Of a stretch of DNA of 36,814 nt, positions 1 through 36,814 are shown one piece after another. Location: positions 1-36,814 of the forward strand of contig JAAHGY010000009.1 of NCBI GenBank assembly GCA_010672345.1, written 5' to 3'. Every line of letters starts with the position of its first letter. Position 1 is the stretch's first letter. This stretch comes from Cyanothece sp. SIO2G6 (GTDB taxonomy: Bacteria; Cyanobacteriota; Cyanobacteriia; CAKZMO01). A program made the position numbers and the translations under genes. The notes beneath the pieces are model-generated. The model was given only the letters and a program-made list of their open reading frames with translations. It was not told the DNA's origin and did not search any database.

Positions 1-16
1 CATGAGACAGGATGGA

Positions 17-30
17 GAGGCGATCGCCTC
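17..30. repeat. HIP1-centred palindrome
   Basis: GAGGCGATCGCCTC is a perfect 14-base palindrome built around the cyanobacterial HIP1 octamer. The same motif recurs at about 103-112, where it supplies the GAGG that precedes the ATG of the first gene. HIP1 copies are abundant across the whole window and are the main sign of cyanobacterial origin. Confidence 0.6.
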
Positions 31-112
31 CTTACCTTAACCACTGCGCGATCTGAAATAGAATACCCGGTACAACGCTGGGGATGAAGAATTTAATGTA
101 GAGGCGATCGCC

Positions 113-721
113 ATGGTTCAAAGCTTACCGAAATCGCTGACGTTTGATGAGTTTATCGCCCAATATGGCGATGATGCGCGCTATGAATTGATTGATGGAG
201 AGCTGATTGATATGGAACCGACTGGACTGCATGAACAGGTTGCAGGGTTCCTTAATCTCAAGTTCAATCTAGAAATTGCTCGTGAGCAACATAATTGGTT
301 TATTCCAATGCGTTGCATCATCAAACCCCTTGGTCCTGTTTCGGCATTTAAGCCAGATGTTGCGGTTTTGGATCGGCCTGCACTGGATGCGGAACCCCTG
401 TGGCGGCGAGAACCCATTATTACGTCCGGCTCCTCGGTTAAATTAGTGGCCGAAGTTGTCAGTACAAATTGGCAAAATGATTATGCCCGTAAAGTGGATG
501 ACTACCAGGCAATGGGGATTGCTGAATATTGGATTTGTGATTATCTGGGGCTGGGGGGTGTATTTTTTATCGGTTCTCCCAAGCAACCGACGATAACCAT
601 CTGCACCCTTGATGGGGAACGGTACGCCATGCAGCAATTTCGGGGCAATGATCCGCTCATCTCCCCAACCTTCCCTAACCTCCAGCTAACGGCAAACGAA
701 ATTTTCGCAGCAGGTCAATAA
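113..721 (+). CDS. Uma2 family (DUF820) endonuclease-like protein
   Basis: A 202-residue protein of the Uma2/DUF820 family, a PD-(D/E)XK nuclease-fold family expanded in cyanobacteria and of unknown physiological role. Visible family landmarks are the N-terminal TFDEFIA and YELIDGELI (residues about 10-32), the central KPDVAVLD (about 80) and the SGSSVKLVAEVVS strand (about 105-118), which carries the conserved acidic residue of the fold, followed by a KVDDYQAMGIAEYWICD segment. The length is usual for the family. The start ATG overlaps a HIP1 site and follows GAGG at a good distance. A second member of the family lies at 31271-31987. Function in the cell is not known; family assignment is secure, activity is inferred. 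Confidence 0.9.
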   Translation: MVQSLPKSLTFDEFIAQYGDDARYELIDGELIDMEPTGLHEQVAGFLNLKFNLEIAREQHNWFIPMRCIIKPLGPVSAFKPDVAVLDRPALDAEPLWRREPIITSGSSVKLVAEVVSTNWQNDYARKVDDYQAMGIAEYWICDYLGLGGVFFIGSPKQPTITICTLDGERYAMQQFRGNDPLISPTFPNLQLTANEIFAAGQ

Positions 722-759
722 TGAATCCACCAGAGACATCCATCCATCATCGAGTTACG

Positions 760-827
760 GTAGGGTGTGTGGCAACGCATCATCTATCACCAGATGCCAG
801 GGAGCGGTGCGTGAAAACGCACCCTAC
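760..827. repeat. Imperfect inverted repeat
   Basis: The arms GTAGGGTGTGT (760-770) and ACGCACCCTAC (817-827) pair with one mismatch across a 46-base centre. The GTAGGGTG motif also occurs inside the miniature elements at 1852-1943 and 22368-22457, so this may be a decayed relative of a dispersed repeat, but the rest of the sequence does not align with them by eye. Confidence 0.4.
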
Positions 828-867
828 ATGCTGATGTGTACTACATGCAGGTGTGTACAATAGAGTC

Positions 868-924
868 GTCCGGAAATTAAGGTAGAGTGCCCACTGCGTG
901 GGCACTCTACCTTAATTTCCGGAC
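868..924. repeat. Perfect 27-bp inverted repeat with 3-base loop
   Basis: Bases 868-894 and 898-924 are exact reverse complements separated only by TGC. The arm begins GTCCGGAAATTAAGG and ends GAGTGCCCAC. No run of T follows on either strand, so it is not a standard intrinsic terminator, although a stem this long would stop or process a transcript. It could be a dispersed palindromic element; a second copy was not found in this window. Confidence 0.75.
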
Positions 925-1029
925 AGGTCTAATGGCAAGTAAGGTGTTTGCGAGAAGATTATTTCACCACTTTGTTCCCAGTTTACGGTATACTGCTCCT
1001 AATTTTTTTCACATCCAAGGAGACACCGC

Positions 1030-1848
1030 ATGGGCTTGAAGCTATCTATTGTTATCCCAATATATAACGAGATCCATACAATAGACGTGATGCTGACCAA
1101 AGTGGTTCAAGCCATACCCAACGTTGAAAAGGAAATTGTGTTGGTGGATGATGGCTCCAAAGATGGCACCCGTGATTGGCTGATCAATACCTTCGGTGAT
1201 CCAACAGAATCTCCAGTAACCAAGACATTGCATCCTGACCATCCAATTGTGATGGCAGATGATCCAACCTCGATTGTCCAGCAATCTGCTGCGGTTGCGG
1301 TTGCTGATCGTGCTCCCATTGCGGTCAAAGTCGTTTTTCATCCCTACAACCAAGGTAAAGGAGCCGCCTTACGCACTGGTTTTACCGAAGCAACGGGGGA
1401 TGTGATGGTGATCCAAGATGCAGACCTGGAATACGATCCGCAAGATTGGGCCAAGATGTGGAGGTTGATTGCTGAAGGAAAAGCCGATGTTGTCTATGGC
1501 TCTCGTTTTTACGGCGATCCTCACCGTGTCCTCTATTTCCATCACCTCTTGGGTAATAAGGTTATTTCTGCGTTTGTTGATCTCACCTGCAACACTACGC
1601 TGAGCGACATCGAAGTCTGCTACAAGATGTTCCGGCGAGACGTTTTGGATGACATTGTCCTCACCTGCAATGACTTTGGCTTTGAGGTCGAGTTCACCAT
1701 GAAGGTGGCCCGCTCCAAACGACGCTGGCGTATGTATGAAACTGGGATATCCTACTATGGACGGTCCTATGACGAAGGCAAGAAAATTAACTGGAAGGAC
1801 GGGATGAGAGCGCTCTGGTACATTCTCAAGTTCTGGGTGCATGGTTAA
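1030..1848 (+). CDS. Family 2 glycosyltransferase (dolichyl-phosphate-sugar synthase-like)
   Basis: A 272-residue GT-A fold glycosyltransferase similar to bacterial polyprenyl-phosphate mannose/glucose synthases. The N-terminal strand LSIVIPIYNE (residues 4-13), VDDGSKDGT (about 40-48) and the metal-binding QDADLEYDP (about 132-140) are the nucleotide-sugar binding motifs; SRFYGD (about 158) and SDIEVCYKMFRRD (about 195) are typical of this branch. Between the second and third motif sits a stretch of about 50 residues longer than in the shortest homologues. No C-terminal transmembrane helices are present, so the enzyme is probably peripheral to the membrane. AAGGAG lies just before the ATG. 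The methyltransferase downstream runs in the same direction and may act in the same surface-glycan pathway, but a mobile element now separates them. Donor sugar and acceptor cannot be told. Confidence 0.88.
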   Translation: MGLKLSIVIPIYNEIHTIDVMLTKVVQAIPNVEKEIVLVDDGSKDGTRDWLINTFGDPTESPVTKTLHPDHPIVMADDPTSIVQQSAAVAVADRAPIAVKVVFHPYNQGKGAALRTGFTEATGDVMVIQDADLEYDPQDWAKMWRLIAEGKADVVYGSRFYGDPHRVLYFHHLLGNKVISAFVDLTCNTTLSDIEVCYKMFRRDVLDDIVLTCNDFGFEVEFTMKVARSKRRWRMYETGISYYGRSYDEGKKINWKDGMRALWYILKFWVHG

Positions 1849-1851
1849 GCC

Positions 1852-1943
1852 CAATGGCACTGACGTAAGCAAATTGCGATCGCTGAAAGTGTTGATATAC
1901 CGTAGGGTGGGCAGTGCCCACCAGCCTTATGTCAGTGCCATTG
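1852..1943. mobile_element. Miniature inverted-repeat element A, copy 1
   Basis: A 92-bp element with ends CAATGGCACTGACGTAAG and CTTATGTCAGTGCCATTG (one mismatch). It is flanked by TGGTTAAGCC (1842-1851) and GGGTTAAGCC (1944-1953), a 9/10 direct repeat that looks like a target-site duplication. A second copy is at 22368-22457. The left duplication contains the glycosyltransferase stop codon, so insertion occurred exactly at the gene end. No coding capacity; mobilisation in trans by an unknown transposase is inferred. Confidence 0.8.
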
Positions 1944-1960
1944 GGGTTAAGCCTGTTGCT

Positions 1961-2024
1961 AACGCAAGCAATTCCCAACGCAAGCAATTCCCAACGCAAG
2001 CAATTCCCAACGCAAGCAATTCCC
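1961..2024. repeat. Four perfect 16-bp tandem repeats
   Basis: The unit AACGCAAGCAATTCCC is repeated four times without a mismatch, ending one base before the Shine-Dalgarno sequence of the methyltransferase gene. The array lies wholly in the leader of that gene and makes an upstream ATG at 1914 look open, but this upstream part has no protein-like character. Copy number is likely to vary between strains. Confidence 0.9.
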
Positions 2025-2036
2025 AAAGAGGTGATC

Positions 2037-2729
2037 ATGGAAGCAACGGCACAAACTTACTGGTTGAATAACCTTCAAGTTGCCAGCAATTATAACAACT
2101 GGATCTTTTCACAATTTCAACCGTGGCTGGGCGATCGCACCCTCGAAGTCGGTTGTGGCACGGGCAATTTCTCAGAGTTGCTAGCTCAACACAGCCAACA
2201 TCTGACCGCCCTCGATTTAGAGGCAGACTATGTTCAGTACACGAAACAACGCCTACAGCATTGCCCCAATGTTGAAGTGCTGCAAGCTGATGCGACCCAA
2301 CTGGCTGAACAGCAAGCGTTTGACAGTATCGTCATGCTGGATGTGCTGGAACATATTGAGGACGATATCACCACGTTGATGCAACTCAAACAATCGCTCA
2401 GTGCCGATGGATTTCTAATTATCAAAGTGCCAGCATTGCAGAGTCTGTACGGAGCCATGGATGAGGTGATTGGACACCACCGTCGTTACTCTCAGCAGAC
2501 ATTAAATGCCGCCTTGACCCAAGCTGGCTTTGGGCCAAGTCGCCTCTGGTACTTTAACATTGCAGGTATTCCGGGGTGGTGGCTCAATGGTTCACTGTTG
2601 AAGCGCACAACCCCGCCCTCTAGCCAAGTTGGACTGTTTGATCAAGTTGTTCCAGTATTAAGGGCAATTGAGTCCGCTGTGAAACCACCTGTGGGACTGT
2701 CGCTATTTGCGATCGCCCGTAAACATTAG
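2037..2729 (+). CDS. Class I SAM-dependent methyltransferase
   Basis: A 230-residue Rossmann-fold methyltransferase. Motif I LEVGCGTGNF (about residues 35-44), motif II acidic LDLEADY (about 60), the post-motif VLQADATQL (about 85) and motif IV DSIVMLDVLEHIEDD (about 98-112) are clear; HHRRYS (about 150) is common in methyltransferases encoded beside glycosyltransferases. The start at 2037 is chosen because AGAGGTGATC, a near-perfect anti-16S match, immediately precedes it; the frame stays open upstream only through tandem repeats and element A. Substrate is unknown; an O- or N-methylation of a sugar or lipid is a guess from the neighbouring glycosyltransferase. The stop codon overlaps the target-site duplication of element B. 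Confidence 0.88.
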   Translation: MEATAQTYWLNNLQVASNYNNWIFSQFQPWLGDRTLEVGCGTGNFSELLAQHSQHLTALDLEADYVQYTKQRLQHCPNVEVLQADATQLAEQQAFDSIVMLDVLEHIEDDITTLMQLKQSLSADGFLIIKVPALQSLYGAMDEVIGHHRRYSQQTLNAALTQAGFGPSRLWYFNIAGIPGWWLNGSLLKRTTPPSSQVGLFDQVVPVLRAIESAVKPPVGLSLFAIARKH

Positions 2730-2736
2730 TAGTGTT

Positions 2737-2898
2737 GGGAGCATCTCACTTTTGTAAAAACCCTAGCAGCCCTCATCCCCTTCTCCCCTTCTCCCAGAAC
2801 GGGAGAAGGGGAGCCGGATTGAAGTCCCTCTCCCGTTTTGGGAGAGGGATTTAGGGAGAGGGCTATCAACTATAACATTGCAAAAGTGAGATGCTCCC
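2737..2898. mobile_element. Miniature inverted-repeat element B, copy 1
   Basis: A 162-bp element bounded by GGGAGCATCTCACTTTTG and its exact reverse complement, flanked by a perfect 8-bp direct repeat GTAGTGTT (2729-2736 and 2899-2906). The interior contains two nested hairpins, one built from CTTCTCCC/GGGAGAAG and one from CCCTCTCCC/GGGAGAGGG. Copy 2 lies in the opposite orientation at 8233-8393. No coding capacity. Confidence 0.9.
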
Positions 2899-2956
2899 GT
2901 AGTGTTTCTATTGGCGTGCTCCTTGGTCTACAGGCTCAGTGATCTACGAGCAGAAG

Positions 2957-4582
2957 TCAAAAGCCCTGATCCAAGCGCTCTAAAATGGCTGCAGCTTCGT
3001 CTGGGCGATCACGCTCCACCAGCAGGGCGGCTAGGGCTTGATAGTCCGCAGCAATGGTATCGAAAAACGCGACACGTTGCTCTGGCGATAAGTCTGTCAA
3101 ACCCTGCCCCATGGCTTCCCGCAGGGTGACAGCCTCTTGATAATGCAGAATAGCGGTATCAAGCTGACCCCGCTGTTGCTCCAACTGCCCTAGCGCACTC
3201 AGAATTTTGCCTGTGGTAGCTTGATCGTTAATCGCCTGGACTAAGGGTAGCGCTTGCTGAAATCGGCCAATCGCTTCAGATACATCGCCCATTTGTTGAG
3301 CTGTCTGTCCCAAATGAGCCAAAGCGCTGGCTTCACCCCGGCGATCGCCATCGTTGTGATACAGCGTTTGGGCTTGTTGAAAGACTATCATTGCGGTTTC
3401 GTAATGTTCTTGCGCTAGGTAATGCTGTCCCAATAGATTGAGAGTGTGGGCTTCACTCACAGAGTCACCCAACTCTGCCGCCAACTGGAGGGCATCTTGT
3501 AACCAGTTTAGAGAGCGGTCTGGATCACTTAACTCCTGGTAAACCCGGCCTAGATTGATCGAAGAAGTGAGGATACCAGCGCGATCGCCCACGGTTTGAT
3601 GTAATGCTAAAGCCTGCTCATAGGCGGTGAGGGCTTGTTCCGGCTGTCCCAGTAGCAAATGAATGTTACCCAAACTCCCCAACGCCGCTCCTTCCAGTTG
3701 CTGATGATTCAGGGTTTGAGCCTGTTCGAGAGCCGATTTATAGGCCGCCGCCGCCTCGCCATACTGTCCCAGAATTTCGGCTACGTTGCCAATGTTAAGC
3801 CAAGCCGAAGTTTCTGCCAGGGGATTTTGTTCTAGCACAGCAGACTGTTGAGCCTGTTGAAACGCGACTAATGCTTGGGGATAATTGCCTCCCGACTGGT
3901 GGGCTTGCCCCAGTTGGCCCAGAGTGGCGGCTGCAATCCAAGGTTTTCCCTGGGCCACATCCAGTACGACTGCTGCTTGGAGGGCGGCGATCGCCTGCTG
4001 ATGTTGTCCCAACTGGTTGTAAACCGTTCCCAGTTGACTGAGAACCTGAGCTTCGACGCTGCGATCGCCCTGGGCTTGGGCCAGATCGAGGGCAGTCATC
4101 AGCCGCTGTTGAGCCGGCCCATCCTGTCCCAAAGTCCTGTAAAGCGACCCAAGGTTGACCAAAGTACTGAGTTCTCCAGTGCGATCGCCCAGGGATTGAT
4201 AATGACCCAGCGCCATTTCCCAAGATTGGAGCGCTTGACTCAACTGTCCCTGTTCAAACTGTTGCACCCCCAACAGGAGTAACCGTCTTGCTTCTGACTG
4301 CTGTTGGTCATTCGCAGTATAGGCTTGGGTCGGGACCACTGAAAGAAGAGTCAGCCCCAAATGCCCCAGCACTCCCAGACTGAGGATCAAGGCACTGGAA
4401 AGGGCAAGACTCCTTTTTTGGAGGCGACGTTGCGCCACTGTTTGGAGGTGACGTTGCACCACTGTTTGGAGATGGCGTTGCGCCACTGTTTGGACAGATC
4501 GAATAAGCAGCACAGGTACCCCCAGCCTAAAATACCCCTTTAATGTATCAAAATGTATCATCACTACGCCCATCTCCATCAA
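2957..4582 (-). CDS. Secreted tetratricopeptide repeat protein
   Basis: A 541-residue protein made almost entirely of TPR motifs of the Kinesin-light-chain/CHAT-associated type, for example LVNLGSLYRTLGQ, LSQLGTVYNQLGQHQQAI and SLGNIHLLLGQPEQAL; about ten copies from residue 95 to 500. A hydrophobic stretch near residues 58-82 (LALSSALILSLGVLGHLGLTLL) followed by PTQAYTA suggests a signal peptide, so the TPR part is probably periplasmic. The segment before it consists of three 8-residue repeats (QTVAQRHL-like) encoded by a 24-bp tandem repeat, so the true start may be later than 4582. The last 50 residues (SPEQRVAFFDTIAADYQAL) look like the linker that normally leads into a CHAT peptidase domain, which is absent. 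Function unknown; a protein-interaction scaffold is inferred. Confidence 0.82.
   Translation of the reverse strand: MMEMGVVMIHFDTLKGYFRLGVPVLLIRSVQTVAQRHLQTVVQRHLQTVAQRRLQKRSLALSSALILSLGVLGHLGLTLLSVVPTQAYTANDQQQSEARRLLLLGVQQFEQGQLSQALQSWEMALGHYQSLGDRTGELSTLVNLGSLYRTLGQDGPAQQRLMTALDLAQAQGDRSVEAQVLSQLGTVYNQLGQHQQAIAALQAAVVLDVAQGKPWIAAATLGQLGQAHQSGGNYPQALVAFQQAQQSAVLEQNPLAETSAWLNIGNVAEILGQYGEAAAAYKSALEQAQTLNHQQLEGAALGSLGNIHLLLGQPEQALTAYEQALALHQTVGDRAGILTSSINLGRVYQELSDPDRSLNWLQDALQLAAELGDSVSEAHTLNLLGQHYLAQEHYETAMIVFQQAQTLYHNDGDRRGEASALAHLGQTAQQMGDVSEAIGRFQQALPLVQAINDQATTGKILSALGQLEQQRGQLDTAILHYQEAVTLREAMGQGLTDLSPEQRVAFFDTIAADYQALAALLVERDRPDEAAAILERLDQGF
4419..4490. repeat. Three 24-bp tandem repeats inside the TPR gene
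   Basis: The unit begins TGGAGGCGACGTTGC and ends CACTGTT, in three copies that differ at a few positions. In frame on the minus strand it encodes the QTVAQRHL-type repeats ahead of the hydrophobic signal segment. Confidence 0.8.
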
Positions 4583-4639
4583 TCTGGGATCTTTCTAAGA
4601 GTTACGAGGAACTTACCCATGAGATGTTACGCTAATTAG

Positions 4640-4790
4640 CCATGTTCAGCGAGGGAAAGTCTGGTGCGATTCCAGCACTGTGCCGCAACTGTAATCAGAC
4701 GGTTTTCCGACAAGCCATCTGCAAGTCAGAACACCACAGCGAACCTTGTCCAATTTCATTCCCTGCGTTGCATGGGGACACGGATAAACA
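4640..4790 (+). promoter_or_regulatory. Cobalamin riboswitch
   Basis: The conserved core of the B12 aptamer is recognisable: GGGAA at 4653-4657, GGTGCGATTCC at 4664-4674, CTGTGCCGCAACTGTA at about 4679-4693, and the B12 box GCAAGTCAGAACACC at 4721-4735. It lies between the TPR gene and cbiX and would repress the cbiX-cbiET operon when adenosyl- or another cobalamin is plentiful. The outer boundaries are approximate. A long reading frame that begins at 4642 runs through it, but those bases are the aptamer, not coding sequence. The expression platform was not resolved; no clear terminator is seen, so control of translation is more likely. Confidence 0.9.
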
Positions 4791-4800
4791 AACACTACTT

Positions 4801-5847
4801 ATGTCTCAATTTAATCCTTTACTTTTACTGGGTCATGGCACCCGCGATGCCGATGGGCGACACGCTTTCCTGGAGTTTGCTGACAAGTTTCAATCCTATG
4901 ATCCCAGTCGGCCCGTGGTGCCCTGTTTTTTGGAACTGACTGAACCATCGGTCCAGGAGGGGATCGATCGCTGCATTGAACGGGGATACACCGATTTGAC
5001 TGTGTTGCCTGTCCTATTGTTTGCAGCCCGTCACAGCAAGTTTGACGTGACCAACGAACTCGATCGTGCCTGTGAACGTCATCCCACCCTCACGCTGCAC
5101 TATGGTCGCCACTTTGGGGTATCGCTGCGGTGGTTAGAACTGTGGCAACAACGGTTACAAAAGGCCGATCAAGCCAGTATGGTGCCCCGTGAGCAGACTG
5201 TGTTGCTGTTTGTGGGCCGGGGAGCCTCCGACCCCGATGCCAATGGTGATGTTTATAAGTTAGCCAGAATGCTATGGGAAGGCAGTGGCTATCTGGATTT
5301 GGAAGTGTGTTTTACCGGGATTACCCATCCTCGGATGGAGCGGGGATTTGAACGGGCACGGGCCTGGAATCCCGATCGCATCATCGTTATTCCCCACTTG
5401 TTGTTTGATGGGGTGTTGGCGAAACGGATTCATGCGATTGTGGCGGCGGAACAGGCGGCCCACCCCCAGATTGAAGTACAGACCCTGCCCGTCATTGGCA
5501 CCGATCCCATCTTGTTTGAGCTGATTCGCGATCGCGAACTCGAAGCTCAAAATGGCGCAGTGGTGATGAACTGTTACACCTGCAAATTCCGCCAAGCGTT
5601 AAGTGCTCAAGGTCATGGTCATCATCACCACCCTGATCATCACGCTAACCATACCCACAGCCATGCCCATGATCATCACGCTAACCATACCCACAGCCAT
5701 GCCCATGATCATCACCCCCATTCCCACTCCCCCACTCCCCCACTCCCCCACTCCCCCACTCCCCCATCTCCCAACCTTTACCACGGTATTCCCGATCTCT
5801 ATCCCGATGCTGATGAGTACCATCAACGGGCATGGCAAGTGCCTTAA
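4801..5847 (+). CDS. cbiX: Sirohydrochlorin cobaltochelatase CbiX
   Basis: Inserts Co2+ into sirohydrochlorin, the entry step of the early-cobalt B12 route, in the cytoplasm. The 348-residue protein has two fused CbiX-type halves: LLLLGHGTRDADGR near the N-terminus carries one catalytic histidine, ARHSKFDV another, and the second half starts about VLLFVGRGASDPDAN. After MNCYTCKFRQA comes a tail of about 45 residues dominated by His (HHHHPDHH, THSHAHDHH) and then by Ser-Pro-Thr, ending with NLYHGIPDLYPDADEYHQRAW. His-rich tails are known in CbiX and are thought to store metal. The tail is encoded by a perfect 36-bp tandem duplication and a CCCACTCC array. Start at 4801 is chosen because the upstream frame is riboswitch. 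The ribosome binding site is weak. The gene is 6 bases ahead of cbiET. Confidence 0.93.
   Translation: MSQFNPLLLLGHGTRDADGRHAFLEFADKFQSYDPSRPVVPCFLELTEPSVQEGIDRCIERGYTDLTVLPVLLFAARHSKFDVTNELDRACERHPTLTLHYGRHFGVSLRWLELWQQRLQKADQASMVPREQTVLLFVGRGASDPDANGDVYKLARMLWEGSGYLDLEVCFTGITHPRMERGFERARAWNPDRIIVIPHLLFDGVLAKRIHAIVAAEQAAHPQIEVQTLPVIGTDPILFELIRDRELEAQNGAVVMNCYTCKFRQALSAQGHGHHHHPDHHANHTHSHAHDHHANHTHSHAHDHHPHSHSPTPPLPHSPTPPSPNLYHGIPDLYPDADEYHQRAWQVP
5635..5706. repeat. Two perfect 36-bp tandem repeats in the cbiX His-rich tail
   Basis: Bases 5635-5670 and 5671-5706 are identical; the unit starts GATCATCACGCTAACC and encodes DHHANHTHSHAH. Directly after it, about 5716-5770, is a run of CCCACTCC-type repeats that encodes the Ser-Pro-Thr section. 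The same CCCACTCC repeat occurs near the dusA start, so it seems to be a dispersed repeat captured in coding sequence. Confidence 0.9.
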
Positions 5848-5853
5848 ATCACG

Positions 5854-7134
5854 ATGCCTACTTCTTCTTCTCACCTGCTGCATGTGGTTGGTATTGGGCT
5901 GGACGGTTTGGCTGGGCTGGGACCGGAGGCGATCGCCTGCCTCCAGTCGGTCAAGGTGATCGGAGGTAGCCCAACCCATCTCCAGCATGTAGCTGATTTT
6001 GCCGTTGAAACATTGCCCATGGGCAGTGACATCGGCGTTTGGATGGAACAGGTAGCCGCTAAACTGGATACCCAGTCGGTGGTTGTACTAGCTAGTGGTG
6101 ATCCGTTGTTTTACGGTTTGGGGCGGTTGCTGACGGAACGGTTTGAACGGCGATCGCTCCGATTTTATCCCCATGTCAGTTCGGTGCAACTCGCCTTCAA
6201 TCGTTTGGGGATTCCCTGGCAATCTGCCACCGTGGTGAGTGTCCATGGTCGTGCCCCCGATCAGCTGGAACAAGCTATTAAGCAGGGCAAGTCCCCCATC
6301 GGGATTTTGACGGACTATCAATATACGCCAGGGGCGATCGCCCACCTCATCCAAACCGTGCGCCCCCCGATCAACTATCGCCTTTGGGTATGCAGTTGTT
6401 TGGGGAGTGCCCAAGAACAAATTGAAGCCCTCGATTTAACAGGTCCGATTCCAGCCACCATTCTTGAGCATCCCTTTGCCCAACCCAACGTGGTAATTTT
6501 GGAAAAACAATCCCAGGGGGACGCGATCGCGCCTCAAACCCAACCCCTCTTTGGCATTGCCGATGCCGACTTCCATACCTTTGCTGATCAACCGGGATTG
6601 ATTACCAAACAGGAAATTCGGGCCTTGTCGTTGTCACTGCTACAGTTGAGACCGGGAATAACGGTGTGGGATGTGGGGGCCGGAACCGGATCACTGTCGG
6701 TGGAAATTAGCCGCCTGGTACCCGATGCCCAGGTCTATGCCATTGAACAAAATGCGGCAGGACTAGCATTGATTCGGAAAAATTGCGATCGCTTTGGCTG
6801 TTCAAACCTTCATGCGATCGCTGGAACGGCTCCAGACGTTTTAGCCGATTTACCCGTGCCCGATCGGGTTATCCTCGGCGGTGGTGGCAAGCGCATTGAT
6901 CAGATCATTAGCCTCTGTTGTCAGCAGTTACGACCAAACGGGGTTCTAGTGGCCCACTTTGCCACTTTGGAAACTTGCATGACCGCACAGTCAACATTGC
7001 GGCAGCAGGGATGGACCGTAGAGTTATTACAAGTCAATGTGGCGCGATCGGCTCCGTTGGCGACCACCCAGACCACACGATTCGTGCCCTTAAATCCCGT
7101 GTTACTGCTCCGAGCCTTACCTCCCCACTTGTAA
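5854..7134 (+). CDS. cbiET: Bifunctional cobalt-precorrin-7 C5-methyltransferase / cobalt-precorrin-6B C15-methyltransferase
   Basis: Methylates C5 and C15 of the corrin ring and decarboxylates the C12 acetate in cobalamin synthesis; equivalent to CobL. The 426-residue length fits the fused form. The N-terminal CbiE half (about residues 1-215) opens with LLHVVGIGLDGLAGLGPEA and contains VVLASGDPLFYGLG, the typical SAM pocket of the uroporphyrinogen methylase fold. The C-terminal CbiT half (about 235-426) has TKQEIRALSLSLLQLRPG then the Rossmann motif VWDVGAGTGSLSVEISRL and VYAIEQN; VILGGGGK follows. It is 6 bases downstream of cbiX and shares its riboswitch control. Nothing appears truncated. 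Confidence 0.95.
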   Translation: MPTSSSHLLHVVGIGLDGLAGLGPEAIACLQSVKVIGGSPTHLQHVADFAVETLPMGSDIGVWMEQVAAKLDTQSVVVLASGDPLFYGLGRLLTERFERRSLRFYPHVSSVQLAFNRLGIPWQSATVVSVHGRAPDQLEQAIKQGKSPIGILTDYQYTPGAIAHLIQTVRPPINYRLWVCSCLGSAQEQIEALDLTGPIPATILEHPFAQPNVVILEKQSQGDAIAPQTQPLFGIADADFHTFADQPGLITKQEIRALSLSLLQLRPGITVWDVGAGTGSLSVEISRLVPDAQVYAIEQNAAGLALIRKNCDRFGCSNLHAIAGTAPDVLADLPVPDRVILGGGGKRIDQIISLCCQQLRPNGVLVAHFATLETCMTAQSTLRQQGWTVELLQVNVARSAPLATTQTTRFVPLNPVLLLRALPPHL

Positions 7135-7385
7135 TCCCAGTTTAAGTATGAATACAGAATTAATATGTTGAATTAAATATTAAATCAAGTTGCATACAAG
7201 CTTCCCCTTATGTATACTTGGGGATAAATTAGAGTACATCAGGGTCATTTGTGCCTGTGTTAAGGAATTTCTTGGAAAGAGATGTAGCATCTGCATGATG
7301 TTGTTAGTGTCGGAGTGATCTTTGCAGAGCGAGCGGTGTAGTGCAAGGCTTATCAGTAATTTCAAGGACTAGTAGGACAAGACAA

Positions 7386-8204
7386 ATGGTATTGAAAAAA
7401 ACGTTGCTAATTGGGAGTGTTGTTGCCCTTACAATCCCTGTAATGAGTTCAAAAGAAGCAACTGCCGCAACATTGACCCTTGATTGGGATCAAGTCGCTA
7501 ATGATCCAGGCTGGTCTAGTGGCAGCTTGGCTGGGGGTAGCTTTGGTGTAGGCGGTGGCTTTGTGGATGTTTCGTTTGAACAGGGAAGTGGGGTTAGTTT
7601 TGTCGGTTTCGGCAACGGGGTGAGAACCCCTGACATTAACTCAGTGCTGAATGGTACCGATCCCGATAGCGATCGCTCTCTCCATTTGCAAATTAATGCC
7701 GAACAAGTTGGGTTAGGGGCAGGCGATTACGCTGTCACCATGAATACTCAATTTAGTGGATATTCGCAACCCATAACTGATGTGTCATTTTGGCTATATG
7801 ACATCGATATCCAGGGTAATTCATGGCAAGATCGCATAATCTTGAGAGGATTCCAGGGTTCAAATATAGTGAGTCCGTCTTTTAACTTCCTATATCCAGG
7901 TACAAACACCGTTGAGGTTATTGATGCCTTTACTTTGGATGGGGTTCGTTCCGTTGGAAATGATGATGATCAGAGCAATGTCTTGGTGGCTTTCAACGAT
8001 CCGATCGATCGCTTTGAGCTGATCTTCACAGACGGGGATGACATCGGCACTATTAACCCGGCCAGTCACGGCATTGGGATTGGCGATATTTCCTTTACTG
8101 AAACCGAGGACTTAAAGTCTGTCCCCGAACCTGCCAGTTTACTGGGCTTGATGGCTGTAGGCTTAATGGCAATGATGGGCTACCGCAATCACTTAAAACC
8201 GTAA
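7386..8204 (+). CDS. PEP-CTERM sorting domain protein
   Basis: A 272-residue exported protein. The start at 7386 gives MVLKKTLLIGSVVALTIPV, a normal signal peptide ending near ATAA; the frame is open a little further upstream without merit. The C-terminus has the full sorting signal: VPEPASLLGLMAVGLMAMMGY followed by basic NHLKP, recognised by the exosortase/EpsH system in bacteria with extracellular matrix. The body (about residues 30-245) is rich in Gly, Ser and Asp with beta-strand character and no family I recognise. In such systems the tail is cleaved and the protein ends up on the surface or in the matrix. No exosortase is present in this window. Element B copy 2 begins 29 bases after the stop codon. 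Confidence 0.85.
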   Translation: MVLKKTLLIGSVVALTIPVMSSKEATAATLTLDWDQVANDPGWSSGSLAGGSFGVGGGFVDVSFEQGSGVSFVGFGNGVRTPDINSVLNGTDPDSDRSLHLQINAEQVGLGAGDYAVTMNTQFSGYSQPITDVSFWLYDIDIQGNSWQDRIILRGFQGSNIVSPSFNFLYPGTNTVEVIDAFTLDGVRSVGNDDDQSNVLVAFNDPIDRFELIFTDGDDIGTINPASHGIGIGDISFTETEDLKSVPEPASLLGLMAVGLMAMMGYRNHLKP

Positions 8205-8483
8205 ACGATAAATTCAAACATAAAGGCGACACGGGAGCATCTCACTTTTGCAATTTTATGGTTGATAGCCCTCTCCCTAAATCCCTCTCCCAAAACGGGA
8301 GAGGGACTTCAATCTGGCCCCCCTTCTCCCGTTCTGGGAGAAGGGGCTGGGGGATGAGGGCTGCTAGGGTTTTTACAAAAGTGAGATGCTCCCGGCGACA
8401 CATACAATGTGCCGCCTTGACACTTTTCTGGGGGTCTGGTGTTATTGGGTTAGCGATCGCTTCCTCCTTACTCCATATCTGCT
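8205..8483. other. Convergent intergenic region holding element B
   Basis: The gap between the PEP-CTERM gene and the end of the RTX gene is filled mostly by the mobile element at 8233-8393 with its duplications. A short reading frame at 8258-8497 runs through the element and is not a credible gene. Confidence 0.6.
8233..8393. mobile_element. Miniature inverted-repeat element B, copy 2
   Basis: A 161-bp copy of the element at 2737-2898 in the opposite orientation. Ends are GGGAGCATCTCACTTTTG and its reverse complement; a perfect 8-bp direct repeat GGCGACAC (8225-8232 and 8394-8401) flanks it. The duplications differ in sequence between the two copies but have the same length, as expected of independent transposition events. 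Confidence 0.92.
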
Positions 8484-11400
8484 TTAGCCCAAAATAAAGT
8501 TTTGAGCTGTGAGCGTGTCCGCTTGGACACCGTTGAGAATCGCCAGGGTAGTAAATTCCGTCCCTGCCTCTGCTCCATCCGTGTCAACCCGAATTTCGGT
8601 TGCGCCGTCACTTTGGACCCAATCAACATAGGTCACAAGCTGAGCAAAGCCGTTGTCCGCCGTATAGATCCCACTGTTGAAAATACCCGTCAAGTCGAGT
8701 GCATCCTCGGCGGTCGAGAACCCGTTCACCGTATCAATCCCTTCATCAAGGCTGTTGAAGCGAATAATATCGTTGCCTTTGCCTGCCTTAATTTTGTCGT
8801 TGCCTTGCCCCCCAACGAGGATGTCGTTACCTGGACCTCCAATCAAATTGTCATTGCCTCGACCACCTAACAACTCGTCATTATTTCTACCACCAATGAG
8901 GCGATCGCGACCATCACCGCCCACGAGCAAGTCAGCACCGCCGCCCCCCTTCAGTACATCATTACCCGCCTCACCGTAGAGTTTGTCCTTGCCATTGCTA
9001 CCTCCCTGTTTGCCTGCAATCAGTAAATCATTGCCCTTGCCGCCTCTGAGGACATCACTCCCTGGCGTTCCCCGCATCACATCCCGTTGATTCGTGCCTT
9101 TGCGACGGATGCCTCTTCTGCCATTGTCACCTTTCCGATCGTTGCCATCAGGCCTAAAAGTATCGGGGACCGCTAGAATCCCTGTTTGCCAGGTTGTACT
9201 TGCGGCGGCAGATAGCCCATTGCCAGCTTCATCAGTGATATCGCTGACTTGAACCGTCAACTCATAGCGTCCCCCCGCTGCTGTCAGCGGGTCCAACCCC
9301 GATAAGGTCCAGGAAATCGCATTGCTAGAGGTTAAAGTTGCATCCAATAGAGACACCACAGTACCATCACGGGTTAGCAATATATCCCCCAAGTCAACAT
9401 TGCGGACGGCTTCACTAAATTGAAACTGAATTTCAGTTACAGGGGTATCCCGCAAATCAGGGATTATGGGAGCGATCGCCACAGTCGGTGCAATTTCATC
9501 AACTGGAGCATCGGGTTGTGGCTGTGATTGTGGCTGGGGTTGTGGCTGGGACTGGGGTTGCGGCTGGGGTTGGGGAACGGGTGCCACATCATCATTGGTA
9601 ATGGTTGCAATCCCTTGAGCTTGGGTGATAGTGGCCTGGGATGGGTTGGATAAAAGCACACTAAACTGCTCATCCAGTTCAACGTCCCCATCTCCATTGA
9701 CGGTCACATTAATGGTTTTACGGGTTTGCCCTGCTGCGAAGGTCAGGGTACCACTGGCTCCCACATAGTCGCCCGTTAGGGTTGTAGCCGAACTATCTTC
9801 AGTAGCGTAATCGACGGTGACTGCTTTGTCATAGCTTTCCGACAAGGTAATGGTAAAGCTGGCAGTGGTCGGACCACTATTGCCCTCGATTACTGATACG
9901 TTATCAATCGATAGGGTGGGCAAAGGTGTAGTGGCAAAACTCCAAACTGTTGAGTCCGTAAAGCCTGCGTAGTCGTTACTGGCTAGGTCGGCGATCGCCC
10001 CAGCATCTACCGTCAGGTAATAGCGCTCACCTCGTTCCAAGTCGCTGGTCGGATTAATAAATACTATGTCATTCGTGACACGCTCAGTACCAAGGGTAAC
10101 AAGGCTAGAGTTGGTCACATCTAGGGCTTCTACTAACACACCATCGGCAGTATAGAGACTAATATTACCCGTTTTGAGTTGTACGGTCTCGTCAAACACA
10201 ACACCAAGAAGGGCATTCTGCAACACAATGGCGTTGTTTCTGGGAATAAAAGTGATAACACTCGGTGCAGTCGTATCTGGGAAATCATTCTCAGTCACAT
10301 TGACTGAGATAGAATCAATCGTGAGCGCACCAGTATAAAAGCTATCGCCACTGGTGATGGCATGACTAATGGTGCTGCTATGGGGATTGCTTTCCTCATC
10401 CGTGTCATCAACAGCTTGCACATAGATGGTTTGAGCGGTCGTGTCTATGAGGCTGATACTGGCAGTGGTGCCATAGGTGGTCCCGTCCACACTGATGACT
10501 GTTTGACTGTCACTGACCGTTAAATCAATGGTGACAATGTCAGTGGGAACAGTATCGAGAGCAATGCGGTAGAAGTCTATTGCCCCACTTTCGCCGACAG
10601 TCGTGTTGCCGTTTGTCTCCGTGATCGTGACTCCAGCATTCTGGGTGGTAAAAGCCCAAGTGCTATTGCCAGTGATCCCGCCAAAGGCATTGCTTGAGGG
10701 AGATGTGTCCTCCAGTGTACCTGCATCAATCTCAACGTAGTAGCTCGTACCAGGGTTAAGATTGCTCGTTGGATCGATAGTGACAGTGGCCCCAGAAATA
10801 GTAACCGCACTATCAGTAATGGGAATGGTAGCAAATTCTACATTATTGCTATCTTTGATGATGACATTACCGGATGTGCCTTTTACTACATTTTCATCCA
10901 AGGTCATGACTAAATTGGATTCTACGGCGATCGCCGTTCCATTGTTGGCCGGACTCAACGTGGCAATCGCGGGAGCTGTCTGATCAACCGTCTCGAAATT
11001 CCAAGTTGAATTAGCTGATATTCCGGCAAACGGATTGCCAGCTAAATCCATGAAGGCCGTGGTGGGTATTTCCACATAATAGACGGTATCATCAGCCAAA
11101 TCTGTGGGTGGATTAATCGTGGCAACGGTCCCCCCGCCAGTCAGTGCAACTGTAGCTACATCGATTGTCGCAGCTATGGCATTGTCAGACAACGCTTTAA
11201 TCAGAATATTGCCACTGCCCAGCTGAATCGCTTCACTGAACGTGAGAGTCAAATCAGCATTGACAGCAACTTCTGTGGCATTATCGGCAGGGCCATAGGT
11301 CATGACAGTGGGAGCCGTGCTGTCTGCTGTGGTAAAGCGCCATGCAGTGTTACCAGAGAGCCCAGCAAACGGGTTGTTGGCTAAATCGGTAAAGGCTGTA

Positions 11401-13289
11401 TTGGGAATTTCAACATAGTACTCAGTGGTTTCGGCGAAATCGCTGGGTGGATCAATCGTAACGGTAGAGCCATTGATGGTAACGTTGCCTACCGGGATGC
11501 TTGCTACCTCTGTGTCACCATTCACGGTCTTGATTAAGATATTCCCAGTTCCAGCTTTAACTGTCTCGCTGAAGGTGAGACTCAAGGGTGCATCGCCTGC
11601 AACTGGAGTGGTATTGTCCACAGGGCTTCTAGCTGTTAGAGTTGGATTGGTCTGGTCAATGGTGGTAAAGTTCCATGCCATCGAGCCAGATAGGCCAGCA
11701 AATAGATTATCGGACAAGTCGGTAATCGCCCCAGCGGCAATTTCAATCGAGTAGGATGTGGCATCGTCTAAGTCAGCAGTGGGGTTGATGGTGACAGTGG
11801 AACCGCTAAACGTTACCTGGCTGCTGTCGGTGACTGCAATGATGATGGGTGTGGTGCCACCGGAAATGATAATATTGCCGTTGCCAGCCTTGATCGCTTC
11901 ATTAAAGGTGAGAGTCAAATCGGCAGATGGCAGAACATCGGTCGCGTCATCATTGGGGGTGAGGGGATTTGATGCGGTGAGTAATGGATCTGTGGTGTCT
12001 GGGGCATTTTCGGTTCTAAAACTCCAGGAGATGGTGTCACCAATGCCCACATAGTTGTTGCCTGCGATGTCCTGGATGGCTCCATCGGTAATTTGGATGT
12101 AATAATCCGTTGCGTAGGATAAGGGATTGGTGGGGTTAATGGTCACAATGTTGTTATTCACTGTGACTTGGGCCGTGGTAACGTCGATCGCTTCAACCAT
12201 GGACCCGCCACTTTCATAAATGGTGATGGTACCTGTGGCCGTTTTGACATCTTCCGTGAAGGTGAGGGTGAGGTTGTCATTGCGACCCGCGTTGGTGGCA
12301 TCGTCGGTGGGACTGAGGGTGGGATTAGCAGGCGCGACTGTATCGGATGGCGCGGCGGTTGCAAAGTTCCAGGTTGTGTTGTCATCAATTCCGGTATAGT
12401 TATTGCCGGACAGATCTCTAAAGGCTCCACTAGCGATTTGAACGTAGTAAGCCCCGCCTTTGGGAAGGTCATTAGTCAAATCAATGGTGACGGTAGCCCC
12501 GCTGACACCGACTTGGTTGCTGGTGACATCAATGGTGTCTACTGTAGTCCCGCTACTATCTTTGATATAGATATTGCCTGTGCCTTTTGCGACAGGCTCA
12601 TTAAAGCCAATGACGAGGGCTTCCCCTGCTGCCACCTCTGTTGCTCCATCAACTGGGGTCAATGAGATGGCGGTGGGGGCGGTGGTATCGGCTCCCCCTG
12701 TGATCGTGAATGTACCCGTAAAGGTTTGGAGGGCGGTGTTATCGCCTGTCCAGTTGGCGCTGTTGTTGAGGGCGAGCAAGAGGGTGGCGCGATCGCCTGA
12801 GAGCGGACCATTGTATTTGGCATTATCCACCTCATCAATCGATACAGCACTGATCCCATTGGTCAGACCTTGGGGACGAGCTGATGTATTCGGAGACACA
12901 GTCACACCATCCCAATAAGGATTAATCCCGTCTTGATTATCGTTATTAATTGCAGCAATAAATGTTGGAGCAACATCAGTATCCTGGTAAGCCAGGATTT
13001 GATCGCCCCCTGTGGACAAATCAAAGAGACTGGTATTAATGCTGCCGACCGATGCGGTTGATCCTGCAACCGTGATGACAGTACCTGCCGCAACCACTCC
13101 AGTGGCAACCCAGGTGATAGAACCCTCTCCAGTTGCATTGGAAAAGCCGGAATTGTCACTGAGCCAACCCCGATCAGTGAAGTGAATCTCTTCGTTAGCT
13201 GCAATCTCGACAAGGGTAACGAACGCAAAACGGTTGGGTTCATCAGCGTTGTATTCGACAAACCCGATATCTCCTGGGTTAAGGCTCAT
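8484..13289 (-). CDS. Giant Ig-like / Calx-beta / RTX calcium-binding protein
   Basis: A 1601-residue extracellular protein. Residues 1-200 form a domain starting MSLNPGDIGFVEYNADEPN, seen at the head of other cyanobacterial RTX proteins. From about 200 to 1120 come seven Big_5-type Ig-like domains of 105-115 residues, each opening with a D-x-T-x-P sentence (for example SPVDNTTPVAGDAPLSLTF) and closing with a G-x-x-x-W-x-F strand; a different module lies at about 880-985. A Calx-beta domain (about 1120-1235) is followed by a Pro-Gln linker (about 1237-1263), one more divergent Ig-like domain, and RTX nonapeptides such as GGRGNDNLIGGPGND at about 1405-1515. The C-terminus (about 1530-1601) matches type I secretion targets. 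There is no signal peptide, which agrees with type I secretion. AAGGAG precedes the ATG. Probably an adhesin or matrix protein; the transporter genes are not in the window. Confidence 0.9.
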   Translation of the reverse strand: MSLNPGDIGFVEYNADEPNRFAFVTLVEIAANEEIHFTDRGWLSDNSGFSNATGEGSITWVATGVVAAGTVITVAGSTASVGSINTSLFDLSTGGDQILAYQDTDVAPTFIAAINNDNQDGINPYWDGVTVSPNTSARPQGLTNGISAVSIDEVDNAKYNGPLSGDRATLLLALNNSANWTGDNTALQTFTGTFTITGGADTTAPTAISLTPVDGATEVAAGEALVIGFNEPVAKGTGNIYIKDSSGTTVDTIDVTSNQVGVSGATVTIDLTNDLPKGGAYYVQIASGAFRDLSGNNYTGIDDNTTWNFATAAPSDTVAPANPTLSPTDDATNAGRNDNLTLTFTEDVKTATGTITIYESGGSMVEAIDVTTAQVTVNNNIVTINPTNPLSYATDYYIQITDGAIQDIAGNNYVGIGDTISWSFRTENAPDTTDPLLTASNPLTPNDDATDVLPSADLTLTFNEAIKAGNGNIIISGGTTPIIIAVTDSSQVTFSGSTVTINPTADLDDATSYSIEIAAGAITDLSDNLFAGLSGSMAWNFTTIDQTNPTLTARSPVDNTTPVAGDAPLSLTFSETVKAGTGNILIKTVNGDTEVASIPVGNVTINGSTVTIDPPSDFAETTEYYVEIPNTAFTDLANNPFAGLSGNTAWRFTTADSTAPTVMTYGPADNATEVAVNADLTLTFSEAIQLGSGNILIKALSDNAIAATIDVATVALTGGGTVATINPPTDLADDTVYYVEIPTTAFMDLAGNPFAGISANSTWNFETVDQTAPAIATLSPANNGTAIAVESNLVMTLDENVVKGTSGNVIIKDSNNVEFATIPITDSAVTISGATVTIDPTSNLNPGTSYYVEIDAGTLEDTSPSSNAFGGITGNSTWAFTTQNAGVTITETNGNTTVGESGAIDFYRIALDTVPTDIVTIDLTVSDSQTVISVDGTTYGTTASISLIDTTAQTIYVQAVDDTDEESNPHSSTISHAITSGDSFYTGALTIDSISVNVTENDFPDTTAPSVITFIPRNNAIVLQNALLGVVFDETVQLKTGNISLYTADGVLVEALDVTNSSLVTLGTERVTNDIVFINPTSDLERGERYYLTVDAGAIADLASNDYAGFTDSTVWSFATTPLPTLSIDNVSVIEGNSGPTTASFTITLSESYDKAVTVDYATEDSSATTLTGDYVGASGTLTFAAGQTRKTINVTVNGDGDVELDEQFSVLLSNPSQATITQAQGIATITNDDVAPVPQPQPQPQSQPQPQPQSQPQPDAPVDEIAPTVAIAPIIPDLRDTPVTEIQFQFSEAVRNVDLGDILLTRDGTVVSLLDATLTSSNAISWTLSGLDPLTAAGGRYELTVQVSDITDEAGNGLSAAASTTWQTGILAVPDTFRPDGNDRKGDNGRRGIRRKGTNQRDVMRGTPGSDVLRGGKGNDLLIAGKQGGSNGKDKLYGEAGNDVLKGGGGADLLVGGDGRDRLIGGRNNDELLGGRGNDNLIGGPGNDILVGGQGNDKIKAGKGNDIIRFNSLDEGIDTVNGFSTAEDALDLTGIFNSGIYTADNGFAQLVTYVDWVQSDGATEIRVDTDGAEAGTEFTTLAILNGVQADTLTAQNFILG

Positions 13290-13866
13290 GAAATTCTCCT
13301 TTGGTGATAGATGCGATGCACTCTGCTAGCGCTAGTGGTAATCAGCAGAAAGTTGTGAATTGTGCCATCGCCCTATTCCCCTGTTTCAGGCTCCCAGTAT
13401 GTGAAATAACTATGAAGGCTGGGCAGGTGGGCGACGCTGACCTCAGATTTAATGTTCCCGGTGGGATTTCAGAACAAACAAGTGTTATTACGCAATCTCT
13501 AGAAAAGTGGAGAATCACTGATTATTAATTAACTAAGTATTGCCCCAGTCTGTTGCAATAGCGGATTCAAGGCTTGTGGACCTCTGGTTTGAAGGGTGCA
13601 ATGATCTTAACTTTGCCCCCGTGATCCTGAATAGCAAGATAAAGTAAATCGTATGTACTGCCATGTATATAAACTTATGTAATATTACGGGTATCATGTA
13701 TAAAAACTATCGCTTGTTTTGCTAATTCTGGCTTTTACAGAGAGATATAATCTGTAGATATAGCCGTAGACACTTAAGTTAAGATAGAGACGTTTGTGTG
13801 GAAACGCGGAAACGCGAAGCGTCCCCACAAAAATGTCCTAACCGATGTGGCTGTCGCTATAAAAGG

Positions 13867-13899
13867 AAAAGAGCAATCGATCAAACTGATTACTCTTTT
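13867..13899. terminator. Possible hairpin terminator
   Basis: AAAAGAGCAATC (13867-13878) pairs with GATTACTCTTTT (13888-13899) with one mismatch and a 9-base loop. Read on either strand it ends in a short T-rich arm, so it could be a weak bidirectional terminator, though no gene ends nearby. Confidence 0.35.
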
Positions 13900-13953
13900 C
13901 TCGGTCTCAGTATTTTATTTTGGGGTTGTGTTTTAAGGTGAAACAAAGATAAC

Positions 13954-13984
13954 GGTCGTGTGGGGGCGAAGCGCCCACACGACC
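13954..13984. repeat. GC-rich hairpin
   Basis: GGTCGTGTGGG (13954-13964) and CCCACACGACC (13974-13984) are exact complements with GCG/CGC pairing in the centre. No T-run follows. It resembles the small intergenic palindromes common in cyanobacteria rather than a terminator. Confidence 0.6.
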
Positions 13985-14212
13985 CGCCTAAAGTTGATAC
14001 CCTTATTTTTGGCAAATTCGATTTGGTCGCAAATGTCTTAAATAAAAATGACGTTGGTTTTAAATAAGCAAAATCAGCTCATACCATTGCAGAAGTGTTT
14101 CCCTATCGGAGCCTAATCCAAAAGGGTAAAGGCTGATTAGTCCCAATATTTGCCCGTGTTGTGCTTTATGTCATCCCCCCGATCGCGTGCGGATCGATGA
14201 CAAGGAGAAAAT

Positions 14213-16084
14213 ATGAATACTGTAACGAAATGGGTGATTGGAGCTGCGATCGCGCTCTTAGCGTTGGTGGCGATCGCTCCCTTCGCTGTCAATGCCTGGA
14301 TTGATTCCAAAATTAAAGTTCCCCCCGTTGAACCCGTAGAAGTCGTCTGGGTCGATCAAAACTGGACCCCAGAAGAATGGCAATGGTGGTATCACGCTCC
14401 CCAAGGTTCCGCCTTTGAAGCGGTCATTCCCTACGATTGGTTCGTTGCTCTGGAACAACCCAAACTTGCTCCCTTGTTGCAGGCAGTCCCCCCATTGATT
14501 GATCCTACCTTTATGGCCGGGTTTGGGTTTTTCCCTGATAGTAAACGGCCTGATAACCCCGACGCGCTTCCCGTGGGCTTTGCCAAATCAGAAAACTTTT
14601 GGAACCCCGCCGATAACAAAACTAATGATGTCATTGGTTTTACTTGCGCCGCCTGCCACACTGGGCAGATCAATTTTCAGGGCAAGGGTATCCGTACCGA
14701 AGGCGGTCCTGCTGTCACTGATGTGAACAAGTTCAAAACCGCCACGGGGTTAGCCTTATTCCTCACCCAGATTGATCCCTTCCGATTTAACCGCTTTGCC
14801 CAAAATGTTTTGGGGGATAACGCCACCCCAGACGCTAAAGTGGCCCTCAAAGCAGAGTTAAAAACCTTGGTGGATGGGGCCAAAGAACAGCAAGCATTGA
14901 CCAAAGAGTTCTATCCCCCTGAAGGATTTTCTCGTTTGGATGCACTCGATCGCATTAATAACTTTGTCTTTGGTGCCCAAGTGGATCTAGACAACTATCG
15001 TGTTGCTGACGCGCCTGTGAGCTACCCCCATATCTGGTCTTCGCCCTGGTTCGATTGGGTTCAATACAACGGCTCGGTGATGCAGCCTATGACCCGAAAT
15101 GCTGGGGAAGCGATGGGCGTATTTTCCCGCGTCCAACTTGATCCCAATGCCCCAGAAGAAGAACGCTATCGCTCCAATGTGGATGTGGTTAATCTATACA
15201 AGATCGAGAATCTGATCGCCAAGGACAGCATTTTCACTGGGCTAGCCGCTCCCCATTGGCCGGAGGAAATTCTGGGGACCATTGATCCAGACAAAGCGGC
15301 CCAGGGGAAAGAACTCTATCAAAAGAACTGTCAGCAATGTCACCTGCCGCCGATGGATTCCGCACAGTTCATGGCGGATGAAAATTGGACGACGTTGGCC
15401 TACATGGACCCAAACTATCTGCCCACCCTGGAAAAAATGAACCCTGACTACTACCAGGCGTTGGCGGAGCAGAATCCCCGGTACCTCAAAGTGGCGATGA
15501 AAAATCTCTATGACATCGGCACTGACCCGACCACGGCGAAAAATTGGTATGAAAGCACCATCAATATGAAAACTCTGATGGATCAACCCCCCAGTGAACA
15601 AGGCCCAGAATACTTTGATGAACACGGCATTGTTCGGGCGGGTCAAGCGCTGCCTTTCGTCGTAAAACAAACGGCCAACAAACGTTACGAGGACTTGGGC
15701 ATTCCCCCGGAACAGTGGGATAAATATGATGGCGGGCGACCCAATCTGGCGCGAACACCCCTGGCCTATAAAGCTCGTCCGCTCAATGGCATTTGGGCCA
15801 CCCCACCGTTTTTGCACAATGGCTCCGTGCCCAGCTTGTATGAAATGTTAGTGCCAGCGGCAGAACGGACCAAGACTTTCTATGTTGGCTCCAAAGAATT
15901 TGACCCCACAGTGGTGGGCTATGACACCAGCGAACTGCCTGGCGGCTCACTGGTTGATACGTCGCTTCCGGGCAATTTCAACACGGGTCACTCGTTTGAA
16001 GCGGGCATTGGGCCGGGAATCATTGGGCCGGAACTGTCGGAAGAGGAACGGTGGGCGCTAGTGGAATATCTGAAAACCCTTTAG
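14213..16084 (+). CDS. Di-haem cytochrome c, RoxA-like (rubber oxygenase / MauG-related family)
   Basis: A 623-residue c-type cytochrome with two haem attachment sites, C145-A-A-C-H149 and C373-Q-Q-C-H377. A single N-terminal hydrophobic segment (residues 8-27) anchors it to the membrane or serves as an export signal, so it works in the periplasm or thylakoid lumen. The C-terminal third, including YKARPLNGIWATPPFLHNGS, then KTFYVGSKEFDP and DTSLPGNFNTGHS, is the block shared by the RoxA/RoxB-type dioxygenases that cleave polyisoprene and by their uncharacterised relatives. The size and haem spacing (about 228 residues) also fit that group better than classical di-haem peroxidases, which are about 350 residues. 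AAGGAGAAAAT precedes the ATG and an intrinsic terminator follows. Rubber cleavage in a cyanobacterium is not implied; oxidation of an isoprenoid or other hydrophobic substrate is a reasonable inference. Confidence 0.85.
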   Translation: MNTVTKWVIGAAIALLALVAIAPFAVNAWIDSKIKVPPVEPVEVVWVDQNWTPEEWQWWYHAPQGSAFEAVIPYDWFVALEQPKLAPLLQAVPPLIDPTFMAGFGFFPDSKRPDNPDALPVGFAKSENFWNPADNKTNDVIGFTCAACHTGQINFQGKGIRTEGGPAVTDVNKFKTATGLALFLTQIDPFRFNRFAQNVLGDNATPDAKVALKAELKTLVDGAKEQQALTKEFYPPEGFSRLDALDRINNFVFGAQVDLDNYRVADAPVSYPHIWSSPWFDWVQYNGSVMQPMTRNAGEAMGVFSRVQLDPNAPEEERYRSNVDVVNLYKIENLIAKDSIFTGLAAPHWPEEILGTIDPDKAAQGKELYQKNCQQCHLPPMDSAQFMADENWTTLAYMDPNYLPTLEKMNPDYYQALAEQNPRYLKVAMKNLYDIGTDPTTAKNWYESTINMKTLMDQPPSEQGPEYFDEHGIVRAGQALPFVVKQTANKRYEDLGIPPEQWDKYDGGRPNLARTPLAYKARPLNGIWATPPFLHNGSVPSLYEMLVPAAERTKTFYVGSKEFDPTVVGYDTSELPGGSLVDTSLPGNFNTGHSFEAGIGPGIIGPELSEEERWALVEYLKTL

Positions 16085-16387
16085 GACAGAGCTTTCCAGC
16101 CACTGCGTCAGACTCTCCTCTATGTCTGTGGTTGTGTGAGCAGAACCATTAACTCTCCTATCCCTGTTGGGGTAGGAGAGTTTTTCTTTACCCAGTAATA
16201 TGGCTAGTATATTTTGCTGTAAATATAGTCTAGATAGTCACTTCGGTCAACTGATCAATCGTGTCGCTGTAATGTCTGGCGATCGCTATATCACTACCAA
16301 CATAAATCTTGTGGACTGGTGCTCTGTGTCCCCCGGCCAGCATACCCAGTCGCTATGGTGGAATGACTCAACACAGTGATTTATGTG
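16085..16387. other. Intergenic region after the cytochrome gene
   Basis: Holds the terminator of the cytochrome gene at 16151-16190. From 16191 to 16387 nothing beyond a HIP1 site at about 16279 is seen; the frame at 16309-16578 is the shadow of the coiled-coil gene on the other strand. Confidence 0.5.
16151..16188 (+). terminator. Intrinsic terminator of the cytochrome gene
   Basis: AACTCTCCTATCCC (16151-16164) pairs with GGGGTAGGAGAGTT (16169-16182), with one T-G wobble, across a 4-base loop, and is followed by TTTCTTT. It is 67 bases after the stop codon. This is the clearest Rho-independent terminator in the window. Confidence 0.88.
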
Positions 16388-16786
16388 CTACTGAATACGC
16401 TGGGAGAGCAACTGCTCTTCTAATGCCGCAATGCGATTGTAGGCGGCTGTCAGTTGTGCAGTCAGCCGCTGAGTTTGCAGTTCCGGAGAGAGGCTATCTG
16501 TTCGTCGATTATCTGATTCCAAATAATGAGACTCAACGAGAACATCCTTATGTTCCAAAACGCGATTGGCCCCCATAACTGGGTGGTCATTGAGGATATG
16601 AAAGGATTCAGAGGATTCTAAATTGTTAACAGCAGTACTGCTATCAATACTACTATCAATACTGCTATCAATATGCTCAAGGGCTTGAGCCATATTTTCA
16701 ATTGTCTGGTTCATTTGGTTGACCATTCCATACAGTGCGTCAACCTTTGTATTGAGTTCAGCTACTTGCTCAAGAATTAAATCCAT
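16388..16786 (-). CDS. Small coiled-coil protein, unknown function
   Basis: A 132-residue protein with no recognised domain. Residues 1-40 (LILEQVAELNTKVDALYGMV...) and residues 105-130 (LTAQLTAAYNRIAALEEQLL) have heptad patterns expected of coiled coils. Between them is SSIDSSIDSS, encoded by a short ATCAATACT-type repeat. AAGGCG lies just before the ATG on the minus strand, and composition resembles neighbouring genes, which is why I keep it. There is no signal peptide or membrane segment. It may be an oligomerising accessory protein; no operon partner is evident, and no homologue is recognised. Confidence 0.55.
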   Translation of the reverse strand: MDLILEQVAELNTKVDALYGMVNQMNQTIENMAQALEHIDSSIDSSIDSSTAVNNLESSESFHILNDHPVMGANRVLEHKDVLVESHYLESDNRRTDSLSPELQTQRLTAQLTAAYNRIAALEEQLLSQRIQ

Positions 16787-17189
16787 GTGACGCCTTGTAT
16801 TGGGTGTACAGATCTACCGTATCTTTTCTTTACTTCTCTATAGTAAAAAGCCCTACTCAAAAGTGGCGTTTATTCCTGAATCATTTAACTTTTATCGCCA
16901 CCGATTTAGATGAACTTTACTGGGAGCAACGTGCTTGATTCTTGGATATTCTGGAGCCGATCTGATGGGGAAAGCACGCCAAGATGGTTTAGGGACTTGA
17001 AGGAATGCCACACCGCCTATCTCTCAACAGACCCTTGATTAATCTATGACTAAACCCACAAAGTATCCTCTTAAATTTTATCTAAAATCTTAACGTTTTC
17101 TACAGGCTTACTGATGAGTTACTCTGTAGTGCAAATAGGGATAATGTTGGTCCGCAGTGCTGTTGCCCTGTTACAGGGTCTAGAACTGA
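16787..17189. other. Intergenic region without visible features
   Basis: About 400 bp between the coiled-coil gene and the end of the amidohydrolase gene. I see no open frame of note, no strong hairpin and no repeat. Confidence 0.45.
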
Positions 17190-18746
17190 TTAACATCGAG
17201 AATTGAACACGGTATAAGGTTCAAGGGGGGGCAAATTCCATTGATGATACCACTGAGCTAAATGGGGTCGCAATTCAGCTACTAAGGTGCGGTAGGGAGA
17301 GCGATCGCCCCCTTGCTCCAATTGGGTTGCCAATTCCTGGCCCACGGCGGCTAAGTCAAATCCCGTGGGCATTCCCGCTTGCAACACCGCCTGACCATTT
17401 ACCAGGACTGTATCCACATCGGCGGCCTTAGCCCGCATCATCACCACATGCAGGGGATCAGCTTCCGGAGCCACCCAGGGCCAGGTGAGACCATCGAGCT
17501 TCACCAGCACAACATCGGCTCGGTATCCGGGTGCCAACTGCCCAATTTGATCCGCTTTGCCCATGAGTTTAGCTCCTCCGACCGTTGCCATCTGAAAAAT
17601 ATCCCTGTAAGTCGGGGCTGGAGTAGACAATTGGGGCGGACGGTGGAGGCGGGTTGCTCATCGCATTTCGGCAAACATGTCTTCATCATCGCCCAACGTT
17701 GTGCCATCCATGCCCAAGCCGACCGTTACCCCCGCCGCTAACATGGCATTTAGAGGAGCGATTCCGGCTCGGAGGCGGAGATTGGAACTGGGATTATGGC
17801 TCACTCCGGCTCCTGTTGCTGCCAAAATTTCAATATCGGCTTCTGTCAACCAGACACCGTGGGCGATCGAAAAGCGGGGACTGAGAACCCCCAGTTCGTT
17901 GAGATGGGCGACGACGGATTTGCCATAGAGTCGTGGCCCCATCAGCTTTTCATAAAGGGATTCCACGGCATGGGTTTGAATCTGGGTGTCTACCCGTTCT
18001 GCGGCCTCAGCAATTTGCAGCAGCAATTCATCCCCGACCCACTGTGGTCCCGATGGCCCAAACCAGACGGCAATGTGGGGGTGATTCTGATACGTTTGAG
18101 CCAAGTGAGCCATCAATTCCAGATAATCCGGCTGGGGTAAGCTCGGTCGCAGCGGTATCAATGCTTTCACTTGTTGTTGCAAGGCAGGCGGCAAGCTGGA
18201 CAAAAATGCCTCATCTTCGCCATGCACCAGAAAGCTGTCGTAATCGGCACCGGGGGTGAGAGCGACTCGCATTCCAGCTTGCTGATAGGCGTGGAGGCGC
18301 TGTTGGAGATCGGCGACACAGGTGGATACTGGGCCAGAAATGCTGGCAACATCCACGACCGTGGTTACGCCACTCCGTAATAGTTGGGCAATGCTGAAGA
18401 GGGTTTTCAGGGTGAGGTCTTGCGATCGCCCCGCCAAATTTGCCACCAGCCACAGTTCCAGAAAATCATCTTCAATTCCCTGGAGCGAGTTCGGTACTCC
18501 ATTGCTGTGGTGGTGAGCATTGATCAAACCGGGCATCACCGCATACTGGTCCGATCCCAATACGGTTGCGTCGGGGTAACGAGCTTGCAGATCAGCCCAC
18601 TGCCCCACGGCTAAAATGGTGTCTGACTGAATGGCGATCGCCCCATCCCTAATCGTCTCATTTGCGGTAAATAGCCAGCGTCCCCTAATCAATTGCACCA
18701 TCTGCACTGTCTGTGTATCTCCTATCACCCTGTCCCTATCTTGCAT
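17190..18746 (-). pseudogene. Amidohydrolase (cytosine deaminase / TRZ-ATZ type) interrupted by one in-frame TGA
   Basis: The sequence encodes a metal-dependent hydrolase of the amidohydrolase superfamily, about 518 residues if read through. The N-terminal part (18746-17661) has PGLINAHHHS, the first metal motif, QTHAVES, HGVWLTEAD and VGLGMDGTT. Translation then meets TGA at 17660-17658, after DEDMFAEMR, and the same frame continues as ATRLHRPPQLSTPAPTYRD and the conserved C-terminal beta-sandwich (GKADQIGQLAPGYRADVVLV). There is no frameshift; TTA (Leu) to TGA is the simplest change. Such enzymes deaminate or dechlorinate purine- or triazine-like compounds. MVQLIRGRW at 18701 is an alternative start. 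It may be a recent pseudogene, a sequencing error or a case of readthrough; I favour the first two. Confidence 0.85.
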
Positions 18747-18889
18747 TCTCGCTGCCCCGAAAGCCGAATCATCCAGGCGGTTTTCTCGCCTGTCAGATTG
18801 TTACTGGGATTGGTAAGATAAAACTGTCAAAAAGGCAAGTATGCCACCTATAGTTTTTTGAATTGCTCTACATTGTCAGAGGAAAGCCC

Positions 18890-19258
18890 ATGACGTTTAA
18901 CCAACCCAACGAGATTACCCCAACCATTGTTTCTGGCAAGCGGAAGTTACTTTCGGCCCTATCCCACGGATCGATCTTGTTCAGCACCTTGATGTTTTCC
19001 GTCGGTGTTCCCATTGTGATTTGGCTGGTTTCAGACGACCCTGTCGTGCGAGAAAACGCGAAGGAAGCCATCAACTTTTCATTCAACGTTTGGTTCTGGG
19101 GCGCTGTTATCGGGGTGTTGTGTTGGCTGTTAGTCGGATGGTTGTTGATTCCCATTGGGTTTTTGTGGCACTGGGGCTTCACGATCTGGGCACTGACATA
19201 TACGATTACCGATGGCCGTGAGCCATTCCGCTACCCCTTCATCCTGCGGCTGCTATAA
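18890..19258 (+). CDS. DUF4870 membrane protein
   Basis: A 122-residue integral membrane protein of the DUF4870 family. KRKLLSALSHGSILFST (residues about 17-33) begins the domain, followed by three hydrophobic segments (about 27-50, 64-84 and 88-106) separated by DDPVVRENAKEAINF, the family's hallmark motif, and ending with TDGREPFRYPFILRLL. The start at 18890 is preceded by AGAGGAAAG; an ATG-less extension upstream adds nothing. Function of the family is unknown. It stands alone between a divergent amidohydrolase gene and a hairpin-bearing gap. Confidence 0.87.
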   Translation: MTFNQPNEITPTIVSGKRKLLSALSHGSILFSTLMFSVGVPIVIWLVSDDPVVRENAKEAINFSFNVWFWGAVIGVLCWLLVGWLLIPIGFLWHWGFTIWALTYTITDGREPFRYPFILRLL

Positions 19259-19322
19259 TTCACTTGCACTGTAATACTAGTATTCTAAAATATTGGTCAG
19301 CTAAAGCTATTTTACTTTGCAT

Positions 19323-19370
19323 AATTTGGTGGCTGGACCCCGCCGTTGGCGGGGTCCAGCCACGCAAATT
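19323..19370. repeat. Long hairpin after the DUF4870 gene
   Basis: A 16-bp perfect stem (GTGGCTGGACCCCGCC at 19329-19344 against 19348-19363) closes on a GTT loop. Past a single unpaired G it continues as AATTTG/CAAATT, making the hairpin 48 bases long. No T-run follows the GC-rich core, but the outer arm is AT-rich. It could terminate the DUF4870 transcript, or be a dispersed palindrome. Confidence 0.75.
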
Positions 19371-19554
19371 AAATGTCTTTCAGCTTATCACGCGACAAGA
19401 GTGCTGCTGTCTCAGTTAACTTGTGCCGATGAACTCACTTGATGTGGATTCACCAATCAAAGTATGCAAGCTAACTTGGCTTTGGATGACCTACTGTTTC
19501 AGCACTCTTGGCAGCCGAGCAGTGTCATAAAACTAACTGTTTTCAATCATCCAC

Positions 19555-20505
19555 ATGGGCAATCTTAAGCAATCCTTGCCGCCAATCTTGGAACCCTATC
19601 GCGATCGCATTGAAGCAACCATTAAACCCTATCTTGGGATTCAACTCGTTCCCGACGACACGTTAACCTGGTGGAGTAGCAAATTTCCCGGAAAGCAAAT
19701 CAGTCGGGCTGGCTTACCGTATCTACCCAAGGGGATGAGCTATCCTCAGACACCAGAAGGGGAGTATTTGCATCTGTTGGCCCAGATTAATTTTGCCGAA
19801 GCGCCACCTCTGGAGCCATTTCCACAGCAGGGGATTCTCCAGTTTTTTATTGCGGATTGGGGTTGTTATGGTTGTCGCCACGAATTTTATAGTGACTTTG
19901 ATAATACCGATTGGTTTCAACAAACAACCTTCCGTATCCGTTATTTTGCTGAACCTGATCTGAATGAGGCAAATCTGGAAACCAACTTTGACTTTTTGCC
20001 CGACAAAAACCCAGAAGTTAGAGATCTGGATGTCAAAGCAGACTTTAGCATTGTGGACGCATATCCCCCCACTTGTTCTGCAATTCAGTGGATTTCTGGT
20101 AAAGACTTCATGCCATCAGAGGACTATCAGTTTCATGATTTGTTTCATGACCTCATTCGGCCAGATTGGAAATATCATGACGAATTCACAGAAGCCTACA
20201 ATGCTTATTGTGGGGGAGCAGGGTTTGAAGTAACGACTAGTGAAGAAACGACTACAGGTAAAACTCAAGATTCTACCCGTAGCTATACTTACCCATCTGC
20301 TCAGATCGGTGGCTACACTCTCTTTGCCCAAGAAGACCCACGGGAATACTCAACGGGTTTTGAGGGACTTGATGATCCACTAGATACAATACTGCTCAGG
20401 GTGCGTTTACCAGAAGACGTCCTTTTGTTTTATATACAACAATCGGATTTAATCCGGCAAGATTTTTCCCGTGTTTTTTACACGTTAGAATTAGTCACTC
20501 TCTGA
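19555..20505 (+). CDS. DUF1963 (YwqG-like) protein
   Basis: A 316-residue cytoplasmic protein of the YwqG/DUF1963 family. Family landmarks are the N-terminal helix followed by SRAGLPYLPKGMSYPQT (about 51-67), LHLLAQINFAEAP (about 72-84) and GILQFFIADW (about 94), then late QIGGYTLFAQEDPR (about 250) and a C-terminal segment containing LLRVRLPED and FYIQQSDLIRQDFSRV. No catalytic function has been assigned to the family. The start ATG is at the point where domain similarity begins, and no clear ribosome binding site is seen. Its last 15 bases overlap the 3' end of the convergent MscS gene. Confidence 0.85.
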   Translation: MGNLKQSLPPILEPYRDRIEATIKPYLGIQLVPDDTLTWWSSKFPGKQISRAGLPYLPKGMSYPQTPEGEYLHLLAQINFAEAPPLEPFPQQGILQFFIADWGCYGCRHEFYSDFDNTDWFQQTTFRIRYFAEPDLNEANLETNFDFLPDKNPEVRDLDVKADFSIVDAYPPTCSAIQWISGKDFMPSEDYQFHDLFHDLIRPDWKYHDEFTEAYNAYCGGAGFEVTTSEETTTGKTQDSTRSYTYPSAQIGGYTLFAQEDPREYSTGFEGLDDPLDTILLRVRLPEDVLLFYIQQSDLIRQDFSRVFYTLELVTL

Positions 20506-22110
20506 TAAGAGGGGCACACCCACGACCGAAGCAACAGGCATGACAATGCCTTCTCGATCAAAGGCTTCCTTGAGAATTTTCCGCAAATCCCCTTGGATAT
20601 CATCATGGACCCCACGACGGCTGTTATTGGGTTTCAACTTTGTCACTGTCCGCACAATAACTTTAGACGGCTGAAATTCTTCCACGCCATCCACTTCAGT
20701 CGGTTCTAACACGTCATCGGGGAAACGCTGCTGTAATTCTAACCCGATCGCCTCAATCACTCGATACACATGGTTGAGATCGGCATCGTAGGCCACCCCC
20801 ATATCCACCACCGCGTAGATATAATCGCGGGAATAGTTGACAATGGAGGTGATGTCACCATTGCGGAGAATCTGGAGTTGACCATTGGGGTGGCGGATGC
20901 GCGTCGTCCGTAACTCAATCGATTCCACCACACCCTCTGACTCCTCAACAACAATGTAATCTCCCACCAGATAGTAATTTTCCAGCAGAATAAAAAAGCC
21001 ACTGACCGTATCATTGATCAAGTTTTGTGCCCCCAAGCCAATGGCTAAACCCACAATTCCCGCTGTTGCCAAAATGGGAGCTGGATCAATTTCCACGACT
21101 TGTAGAATGAAAATTCCGGCCCAAAAGTAAGCGCCATATCGAGCCGCACTTTGCAAGATGGGCACCAGAGTCATGCGTCGCTTGTGTTCATCATCATTCA
21201 AGTCCTCGGCATTTAATAAGTATTCAGCAATAAAAATAACGATTAGCTCGATAATGATACGGCTGACTAAAATAATGCCGAGAATTTGGATGGCTTTTGT
21301 CCCAAACACCGTCCATTGCCTGATGGGATTGATTTGATCCACCACTAGGGTTGCAGCGCTAATGTAAATGGCATACTCACAGCAACGCTTGAAAAACGGG
21401 ACTAAATTTCTGAGGCGTTTATAGGTCTGGAGGGCAACATTTTGGCTGACGTAAGCTTCTGTCCAGGCATCAAGGCTATCGATGATGACATCTAAGCCCT
21501 TACGCAATATGATGGCGACCTCCACCACCACGTAAATGGCGAGGATACTCAGCAAGTAAGCCGAAACAGTCTCAAGGGGAAAACAGCGACTACACCAATA
21601 CAAGGCGGTCAACCACAAGCTATTTCTGATTAATCGCTTCACCTCCTGAAACATCGTGTTGATGCTGGCATCATTGGCGGTAAATTGATCCCAGTTTTGG
21701 ACAAATCGATTGACTCGTTCCAGCAGAAATATGGCAAATCGTTGACTAATGGCGGCTACCGAAATGATCAATGCACTCAGCAACACCCCATTCGCCAACG
21801 CGAGCCATTGTTCCTGGGGCCAGCTCAGGATGAAAGTTCTGGTCACAGGCCATAGCGATCGCCCTCGGTAAAGAATGACCAGGTTAGTGGCAAGGACAAA
21901 CAGACTACACACGAGCCAAAGTAACATCAGCACTTGGGAAAACTTTTGATGGGCCGCTTCGAGAAAATTGGGATACGACCGTAACCCTGGGAGTTGGGCT
22001 AACCGCCGCCGCAACGGGTTGAGAGACCACCATAGCGCAGTATAGGCGATCGCCAACAGCAATAACTCTCCCACTACCACCACAACATCAATGAGTGTAA
22101 ATTCAACCAT
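20491..22110 (-). CDS. MscS family mechanosensitive channel
   Basis: A 539-residue channel that would release osmolytes under hypo-osmotic shock. Several hydrophobic segments fill the first 310 residues (for example VVVVVGELLLLAIAYTALWW and VLMLLWLVCSLFVLATNLVI). The pore helix and MscS beta domain follow: ATAGIVGLAIGLGAQNLIND (about 340-360), FFILLENYYLVGDYI (about 366-380), then ELRTTRIRHPNGQLQILRNG and VNYSRD, which are highly conserved. The C-terminus carries the alpha-beta domain. The ATG directly follows the TAA of the 67-residue gene upstream (TAAATG), so the two are translationally linked. The 3' end overlaps the DUF1963 gene tail-to-tail by 15 bases. Confidence 0.93.
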   Translation of the reverse strand: MVEFTLIDVVVVVGELLLLAIAYTALWWSLNPLRRRLAQLPGLRSYPNFLEAAHQKFSQVLMLLWLVCSLFVLATNLVILYRGRSLWPVTRTFILSWPQEQWLALANGVLLSALIISVAAISQRFAIFLLERVNRFVQNWDQFTANDASINTMFQEVKRLIRNSLWLTALYWCSRCFPLETVSAYLLSILAIYVVVEVAIILRKGLDVIIDSLDAWTEAYVSQNVALQTYKRLRNLVPFFKRCCEYAIYISAATLVVDQINPIRQWTVFGTKAIQILGIILVSRIIIELIVIFIAEYLLNAEDLNDDEHKRRMTLVPILQSAARYGAYFWAGIFILQVVEIDPAPILATAGIVGLAIGLGAQNLINDTVSGFFILLENYYLVGDYIVVEESEGVVESIELRTTRIRHPNGQLQILRNGDITSIVNYSRDYIYAVVDMGVAYDADLNHVYRVIEAIGLELQQRFPDDVLEPTEVDGVEEFQPSKVIVRTVTKLKPNNSRRGVHDDIQGDLRKILKEAFDREGIVMPVASVVGVPLLSESD

Positions 22111-22314
22111 TTAATTTTGGATTTCTTTGATACTCTCTTGTTTGGCTCGGAGGAGCGCTTGACCGAGACGGGCGATATCTCCTTCTCGCAAATCTGACTG
22201 AGCCACTTGGTCACATAGTTCAAGATAAAACTGCTCAATCTCTGCCTGTAGCTTGTCTCGCCACCGTTGAATCTCCTTATCCCGTTCTGAAGCGGGATCA
22301 ACCAATGCGGTCAT
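22111..22314 (-). CDS. Small protein coupled to the MscS channel gene
   Basis: A 67-residue, highly charged and probably helical protein (KEIQRWRDKLQAEIEQFYLELCDQ...) with no family I recognise. GATAAGGAGAAG gives a strong ribosome binding site before its ATG. Its TAA stop is immediately followed by the ATG of the MscS gene, so ribosomes would reinitiate directly. It has no membrane segment. A cytoplasmic partner of the channel, or a leader peptide that sets its translation level, are both possible; nothing in the sequence decides. Confidence 0.72.
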   Translation of the reverse strand: MTALVDPASERDKEIQRWRDKLQAEIEQFYLELCDQVAQSDLREGDIARLGQALLRAKQESIKEIQN

Positions 22315-22664
22315 TGCTGCTTCTCCTTATCTACATAGCCAAATAGCCCATACGGTGAATTTAACGGCAATGGCACTGACATAAGCATTGCGATCGCTGA
22401 AAGTGCTGATATACCGTAGGGTGGGCACTGCCCACCAGCCTTATGTCAGGGCCATTGAATTTAACGGTGTTTCGGAGTAGGAAACACCTACGTACCGTTG
22501 TAAAGTTAAAACCAGACTCTACACCAAATACATGAACGGACTCAAGTCAATTGAACATATATGATCATTGCGATCATGCAAGAAAACGCCCGACTACCCA
22601 GGACATCTCTTCAATAAGTCGGATACCATAGAAGCTGGTCACTATTGCAATATGTTAACGTTGA
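22315..22664. other. Divergent intergenic region with element A copy 2
   Basis: The 350-bp gap between the small protein gene and the ABC ATPase gene is occupied by the mobile element at 22368-22457. The rest (22470-22664) is AT-rich and shows TGATCATTGCGATCATG, a partial palindrome at 22562-22578, but no identifiable promoter. Confidence 0.5.
22368..22457. mobile_element. Miniature inverted-repeat element A, copy 2
   Basis: A 90-bp copy of the element at 1852-1943, same orientation, differing at only a few bases. Ends are CAATGGCACTGACATAAG and CTTATGTCAGGGCCATTG (one mismatch). A perfect 10-bp direct repeat AATTTAACGG (22358-22367 and 22458-22467) flanks it. The interior holds a HIP1 site and the hairpin GGTGGGCACTGCCCACC. 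Confidence 0.9.
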
Positions 22665-23411
22665 ATGCTTTATATCAAAGACCTCAGCTATCACCCCGCT
22701 GCCACTCCCATGGCGATTCTCAAATCCATTGATTTGGAATTAGCCCCTCAGGAACTGGGGCTAATTATTGGTCCCAGTGGGTCTGGCAAAAGTACATTAC
22801 TGGAAATTTTGGCGGGGTTAGCCCGACGAACATCCGGCAGTATCCATTGGCGCAGTCAAGCCCTCAATATGGAGCAATTGCAGCAATTAGGCGGCTTGGT
22901 CTTCCAGTTCCCCGAACGACACTTCTGTTGTGGTAGTCTTGCAGATGAATTGCGGCTGGGTCATCCTGACTTGACCAAAGAGCGAATGATGGAGATATTG
23001 GAGGCAGTGGGGCTGTCCCATTTACCCCTCACCACTGCACCCCAATCGATCAGCGGGGGGCAACAGCGACGACTTTCCCTCGCGGTTCAACTTATCCGTC
23101 AACCCTATTTGCTTTTATTGGACGAACCGACAGCGGGACTGGATTGGTCTATGCGTCAACAGTTGGTGGCGTTGTTGGCCCAACTCAAACAACAGTGGAG
23201 TTTGCTGATTGTGACCCACGATGCTAATGAGTTGCTGGCGATCGCCGATCGGTGTTGGACGATCGATCATGGTGAAATTACAGCAGTTGATCCCGCCGCC
23301 ATACGCCGTCAATTAGCAGCGGGTCTCCCCATAACGGGTTTACCGATTGACAATGACAGTGACTTTACTCCGGCCCAGCCAAAACTTGAACCCTCGCCAT
23401 CGGCAGCCTAG
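22665..23411 (+). CDS. ABC transporter ATP-binding protein, ECF/ABCI11-like
   Basis: A 248-residue ABC ATPase. Walker A GPSGSGKST (about residues 36-44), Q-loop VFQFPERHF (about 78-86), signature SGGQQRRLSLAVQL (about 128-141), Walker B LLLLDEPTAGLD (about 148-159) and the switch VTHD (about 183) are all intact. The FQFPERHF segment is typical of the energy-coupling-factor ATPases and their plastid relative ABCI11. No permease or second ATPase gene is adjacent, as is usual for ECF modules with scattered genes. It precedes rsmG by about 50 bases in the same direction, possibly cotranscribed. The transported substrate (vitamin or metal) cannot be told. The last 30 residues (SDFTPAQPKLEPSPS) are disordered-looking. 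Confidence 0.88.
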   Translation: MLYIKDLSYHPAATPMAILKSIDLELAPQELGLIIGPSGSGKSTLLEILAGLARRTSGSIHWRSQALNMEQLQQLGGLVFQFPERHFCCGSLADELRLGHPDLTKERMMEILEAVGLSHLPLTTAPQSISGGQQRRLSLAVQLIRQPYLLLLDEPTAGLDWSMRQQLVALLAQLKQQWSLLIVTHDANELLAIADRCWTIDHGEITAVDPAAIRRQLAAGLPITGLPIDNDSDFTPAQPKLEPSPSAA

Positions 23412-23460
23412 GCAGATTTGACCAGCGTTCAGGAAAGACAGGGAGTATCACCAAACGACT

Positions 23461-24492
23461 ATGACGGATTCTGAGCCGCAGCTTGACGCATCACACCATG
23501 CCACATCACCGACTGACACATCGTTGCAGACGAGTGCATCTCTGCCACTCCATGCCGATATTTGGCAGGAGACGTTGGGATGGTGTCCAAGCGATCGCCA
23601 ACAACAGCAGTTTCAGCGTCTCTACCACCAGATTTGTGTTGGCAACCAATCGCTCAATCTGACTCGGATCACCCAAGCCGACGAGTTTTGGGAAAAGCAC
23701 CTGTGGGATTCCCTCAGCGGTATTCATTTTCTGTTGACTGAGAACGCTGATGAGAATAGCACTGAGCAGGCGAATAGTCCGGTCACTGATCAGCCCGATG
23801 GTGCAAGTCATCAGCCAGGGAGCCAGGGAGATAATCCGGCGGACAATCAAACTGTCAATCAGGAAGATAACCTGGTCGATCATCAAGCCGTCGATCGTGA
23901 AGATTGTGAAGATAACCTGGTCGATCATCAAACTATCGATCAGGCCAATAAGCTAGTCAGTCATCAAACCATCGATCAGGAGATTAAGCGAGTATTGGAT
24001 ATTGGCACTGGGGCTGGATTTCCAGGGTTGCCCGTGGCGATCGCTCGTCCTTCCTGGCAAATCACCCTGTTGGATTCCACTCGCAAAAAGATCGCTTTTA
24101 TCGATAGCATTCTACCGAAAATAGAGTTAACCAATGTTCACACGTTTACCCACCGAGCCGAAACCCTAGGCCGCAATTCCCACCATCGCTACCAGTACGA
24201 CTTGGTGCTCGTCCGTGCCGTTGCTGCTGCCACTGTTTGTGCCGAGTATGCGTTACCATTTCTCAAAGTTGGTGGTCAAGGAGTCCTGTACCGGGGGCGC
24301 TGGACCGCAGCCGAGGAAGAAAGTCTCCTCTATGCCCTAGACCTACTGGGCGGCACTATTGAGGCTATCTACGAATGGGAAACCCCCTTGAGCCAAGGCG
24401 ATCGCCACTGTATCATCATCCGCAAAATTGAGAAAACCCCCCGCTTCTTCCCCCGCGATGTCGGAGTTCCGGCTAAAGATCCCCTGGCTTAA
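23461..24492 (+). CDS. rsmG: 16S rRNA (guanine527-N7)-methyltransferase RsmG with a repetitive insertion
   Basis: Methylates G527 of 16S rRNA. At 343 residues it is about 100 longer than most RsmG proteins. Residues about 35-93 (LGWCPSDRQQQQF, NQSLNLTRIT, FWEKHLWDSLSG) and about 178-330 (RVLDIGTGAGFPGLPVAIA, RKKIAFIDSI, DLVLVRAVA, GGQGVLYRG) match the family end to end. Between them, roughly residues 95-176, is an Asp/Asn/Gln-rich insert with imperfect repeats of the type NLVDHQTIDQ. It sits in the loop just before the SAM-binding glycine motif. About 35 extra residues also precede the first conserved helix. The catalytic core is unbroken, so the enzyme is probably active. Start at 23461 keeps the whole domain; no strong ribosome binding site is seen. 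Confidence 0.9.
   Translation: MTDSEPQLDASHHATSPTDTSLQTSASLPLHADIWQETLGWCPSDRQQQQFQRLYHQICVGNQSLNLTRITQADEFWEKHLWDSLSGIHFLLTENADENSTEQANSPVTDQPDGASHQPGSQGDNPADNQTVNQEDNLVDHQAVDREDCEDNLVDHQTIDQANKLVSHQTIDQEIKRVLDIGTGAGFPGLPVAIARPSWQITLLDSTRKKIAFIDSILPKIELTNVHTFTHRAETLGRNSHHRYQYDLVLVRAVAAATVCAEYALPFLKVGGQGVLYRGRWTAAEEESLLYALDLLGGTIEAIYEWETPLSQGDRHCIIIRKIEKTPRFFPRDVGVPAKDPLA
23743..23985 (+). repeat. Repeat-bearing insertion inside rsmG
   Basis: This in-frame segment has no counterpart in normal RsmG. GATAACCTGGTCGATCATCA occurs twice exactly (from 23867 and from 23922), and related GATCATCA/GATCAG units recur through the stretch. It encodes only D, N, Q, H, V and similar polar residues, with no hydrophobic core, so it should be a solvent-exposed disordered loop. 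Boundaries are approximate. Confidence 0.75.
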
Positions 24493-24495
24493 TGA

Positions 24496-24558
24496 AAGAA
24501 CGAAGAACGAAGATTGAAGAACGAAGAACGAAGATTGAAGAACGAAGAACGAAGACTG
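24496..24558. repeat. Three 21-bp tandem repeats between rsmG and dusA
   Basis: The unit AAGAACGAAGAACGAAGATTG occurs three times from four bases after the rsmG stop, the last with one mismatch, followed by a partial fourth. It is itself made of the 7-mer GAAGAAC and relatives, a class of short tandem repeat common between cyanobacterial genes. Confidence 0.9.
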
Positions 24559-24593
24559 AAGAACGAGGAACTCCCTCCTGCTTCAATTGCTAA

Positions 24594-24648
24594 CTCCCCC
24601 ACTCCCCACTCCCCCACTCTCCATTCCCCCACTCTCCACTCCCCCACC
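24594..24648. repeat. CCCACTCC-type repeat array before dusA
   Basis: Alternating CTCCCCCACTC and CTCCATTCCC units end exactly at the chosen dusA ATG. A third repeat type (CCAAAATCCAAAA) at about 24672-24699 falls inside the first codons. The same CCCACTCC repeat encodes part of the CbiX tail at about 5716-5770. Confidence 0.8.
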
Positions 24649-25740
24649 ATGACCACCACCCCTACCTCTGATCCAAAATCGAAAATCCAAAATCCAAAAG
24701 TCCCACTGCCCCACTTCCCTCTCAGTGTTGCTCCCATGATGGACCGCACCGATCGCCATTTTCGCTATTTCATGCGGCAAATCACTCAGCGGACGTTGCT
24801 GTACACCGAGATGGTCACAAGTGCCGCAATTATTTACGGGGTGTGTCGGGAACGGGATGCAGAGAAACGCGATCGCCTCCTGGGATTTGATCCGGCTGAA
24901 AAGCCGCTGGTGCTACAAATTGGTGGTGATAATCCCCAGGATTTGGCAACCTGTGCCAGAGTAGCGGCGGATATGGGTTATGACGAGGTGAATCTGAATG
25001 TGGGCTGTCCCAGTGATCGCGTCCAGAGTGGTAATTTTGGCGCATGTCTGATGGCCCAGCCCCAGCGGGTGGCGGATTGTGTGGCTGCCATGCAGAATGC
25101 GGTATCGATTCCGGTGACCGTGAAGCATCGGATTGGTATTGATCAGCGCGATCGCTACGAAGATTTGGTAGATTTTGTCCAAACTGTTGCGGCGGCTGGA
25201 TGTCGGCGCTTCAGTGTTCACGCTCGTAAAGCTTGGTTGCAAGGGCTGAGTCCCAAAGATAACCGCACCATTCCGCCCCTCCGTTACGCTGACGTGCATC
25301 GGTTAAAGCAGGAGTTTCCCCATCTCTGGATTGAGATTAACGGAGGATTCACGAGTTTGGCTCAAGTCAAGTCCCAGCTACACCGGGTGGATGCAGTGAT
25401 GATTGGTCGGGCTGCCTATGATCACCCTTATTTATTTGCGCCCGTCGATCGGGAATTCTTTGGTGACGAAAATCCTCCGGTGCAAAACCGTCATCAAGTG
25501 GTGGAGCAAATGTTGCCCTATATTGCCCACTGGACGAAGCGGGGGTTAAAACTACACAAAATCACTCGCCACATGTTGCAATTGTTTCATCACCAACCGG
25601 GTAGCCGTGCTTGGAAGAGGCATTTGACAGAACAGTCCTGCAAGCCAGACGCAGACGCGGAGATTGTGCAAGAGGCATTGTCTTTGGTGGCCCAGGCGGA
25701 AACTAAAACTGCTGAGTTCGCACGGGTCGAGGTAACGTGA
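24649..25740 (+). CDS. dusA: tRNA-dihydrouridine synthase A
   Basis: Flavin-dependent reduction of uridine (positions 20/20a) in tRNA. The TIM-barrel domain starts at FPLSVAPMMDRTDRHFRYF (about residues 23-41) and includes LLYTEMVTSAAIIYG (about 50-64), LQIGGDNPQDLA (about 88-99), NLNVGCPSDRVQSGNFGACL (about 111-130, with the catalytic Cys in GCPS), VKHRIGID, SVHARKAWLQGLSPKDNR and EINGGFTS. These are hallmarks of DusA rather than DusB or DusC. The start at 24649 gives a 22-residue leader (MTTTPTSDPKSKIQ...) encoded partly by an intergenic-type repeat; the frame remains open upstream through more repeats, and no ribosome binding site is seen at any candidate. Total length 363 residues, normal to slightly long. 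Confidence 0.93.
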   Translation: MTTTPTSDPKSKIQNPKVPLPHFPLSVAPMMDRTDRHFRYFMRQITQRTLLYTEMVTSAAIIYGVCRERDAEKRDRLLGFDPAEKPLVLQIGGDNPQDLATCARVAADMGYDEVNLNVGCPSDRVQSGNFGACLMAQPQRVADCVAAMQNAVSIPVTVKHRIGIDQRDRYEDLVDFVQTVAAAGCRRFSVHARKAWLQGLSPKDNRTIPPLRYADVHRLKQEFPHLWIEINGGFTSLAQVKSQLHRVDAVMIGRAAYDHPYLFAPVDREFFGDENPPVQNRHQVVEQMLPYIAHWTKRGLKLHKITRHMLQLFHHQPGSRAWKRHLTEQSCKPDADAEIVQEALSLVAQAETKTAEFARVEVT

Positions 25741-25787
25741 GCTTCAGCTAAGACTAGAGAATGTGACTCCCACCCAGGACTGTATCC

Positions 25788-26348
25788 CTACGCTGAGGTC
25801 GGAGTTTGGACTGTGGCCTGCTGCATAATTGCCAGAAAGTGGCTCAGATTTGGGGTTTGTTGGTGGGGATCTTTGGCTAAATCATCCCAGTGGCGCAGTT
25901 TTACTGCATCCTCGGCATAGGGTTGTTGGATAAAAGCAGCCGCTGCTTGTTCAGCGAAAATTCCCCCTTGCAGGTCCAAACTCAATTGGGAGGCTGGGGA
26001 TAGGGAAGCCCAGTAAGTCCCATCCACTGCACACAGATACCGTTTTGCTGCGACGTGTAGCCGGATGGGAGTGGTGACAGCGGCAGGAAACAAAGTTTCG
26101 AGGATGGGAATGGCGCGATATTCGTGGCGATCGTCAATGCCCCGTTTGGCGACATCTTCGCCCAAGTGATGCACCAAGTGGCCCAGATCATGGAGCAGAC
26201 AGGCCGTAATCAACTCGGCAGATGCGCCAGCGGTTTCAGCCAGGGTTGCACACTGGAGGGCATGTTGAAGTTGACTGACCGCTTCGCCACCGTACTGGGC
26301 TTGACCGCGATCGCCATATAGTTCAATCAGTTCGGAAAGAGTAGGCAT
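25788..26348 (-). CDS. PhnZ-like HD-domain protein (putative diiron oxygenase)
   Basis: A 186-residue HD-superfamily protein. Counting from MPTLSEL (26348), it has Y19-x-x-E22, H29, H53-D54, H57, H75, H98, K102, S120 and D155. These line up, at a constant offset of 5 to 6, with the metal ligands, the gating Tyr/Glu pair and substrate residues I recall for PhnZ, the mixed-valence diiron enzyme that oxidatively cleaves (1-hydroxy-2-aminoethyl)phosphonate to glycine and phosphate. The text QYGGEAVSQLQHALQCA is the subfamily signature. An upstream GTG at 26387 is possible but adds no conserved residues. The phnCDE transporter lies 6 kb away; no PhnY-type dioxygenase gene is present. Activity is inferred, not shown; the substrate could be another C-P or C-C compound. 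Confidence 0.8.
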   Translation of the reverse strand: MPTLSELIELYGDRGQAQYGGEAVSQLQHALQCATLAETAGASAELITACLLHDLGHLVHHLGEDVAKRGIDDRHEYRAIPILETLFPAAVTTPIRLHVAAKRYLCAVDGTYWASLSPASQLSLDLQGGIFAEQAAAAFIQQPYAEDAVKLRHWDDLAKDPHQQTPNLSHFLAIMQQATVQTPTSA

Positions 26349-26512
26349 GGGAGTTTTAGTTAACCTGACGGCGAAAAAAGTATCCACAGCTTAAGAGTAA
26401 AGCATCCGCAGATTAAACCTTACCTCAATGGCCTCCTTCAATGGTAGCTTTCACGTTGCGATCGCTAGAATAGACGGGACATTTATCATGACCGATTGCG
26501 TCTGTTTTCTAC

Positions 26513-29185
26513 ATGACTTGTCCCAATTCGCCACTTTTTGGACATGACAACAACTCGAACCTTGAAAATCTAAATCCCGATCGCCAAACTATTCTCCTCC
26601 GTCTAGCGGCTTGTTTCCATCAATTCGATCGCACCCTGTTGCAAATGCTCAGTGACTCTGTAGCGATCGCCTCCCCTACCATTTCAGATAGCGACTGGCA
26701 AGGAATCCTCCAATTACCCTATGTGGACTCGGTTGATGATCAAGATGACACATTTCAACTGAGTGCCGATGCTAGAACTGAGTTTCATCAAGCCTTGTGG
26801 ACCAAGAATGCTGAACAATGGCAACACATTCACGGGTTTCTTGCTGATTATTTTCAGGAGCGATCGCACCATGTCGTTCCTGCGGCTGCCTCCCCAAAAC
26901 TCAAGTACCAACATGAAGTGTGGCGATCGCTCACCACGGAATATCTTTACCATCTCATCCTCAGCGAAAGACCGGGCTTCCAAACAACGGTTATTAGTCA
27001 TTTGCTGGAAGCTGATGATCTTAATTCGTTCATTTGGTCCAGATTTTATGATTACAAATTGGATTATCAAAATGCAGTTGAGTGGACAGTGCTTGAGGCG
27101 TTGTCAAGAGCACAAAACGAATTGGAACAATGGGCACTCTGTCCACTACAAACCGAAACTGTCAGCTTTTGCAAAGACTTTAGCAAATTTGGCTATCTGC
27201 ATTCCGTAAAACAGGATGTCGCGCAGCGAGTTAAACAAGGTTGTTTAGAGCAACTGGATGCGTTAGAGGGACTGGCTAAATTTGCGGCCCTAATCCTTGG
27301 CTCCAAACACTGTGACCCTTCTGAAAAGCTGGATTGGTTGAACCAAGCCTATGCTCAAGCAGAATCCAGTCTGTTTCCAGATGACCCTGAATTGAATTGG
27401 CACATGTTTGGTAGACGGTTAACCTATTCTTTCTCTTACGAGCTTAAAGTATACGATAAAGCAGTTGAATGTTACGACAGGGGTGTTGAATGTCATCCAG
27501 ATAATCCTGATGCCTGGTATGAACGGGGAATAGCCCTCAGTCGTTTAGACCGCTCAGAAGAAGCGATCGCCAGCTACGAAAGAGCGATCGAATGCAATCG
27601 TGAATACTATAGAGCTTGGGAACAACGAGGTAACGAACTGTATGCAATAGGGCGCACTGAGGAGGCATTAGAGAGCTATCAGCAGGCTGATTTGGGAACG
27701 CAACGAACCGGGCTAGAGCACACATGGCGATCGCTTGCCGAATTTATGCGTTATCGGGATCGCTTAGAAGAGTCGCTAGCCCTTTATGACAAAGCCCTCG
27801 AAGTTAATCCCCACAACCACTATACCTGGGCCGAAAAAGCAGCCATTCTTCTCCAACTCGATCGTAAAGAGGAAGCCATAGTTCAATACGGTAAAGCCGC
27901 AGAATGTGCCCCAACCAATGCACGTTGGCCTGAAAAACAAAGTGAGATCCTAGAAGGATTGGGTCGTTATGAAGAAGCCAGGACTAGCTATGGGCAAGTC
28001 ATTACCGCTTGTGATCAGATGATTGCCTCCCGTTCCGATCCGGGTGTTGCTGGGCTGTGGAGAATGCGCGGACACTTTCTTGCCAAGTTAAAGCGCTATG
28101 AGGAGGCGATCGCCAGCTACAATCAAGCGATTAACTTAAGACCTCATGAAATTTCGTATCAATGGCAAAAAGCCCAGGTTTTGAAACAATGGGGGCGTAA
28201 AACAGAGGCGATCGCTATCTATGAGGAGGTACTAGCTTATTGGGATAAAAGGTTGGAAGCGGGTCGGGATTCTTACTATACCTGGTATCGTCGGGCCGAT
28301 TTGCTGGTTCAACTAAAGCGCTATGAAGAAGCTGTTTTGAGTTATGACCAGGCGCTCGAATATCAAGATCGGCTACACTACAAATTGTGGTTAGGCCGAG
28401 GAGAAGCCCTGTCGAAATTAGAACGTTATGAAGAAGCAATCGCTAGCTACGATCAAGCTTTGCTCCTCAAACCCGGCGATTCTTCAGCATGGTATTACAA
28501 GGCAGTCGCATTGGAAAATTCAAAAAGGTATGAAGAAGCGATCGCTGCCTATGACAAGACGCTGGCTAAACAGAGTCTTTTTACCGCATGGGGCCGCCGT
28601 GGGTCGCTTTTAGCAAAGTTAGGCCAACATAAAGCAGCCATTGAGAGCTACGATCAATCGCTTGCCGATAGGCCAGATATATCAATTGCTTGGGTCCAAC
28701 GTGGGGGGAGTCTAGAAGAACTGGGGCAGCAGGAAGAAGCAAATGCTAGCTATCTCGAAGCAACTCAATGTACCTCAAACAACCCAGCTTCATTAGTCAC
28801 ACAGGCAAAAGCATTCCTGAAATTGGGCCGTAGAGAGGAGGCGATCGCTGTCCTGGATAAAGCGATTGAAGTCGCACCAGATTATGCCTGTGCCTGGTTT
28901 CGTAAGGGAACGGGACTCTTGGAACTGAAGCAGTATGAAGAGGCGATCGCTGCATTTGGTCGAGTCATAGACCTAGAACCAGACACCACTAGCAAACGCC
29001 ATACCGATGCCCTTTATAACCAAGCCTGTTGTTTCAGCTTGCTGGGTGATTTGAACAGTGCGATCGCTCTATTAACCCAAGCCATCCAACTTAATCCCAG
29101 TTATCGTGACAGCGCTCCCAAAGACAATGATCTGACTGCCCTGAGAGATCATCCAGAGTTTCAGCACTTGATCACACAACCGTAA
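26513..29185 (+). CDS. Large TPR protein
   Basis: An 890-residue protein. Residues 1-300 are not recognised: mixed helical, starting with LNPDRQTILLRLAACFHQFD and lacking any signal or membrane segment. From about residue 305 to 880 there are some 15 TPR motifs in close register (for example ALSRLDRSEEAIASYERAIE, ALSKLERYEEAIASYDQALL, LKQYEEAIAAFGRVIDLEP). HIP1 sites recur at corresponding places in the repeats, where GAAGCGATCGC encodes EAIA, so repeat growth and HIP1 content are linked. The final motif CCFSLLGDLNSAIALLTQAI is followed by DLTALRDHPEFQHLI, the usual cyanobacterial TPR ending. Cytoplasmic scaffold is likely; no enzymatic domain such as CHAT or a kinase was seen. No clear ribosome binding site precedes the ATG. 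Confidence 0.87.
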   Translation: MTCPNSPLFGHDNNSNLENLNPDRQTILLRLAACFHQFDRTLLQMLSDSVAIASPTISDSDWQGILQLPYVDSVDDQDDTFQLSADARTEFHQALWTKNAEQWQHIHGFLADYFQERSHHVVPAAASPKLKYQHEVWRSLTTEYLYHLILSERPGFQTTVISHLLEADDLNSFIWSRFYDYKLDYQNAVEWTVLEALSRAQNELEQWALCPLQTETVSFCKDFSKFGYLHSVKQDVAQRVKQGCLEQLDALEGLAKFAALILGSKHCDPSEKLDWLNQAYAQAESSLFPDDPELNWHMFGRRLTYSFSYELKVYDKAVECYDRGVECHPDNPDAWYERGIALSRLDRSEEAIASYERAIECNREYYRAWEQRGNELYAIGRTEEALESYQQADLGTQRTGLEHTWRSLAEFMRYRDRLEESLALYDKALEVNPHNHYTWAEKAAILLQLDRKEEAIVQYGKAAECAPTNARWPEKQSEILEGLGRYEEARTSYGQVITACDQMIASRSDPGVAGLWRMRGHFLAKLKRYEEAIASYNQAINLRPHEISYQWQKAQVLKQWGRKTEAIAIYEEVLAYWDKRLEAGRDSYYTWYRRADLLVQLKRYEEAVLSYDQALEYQDRLHYKLWLGRGEALSKLERYEEAIASYDQALLLKPGDSSAWYYKAVALENSKRYEEAIAAYDKTLAKQSLFTAWGRRGSLLAKLGQHKAAIESYDQSLADRPDISIAWVQRGGSLEELGQQEEANASYLEATQCTSNNPASLVTQAKAFLKLGRREEAIAVLDKAIEVAPDYACAWFRKGTGLLELKQYEEAIAAFGRVIDLEPDTTSKRHTDALYNQACCFSLLGDLNSAIALLTQAIQLNPSYRDSAPKDNDLTALRDHPEFQHLITQP

Positions 29186-29212
29186 CGCTCGATCATTAGG
29201 ACCAAGGATGAT

Positions 29213-29665
29213 TTACGCCCGTCTTTTGATAAATTTCATCGCTCCCGCGAAATCACCATCTGTTTCAACACCCACTGGTAACCAATCTAAATGTAAGTAG
29301 AAACCGTAGGCTCTCAACTTAGGGTCGTTCTCTGTCACTAACCAAATCTCATCTAAGCCCTGTGACCACAGCCACTTTTCAGCCGCTTGCATCAGGGCAC
29401 GTCCAGCGCCCCGACCTTCAAACGCAGGCAAGACAAACATGCCCAATATCGTGGCTTCTGTCGCATTGGCAATTGAGAACCCAATCGGTTGATCGTCAAT
29501 CTCGGCGATCCAGGCGCAACAATCGGTTTTTAACATGTGGGCAACAGAGTCTGGCGTAATTCCAAGCTCAGCAATCTCCTCGCGGGATTGATAATTTTCA
29601 ATGACGCTGGTTCTAATCTCAAACAGCGTCTCGATATCGTCCTGTTGGGCTATGCGGATATTCAT
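29213..29665 (-). CDS. GNAT family N-acetyltransferase
   Basis: A 150-residue acetyl-CoA-dependent acetyltransferase. MNIRIAQQDDIETLFEIRTSV opens the fold; AWIAEIDDQPIGFSIA (about 57-72), ILGMFVLPAFEGRGAGRALM (about 79-98) is motif A with the R/Q-x-x-G-x-G/A pyrophosphate loop, and LRAYGFYLHLDW is motif B. The start at 29665 is chosen because GAAGA precedes it and it begins at the domain edge; the frame opens 9 codons earlier with no merit. The acceptor is unknown. Confidence 0.88.
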   Translation of the reverse strand: MNIRIAQQDDIETLFEIRTSVIENYQSREEIAELGITPDSVAHMLKTDCCAWIAEIDDQPIGFSIANATEATILGMFVLPAFEGRGAGRALMQAAEKWLWSQGLDEIWLVTENDPKLRAYGFYLHLDWLPVGVETDGDFAGAMKFIKRRA

Positions 29666-29806
29666 GTCTTCTGTTCTATCTGGTACCCTCAATCATACCT
29701 ATAGCCAAGACCATCCCATAAAGCAGCGAGGTCACAGACAACCTATGACCCCGCAATCTTGCGAAATTAGCAGACTAAAATTTTAGCCATCATACCTGAG
29801 TGGATC

Positions 29807-30367
29807 TTAGAAACCAGGGATGAGAACCGAGTCGATGACATGGATAACACCATTGGTTGCAGGCACGTCCGGAATAATGACGTTTGCCTCATCAACCTTG
29901 ACTCCCGCGTAAGAAACTTGAACATCAATATCATCTCCTTCAAGTGTCCCGACTTTGCCGGATACTAGGTCACCGGACAGTACCTTTCCGGGCACGACAT
30001 GGTAGGTCAAGATCTTGATCAATGTGTCTTTGTTCTCAGGCCGCAGCAGGTCTTCGACGAGTCCCGGAGGCAGGTCAGCAAATGCTGCATCCGTTGGGGC
30101 AAACACAGTGAAAGGACCGCTACTTTGCAGAACCTCGACTAAACCAGCCGCTTGCAGGGCTGCTGCCAAGGTATTGAACTGACCCGCTTCTACAGCAGTC
30201 GTGACGATATCTTGGGCATAGGCAACTAGGGTGCCGTAGCTGTCATCGAACAGACTGGTGGATTGCTGTGCTGGGCTTGCCACAGCAGGCAAGGTGAAAT
30301 TGAACGCCAAAGTAATTGAGAGCAGAGCAGAAATAGCAATGCTAACGAGAGATTTGAGCTTGTTCAC
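29807..30367 (-). CDS. Fasciclin (FAS1) domain protein
   Basis: A 186-residue secreted protein. Residues 1-31 are a signal peptide ([17 protein letters not shown], ending LPAVASPA). One FAS1 domain covers about 45-186: [19 protein letters not shown], then the H1 box [17 protein letters not shown] and the [13 protein letters not shown] segment, and the H2 box [15 protein letters not shown] at the very end. FAS1 domains mediate adhesion and are common, single-copy secreted proteins in cyanobacteria. It starts with GTG, supported by CAGGAGAAACC right before it. Length is typical. Confidence 0.93.
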
Positions 30368-30535
30368 GGTTTCTCCTGAACATAATTTGAATGTTGCACG
30401 TTCACACTAAGCAATGCCGTGAATTCTGTCAAGAAAGAGTGACATGATTATTGTCAGATCAGGAGCGATCGCTCATTAGAATTAACGTTACTGAAATATT
30501 CGAGGCAGATAGGTCACACAATATCCGATGAAGTA

Positions 30536-31042
30536 ATGACTGAGGAAATGATGACTGAGGAAATAATATCTGATGAAATTACAATTCGGTTGGCTGAACC
30601 AGGTGATGCGGAACCACTTGTGCGTTTCAATCAGGCCATGGCATTGGAGACCGAAGGCAAGGAATTAGTTGAAGCGGTGATTGCTGCCGGAGTGCTTGGA
30701 TTGCTGGAGAATCCGACTCTGGGCTTTTATGTCGTTGCTGAATGCGGTGGCGAGGTGGTTGCAGCCTTGATGGTGACGATGGAGTGGAGTGACTGGCGTA
30801 ATGGTCTCTTCTGGTGGATTCAGAGTGTGTACGTGTTGCCAACCCATCGGCGCAAGGGCATCTATCGTCGCCTTTACGAATTTGTTAAAGCCTGTGCAGA
30901 GGAAAATCCCCAGATTTGTGGTTTTCGGCTCTATGTTGAGAAGGATAATGTGACAGCCCAGCGGACTTACGATGCGCTGGGCATGGTGGAAACCCACTAC
31001 AGAATGTATGAGGAACTCAAATCGGCTGGACAAGAGCGCTGA
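30536..31042 (+). CDS. GNAT family N-acetyltransferase
   Basis: A 168-residue acetyltransferase unrelated in detail to the one at 29213-29665. ITIRLAEPGDAEPLVRFNQAMA starts the domain at residue 16; VVAALMVTMEWSDWRNG, WWIQSVYVLPTHRRKGIYRRL (motif A, about 100-118) and RLYVEKDNVTAQRTYDALGM (motif B, about 136-155) are clear. This subgroup of cyanobacterial GNATs shows the W-WIQSVYV motif. The first 13 residues (MTEEMMTEEIISDE) come from a short duplication at DNA level, so a start a few codons later is possible. Upstream is divergent from the fasciclin gene. Confidence 0.87.
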   Translation: MTEEMMTEEIISDEITIRLAEPGDAEPLVRFNQAMALETEGKELVEAVIAAGVLGLLENPTLGFYVVAECGGEVVAALMVTMEWSDWRNGLFWWIQSVYVLPTHRRKGIYRRLYEFVKACAEENPQICGFRLYVEKDNVTAQRTYDALGMVETHYRMYEELKSAGQER

Positions 31043-31070
31043 TTGGAGCTGGAGGATTTTTGCTACAGTA

Positions 31071-31233
31071 ACGTGAGTTCGATGAAGTCAAACAGCCCTC
31101 TCCCCCAGCCCCTCTCCCATTTTGAGAGAGGGGAGAAAAGCCTAGAAATCGTTAGGATTTGGTTCCCCTTCCCCCATTTTGGGGGCAAGGGGTTAGGGGA
31201 TGGGGGCCGATTAATGTCCTATCGAACTCACGT
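31071..31233. mobile_element. Miniature inverted-repeat element C
   Basis: A 163-bp element with 13-bp perfect terminal repeats ACGTGAGTTCGAT and ATCGAACTCACGT, flanked by TACAGTA on both sides (31064-31070 and 31234-31240), likely a 7-bp duplication, though part of it could belong to the element ends. The interior contains CCTCTCCC-type and TTCCCCC-type nested hairpins like those of element B, while the ends are unrelated. It lies in the leader of the second Uma2 gene. Confidence 0.75.
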
Positions 31234-31270
31234 TACAGTAGGGCCACAGAGCAATTTTTGGAGCAGTGCC

Positions 31271-31987
31271 ATGGTGACTCAAACGCAAGCGAATCCCCGA
31301 CAACATCCGATGTCCGTTCAGCCTTACCCGCCGCTCCAAAGTGGTGACTGTCTCTCCCGTCCCGAATTTGAACGACGGTATGCCGCTGATCAAAGCATTC
31401 GCAAAGCAGAACTGATTGAAGGAGTTGTTTACGTCGCCTCTCCCCTCCGACACACACAACATGGTCAACCCCACAGTCGAGTGATGACCTGGCTGGGGAC
31501 TTATCAAGCGTTGACACCCGGTGTGGATTCAAGCGATGCCGCAACCGTCAGACTCGATTTGGATAATGAACCCCAACCCGATGCATTGCTGTTGATTCAA
31601 CCGGAAGCTGGCGGGCAAGTCCGCATTAGTGAGGACGGCTACATTGAAGGGGCACCGGAACTGGTGGTGGAAATTGCGGCTAGTAGTGCGGCAATCGACA
31701 CGGGGACTAAAAAACGGGTGTATCGCCGCAACGGAGTTCTAGAGTATGTCATTTGGCAAGTTTACGAGAACAAGCTGGAATGGTTTGCCCTGGTTGATGG
31801 CGAGTACCAATTGCTCTCCCCAGATACGGATGGCATTATTCGCAGTCGGGTGTTTCCCGGACTGTGGTTAGATGTTAAGGCGTTGTTAACTGATCAGATG
31901 GCGCAGGTTCTAGAAGTTGTGCAGACCGGAATCCAGTCCCCAGAGCATCAAACGTTTGTGGAGCAGTTGCAACTGCCACAAAACTAG
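31271..31987 (+). CDS. Uma2 family (DUF820) endonuclease-like protein
   Basis: A 238-residue Uma2 protein. RPEFERRYAADQSIRKAELIEGVVYV (about residues 30-55), the DLDNEPQPDALLLI strand with its conserved Pro-Asp (about 97-110), GAPELVVEIAASS (about 127-139) and KKRVYRRNGVLEYVIWQV (about 147-164) are the family blocks and include the nuclease-fold acidic residues. The start at 31271 is selected since the open frame upstream (from 31043) is mobile element C and not protein. Its stop precedes the phn operon by about 250 bases. Family role unknown. Confidence 0.88.
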   Translation: MVTQTQANPRQHPMSVQPYPPLQSGDCLSRPEFERRYAADQSIRKAELIEGVVYVASPLRHTQHGQPHSRVMTWLGTYQALTPGVDSSDAATVRLDLDNEPQPDALLLIQPEAGGQVRISEDGYIEGAPELVVEIAASSAAIDTGTKKRVYRRNGVLEYVIWQVYENKLEWFALVDGEYQLLSPDTDGIIRSRVFPGLWLDVKALLTDQMAQVLEVVQTGIQSPEHQTFVEQLQLPQN

Positions 31988-32056
31988 CCTCAAGCATTTA
32001 TCCCAAGCTATCCCACAATCTTTCCTTCCCACAATCTTTCTTTAGTCTTTTGTTTA

Positions 32057-32093
32057 CTTAACCTTAATTTTCGTTAAAGAAAGGCTTAATGAT
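32057..32093 (+). promoter_or_regulatory. Candidate Pho box of the phn operon
   Basis: TTAA cores repeat about every 11 bases: CTTAATTT (32063-32070), GTTAAAGA (32073-32080) and CTTAATGA (32085-32092), with an additional CTTAACCT at 32057-32064. Tandem (C/T)TTAA-type octamers spaced by about 3 bases are the cyanobacterial PhoB/SphR binding pattern. It sits 140 bases before phnC, which fits regulation by phosphate starvation. Spacing is slightly irregular (10 and 12), so this is a candidate only. Confidence 0.45.
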
Positions 32094-32104
32094 TGACCTA
32101 GACA

Positions 32105-32138
32105 ATAATCTCAGCTCTGAGTACAAGGGTGAGATTAT
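32105..32138 (+). promoter_or_regulatory. Inverted repeat in the phnC leader
   Basis: ATAATCTCA (32105-32113) and TGAGATTAT (32130-32138) are exact complements with a 16-base centre. The position between the candidate Pho box and the phnC start suggests an operator or an mRNA leader hairpin. No T-run follows, so it is not a terminator. Confidence 0.45.
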
Positions 32139-32234
32139 CTAATCGTTTGTATCCTTGATCACTCAGAGGTGGCTCCAGTTAATTCTGTATGGGGTGTTCA
32201 TCGGTGGCACAAGTCTAGTGGTATGGGAGATGTA

Positions 32235-33080
32235 ATGGAATCGCCTTCACAGATTTCATCTGAGTTACAGGTTGAGTCGGTGTTTGCACCAACGGCTGTA
32301 GCGGTTAAAGAGTTATCAAAAACGTTTAAGGGCGTATCGGCACTTCGGTCCGTCAGTATGAATATTCACCAAGGAGAGATGGTTGCCCTCGTGGGCGCAT
32401 CGGGTTCTGGTAAGTCCACACTCCTCCGCAATGTCAATGGTCTCCAGCAAGCTGACACGGGAGCCGTTGAGATATTTGGTAGTCCGCTGCAAGTTGATGG
32501 TTCTTTCCATTCCAAGGTACGCCAGTTGCGTAGCCAGATTGGATTTATTTTCCAGCAATTTAATCTGGTAAACCGATTAACGGCTCTAGAAAATGTGCTG
32601 GTTGGTAGGTTAGCCCAAGTTGCACCGTGGCGATCGCTCATCCGTTCCTTTACCCGTGAGGAGAAACTGCAAGCATTGGCAGCGCTGGAACGGGTGGGTA
32701 TTCTCAATCAGGCCCACAAGCGGGCATCAGCGCTATCGGGAGGACAACAGCAACGGGTGGCGATCGCCCGCTGTCTGATGCAAGGGGCAAAAATCATCCT
32801 GGCAGACGAACCGATCGCGTCTCTCGACCCTGATTCTGCCCGTAAGGTGATGGAACTCCTCACTAGTTTGAACCAAGAGCAAGGCATCACCGTTATTACC
32901 TCCCTCCATCAGGTTCAAGTTGTGCAGCGCTATTTCCAACGCTCGATCGCGCTCCGGCAGGGAGAGGTTTGCTTTGATGGGGCCACCGTTGACTTGGATG
33001 GCGATCGCCTGACTCGGATTTACGGTTCAGCAGTAGAAGAGCTGGTGATGAGCGGTCATGCCGAGGTTTTTGCTGGTTAG
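32235..33080 (+). CDS. phnC: Phosphonate/phosphite ABC transporter ATP-binding protein
   Basis: A 281-residue ATPase of the PhnC type energising the importer at the inner membrane. VKELSKTFKGVSALRSVSMNI opens the domain; Walker A GASGSGKST (about 58-66), Q-loop FIFQQFNLVNRLTALENVLVG (typical for PhnC), signature LSGGQQQRVAIARCL, Walker B IILADEPIASLD and VITSLHQV, the PhnC-type switch region, all read intact. Start 32235 is supported by GGGAG 5 bases upstream; GTG at 32169 and ATG at 32223 are other options that add only low-complexity residues. First gene of the phnC-phnD-phnE operon, 57 bases from phnD. Confidence 0.92.
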   Translation: MESPSQISSELQVESVFAPTAVAVKELSKTFKGVSALRSVSMNIHQGEMVALVGASGSGKSTLLRNVNGLQQADTGAVEIFGSPLQVDGSFHSKVRQLRSQIGFIFQQFNLVNRLTALENVLVGRLAQVAPWRSLIRSFTREEKLQALAALERVGILNQAHKRASALSGGQQQRVAIARCLMQGAKIILADEPIASLDPDSARKVMELLTSLNQEQGITVITSLHQVQVVQRYFQRSIALRQGEVCFDGATVDLDGDRLTRIYGSAVEELVMSGHAEVFAG

Positions 33081-33137
33081 ATTCACAGATTTATCTATTT
33101 CAAACAAGCTGTCTTAGACAAAACAAGGAACACAATT

Positions 33138-34190
33138 ATGGCTATTACGTCTTGGCGTCGATTTACGACTTTTGTTACAGTATCCACCTTGGTTGCATCC
33201 ACCCTGGCTGCTTGTAGCACAGGGGAAACGACTGATGTTGCCACAACTGACGCTGAAGTCTCTGCGGAAGGTGCAGTTTGTGCGCCCGAATTAGCAGAAC
33301 TGGAGTTTGGGATTATTTCCACTGAATCTCAGGATAACCTCAAGCCCAAATGGGATCCCCTCTTAGAGGACATGACCGAGGCGGTCGGTCGTCCTGTGAT
33401 TGGCTTCTATGCCACTGACTACGCAGGGGTGATTGAAGGGATGGGGGCAGGCAAAGTGCAGATTGCCTGGTACGGGGGTAAGTCCTACATCGAAGCGGCG
33501 GCCCGTTCCAGTGCTGAAGCTTTCGCCCAAACGGTGGCTCTGGATGGTTCCAAAGGCTATTACTCTCATCTGATCACCAACAAGGACAACCCCATTGTGG
33601 CGGAGATTGACCTGGAAGCTGGCAATGGCGATCAGTACGTCGTGGACAATGCCGCTAACTTGAGCTTTGCCTTCAACGACCCCAACTCCACCTCTGGATT
33701 CTTGGTTCCTACTTATTATGTGTTTGCCCAGAAAGGTGCAAATGCGGAGCAAATTTTCGAGAATCTGATCTATGCGGGTAGCCACGAAGCCACGGCCCTA
33801 GCGGTTGCCGAAAATCAAGTGGATGTCGCCACGAACAACAACGAGAACCTCGATCGTCTCAAAGAAACGGCTCCTGATGCGCTTGAGCAAATCCAGATCA
33901 TCTGGACTTCTCCCGTGATTCCTAGCGATCCCCTAGCATACCGTAGCGATCTGCCCGACTGTCTCAAATCGTCCATCCAAGACTTCTTCTTTAACTATGA
34001 CGACCAAGAAACCTTAGAGGGCTTGCAGTGGCAAGGTCTTGACCCCGCTAAGGATGAAGACTGGAACACCATCCGTGAGCTGGATATTGCTAGCAAAATC
34101 TTGGCGGTTCAGAATGATGACAATCTCAGCGAGACCGACAAGCAAGCGCAGATCGATGAGTTGAACGCTAAGATGGAAGCCCTGAAGTAA
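33138..34190 (+). CDS. phnD: Phosphonate/phosphite ABC transporter substrate-binding protein
   Basis: A 350-residue periplasmic binding lipoprotein. Signal peptide VTVSTLVASTLAAC ends at a lipobox with the lipidated Cys at about residue 25, followed by an acidic, Thr-rich linker. The PhnD fold starts LEFGIISTESQDNLKPKWDP (about 54-73); QIAWYGGKSYIEA (about 108) and FAFNDPNSTSGFLVPTYYV (about 184-202) form the ligand cleft, the latter with the Ser/Thr residues that bind the phosphonate head; VATNNNENLDRL (about 231) and IPSDPLAYRSDLP (about 259) follow. Phosphonate, phosphite and related ligands cannot be distinguished by eye. AAGGAA precedes the ATG. A hairpin after its stop may let it be made in excess over the permease. 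Confidence 0.9.
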   Translation: MAITSWRRFTTFVTVSTLVASTLAACSTGETTDVATTDAEVSAEGAVCAPELAELEFGIISTESQDNLKPKWDPLLEDMTEAVGRPVIGFYATDYAGVIEGMGAGKVQIAWYGGKSYIEAAARSSAEAFAQTVALDGSKGYYSHLITNKDNPIVAEIDLEAGNGDQYVVDNAANLSFAFNDPNSTSGFLVPTYYVFAQKGANAEQIFENLIYAGSHEATALAVAENQVDVATNNNENLDRLKETAPDALEQIQIIWTSPVIPSDPLAYRSDLPDCLKSSIQDFFFNYDDQETLEGLQWQGLDPAKDEDWNTIRELDIASKILAVQNDDNLSETDKQAQIDELNAKMEALK

Positions 34191-34248
34191 AGACTCAGTG
34201 CTCGATGGATCTTTAGGGTAAGATTCACTCTCCCTACGCAATAGTTTG

Positions 34249-34281
34249 GCAAGGGCAGCGTTTGCACTGCCCTTGTGTTTT
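34249..34281 (+). terminator. Intra-operon hairpin between phnD and phnE
   Basis: CAAGGGCAG (34250-34258) pairs perfectly with CTGCCCTTG (34267-34275) over an 8-base loop, then TGTTTTA. This resembles a leaky intrinsic terminator, which would lower phnE transcription relative to phnD. The T-run is interrupted by G, so a stabilising 3' end for phnCD mRNA is an alternative. Confidence 0.6.
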
Positions 34282-34325
34282 ATGGCTCGGTGGCTGCCAG
34301 TGTGAGCAATTGAATTTTCTGGATT

Positions 34326-35279
34326 ATGTCTAATTCTAATTTTGATTCCTTTAACCCAACCGCTTATACAAATTCTGTTGAGTCATCATCTGTGGTGTCC
34401 CCGGAAGTGCTGAAAACTCTGGCTCAAGAAAAGCCATTGATTACGCCAATGCGGATTTTTTGGGCGGTTGTGGCGATCGCCATCCTGATTCACACAGGCG
34501 AGATTAGTGATTTGAGCTTTGGTGAATTGTTTGAAGGGCGAGGCCGAATGGTGACGTACATTAGCGGCTACTGGTTTCCCGACTTTACCGATTCAGGGTT
34601 ACCCCGCCTCAGTGGAGAATGCCCCAGCAAATATATTTCGGCTCCCTTTTTGTTTAATCTACAGCTCTGTATTCCTACAGCCATCGAGGGATATGTGTTT
34701 GACATTATCCAAACCGTGGGGATGGGAATTTGGGGAACTCTAATATCGGCGATCGTGGCAATTCCTCTGAGTATTATTGCAGCAGAAAATGTGGCTCCTT
34801 TCTTTGTCGTGTTCATCATCCGGATTTTTCTGGGGGCCATGCGGGTGATCAACGAATTTGTGTTTGCCCTGATTTTTATTGTGGCTGTTGGCCTGGGTCC
34901 GTTTGCGGGGGTACTCGCTCTGTTTGTCCACACTACGGGAACATTGGGCAAGCTCTTTTCAGAAGCGATTGAAGAAATTGAACCCGGTCCTGTGGATGGG
35001 ATTCGCGCGACTGGAGCCTCTAAGTTACAAGAGGTGATCTTTGGGGTGCTGCCCCAGGTTCTGCCTTTGTGGACTTCCTATACCCTGTATCGGTTTGAAG
35101 CCAATATTCGCTCAGCTGCCGTGTTAGGACTGGTGGGAGCAGGCGGCATCGGCTTGACCCTGTTCCAATCGATGCGGTCGTTTCAGAATCAGAAAGTTGC
35201 GGCTATTCTGATTTTGCTCACGATCACCGTGGTTGGCATCGATACCATTTCTGCCAAGATTCGCCAACGGTTGGTCTAG
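34326..35279 (+). CDS. phnE: Phosphonate/phosphite ABC transporter permease
   Basis: A 317-residue inner-membrane permease. After a hydrophilic N-terminal extension of about 38 residues, a first transmembrane segment (RIFWAVVAIAILIHTG) is followed by an extramembrane part (SYISGYWFPDF-like, about 75-110) and the permease core from about 125: TVGMGIWGTLISAIVAIPLS, FLGAMRVINEFVFALIFIVAVGLG, then EEIEPGPVDGIRATGASKLQ, the EAA loop that docks to PhnC, and LYRFEANIRSAAVLGLVGAGGIG. These match PhnE. It is 135 bases from phnD, with a hairpin in between, and is the last gene of the operon. Confidence 0.93.
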   Translation: MSNSNFDSFNPTAYTNSVESSSVVSPEVLKTLAQEKPLITPMRIFWAVVAIAILIHTGEISDLSFGELFEGRGRMVTYISGYWFPDFTDSGLPRLSGECPSKYISAPFLFNLQLCIPTAIEGYVFDIIQTVGMGIWGTLISAIVAIPLSIIAAENVAPFFVVFIIRIFLGAMRVINEFVFALIFIVAVGLGPFAGVLALFVHTTGTLGKLFSEAIEEIEPGPVDGIRATGASKLQEVIFGVLPQVLPLWTSYTLYRFEANIRSAAVLGLVGAGGIGLTLFQSMRSFQNQKVAAILILLTITVVGIDTISAKIRQRLV

Positions 35280-35318
35280 GATCAGGGGGTGAATAAAGCA
35301 AGCTAGAATATGAGGAAA

Positions 35319-35346
35319 TTGTACTTGCTTTGTAAGTATAATAGGG
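35319..35346 (+). promoter_or_regulatory. Possible promoter/operator of the antitoxin gene
   Basis: TATAAT at 35337-35342 is preceded by an inverted repeat TACTT-GCTTTGT-AAGTA that overlaps it. A repressor-bound -10 region would be expected for an autoregulated antitoxin gene, but no well-placed -35 box is visible. Confidence 0.3.
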
Positions 35347-35382
35347 GTGGTAATTATCTGCTTGTAGTGTGGTAGTAATTTT

Positions 35383-35709
35383 ATGACGCTGCAACGTTTA
35401 GAACCCCAGCTACTGGCTTTAAGCCAAAACGAAAAAGCACAAGCAATCCAGCTATTATCTCAAAGCCTTGGCAACCCTTGGCGGGGCATTCAGAAAACAT
35501 TGGGGGTATGTGGTGGTGATGCTTGTATTGGATCGACCCGTATTCCTGTGTGGGTTTTAGTTAATGCTCGTGAAATCGGCATTAGCGAAGAGCAACTTCT
35601 GCAAGACTATCCGACTCTATCGGCAAGTGATTTAGCAAATGCTTGGTTTTATGCTTCTATGTATTCTGAGGAAATTGCATTAGCGATTAAGGAGAATGAA
35701 GAGGCTTAA
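35383..35709 (+). CDS. DUF433 family antitoxin
   Basis: A 108-residue protein. The first 45 residues (LEPQLLALSQNEKAQAIQLLSQSLG) form a helical segment, and the C-terminal half (about 43-100) is DUF433: TLGVCGGDACIGSTRIPVWVLV, EIGISEEQLLQDYPTLSASDLANAWFY. DUF433 has a winged-helix DNA-binding fold and is normally paired with a DUF5615 PIN-like toxin. Here the stop codon overlaps the ATG of the next frame (TAATG), the arrangement of an intact pair, but that toxin is degraded. The antitoxin itself appears complete and so is probably an orphan. Confidence 0.87.
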   Translation: MTLQRLEPQLLALSQNEKAQAIQLLSQSLGNPWRGIQKTLGVCGGDACIGSTRIPVWVLVNAREIGISEEQLLQDYPTLSASDLANAWFYASMYSEEIALAIKENEEA

Positions 35710-35878
35710 TGGGGCGCTTGTATAACGTTTGCATCGATTGCATCCCGATCACGCTGGCATCATTATTTGTACGGATGACGGAGATAGACTGGCTCTAGCT
35801 GAGAGAATTGATGCAGCTATTTTGGAAGAGTAAGCATTGCGAGGAAAATTGGTTAGTGTAGTTCGTCCCACCAAATAG
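35709..35878 (+). pseudogene. Degraded DUF5615 (PIN-like) toxin
   Basis: The overlapping ATG starts MGRLYN, like the MARLYADE start of DUF5615 toxins, but the next recognisable text is already the C-terminal end in another frame: HRLHPDHAGIIICTDDGDRL from about 35732, then RIDAAILEE, an in-frame TAA at 35831-35833, and LRGKLVSVVRPTK up to TAG at 35878. Intact proteins of this family have about 110-120 residues, so roughly 70-75 codons between start and HPDHAG are missing. An internal deletion with frameshift plus a nonsense mutation explains it. The loss of the toxin leaves the DUF433 antitoxin alone. Confidence 0.75.
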
Positions 35879-35927
35879 GCGATCGCCCCTCTTTATCTCT
35901 CAATAACGCGATCGCTCTCCAGTCTCA

Positions 35928-36005
35928 ATGGAAACCATGATGATGGGGGCTGCCAAAGATTTGGGCGATACTCCTGTTGGGGTGGCGTTGCGCCATCGCA
36001 CTTAA
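35928..36005 (+). other. Possible gene remnant
   Basis: A 25-codon open frame (METMMMGAAKDLGDTPVGVAL...) lies between two complete features. It reads like a fragment of a larger protein but I cannot name it, and no ribosome binding site is present. The remainder of the gap from 35879 to 36053 contains two HIP1 sites and nothing else. Confidence 0.2.
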
Positions 36006-36053
36006 AACAAGCTGGAGTATGGGATGATTGCACTTGCTCAAAATACACAACCC

Positions 36054-36814
36054 TTACTTTATATAGGGACCAAGAAATTTAGGGCCATTAAGATGAATGA
36101 GATGGTCGGGATCACTCGCAATCCAAACTTCAGTTTCCCACGCCAAGTTAGCGCAGTATTTTCTATACGTAGAGCGATCAGGGAAAGCTGTCACAAAAAT
36201 TATAGGATATGTGCAATTTGTTGTTATTCTTTCCAGCTCAAGTTTTCTAATCTGAGAGATTTCTCCAAAACTAGTAACTGACTCAATTAAGTAAATCCAA
36301 CCCTTCTGTTCGGAAAAAGCAATTATATCAGGTAATTCTTTATGGCTAGGCTCAGGAAAATTGAGTTTTGATAGCGTCTCGCGATTAAGGTATAGATACT
36401 TGTCTGAACTGTCCCCTACATAGAGAACTTCACAAGCATAACCATATCTGGGAAGAAACTGCTCAATGATTGCTTTTTGTAAGGCATTATGTCTTCCAGG
36501 GGTGAAAGATAGTTCTAGTCCTCCTGGTAAGGAAATTGAGATCATAGAAATATCTCGCTTAGTATCTAACTGCTGTCGCAATGATATTTTTCCTGAGAGA
36601 AGGCTTTCAACAGCATCATCCCAATCAGATGTACCAAATTGGCGAATAGCCTCAATGTGAGTCGGACAAATGGCGTATCCACTTCTACTATCATTAACAG
36701 CAGAACGCTCGACAAATCCAGGGACAACTATTGAGTCAGAAAGAAGCAGATCTATTTCCTTGCGCTTAAAGTCATCATAGGAGCCTCTACTTATGGATTC
36801 TGAATAATGTTCAA
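36054..36814 (-). CDS. BsuBI/PstI-type restriction endonuclease, N-terminus outside the window
   Basis: A type II restriction enzyme of the BsuBI/PstI family (CTGCAG-type recognition in the named members). The C-terminal catalytic domain is complete: GRHNALQKAIIEQFLPRYG, EVLYVGDSSDKYLYLN, then the PD-(D/E)XK core LPDIIAFSEQKGWIYLIES with VTSFG, IIFVTAFPDRSTYRKY and AWETEVWIASDPDHLIHLNG, ending GPKFLGPYIK. The frame stays open from 36581 to the window edge, coding for the helical N-terminal region (SYDDFKRKEIDLLLSDSIVV, SGYAICPTHIEAIRQFG), so the gene is cut by the window end, not truncated in nature. At least 253 residues are present; the family is about 310-330. The cognate methyltransferase should lie just beyond the edge. 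Confidence 0.88.
   Translation of the reverse strand, partial: EHYSESISRGSYDDFKRKEIDLLLSDSIVVPGFVERSAVNDSRSGYAICPTHIEAIRQFGTSDWDDAVESLLSGKISLRQQLDTKRDISMISISLPGGLELSFTPGRHNALQKAIIEQFLPRYGYACEVLYVGDSSDKYLYLNRETLSKLNFPEPSHKELPDIIAFSEQKGWIYLIESVTSFGEISQIRKLELERITTNCTYPIIFVTAFPDRSTYRKYCANLAWETEVWIASDPDHLIHLNGPKFLGPYIK

What the first reader, a model, noticed from the sequence alone, without database searches (positions are those of the whole stretch)
23743..23985. Repetitive insertion in the core of RsmG, next to the SAM site
About 80 polar residues with a repeated NLVDHQxxD pattern are inserted in the loop before the VLDIGTGAGFPG motif of a conserved rRNA methyltransferase, without breaking the frame. 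The DNA repeats are exact over 20 bases, so growth is recent. Insertions in housekeeping proteins by protein-coding repeats are known in a few bacteria, but I know of none in RsmG. Loss of RsmG gives streptomycin resistance, so its length variation could be physiologically relevant.
Basis: partly seen in the sequence, partly recalled or inferred. Interest (0 to 1): 0.6.

Follow-up and report, generated by a model that had tools for sequence, protein, structure and literature searches.

The report
Repeat-grown floppy loop in RsmG
A conserved ribosome-modifying enzyme in this cyanobacterium carries about 80 extra residues in a floppy surface loop, grown by in-frame copying of a 36-base unit; the same loop has grown independently with unrelated repeats in many cyanobacteria, so this is an unusually large case of a loop that tolerates extra sequence, not a new domain.

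Summary
ORF 23461-24492 is an intact RsmG (TIGR00138, above cut-off; the only copy in the genome). Its loop between helix KHLWDSL and strand beta-1 (VLDIGTGAGFPG) is 92 aa, about 77-79 aa longer than in solved homologues. Its 3' half (23827-23993) is a degenerate in-frame 36-bp tandem array; the best two copies share 24 exact bases (0 of 2000 codon shuffles reach this). The unit occurs nowhere else in the 7.0 Mb genome, so it is a local duplication, not a mobile element. AlphaFold gives a confident core and a structureless loop (pLDDT about 50). No relative shares the insert; the nearest has a 20-aa loop.

Length is 12-92 aa, repeat-bearing loops need at least 10 changes on an RsmG core tree, and the inserts are unrelated: heptamer or octamer arrays, 15-24-bp arrays, and twice a dispersed palindrome. 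Most likely it is tolerated drift in a disordered loop with catalysis kept. The streptomycin link is weak here, because 36-bp steps keep the frame. In species with heptamer arrays a 7-base slip would break the gene; that contingency-locus idea is untested.

The parts
23461..24492 (+). rsmG (gidB), 16S rRNA (guanine-527-N7)-methyltransferase, 343 aa, the only copy in the genome
   Evidence: TIGR00138 149.7 bits vs cut-off 99.5; Pfam GidB 154 bits; one locus in G000; fold matches 1xdz and the 3g88/3g8a/3g8b entries
23716..23991 (+). Variable loop of RsmG between helix KHLWDSL and strand beta-1, 92 aa here; 12-81 aa in the other cyanobacterial loci parsed
   Evidence: Loop survey; model has no secondary structure for residues 93-176, pLDDT 50-63 over residues 101-170
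23743..23826 (+). 5' part of the insert, polar, possibly an old degraded repeat copy
   Evidence: 23760-23795 matches 23934-23969 at 23/36, about the 99th percentile of codon-shuffled controls; weak
23827..23862 (+). 36-bp unit 1, GDNPADNQTVNQ
   Evidence: 71% to the reference copy over 34 nt; translation
23863..23898 (+). 36-bp unit 2, EDNLVDHQAVDR (reference copy)
23899..23907 (+). 9-bp part-copy GAAGATTGT (EDC) that turns the 36-bp spacing into 45
   Evidence: start spacing 36, 45, 36; sequence
23908..23943 (+). 36-bp unit 3, EDNLVDHQTIDQ, sharing 24 exact bases with unit 2
   Evidence: 91% to the reference copy; exact 24-mer, 0 of 2000 shuffles
23944..23979 (+). 36-bp unit 4, ANKLVSHQTIDQ
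   Evidence: 74% to the reference copy
23980..23993 (+). 3' edge of the array, running into the native flank of strand beta-1 (EIKR then VLDIG)
   Evidence: Tandem Repeats Finder extends the 36-bp period to 23993

Best explanation
The RsmG loop between the last N-terminal helix and strand beta-1 is a surface-exposed disordered loop that tolerates extra length. In this genome a 36-bp (12-codon) stretch in front of strand beta-1 was duplicated in tandem several times by slippage or recombination between local repeats (inferred). Because 36 and the 9-bp partial step are multiples of three, the frame was kept and the enzyme core still folds (core intact: shown; activity: inferred). The inserted peptide is most likely unselected for sequence and kept only as long as it stays polar, stop-free and in frame. 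It is one, rather large, instance of a recurrent process: the same loop has been enlarged independently in many cyanobacteria by whatever repeat each genome had to hand.
For: Degenerate in-frame 36-bp array with a 24-nt exact repeat. The unit exists nowhere else in the genome. The core keeps the residues invariant across 49 RsmG (W35, N66-I70, E75-S84, D180-G189 and others), with pLDDT mostly above 90 and PDB matches to RsmG; the loop has pLDDT about 50 and no secondary structure. Nearest relatives lack the insert: L058/L060 have 20-aa loops and the same-family genome G001 has 42 aa of unrelated sequence. Loop length varies from 12 to 92 aa; loops of at least 40 aa need 12 changes and repeat-bearing loops 10 changes on a tree of the core. 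Tandem arrays: 19 in 8.1 kb of loop DNA vs 20 in 354.6 kb of other coding DNA in the same loci, and 1 locus of 123 with an array in the folded RsmG core. Sister comparisons show in-frame growth: L077 has two octamer arrays each 24 nt longer than in L081/L094; L035 has a palindrome plus a duplicated flank absent from L071.
Against: Synonymous differences between units exceed non-synonymous ones per site in five of six comparisons (for example pS 0.60 vs pN 0.26), which could mean weak constraint on the peptide, though each comparison has only about 7 synonymous sites. The 5' part of the insert is not clearly repeat-derived. No strain-level or expression data exist here. The top-80 list is enriched in long loops, so the fold-enrichment of arrays is an overestimate: in the unbiased sample only 2 of 45 parsed loci carry a loop array.
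Confidence: 0.8

Rival explanations
1. The insert is a functional disordered segment (for example a docking peptide for another protein, the 30S subunit or a chaperone) whose repeated NLVDHQxxD motif is selected for.
For: Units 2 and 3 keep EDNLVDHQ exactly at the DNA level; pS exceeds pN in five of six unit pairs; the repeat is polar and acidic.
Against: No relative has the motif; the loops of relatives are unrelated in sequence and often short. Units 1 and 4 have lost the motif in part (GDNPADNQ, ANKLVSHQ). The exact stretch also keeps synonymous positions, as expected from recent duplication rather than selection.
Confidence: 0.12
2. The insert is a dispersed mobile or palindromic element inserted in frame, like the Rickettsia palindromic elements.
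For: That kind of event does occur in this very loop in other species: the palindrome TTCGGCGTGAGCGCTCAGYCGAAC, dispersed in their genomes, sits in the loop of L032 and L035.
Against: In this genome the unit is found only here (best outside hit E 0.126), the palindrome has 0 copies, and no inverted repeat of 12 nt or more is present in the gene.
Confidence: 0.04
3. Sequence-level artefact: misassembly, or a nucleic-acid-level element (RNA structure) that only happens to be translated.
For: The genome is a 1148-contig draft; short tandem arrays can be collapsed or expanded in assembly.
Against: The copies are diverged and the span is about 170 bp, so reads can anchor it; the frame is kept on both sides; folding as RNA gives z = -1.0, with 28 of 200 shuffles folding as well.
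Confidence: 0.04

Closest known systems
RsmG / GidB (TIGR00138; 1xdz, 3g88/3g8a/3g8b, 1jsx, 7cfe)
   Same: Same fold, motifs and invariant residues; a true RsmG
   Different: Loop before strand beta-1 is about 77-79 aa longer than in B. subtilis and T. thermophilus RsmG
Tandem repeats in intrinsically disordered regions (census, PMC7230257)
   Same: Duplication-born, polar, disorder-promoting residues, disordered in the model
   Different: Lies inside a conserved single-domain enzyme, not at a protein end, where that census says repeats are often located
Rickettsia palindromic elements inserted in frame in genes (PMC10969869)
   Same: In-frame enlargement of unrelated housekeeping proteins; the L032/L035 palindrome cases in this loop resemble it
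   Different: The window's repeat is not palindromic and not dispersed
Cyanobacterial short tandemly repeated repetitive (STRR) heptamers, known from intergenic DNA, the rnpB gene and the tRNA-Leu intron (from memory)
   Same: The same loop hosts such arrays in other species (L031, L033, L042, L049, L052); RNA-gene loops and this protein loop are both places where extra length is tolerated
   Different: The window's unit is 36 bp, frame-neutral and unique; STRR units are 7 bp and frame-sensitive

Membership tests
RsmG (16S rRNA G527 methyltransferase) | Score above the curated cut-off of the equivalog model | tested here: met
   TIGR00138 149.7 bits vs 99.5
RsmG (16S rRNA G527 methyltransferase) | Conserved core residues and Rossmann methyltransferase fold | tested here: met
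   All invariant columns of 49 homologues present; Foldseek 1xdz E 1.3e-23, TMt 0.92
RsmG (16S rRNA G527 methyltransferase) | Methylates G527 of 16S rRNA | not testable with these tools
   Needs primer extension or mass spectrometry
Tandem repeat in a disordered region | Head-to-tail copies beyond chance | tested here: met
Tandem repeat in a disordered region | No predicted structure | tested here: met
   pLDDT about 50, no helix or strand for residues 93-176
Rickettsia-palindromic-element-like coding repeat | Dispersed copies elsewhere in the genome | tested here: not met
   Own-genome DNA and pattern searches
Rickettsia-palindromic-element-like coding repeat | Palindromic unit | tested here: not met
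   No inverted repeat of 12 nt or more in the gene
STRR heptamer array | 7-bp unit | tested here: not met
   Period 36; heptamer arrays do occur just downstream, 24496-24699

The most novel reading that the evidence does not exclude
In cyanobacteria whose RsmG loop carries in-frame heptamer arrays (L031, L033, L042, L049, L052), gain or loss of a single 7-bp unit would shift the frame and switch off G527 methylation reversibly. The RsmG loop would then be a contingency locus tuning translation fidelity and aminoglycoside response. The window's 36-bp array would be the frame-neutral, locked form of the same hotspot.
Probability: 0.06. Interest if true: 0.75.

Novelty: new member of a known kind. 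Interest (0 to 1): 0.4.

Why it matters
It shows a universally conserved rRNA methyltransferase with one loop that repeatedly absorbs tandem arrays and even a dispersed palindrome without frame loss. That gives a natural series of insertions for asking how much extra length an rRNA-modifying enzyme tolerates. It also warns that RsmG alignments and domain coordinates in cyanobacteria are unreliable over this loop: the Pfam and TIGR00138 matches split and start inside the insert here. It makes one direct test possible: whether 7-bp arrays inside rsmG slip and switch the gene.

Tried and rejected
Dispersed coding repeat: rejected, no second copy in the genome. Old conserved domain: rejected, loops of relatives are unrelated and mostly short. 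RNA structure in the insert: z = -1.0, not significant. Unit-to-unit dN/dS: too few sites to decide. Pseudogene: rejected, open frame, invariant residues kept, only copy. Literature: no paper in the held library joins gidB, tandem repeat and cyanobacteria; RsmG with insertion and cyanobacteria gave one unrelated paper. The library lacks most subscription papers, so this is weak evidence of novelty. The reversed-pattern control is not a valid control, because a reversed CTCAAAA array is the same array in another phase; only the zero in G000 and the large counts elsewhere are used.

Full report
1. What is there. The ORF at 23461-24492 (+) encodes 343 aa without interruption and is RsmG: TIGR00138 149.7 bits against a cut-off of 99.5, Pfam GidB 154 bits. 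It is the only RsmG locus in the 7.03 Mb draft genome. The loop between the end of helix KHLWDSL (residue 85) and strand beta-1 (V178-L179-D180-I181-G182) is 92 aa, nt 23716-23991. In the alignments with solved structures the two conserved halves are 84 query residues apart where B. subtilis 1xdz has 5 and T. thermophilus 3g88 has 7, so 77-79 residues are extra.

2. The repeat. Four in-frame 36-bp units lie at 23827, 23863, 23908 and 23944, with a 9-bp part-copy between the second and third (start spacings 36, 45, 36). Tandem Repeats Finder follows the period up to 23993, the edge of strand beta-1. The longest exact match is 24 nt; 2000 codon shuffles of the insert never exceed 15. The other units are only 71-74% like the reference, so the array has mixed ages: 'recent' holds for one duplication. 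The first about 84 nt of the insert show only one borderline match to the array (23/36; null 99th percentile 22, maximum 24).

3. Not a dispersed element. A 22-bp unit pattern with up to 3 mismatches hits only two places in rsmG and one 3-mismatch site elsewhere. A BLAST of the insert against the whole genome gives nothing outside rsmG better than E = 0.126. The repeat was therefore made in place. No inverted repeat of 12 nt or more is present and the RNA does not fold better than shuffles (z = -1.0).

4. Structure. An AlphaFold2 model from an alignment of 49 sequences (the window protein and 48 homologues translated from loci fetched here) has mean pLDDT 81. The core is mostly above 90 with the expected methyltransferase order of helices and strands. 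Residues 93-176 have no secondary structure, and pLDDT is 50-63 over residues 101-170. The model matches RsmG structures 1xdz and the T. thermophilus AdoMet complexes. All columns invariant in the 49 sequences are intact in the window protein. The insert enters before beta-1. In Rossmann methyltransferases AdoMet is held by the loop after that strand (general knowledge), so the insert is next to the SAM motif in sequence but at the other end of the strand in space (inferred; distance not measured).

5. Relatives. In an even sample of 59 genomes from 29 families, 45 loops could be parsed: median 18 aa, next-longest 44. The other 14 are short, with N- and C-terminal tblastn pieces 15-57 nt apart. 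The window's 92 aa is the longest seen in any set, including 78 parsed loci from the genome-contig scan (12-81 aa over all other loci parsed). That scan ranks loci with long loops higher, because their tblastn pieces join, so it must not be used for frequencies. The nearest relatives by path are L058 and L060 (Leptolyngbya sp. PCC 7375, Adonisia turfae), each with 20 aa. The only same-family genome, G001, has 42 aa without similarity to the repeat.

6. A recurrent growth site. The long loops of other species are unrelated to each other and are often made of repeats: CAGAAGT and CTCAAAA heptamers (L031; CTCAAAA also in L033), AGCAGTC (L042), AATTCAA plus CCCTCACT (L052), GGAGATGG and CACCCCAC octamers (L077), 15-bp units (L045, L046), a 24-bp unit (L041). 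On a tree of the RsmG core without the loop, repeat-bearing loops require at least 10 changes and loops of 40 aa or more at least 12 (quick tree, many weak forks). Counting tandem arrays in the same loci gives 19 in 8.1 kb of loop DNA and 20 in 354.6 kb of other coding DNA. The ratio is inflated by the bias named above. In the unbiased sample 2 of 45 parsed loci have a loop array, and over all 123 parsed loci only one has an array in the folded core.

7. Two sister comparisons show how growth happens. In Fischerella, L077 differs from L081 and L094 by two octamer arrays, each 24 nt longer, that is three units and a whole number of codons. In L035 compared with L071, the palindrome GTTCGGCTGAGCGCTCACGCCGAAG with a copy of its flank CCCGACATCCGACACC is present in one and absent from the other. 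The same palindrome sits in the loop of L032 and is dispersed in seven of eleven genomes searched, but absent from the window's genome. CTCAAAA arrays occur in tens of copies in the genomes of L031, L033 and L042, none in G000. The loop thus accepts repeats of quite different origin.

8. Mechanism. Shown: in-frame array, local origin, intact core, loop predicted unstructured, independent growth elsewhere. Inferred: slippage or recombination made the copies; the peptide is tolerated rather than needed; the enzyme is active. Unit comparisons (pS above pN in five of six pairs, about 7 synonymous sites each) cannot separate weak constraint from drift.

9. The streptomycin idea. Loss of RsmG gives low-level streptomycin resistance (established knowledge). 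Here a change of one unit leaves the frame intact, so no on-off switching is expected. In the species with heptamer arrays a 7-bp slip would break the frame. Of the seven heptamers CAGAAGT, CTCAAAA, CAGTCAG, AGCAGTC, CTCCTCT, CCTCATC and AATTCAA, all lack stops in the sense direction (a heptamer array passes through all three frames) and six have a stop in the antisense direction, which is what a coding filter would leave. Whether they slip in vivo is unknown.

10. Verdict. Real, lineage-specific and large, but of a known kind: tandem-repeat growth in a disordered loop. The more interesting part is that one loop of RsmG is a repeat-accepting site across cyanobacteria, which I found no report of in the held library.

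Noticed in passing
window 5634-5772: cbiX-like gene (4642-5847, Pfam CbiX) carries an exact 36-bp x 2.3 tandem repeat plus an 8-bp array near its end, coding a histidine-rich tail (HHHHPDHHANHTHSHAHDHHANHTHSHAH).
   Followed up: partly
window 24496-24699: Heptamer-type arrays (AAGAACG, CCCCACT, ATCCAAA) fill the rsmG-dusA gap and run in frame into the N-terminus of dusA; the likely start is ATG 24649 rather than TTG 24514, and even then SKIQNPK is coded by the ATCCAAA array.
   Followed up: partly
L032 and L035 (RsmG loops): A dispersed cyanobacterial palindrome (TTCGGCGTGAGCGCTCAGYCGAAC) is translated inside rsmG in two species; 3-22 copies in each of seven genomes searched, a possible analogue of Rickettsia palindromic elements.
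   Followed up: partly
L155 (G007:C28:22700-24100): rsmG of G007 changes frame within the C-terminal domain, about residues 207-211 of the window protein, and that genome has a second partial copy at C26: pseudogene, programmed shift or assembly error.
   Followed up: no
L093:2327-2498: About 25 copies of AATTACC lie directly upstream of rsmG in an open frame with it.
   Followed up: no
window 8484-13289 (-): 1601-aa protein with Big_5 Ig-like domains, Calx-beta and RTX nonapeptide repeats; short 12- and 18-bp arrays at 9516-9568.
   Followed up: no
L104:3765-4522 and L106:3421-4204: 135-bp coding tandem repeats (3.9 and 5.8 copies) in a gene near rsmG in two Nostoc genomes.
   Followed up: no
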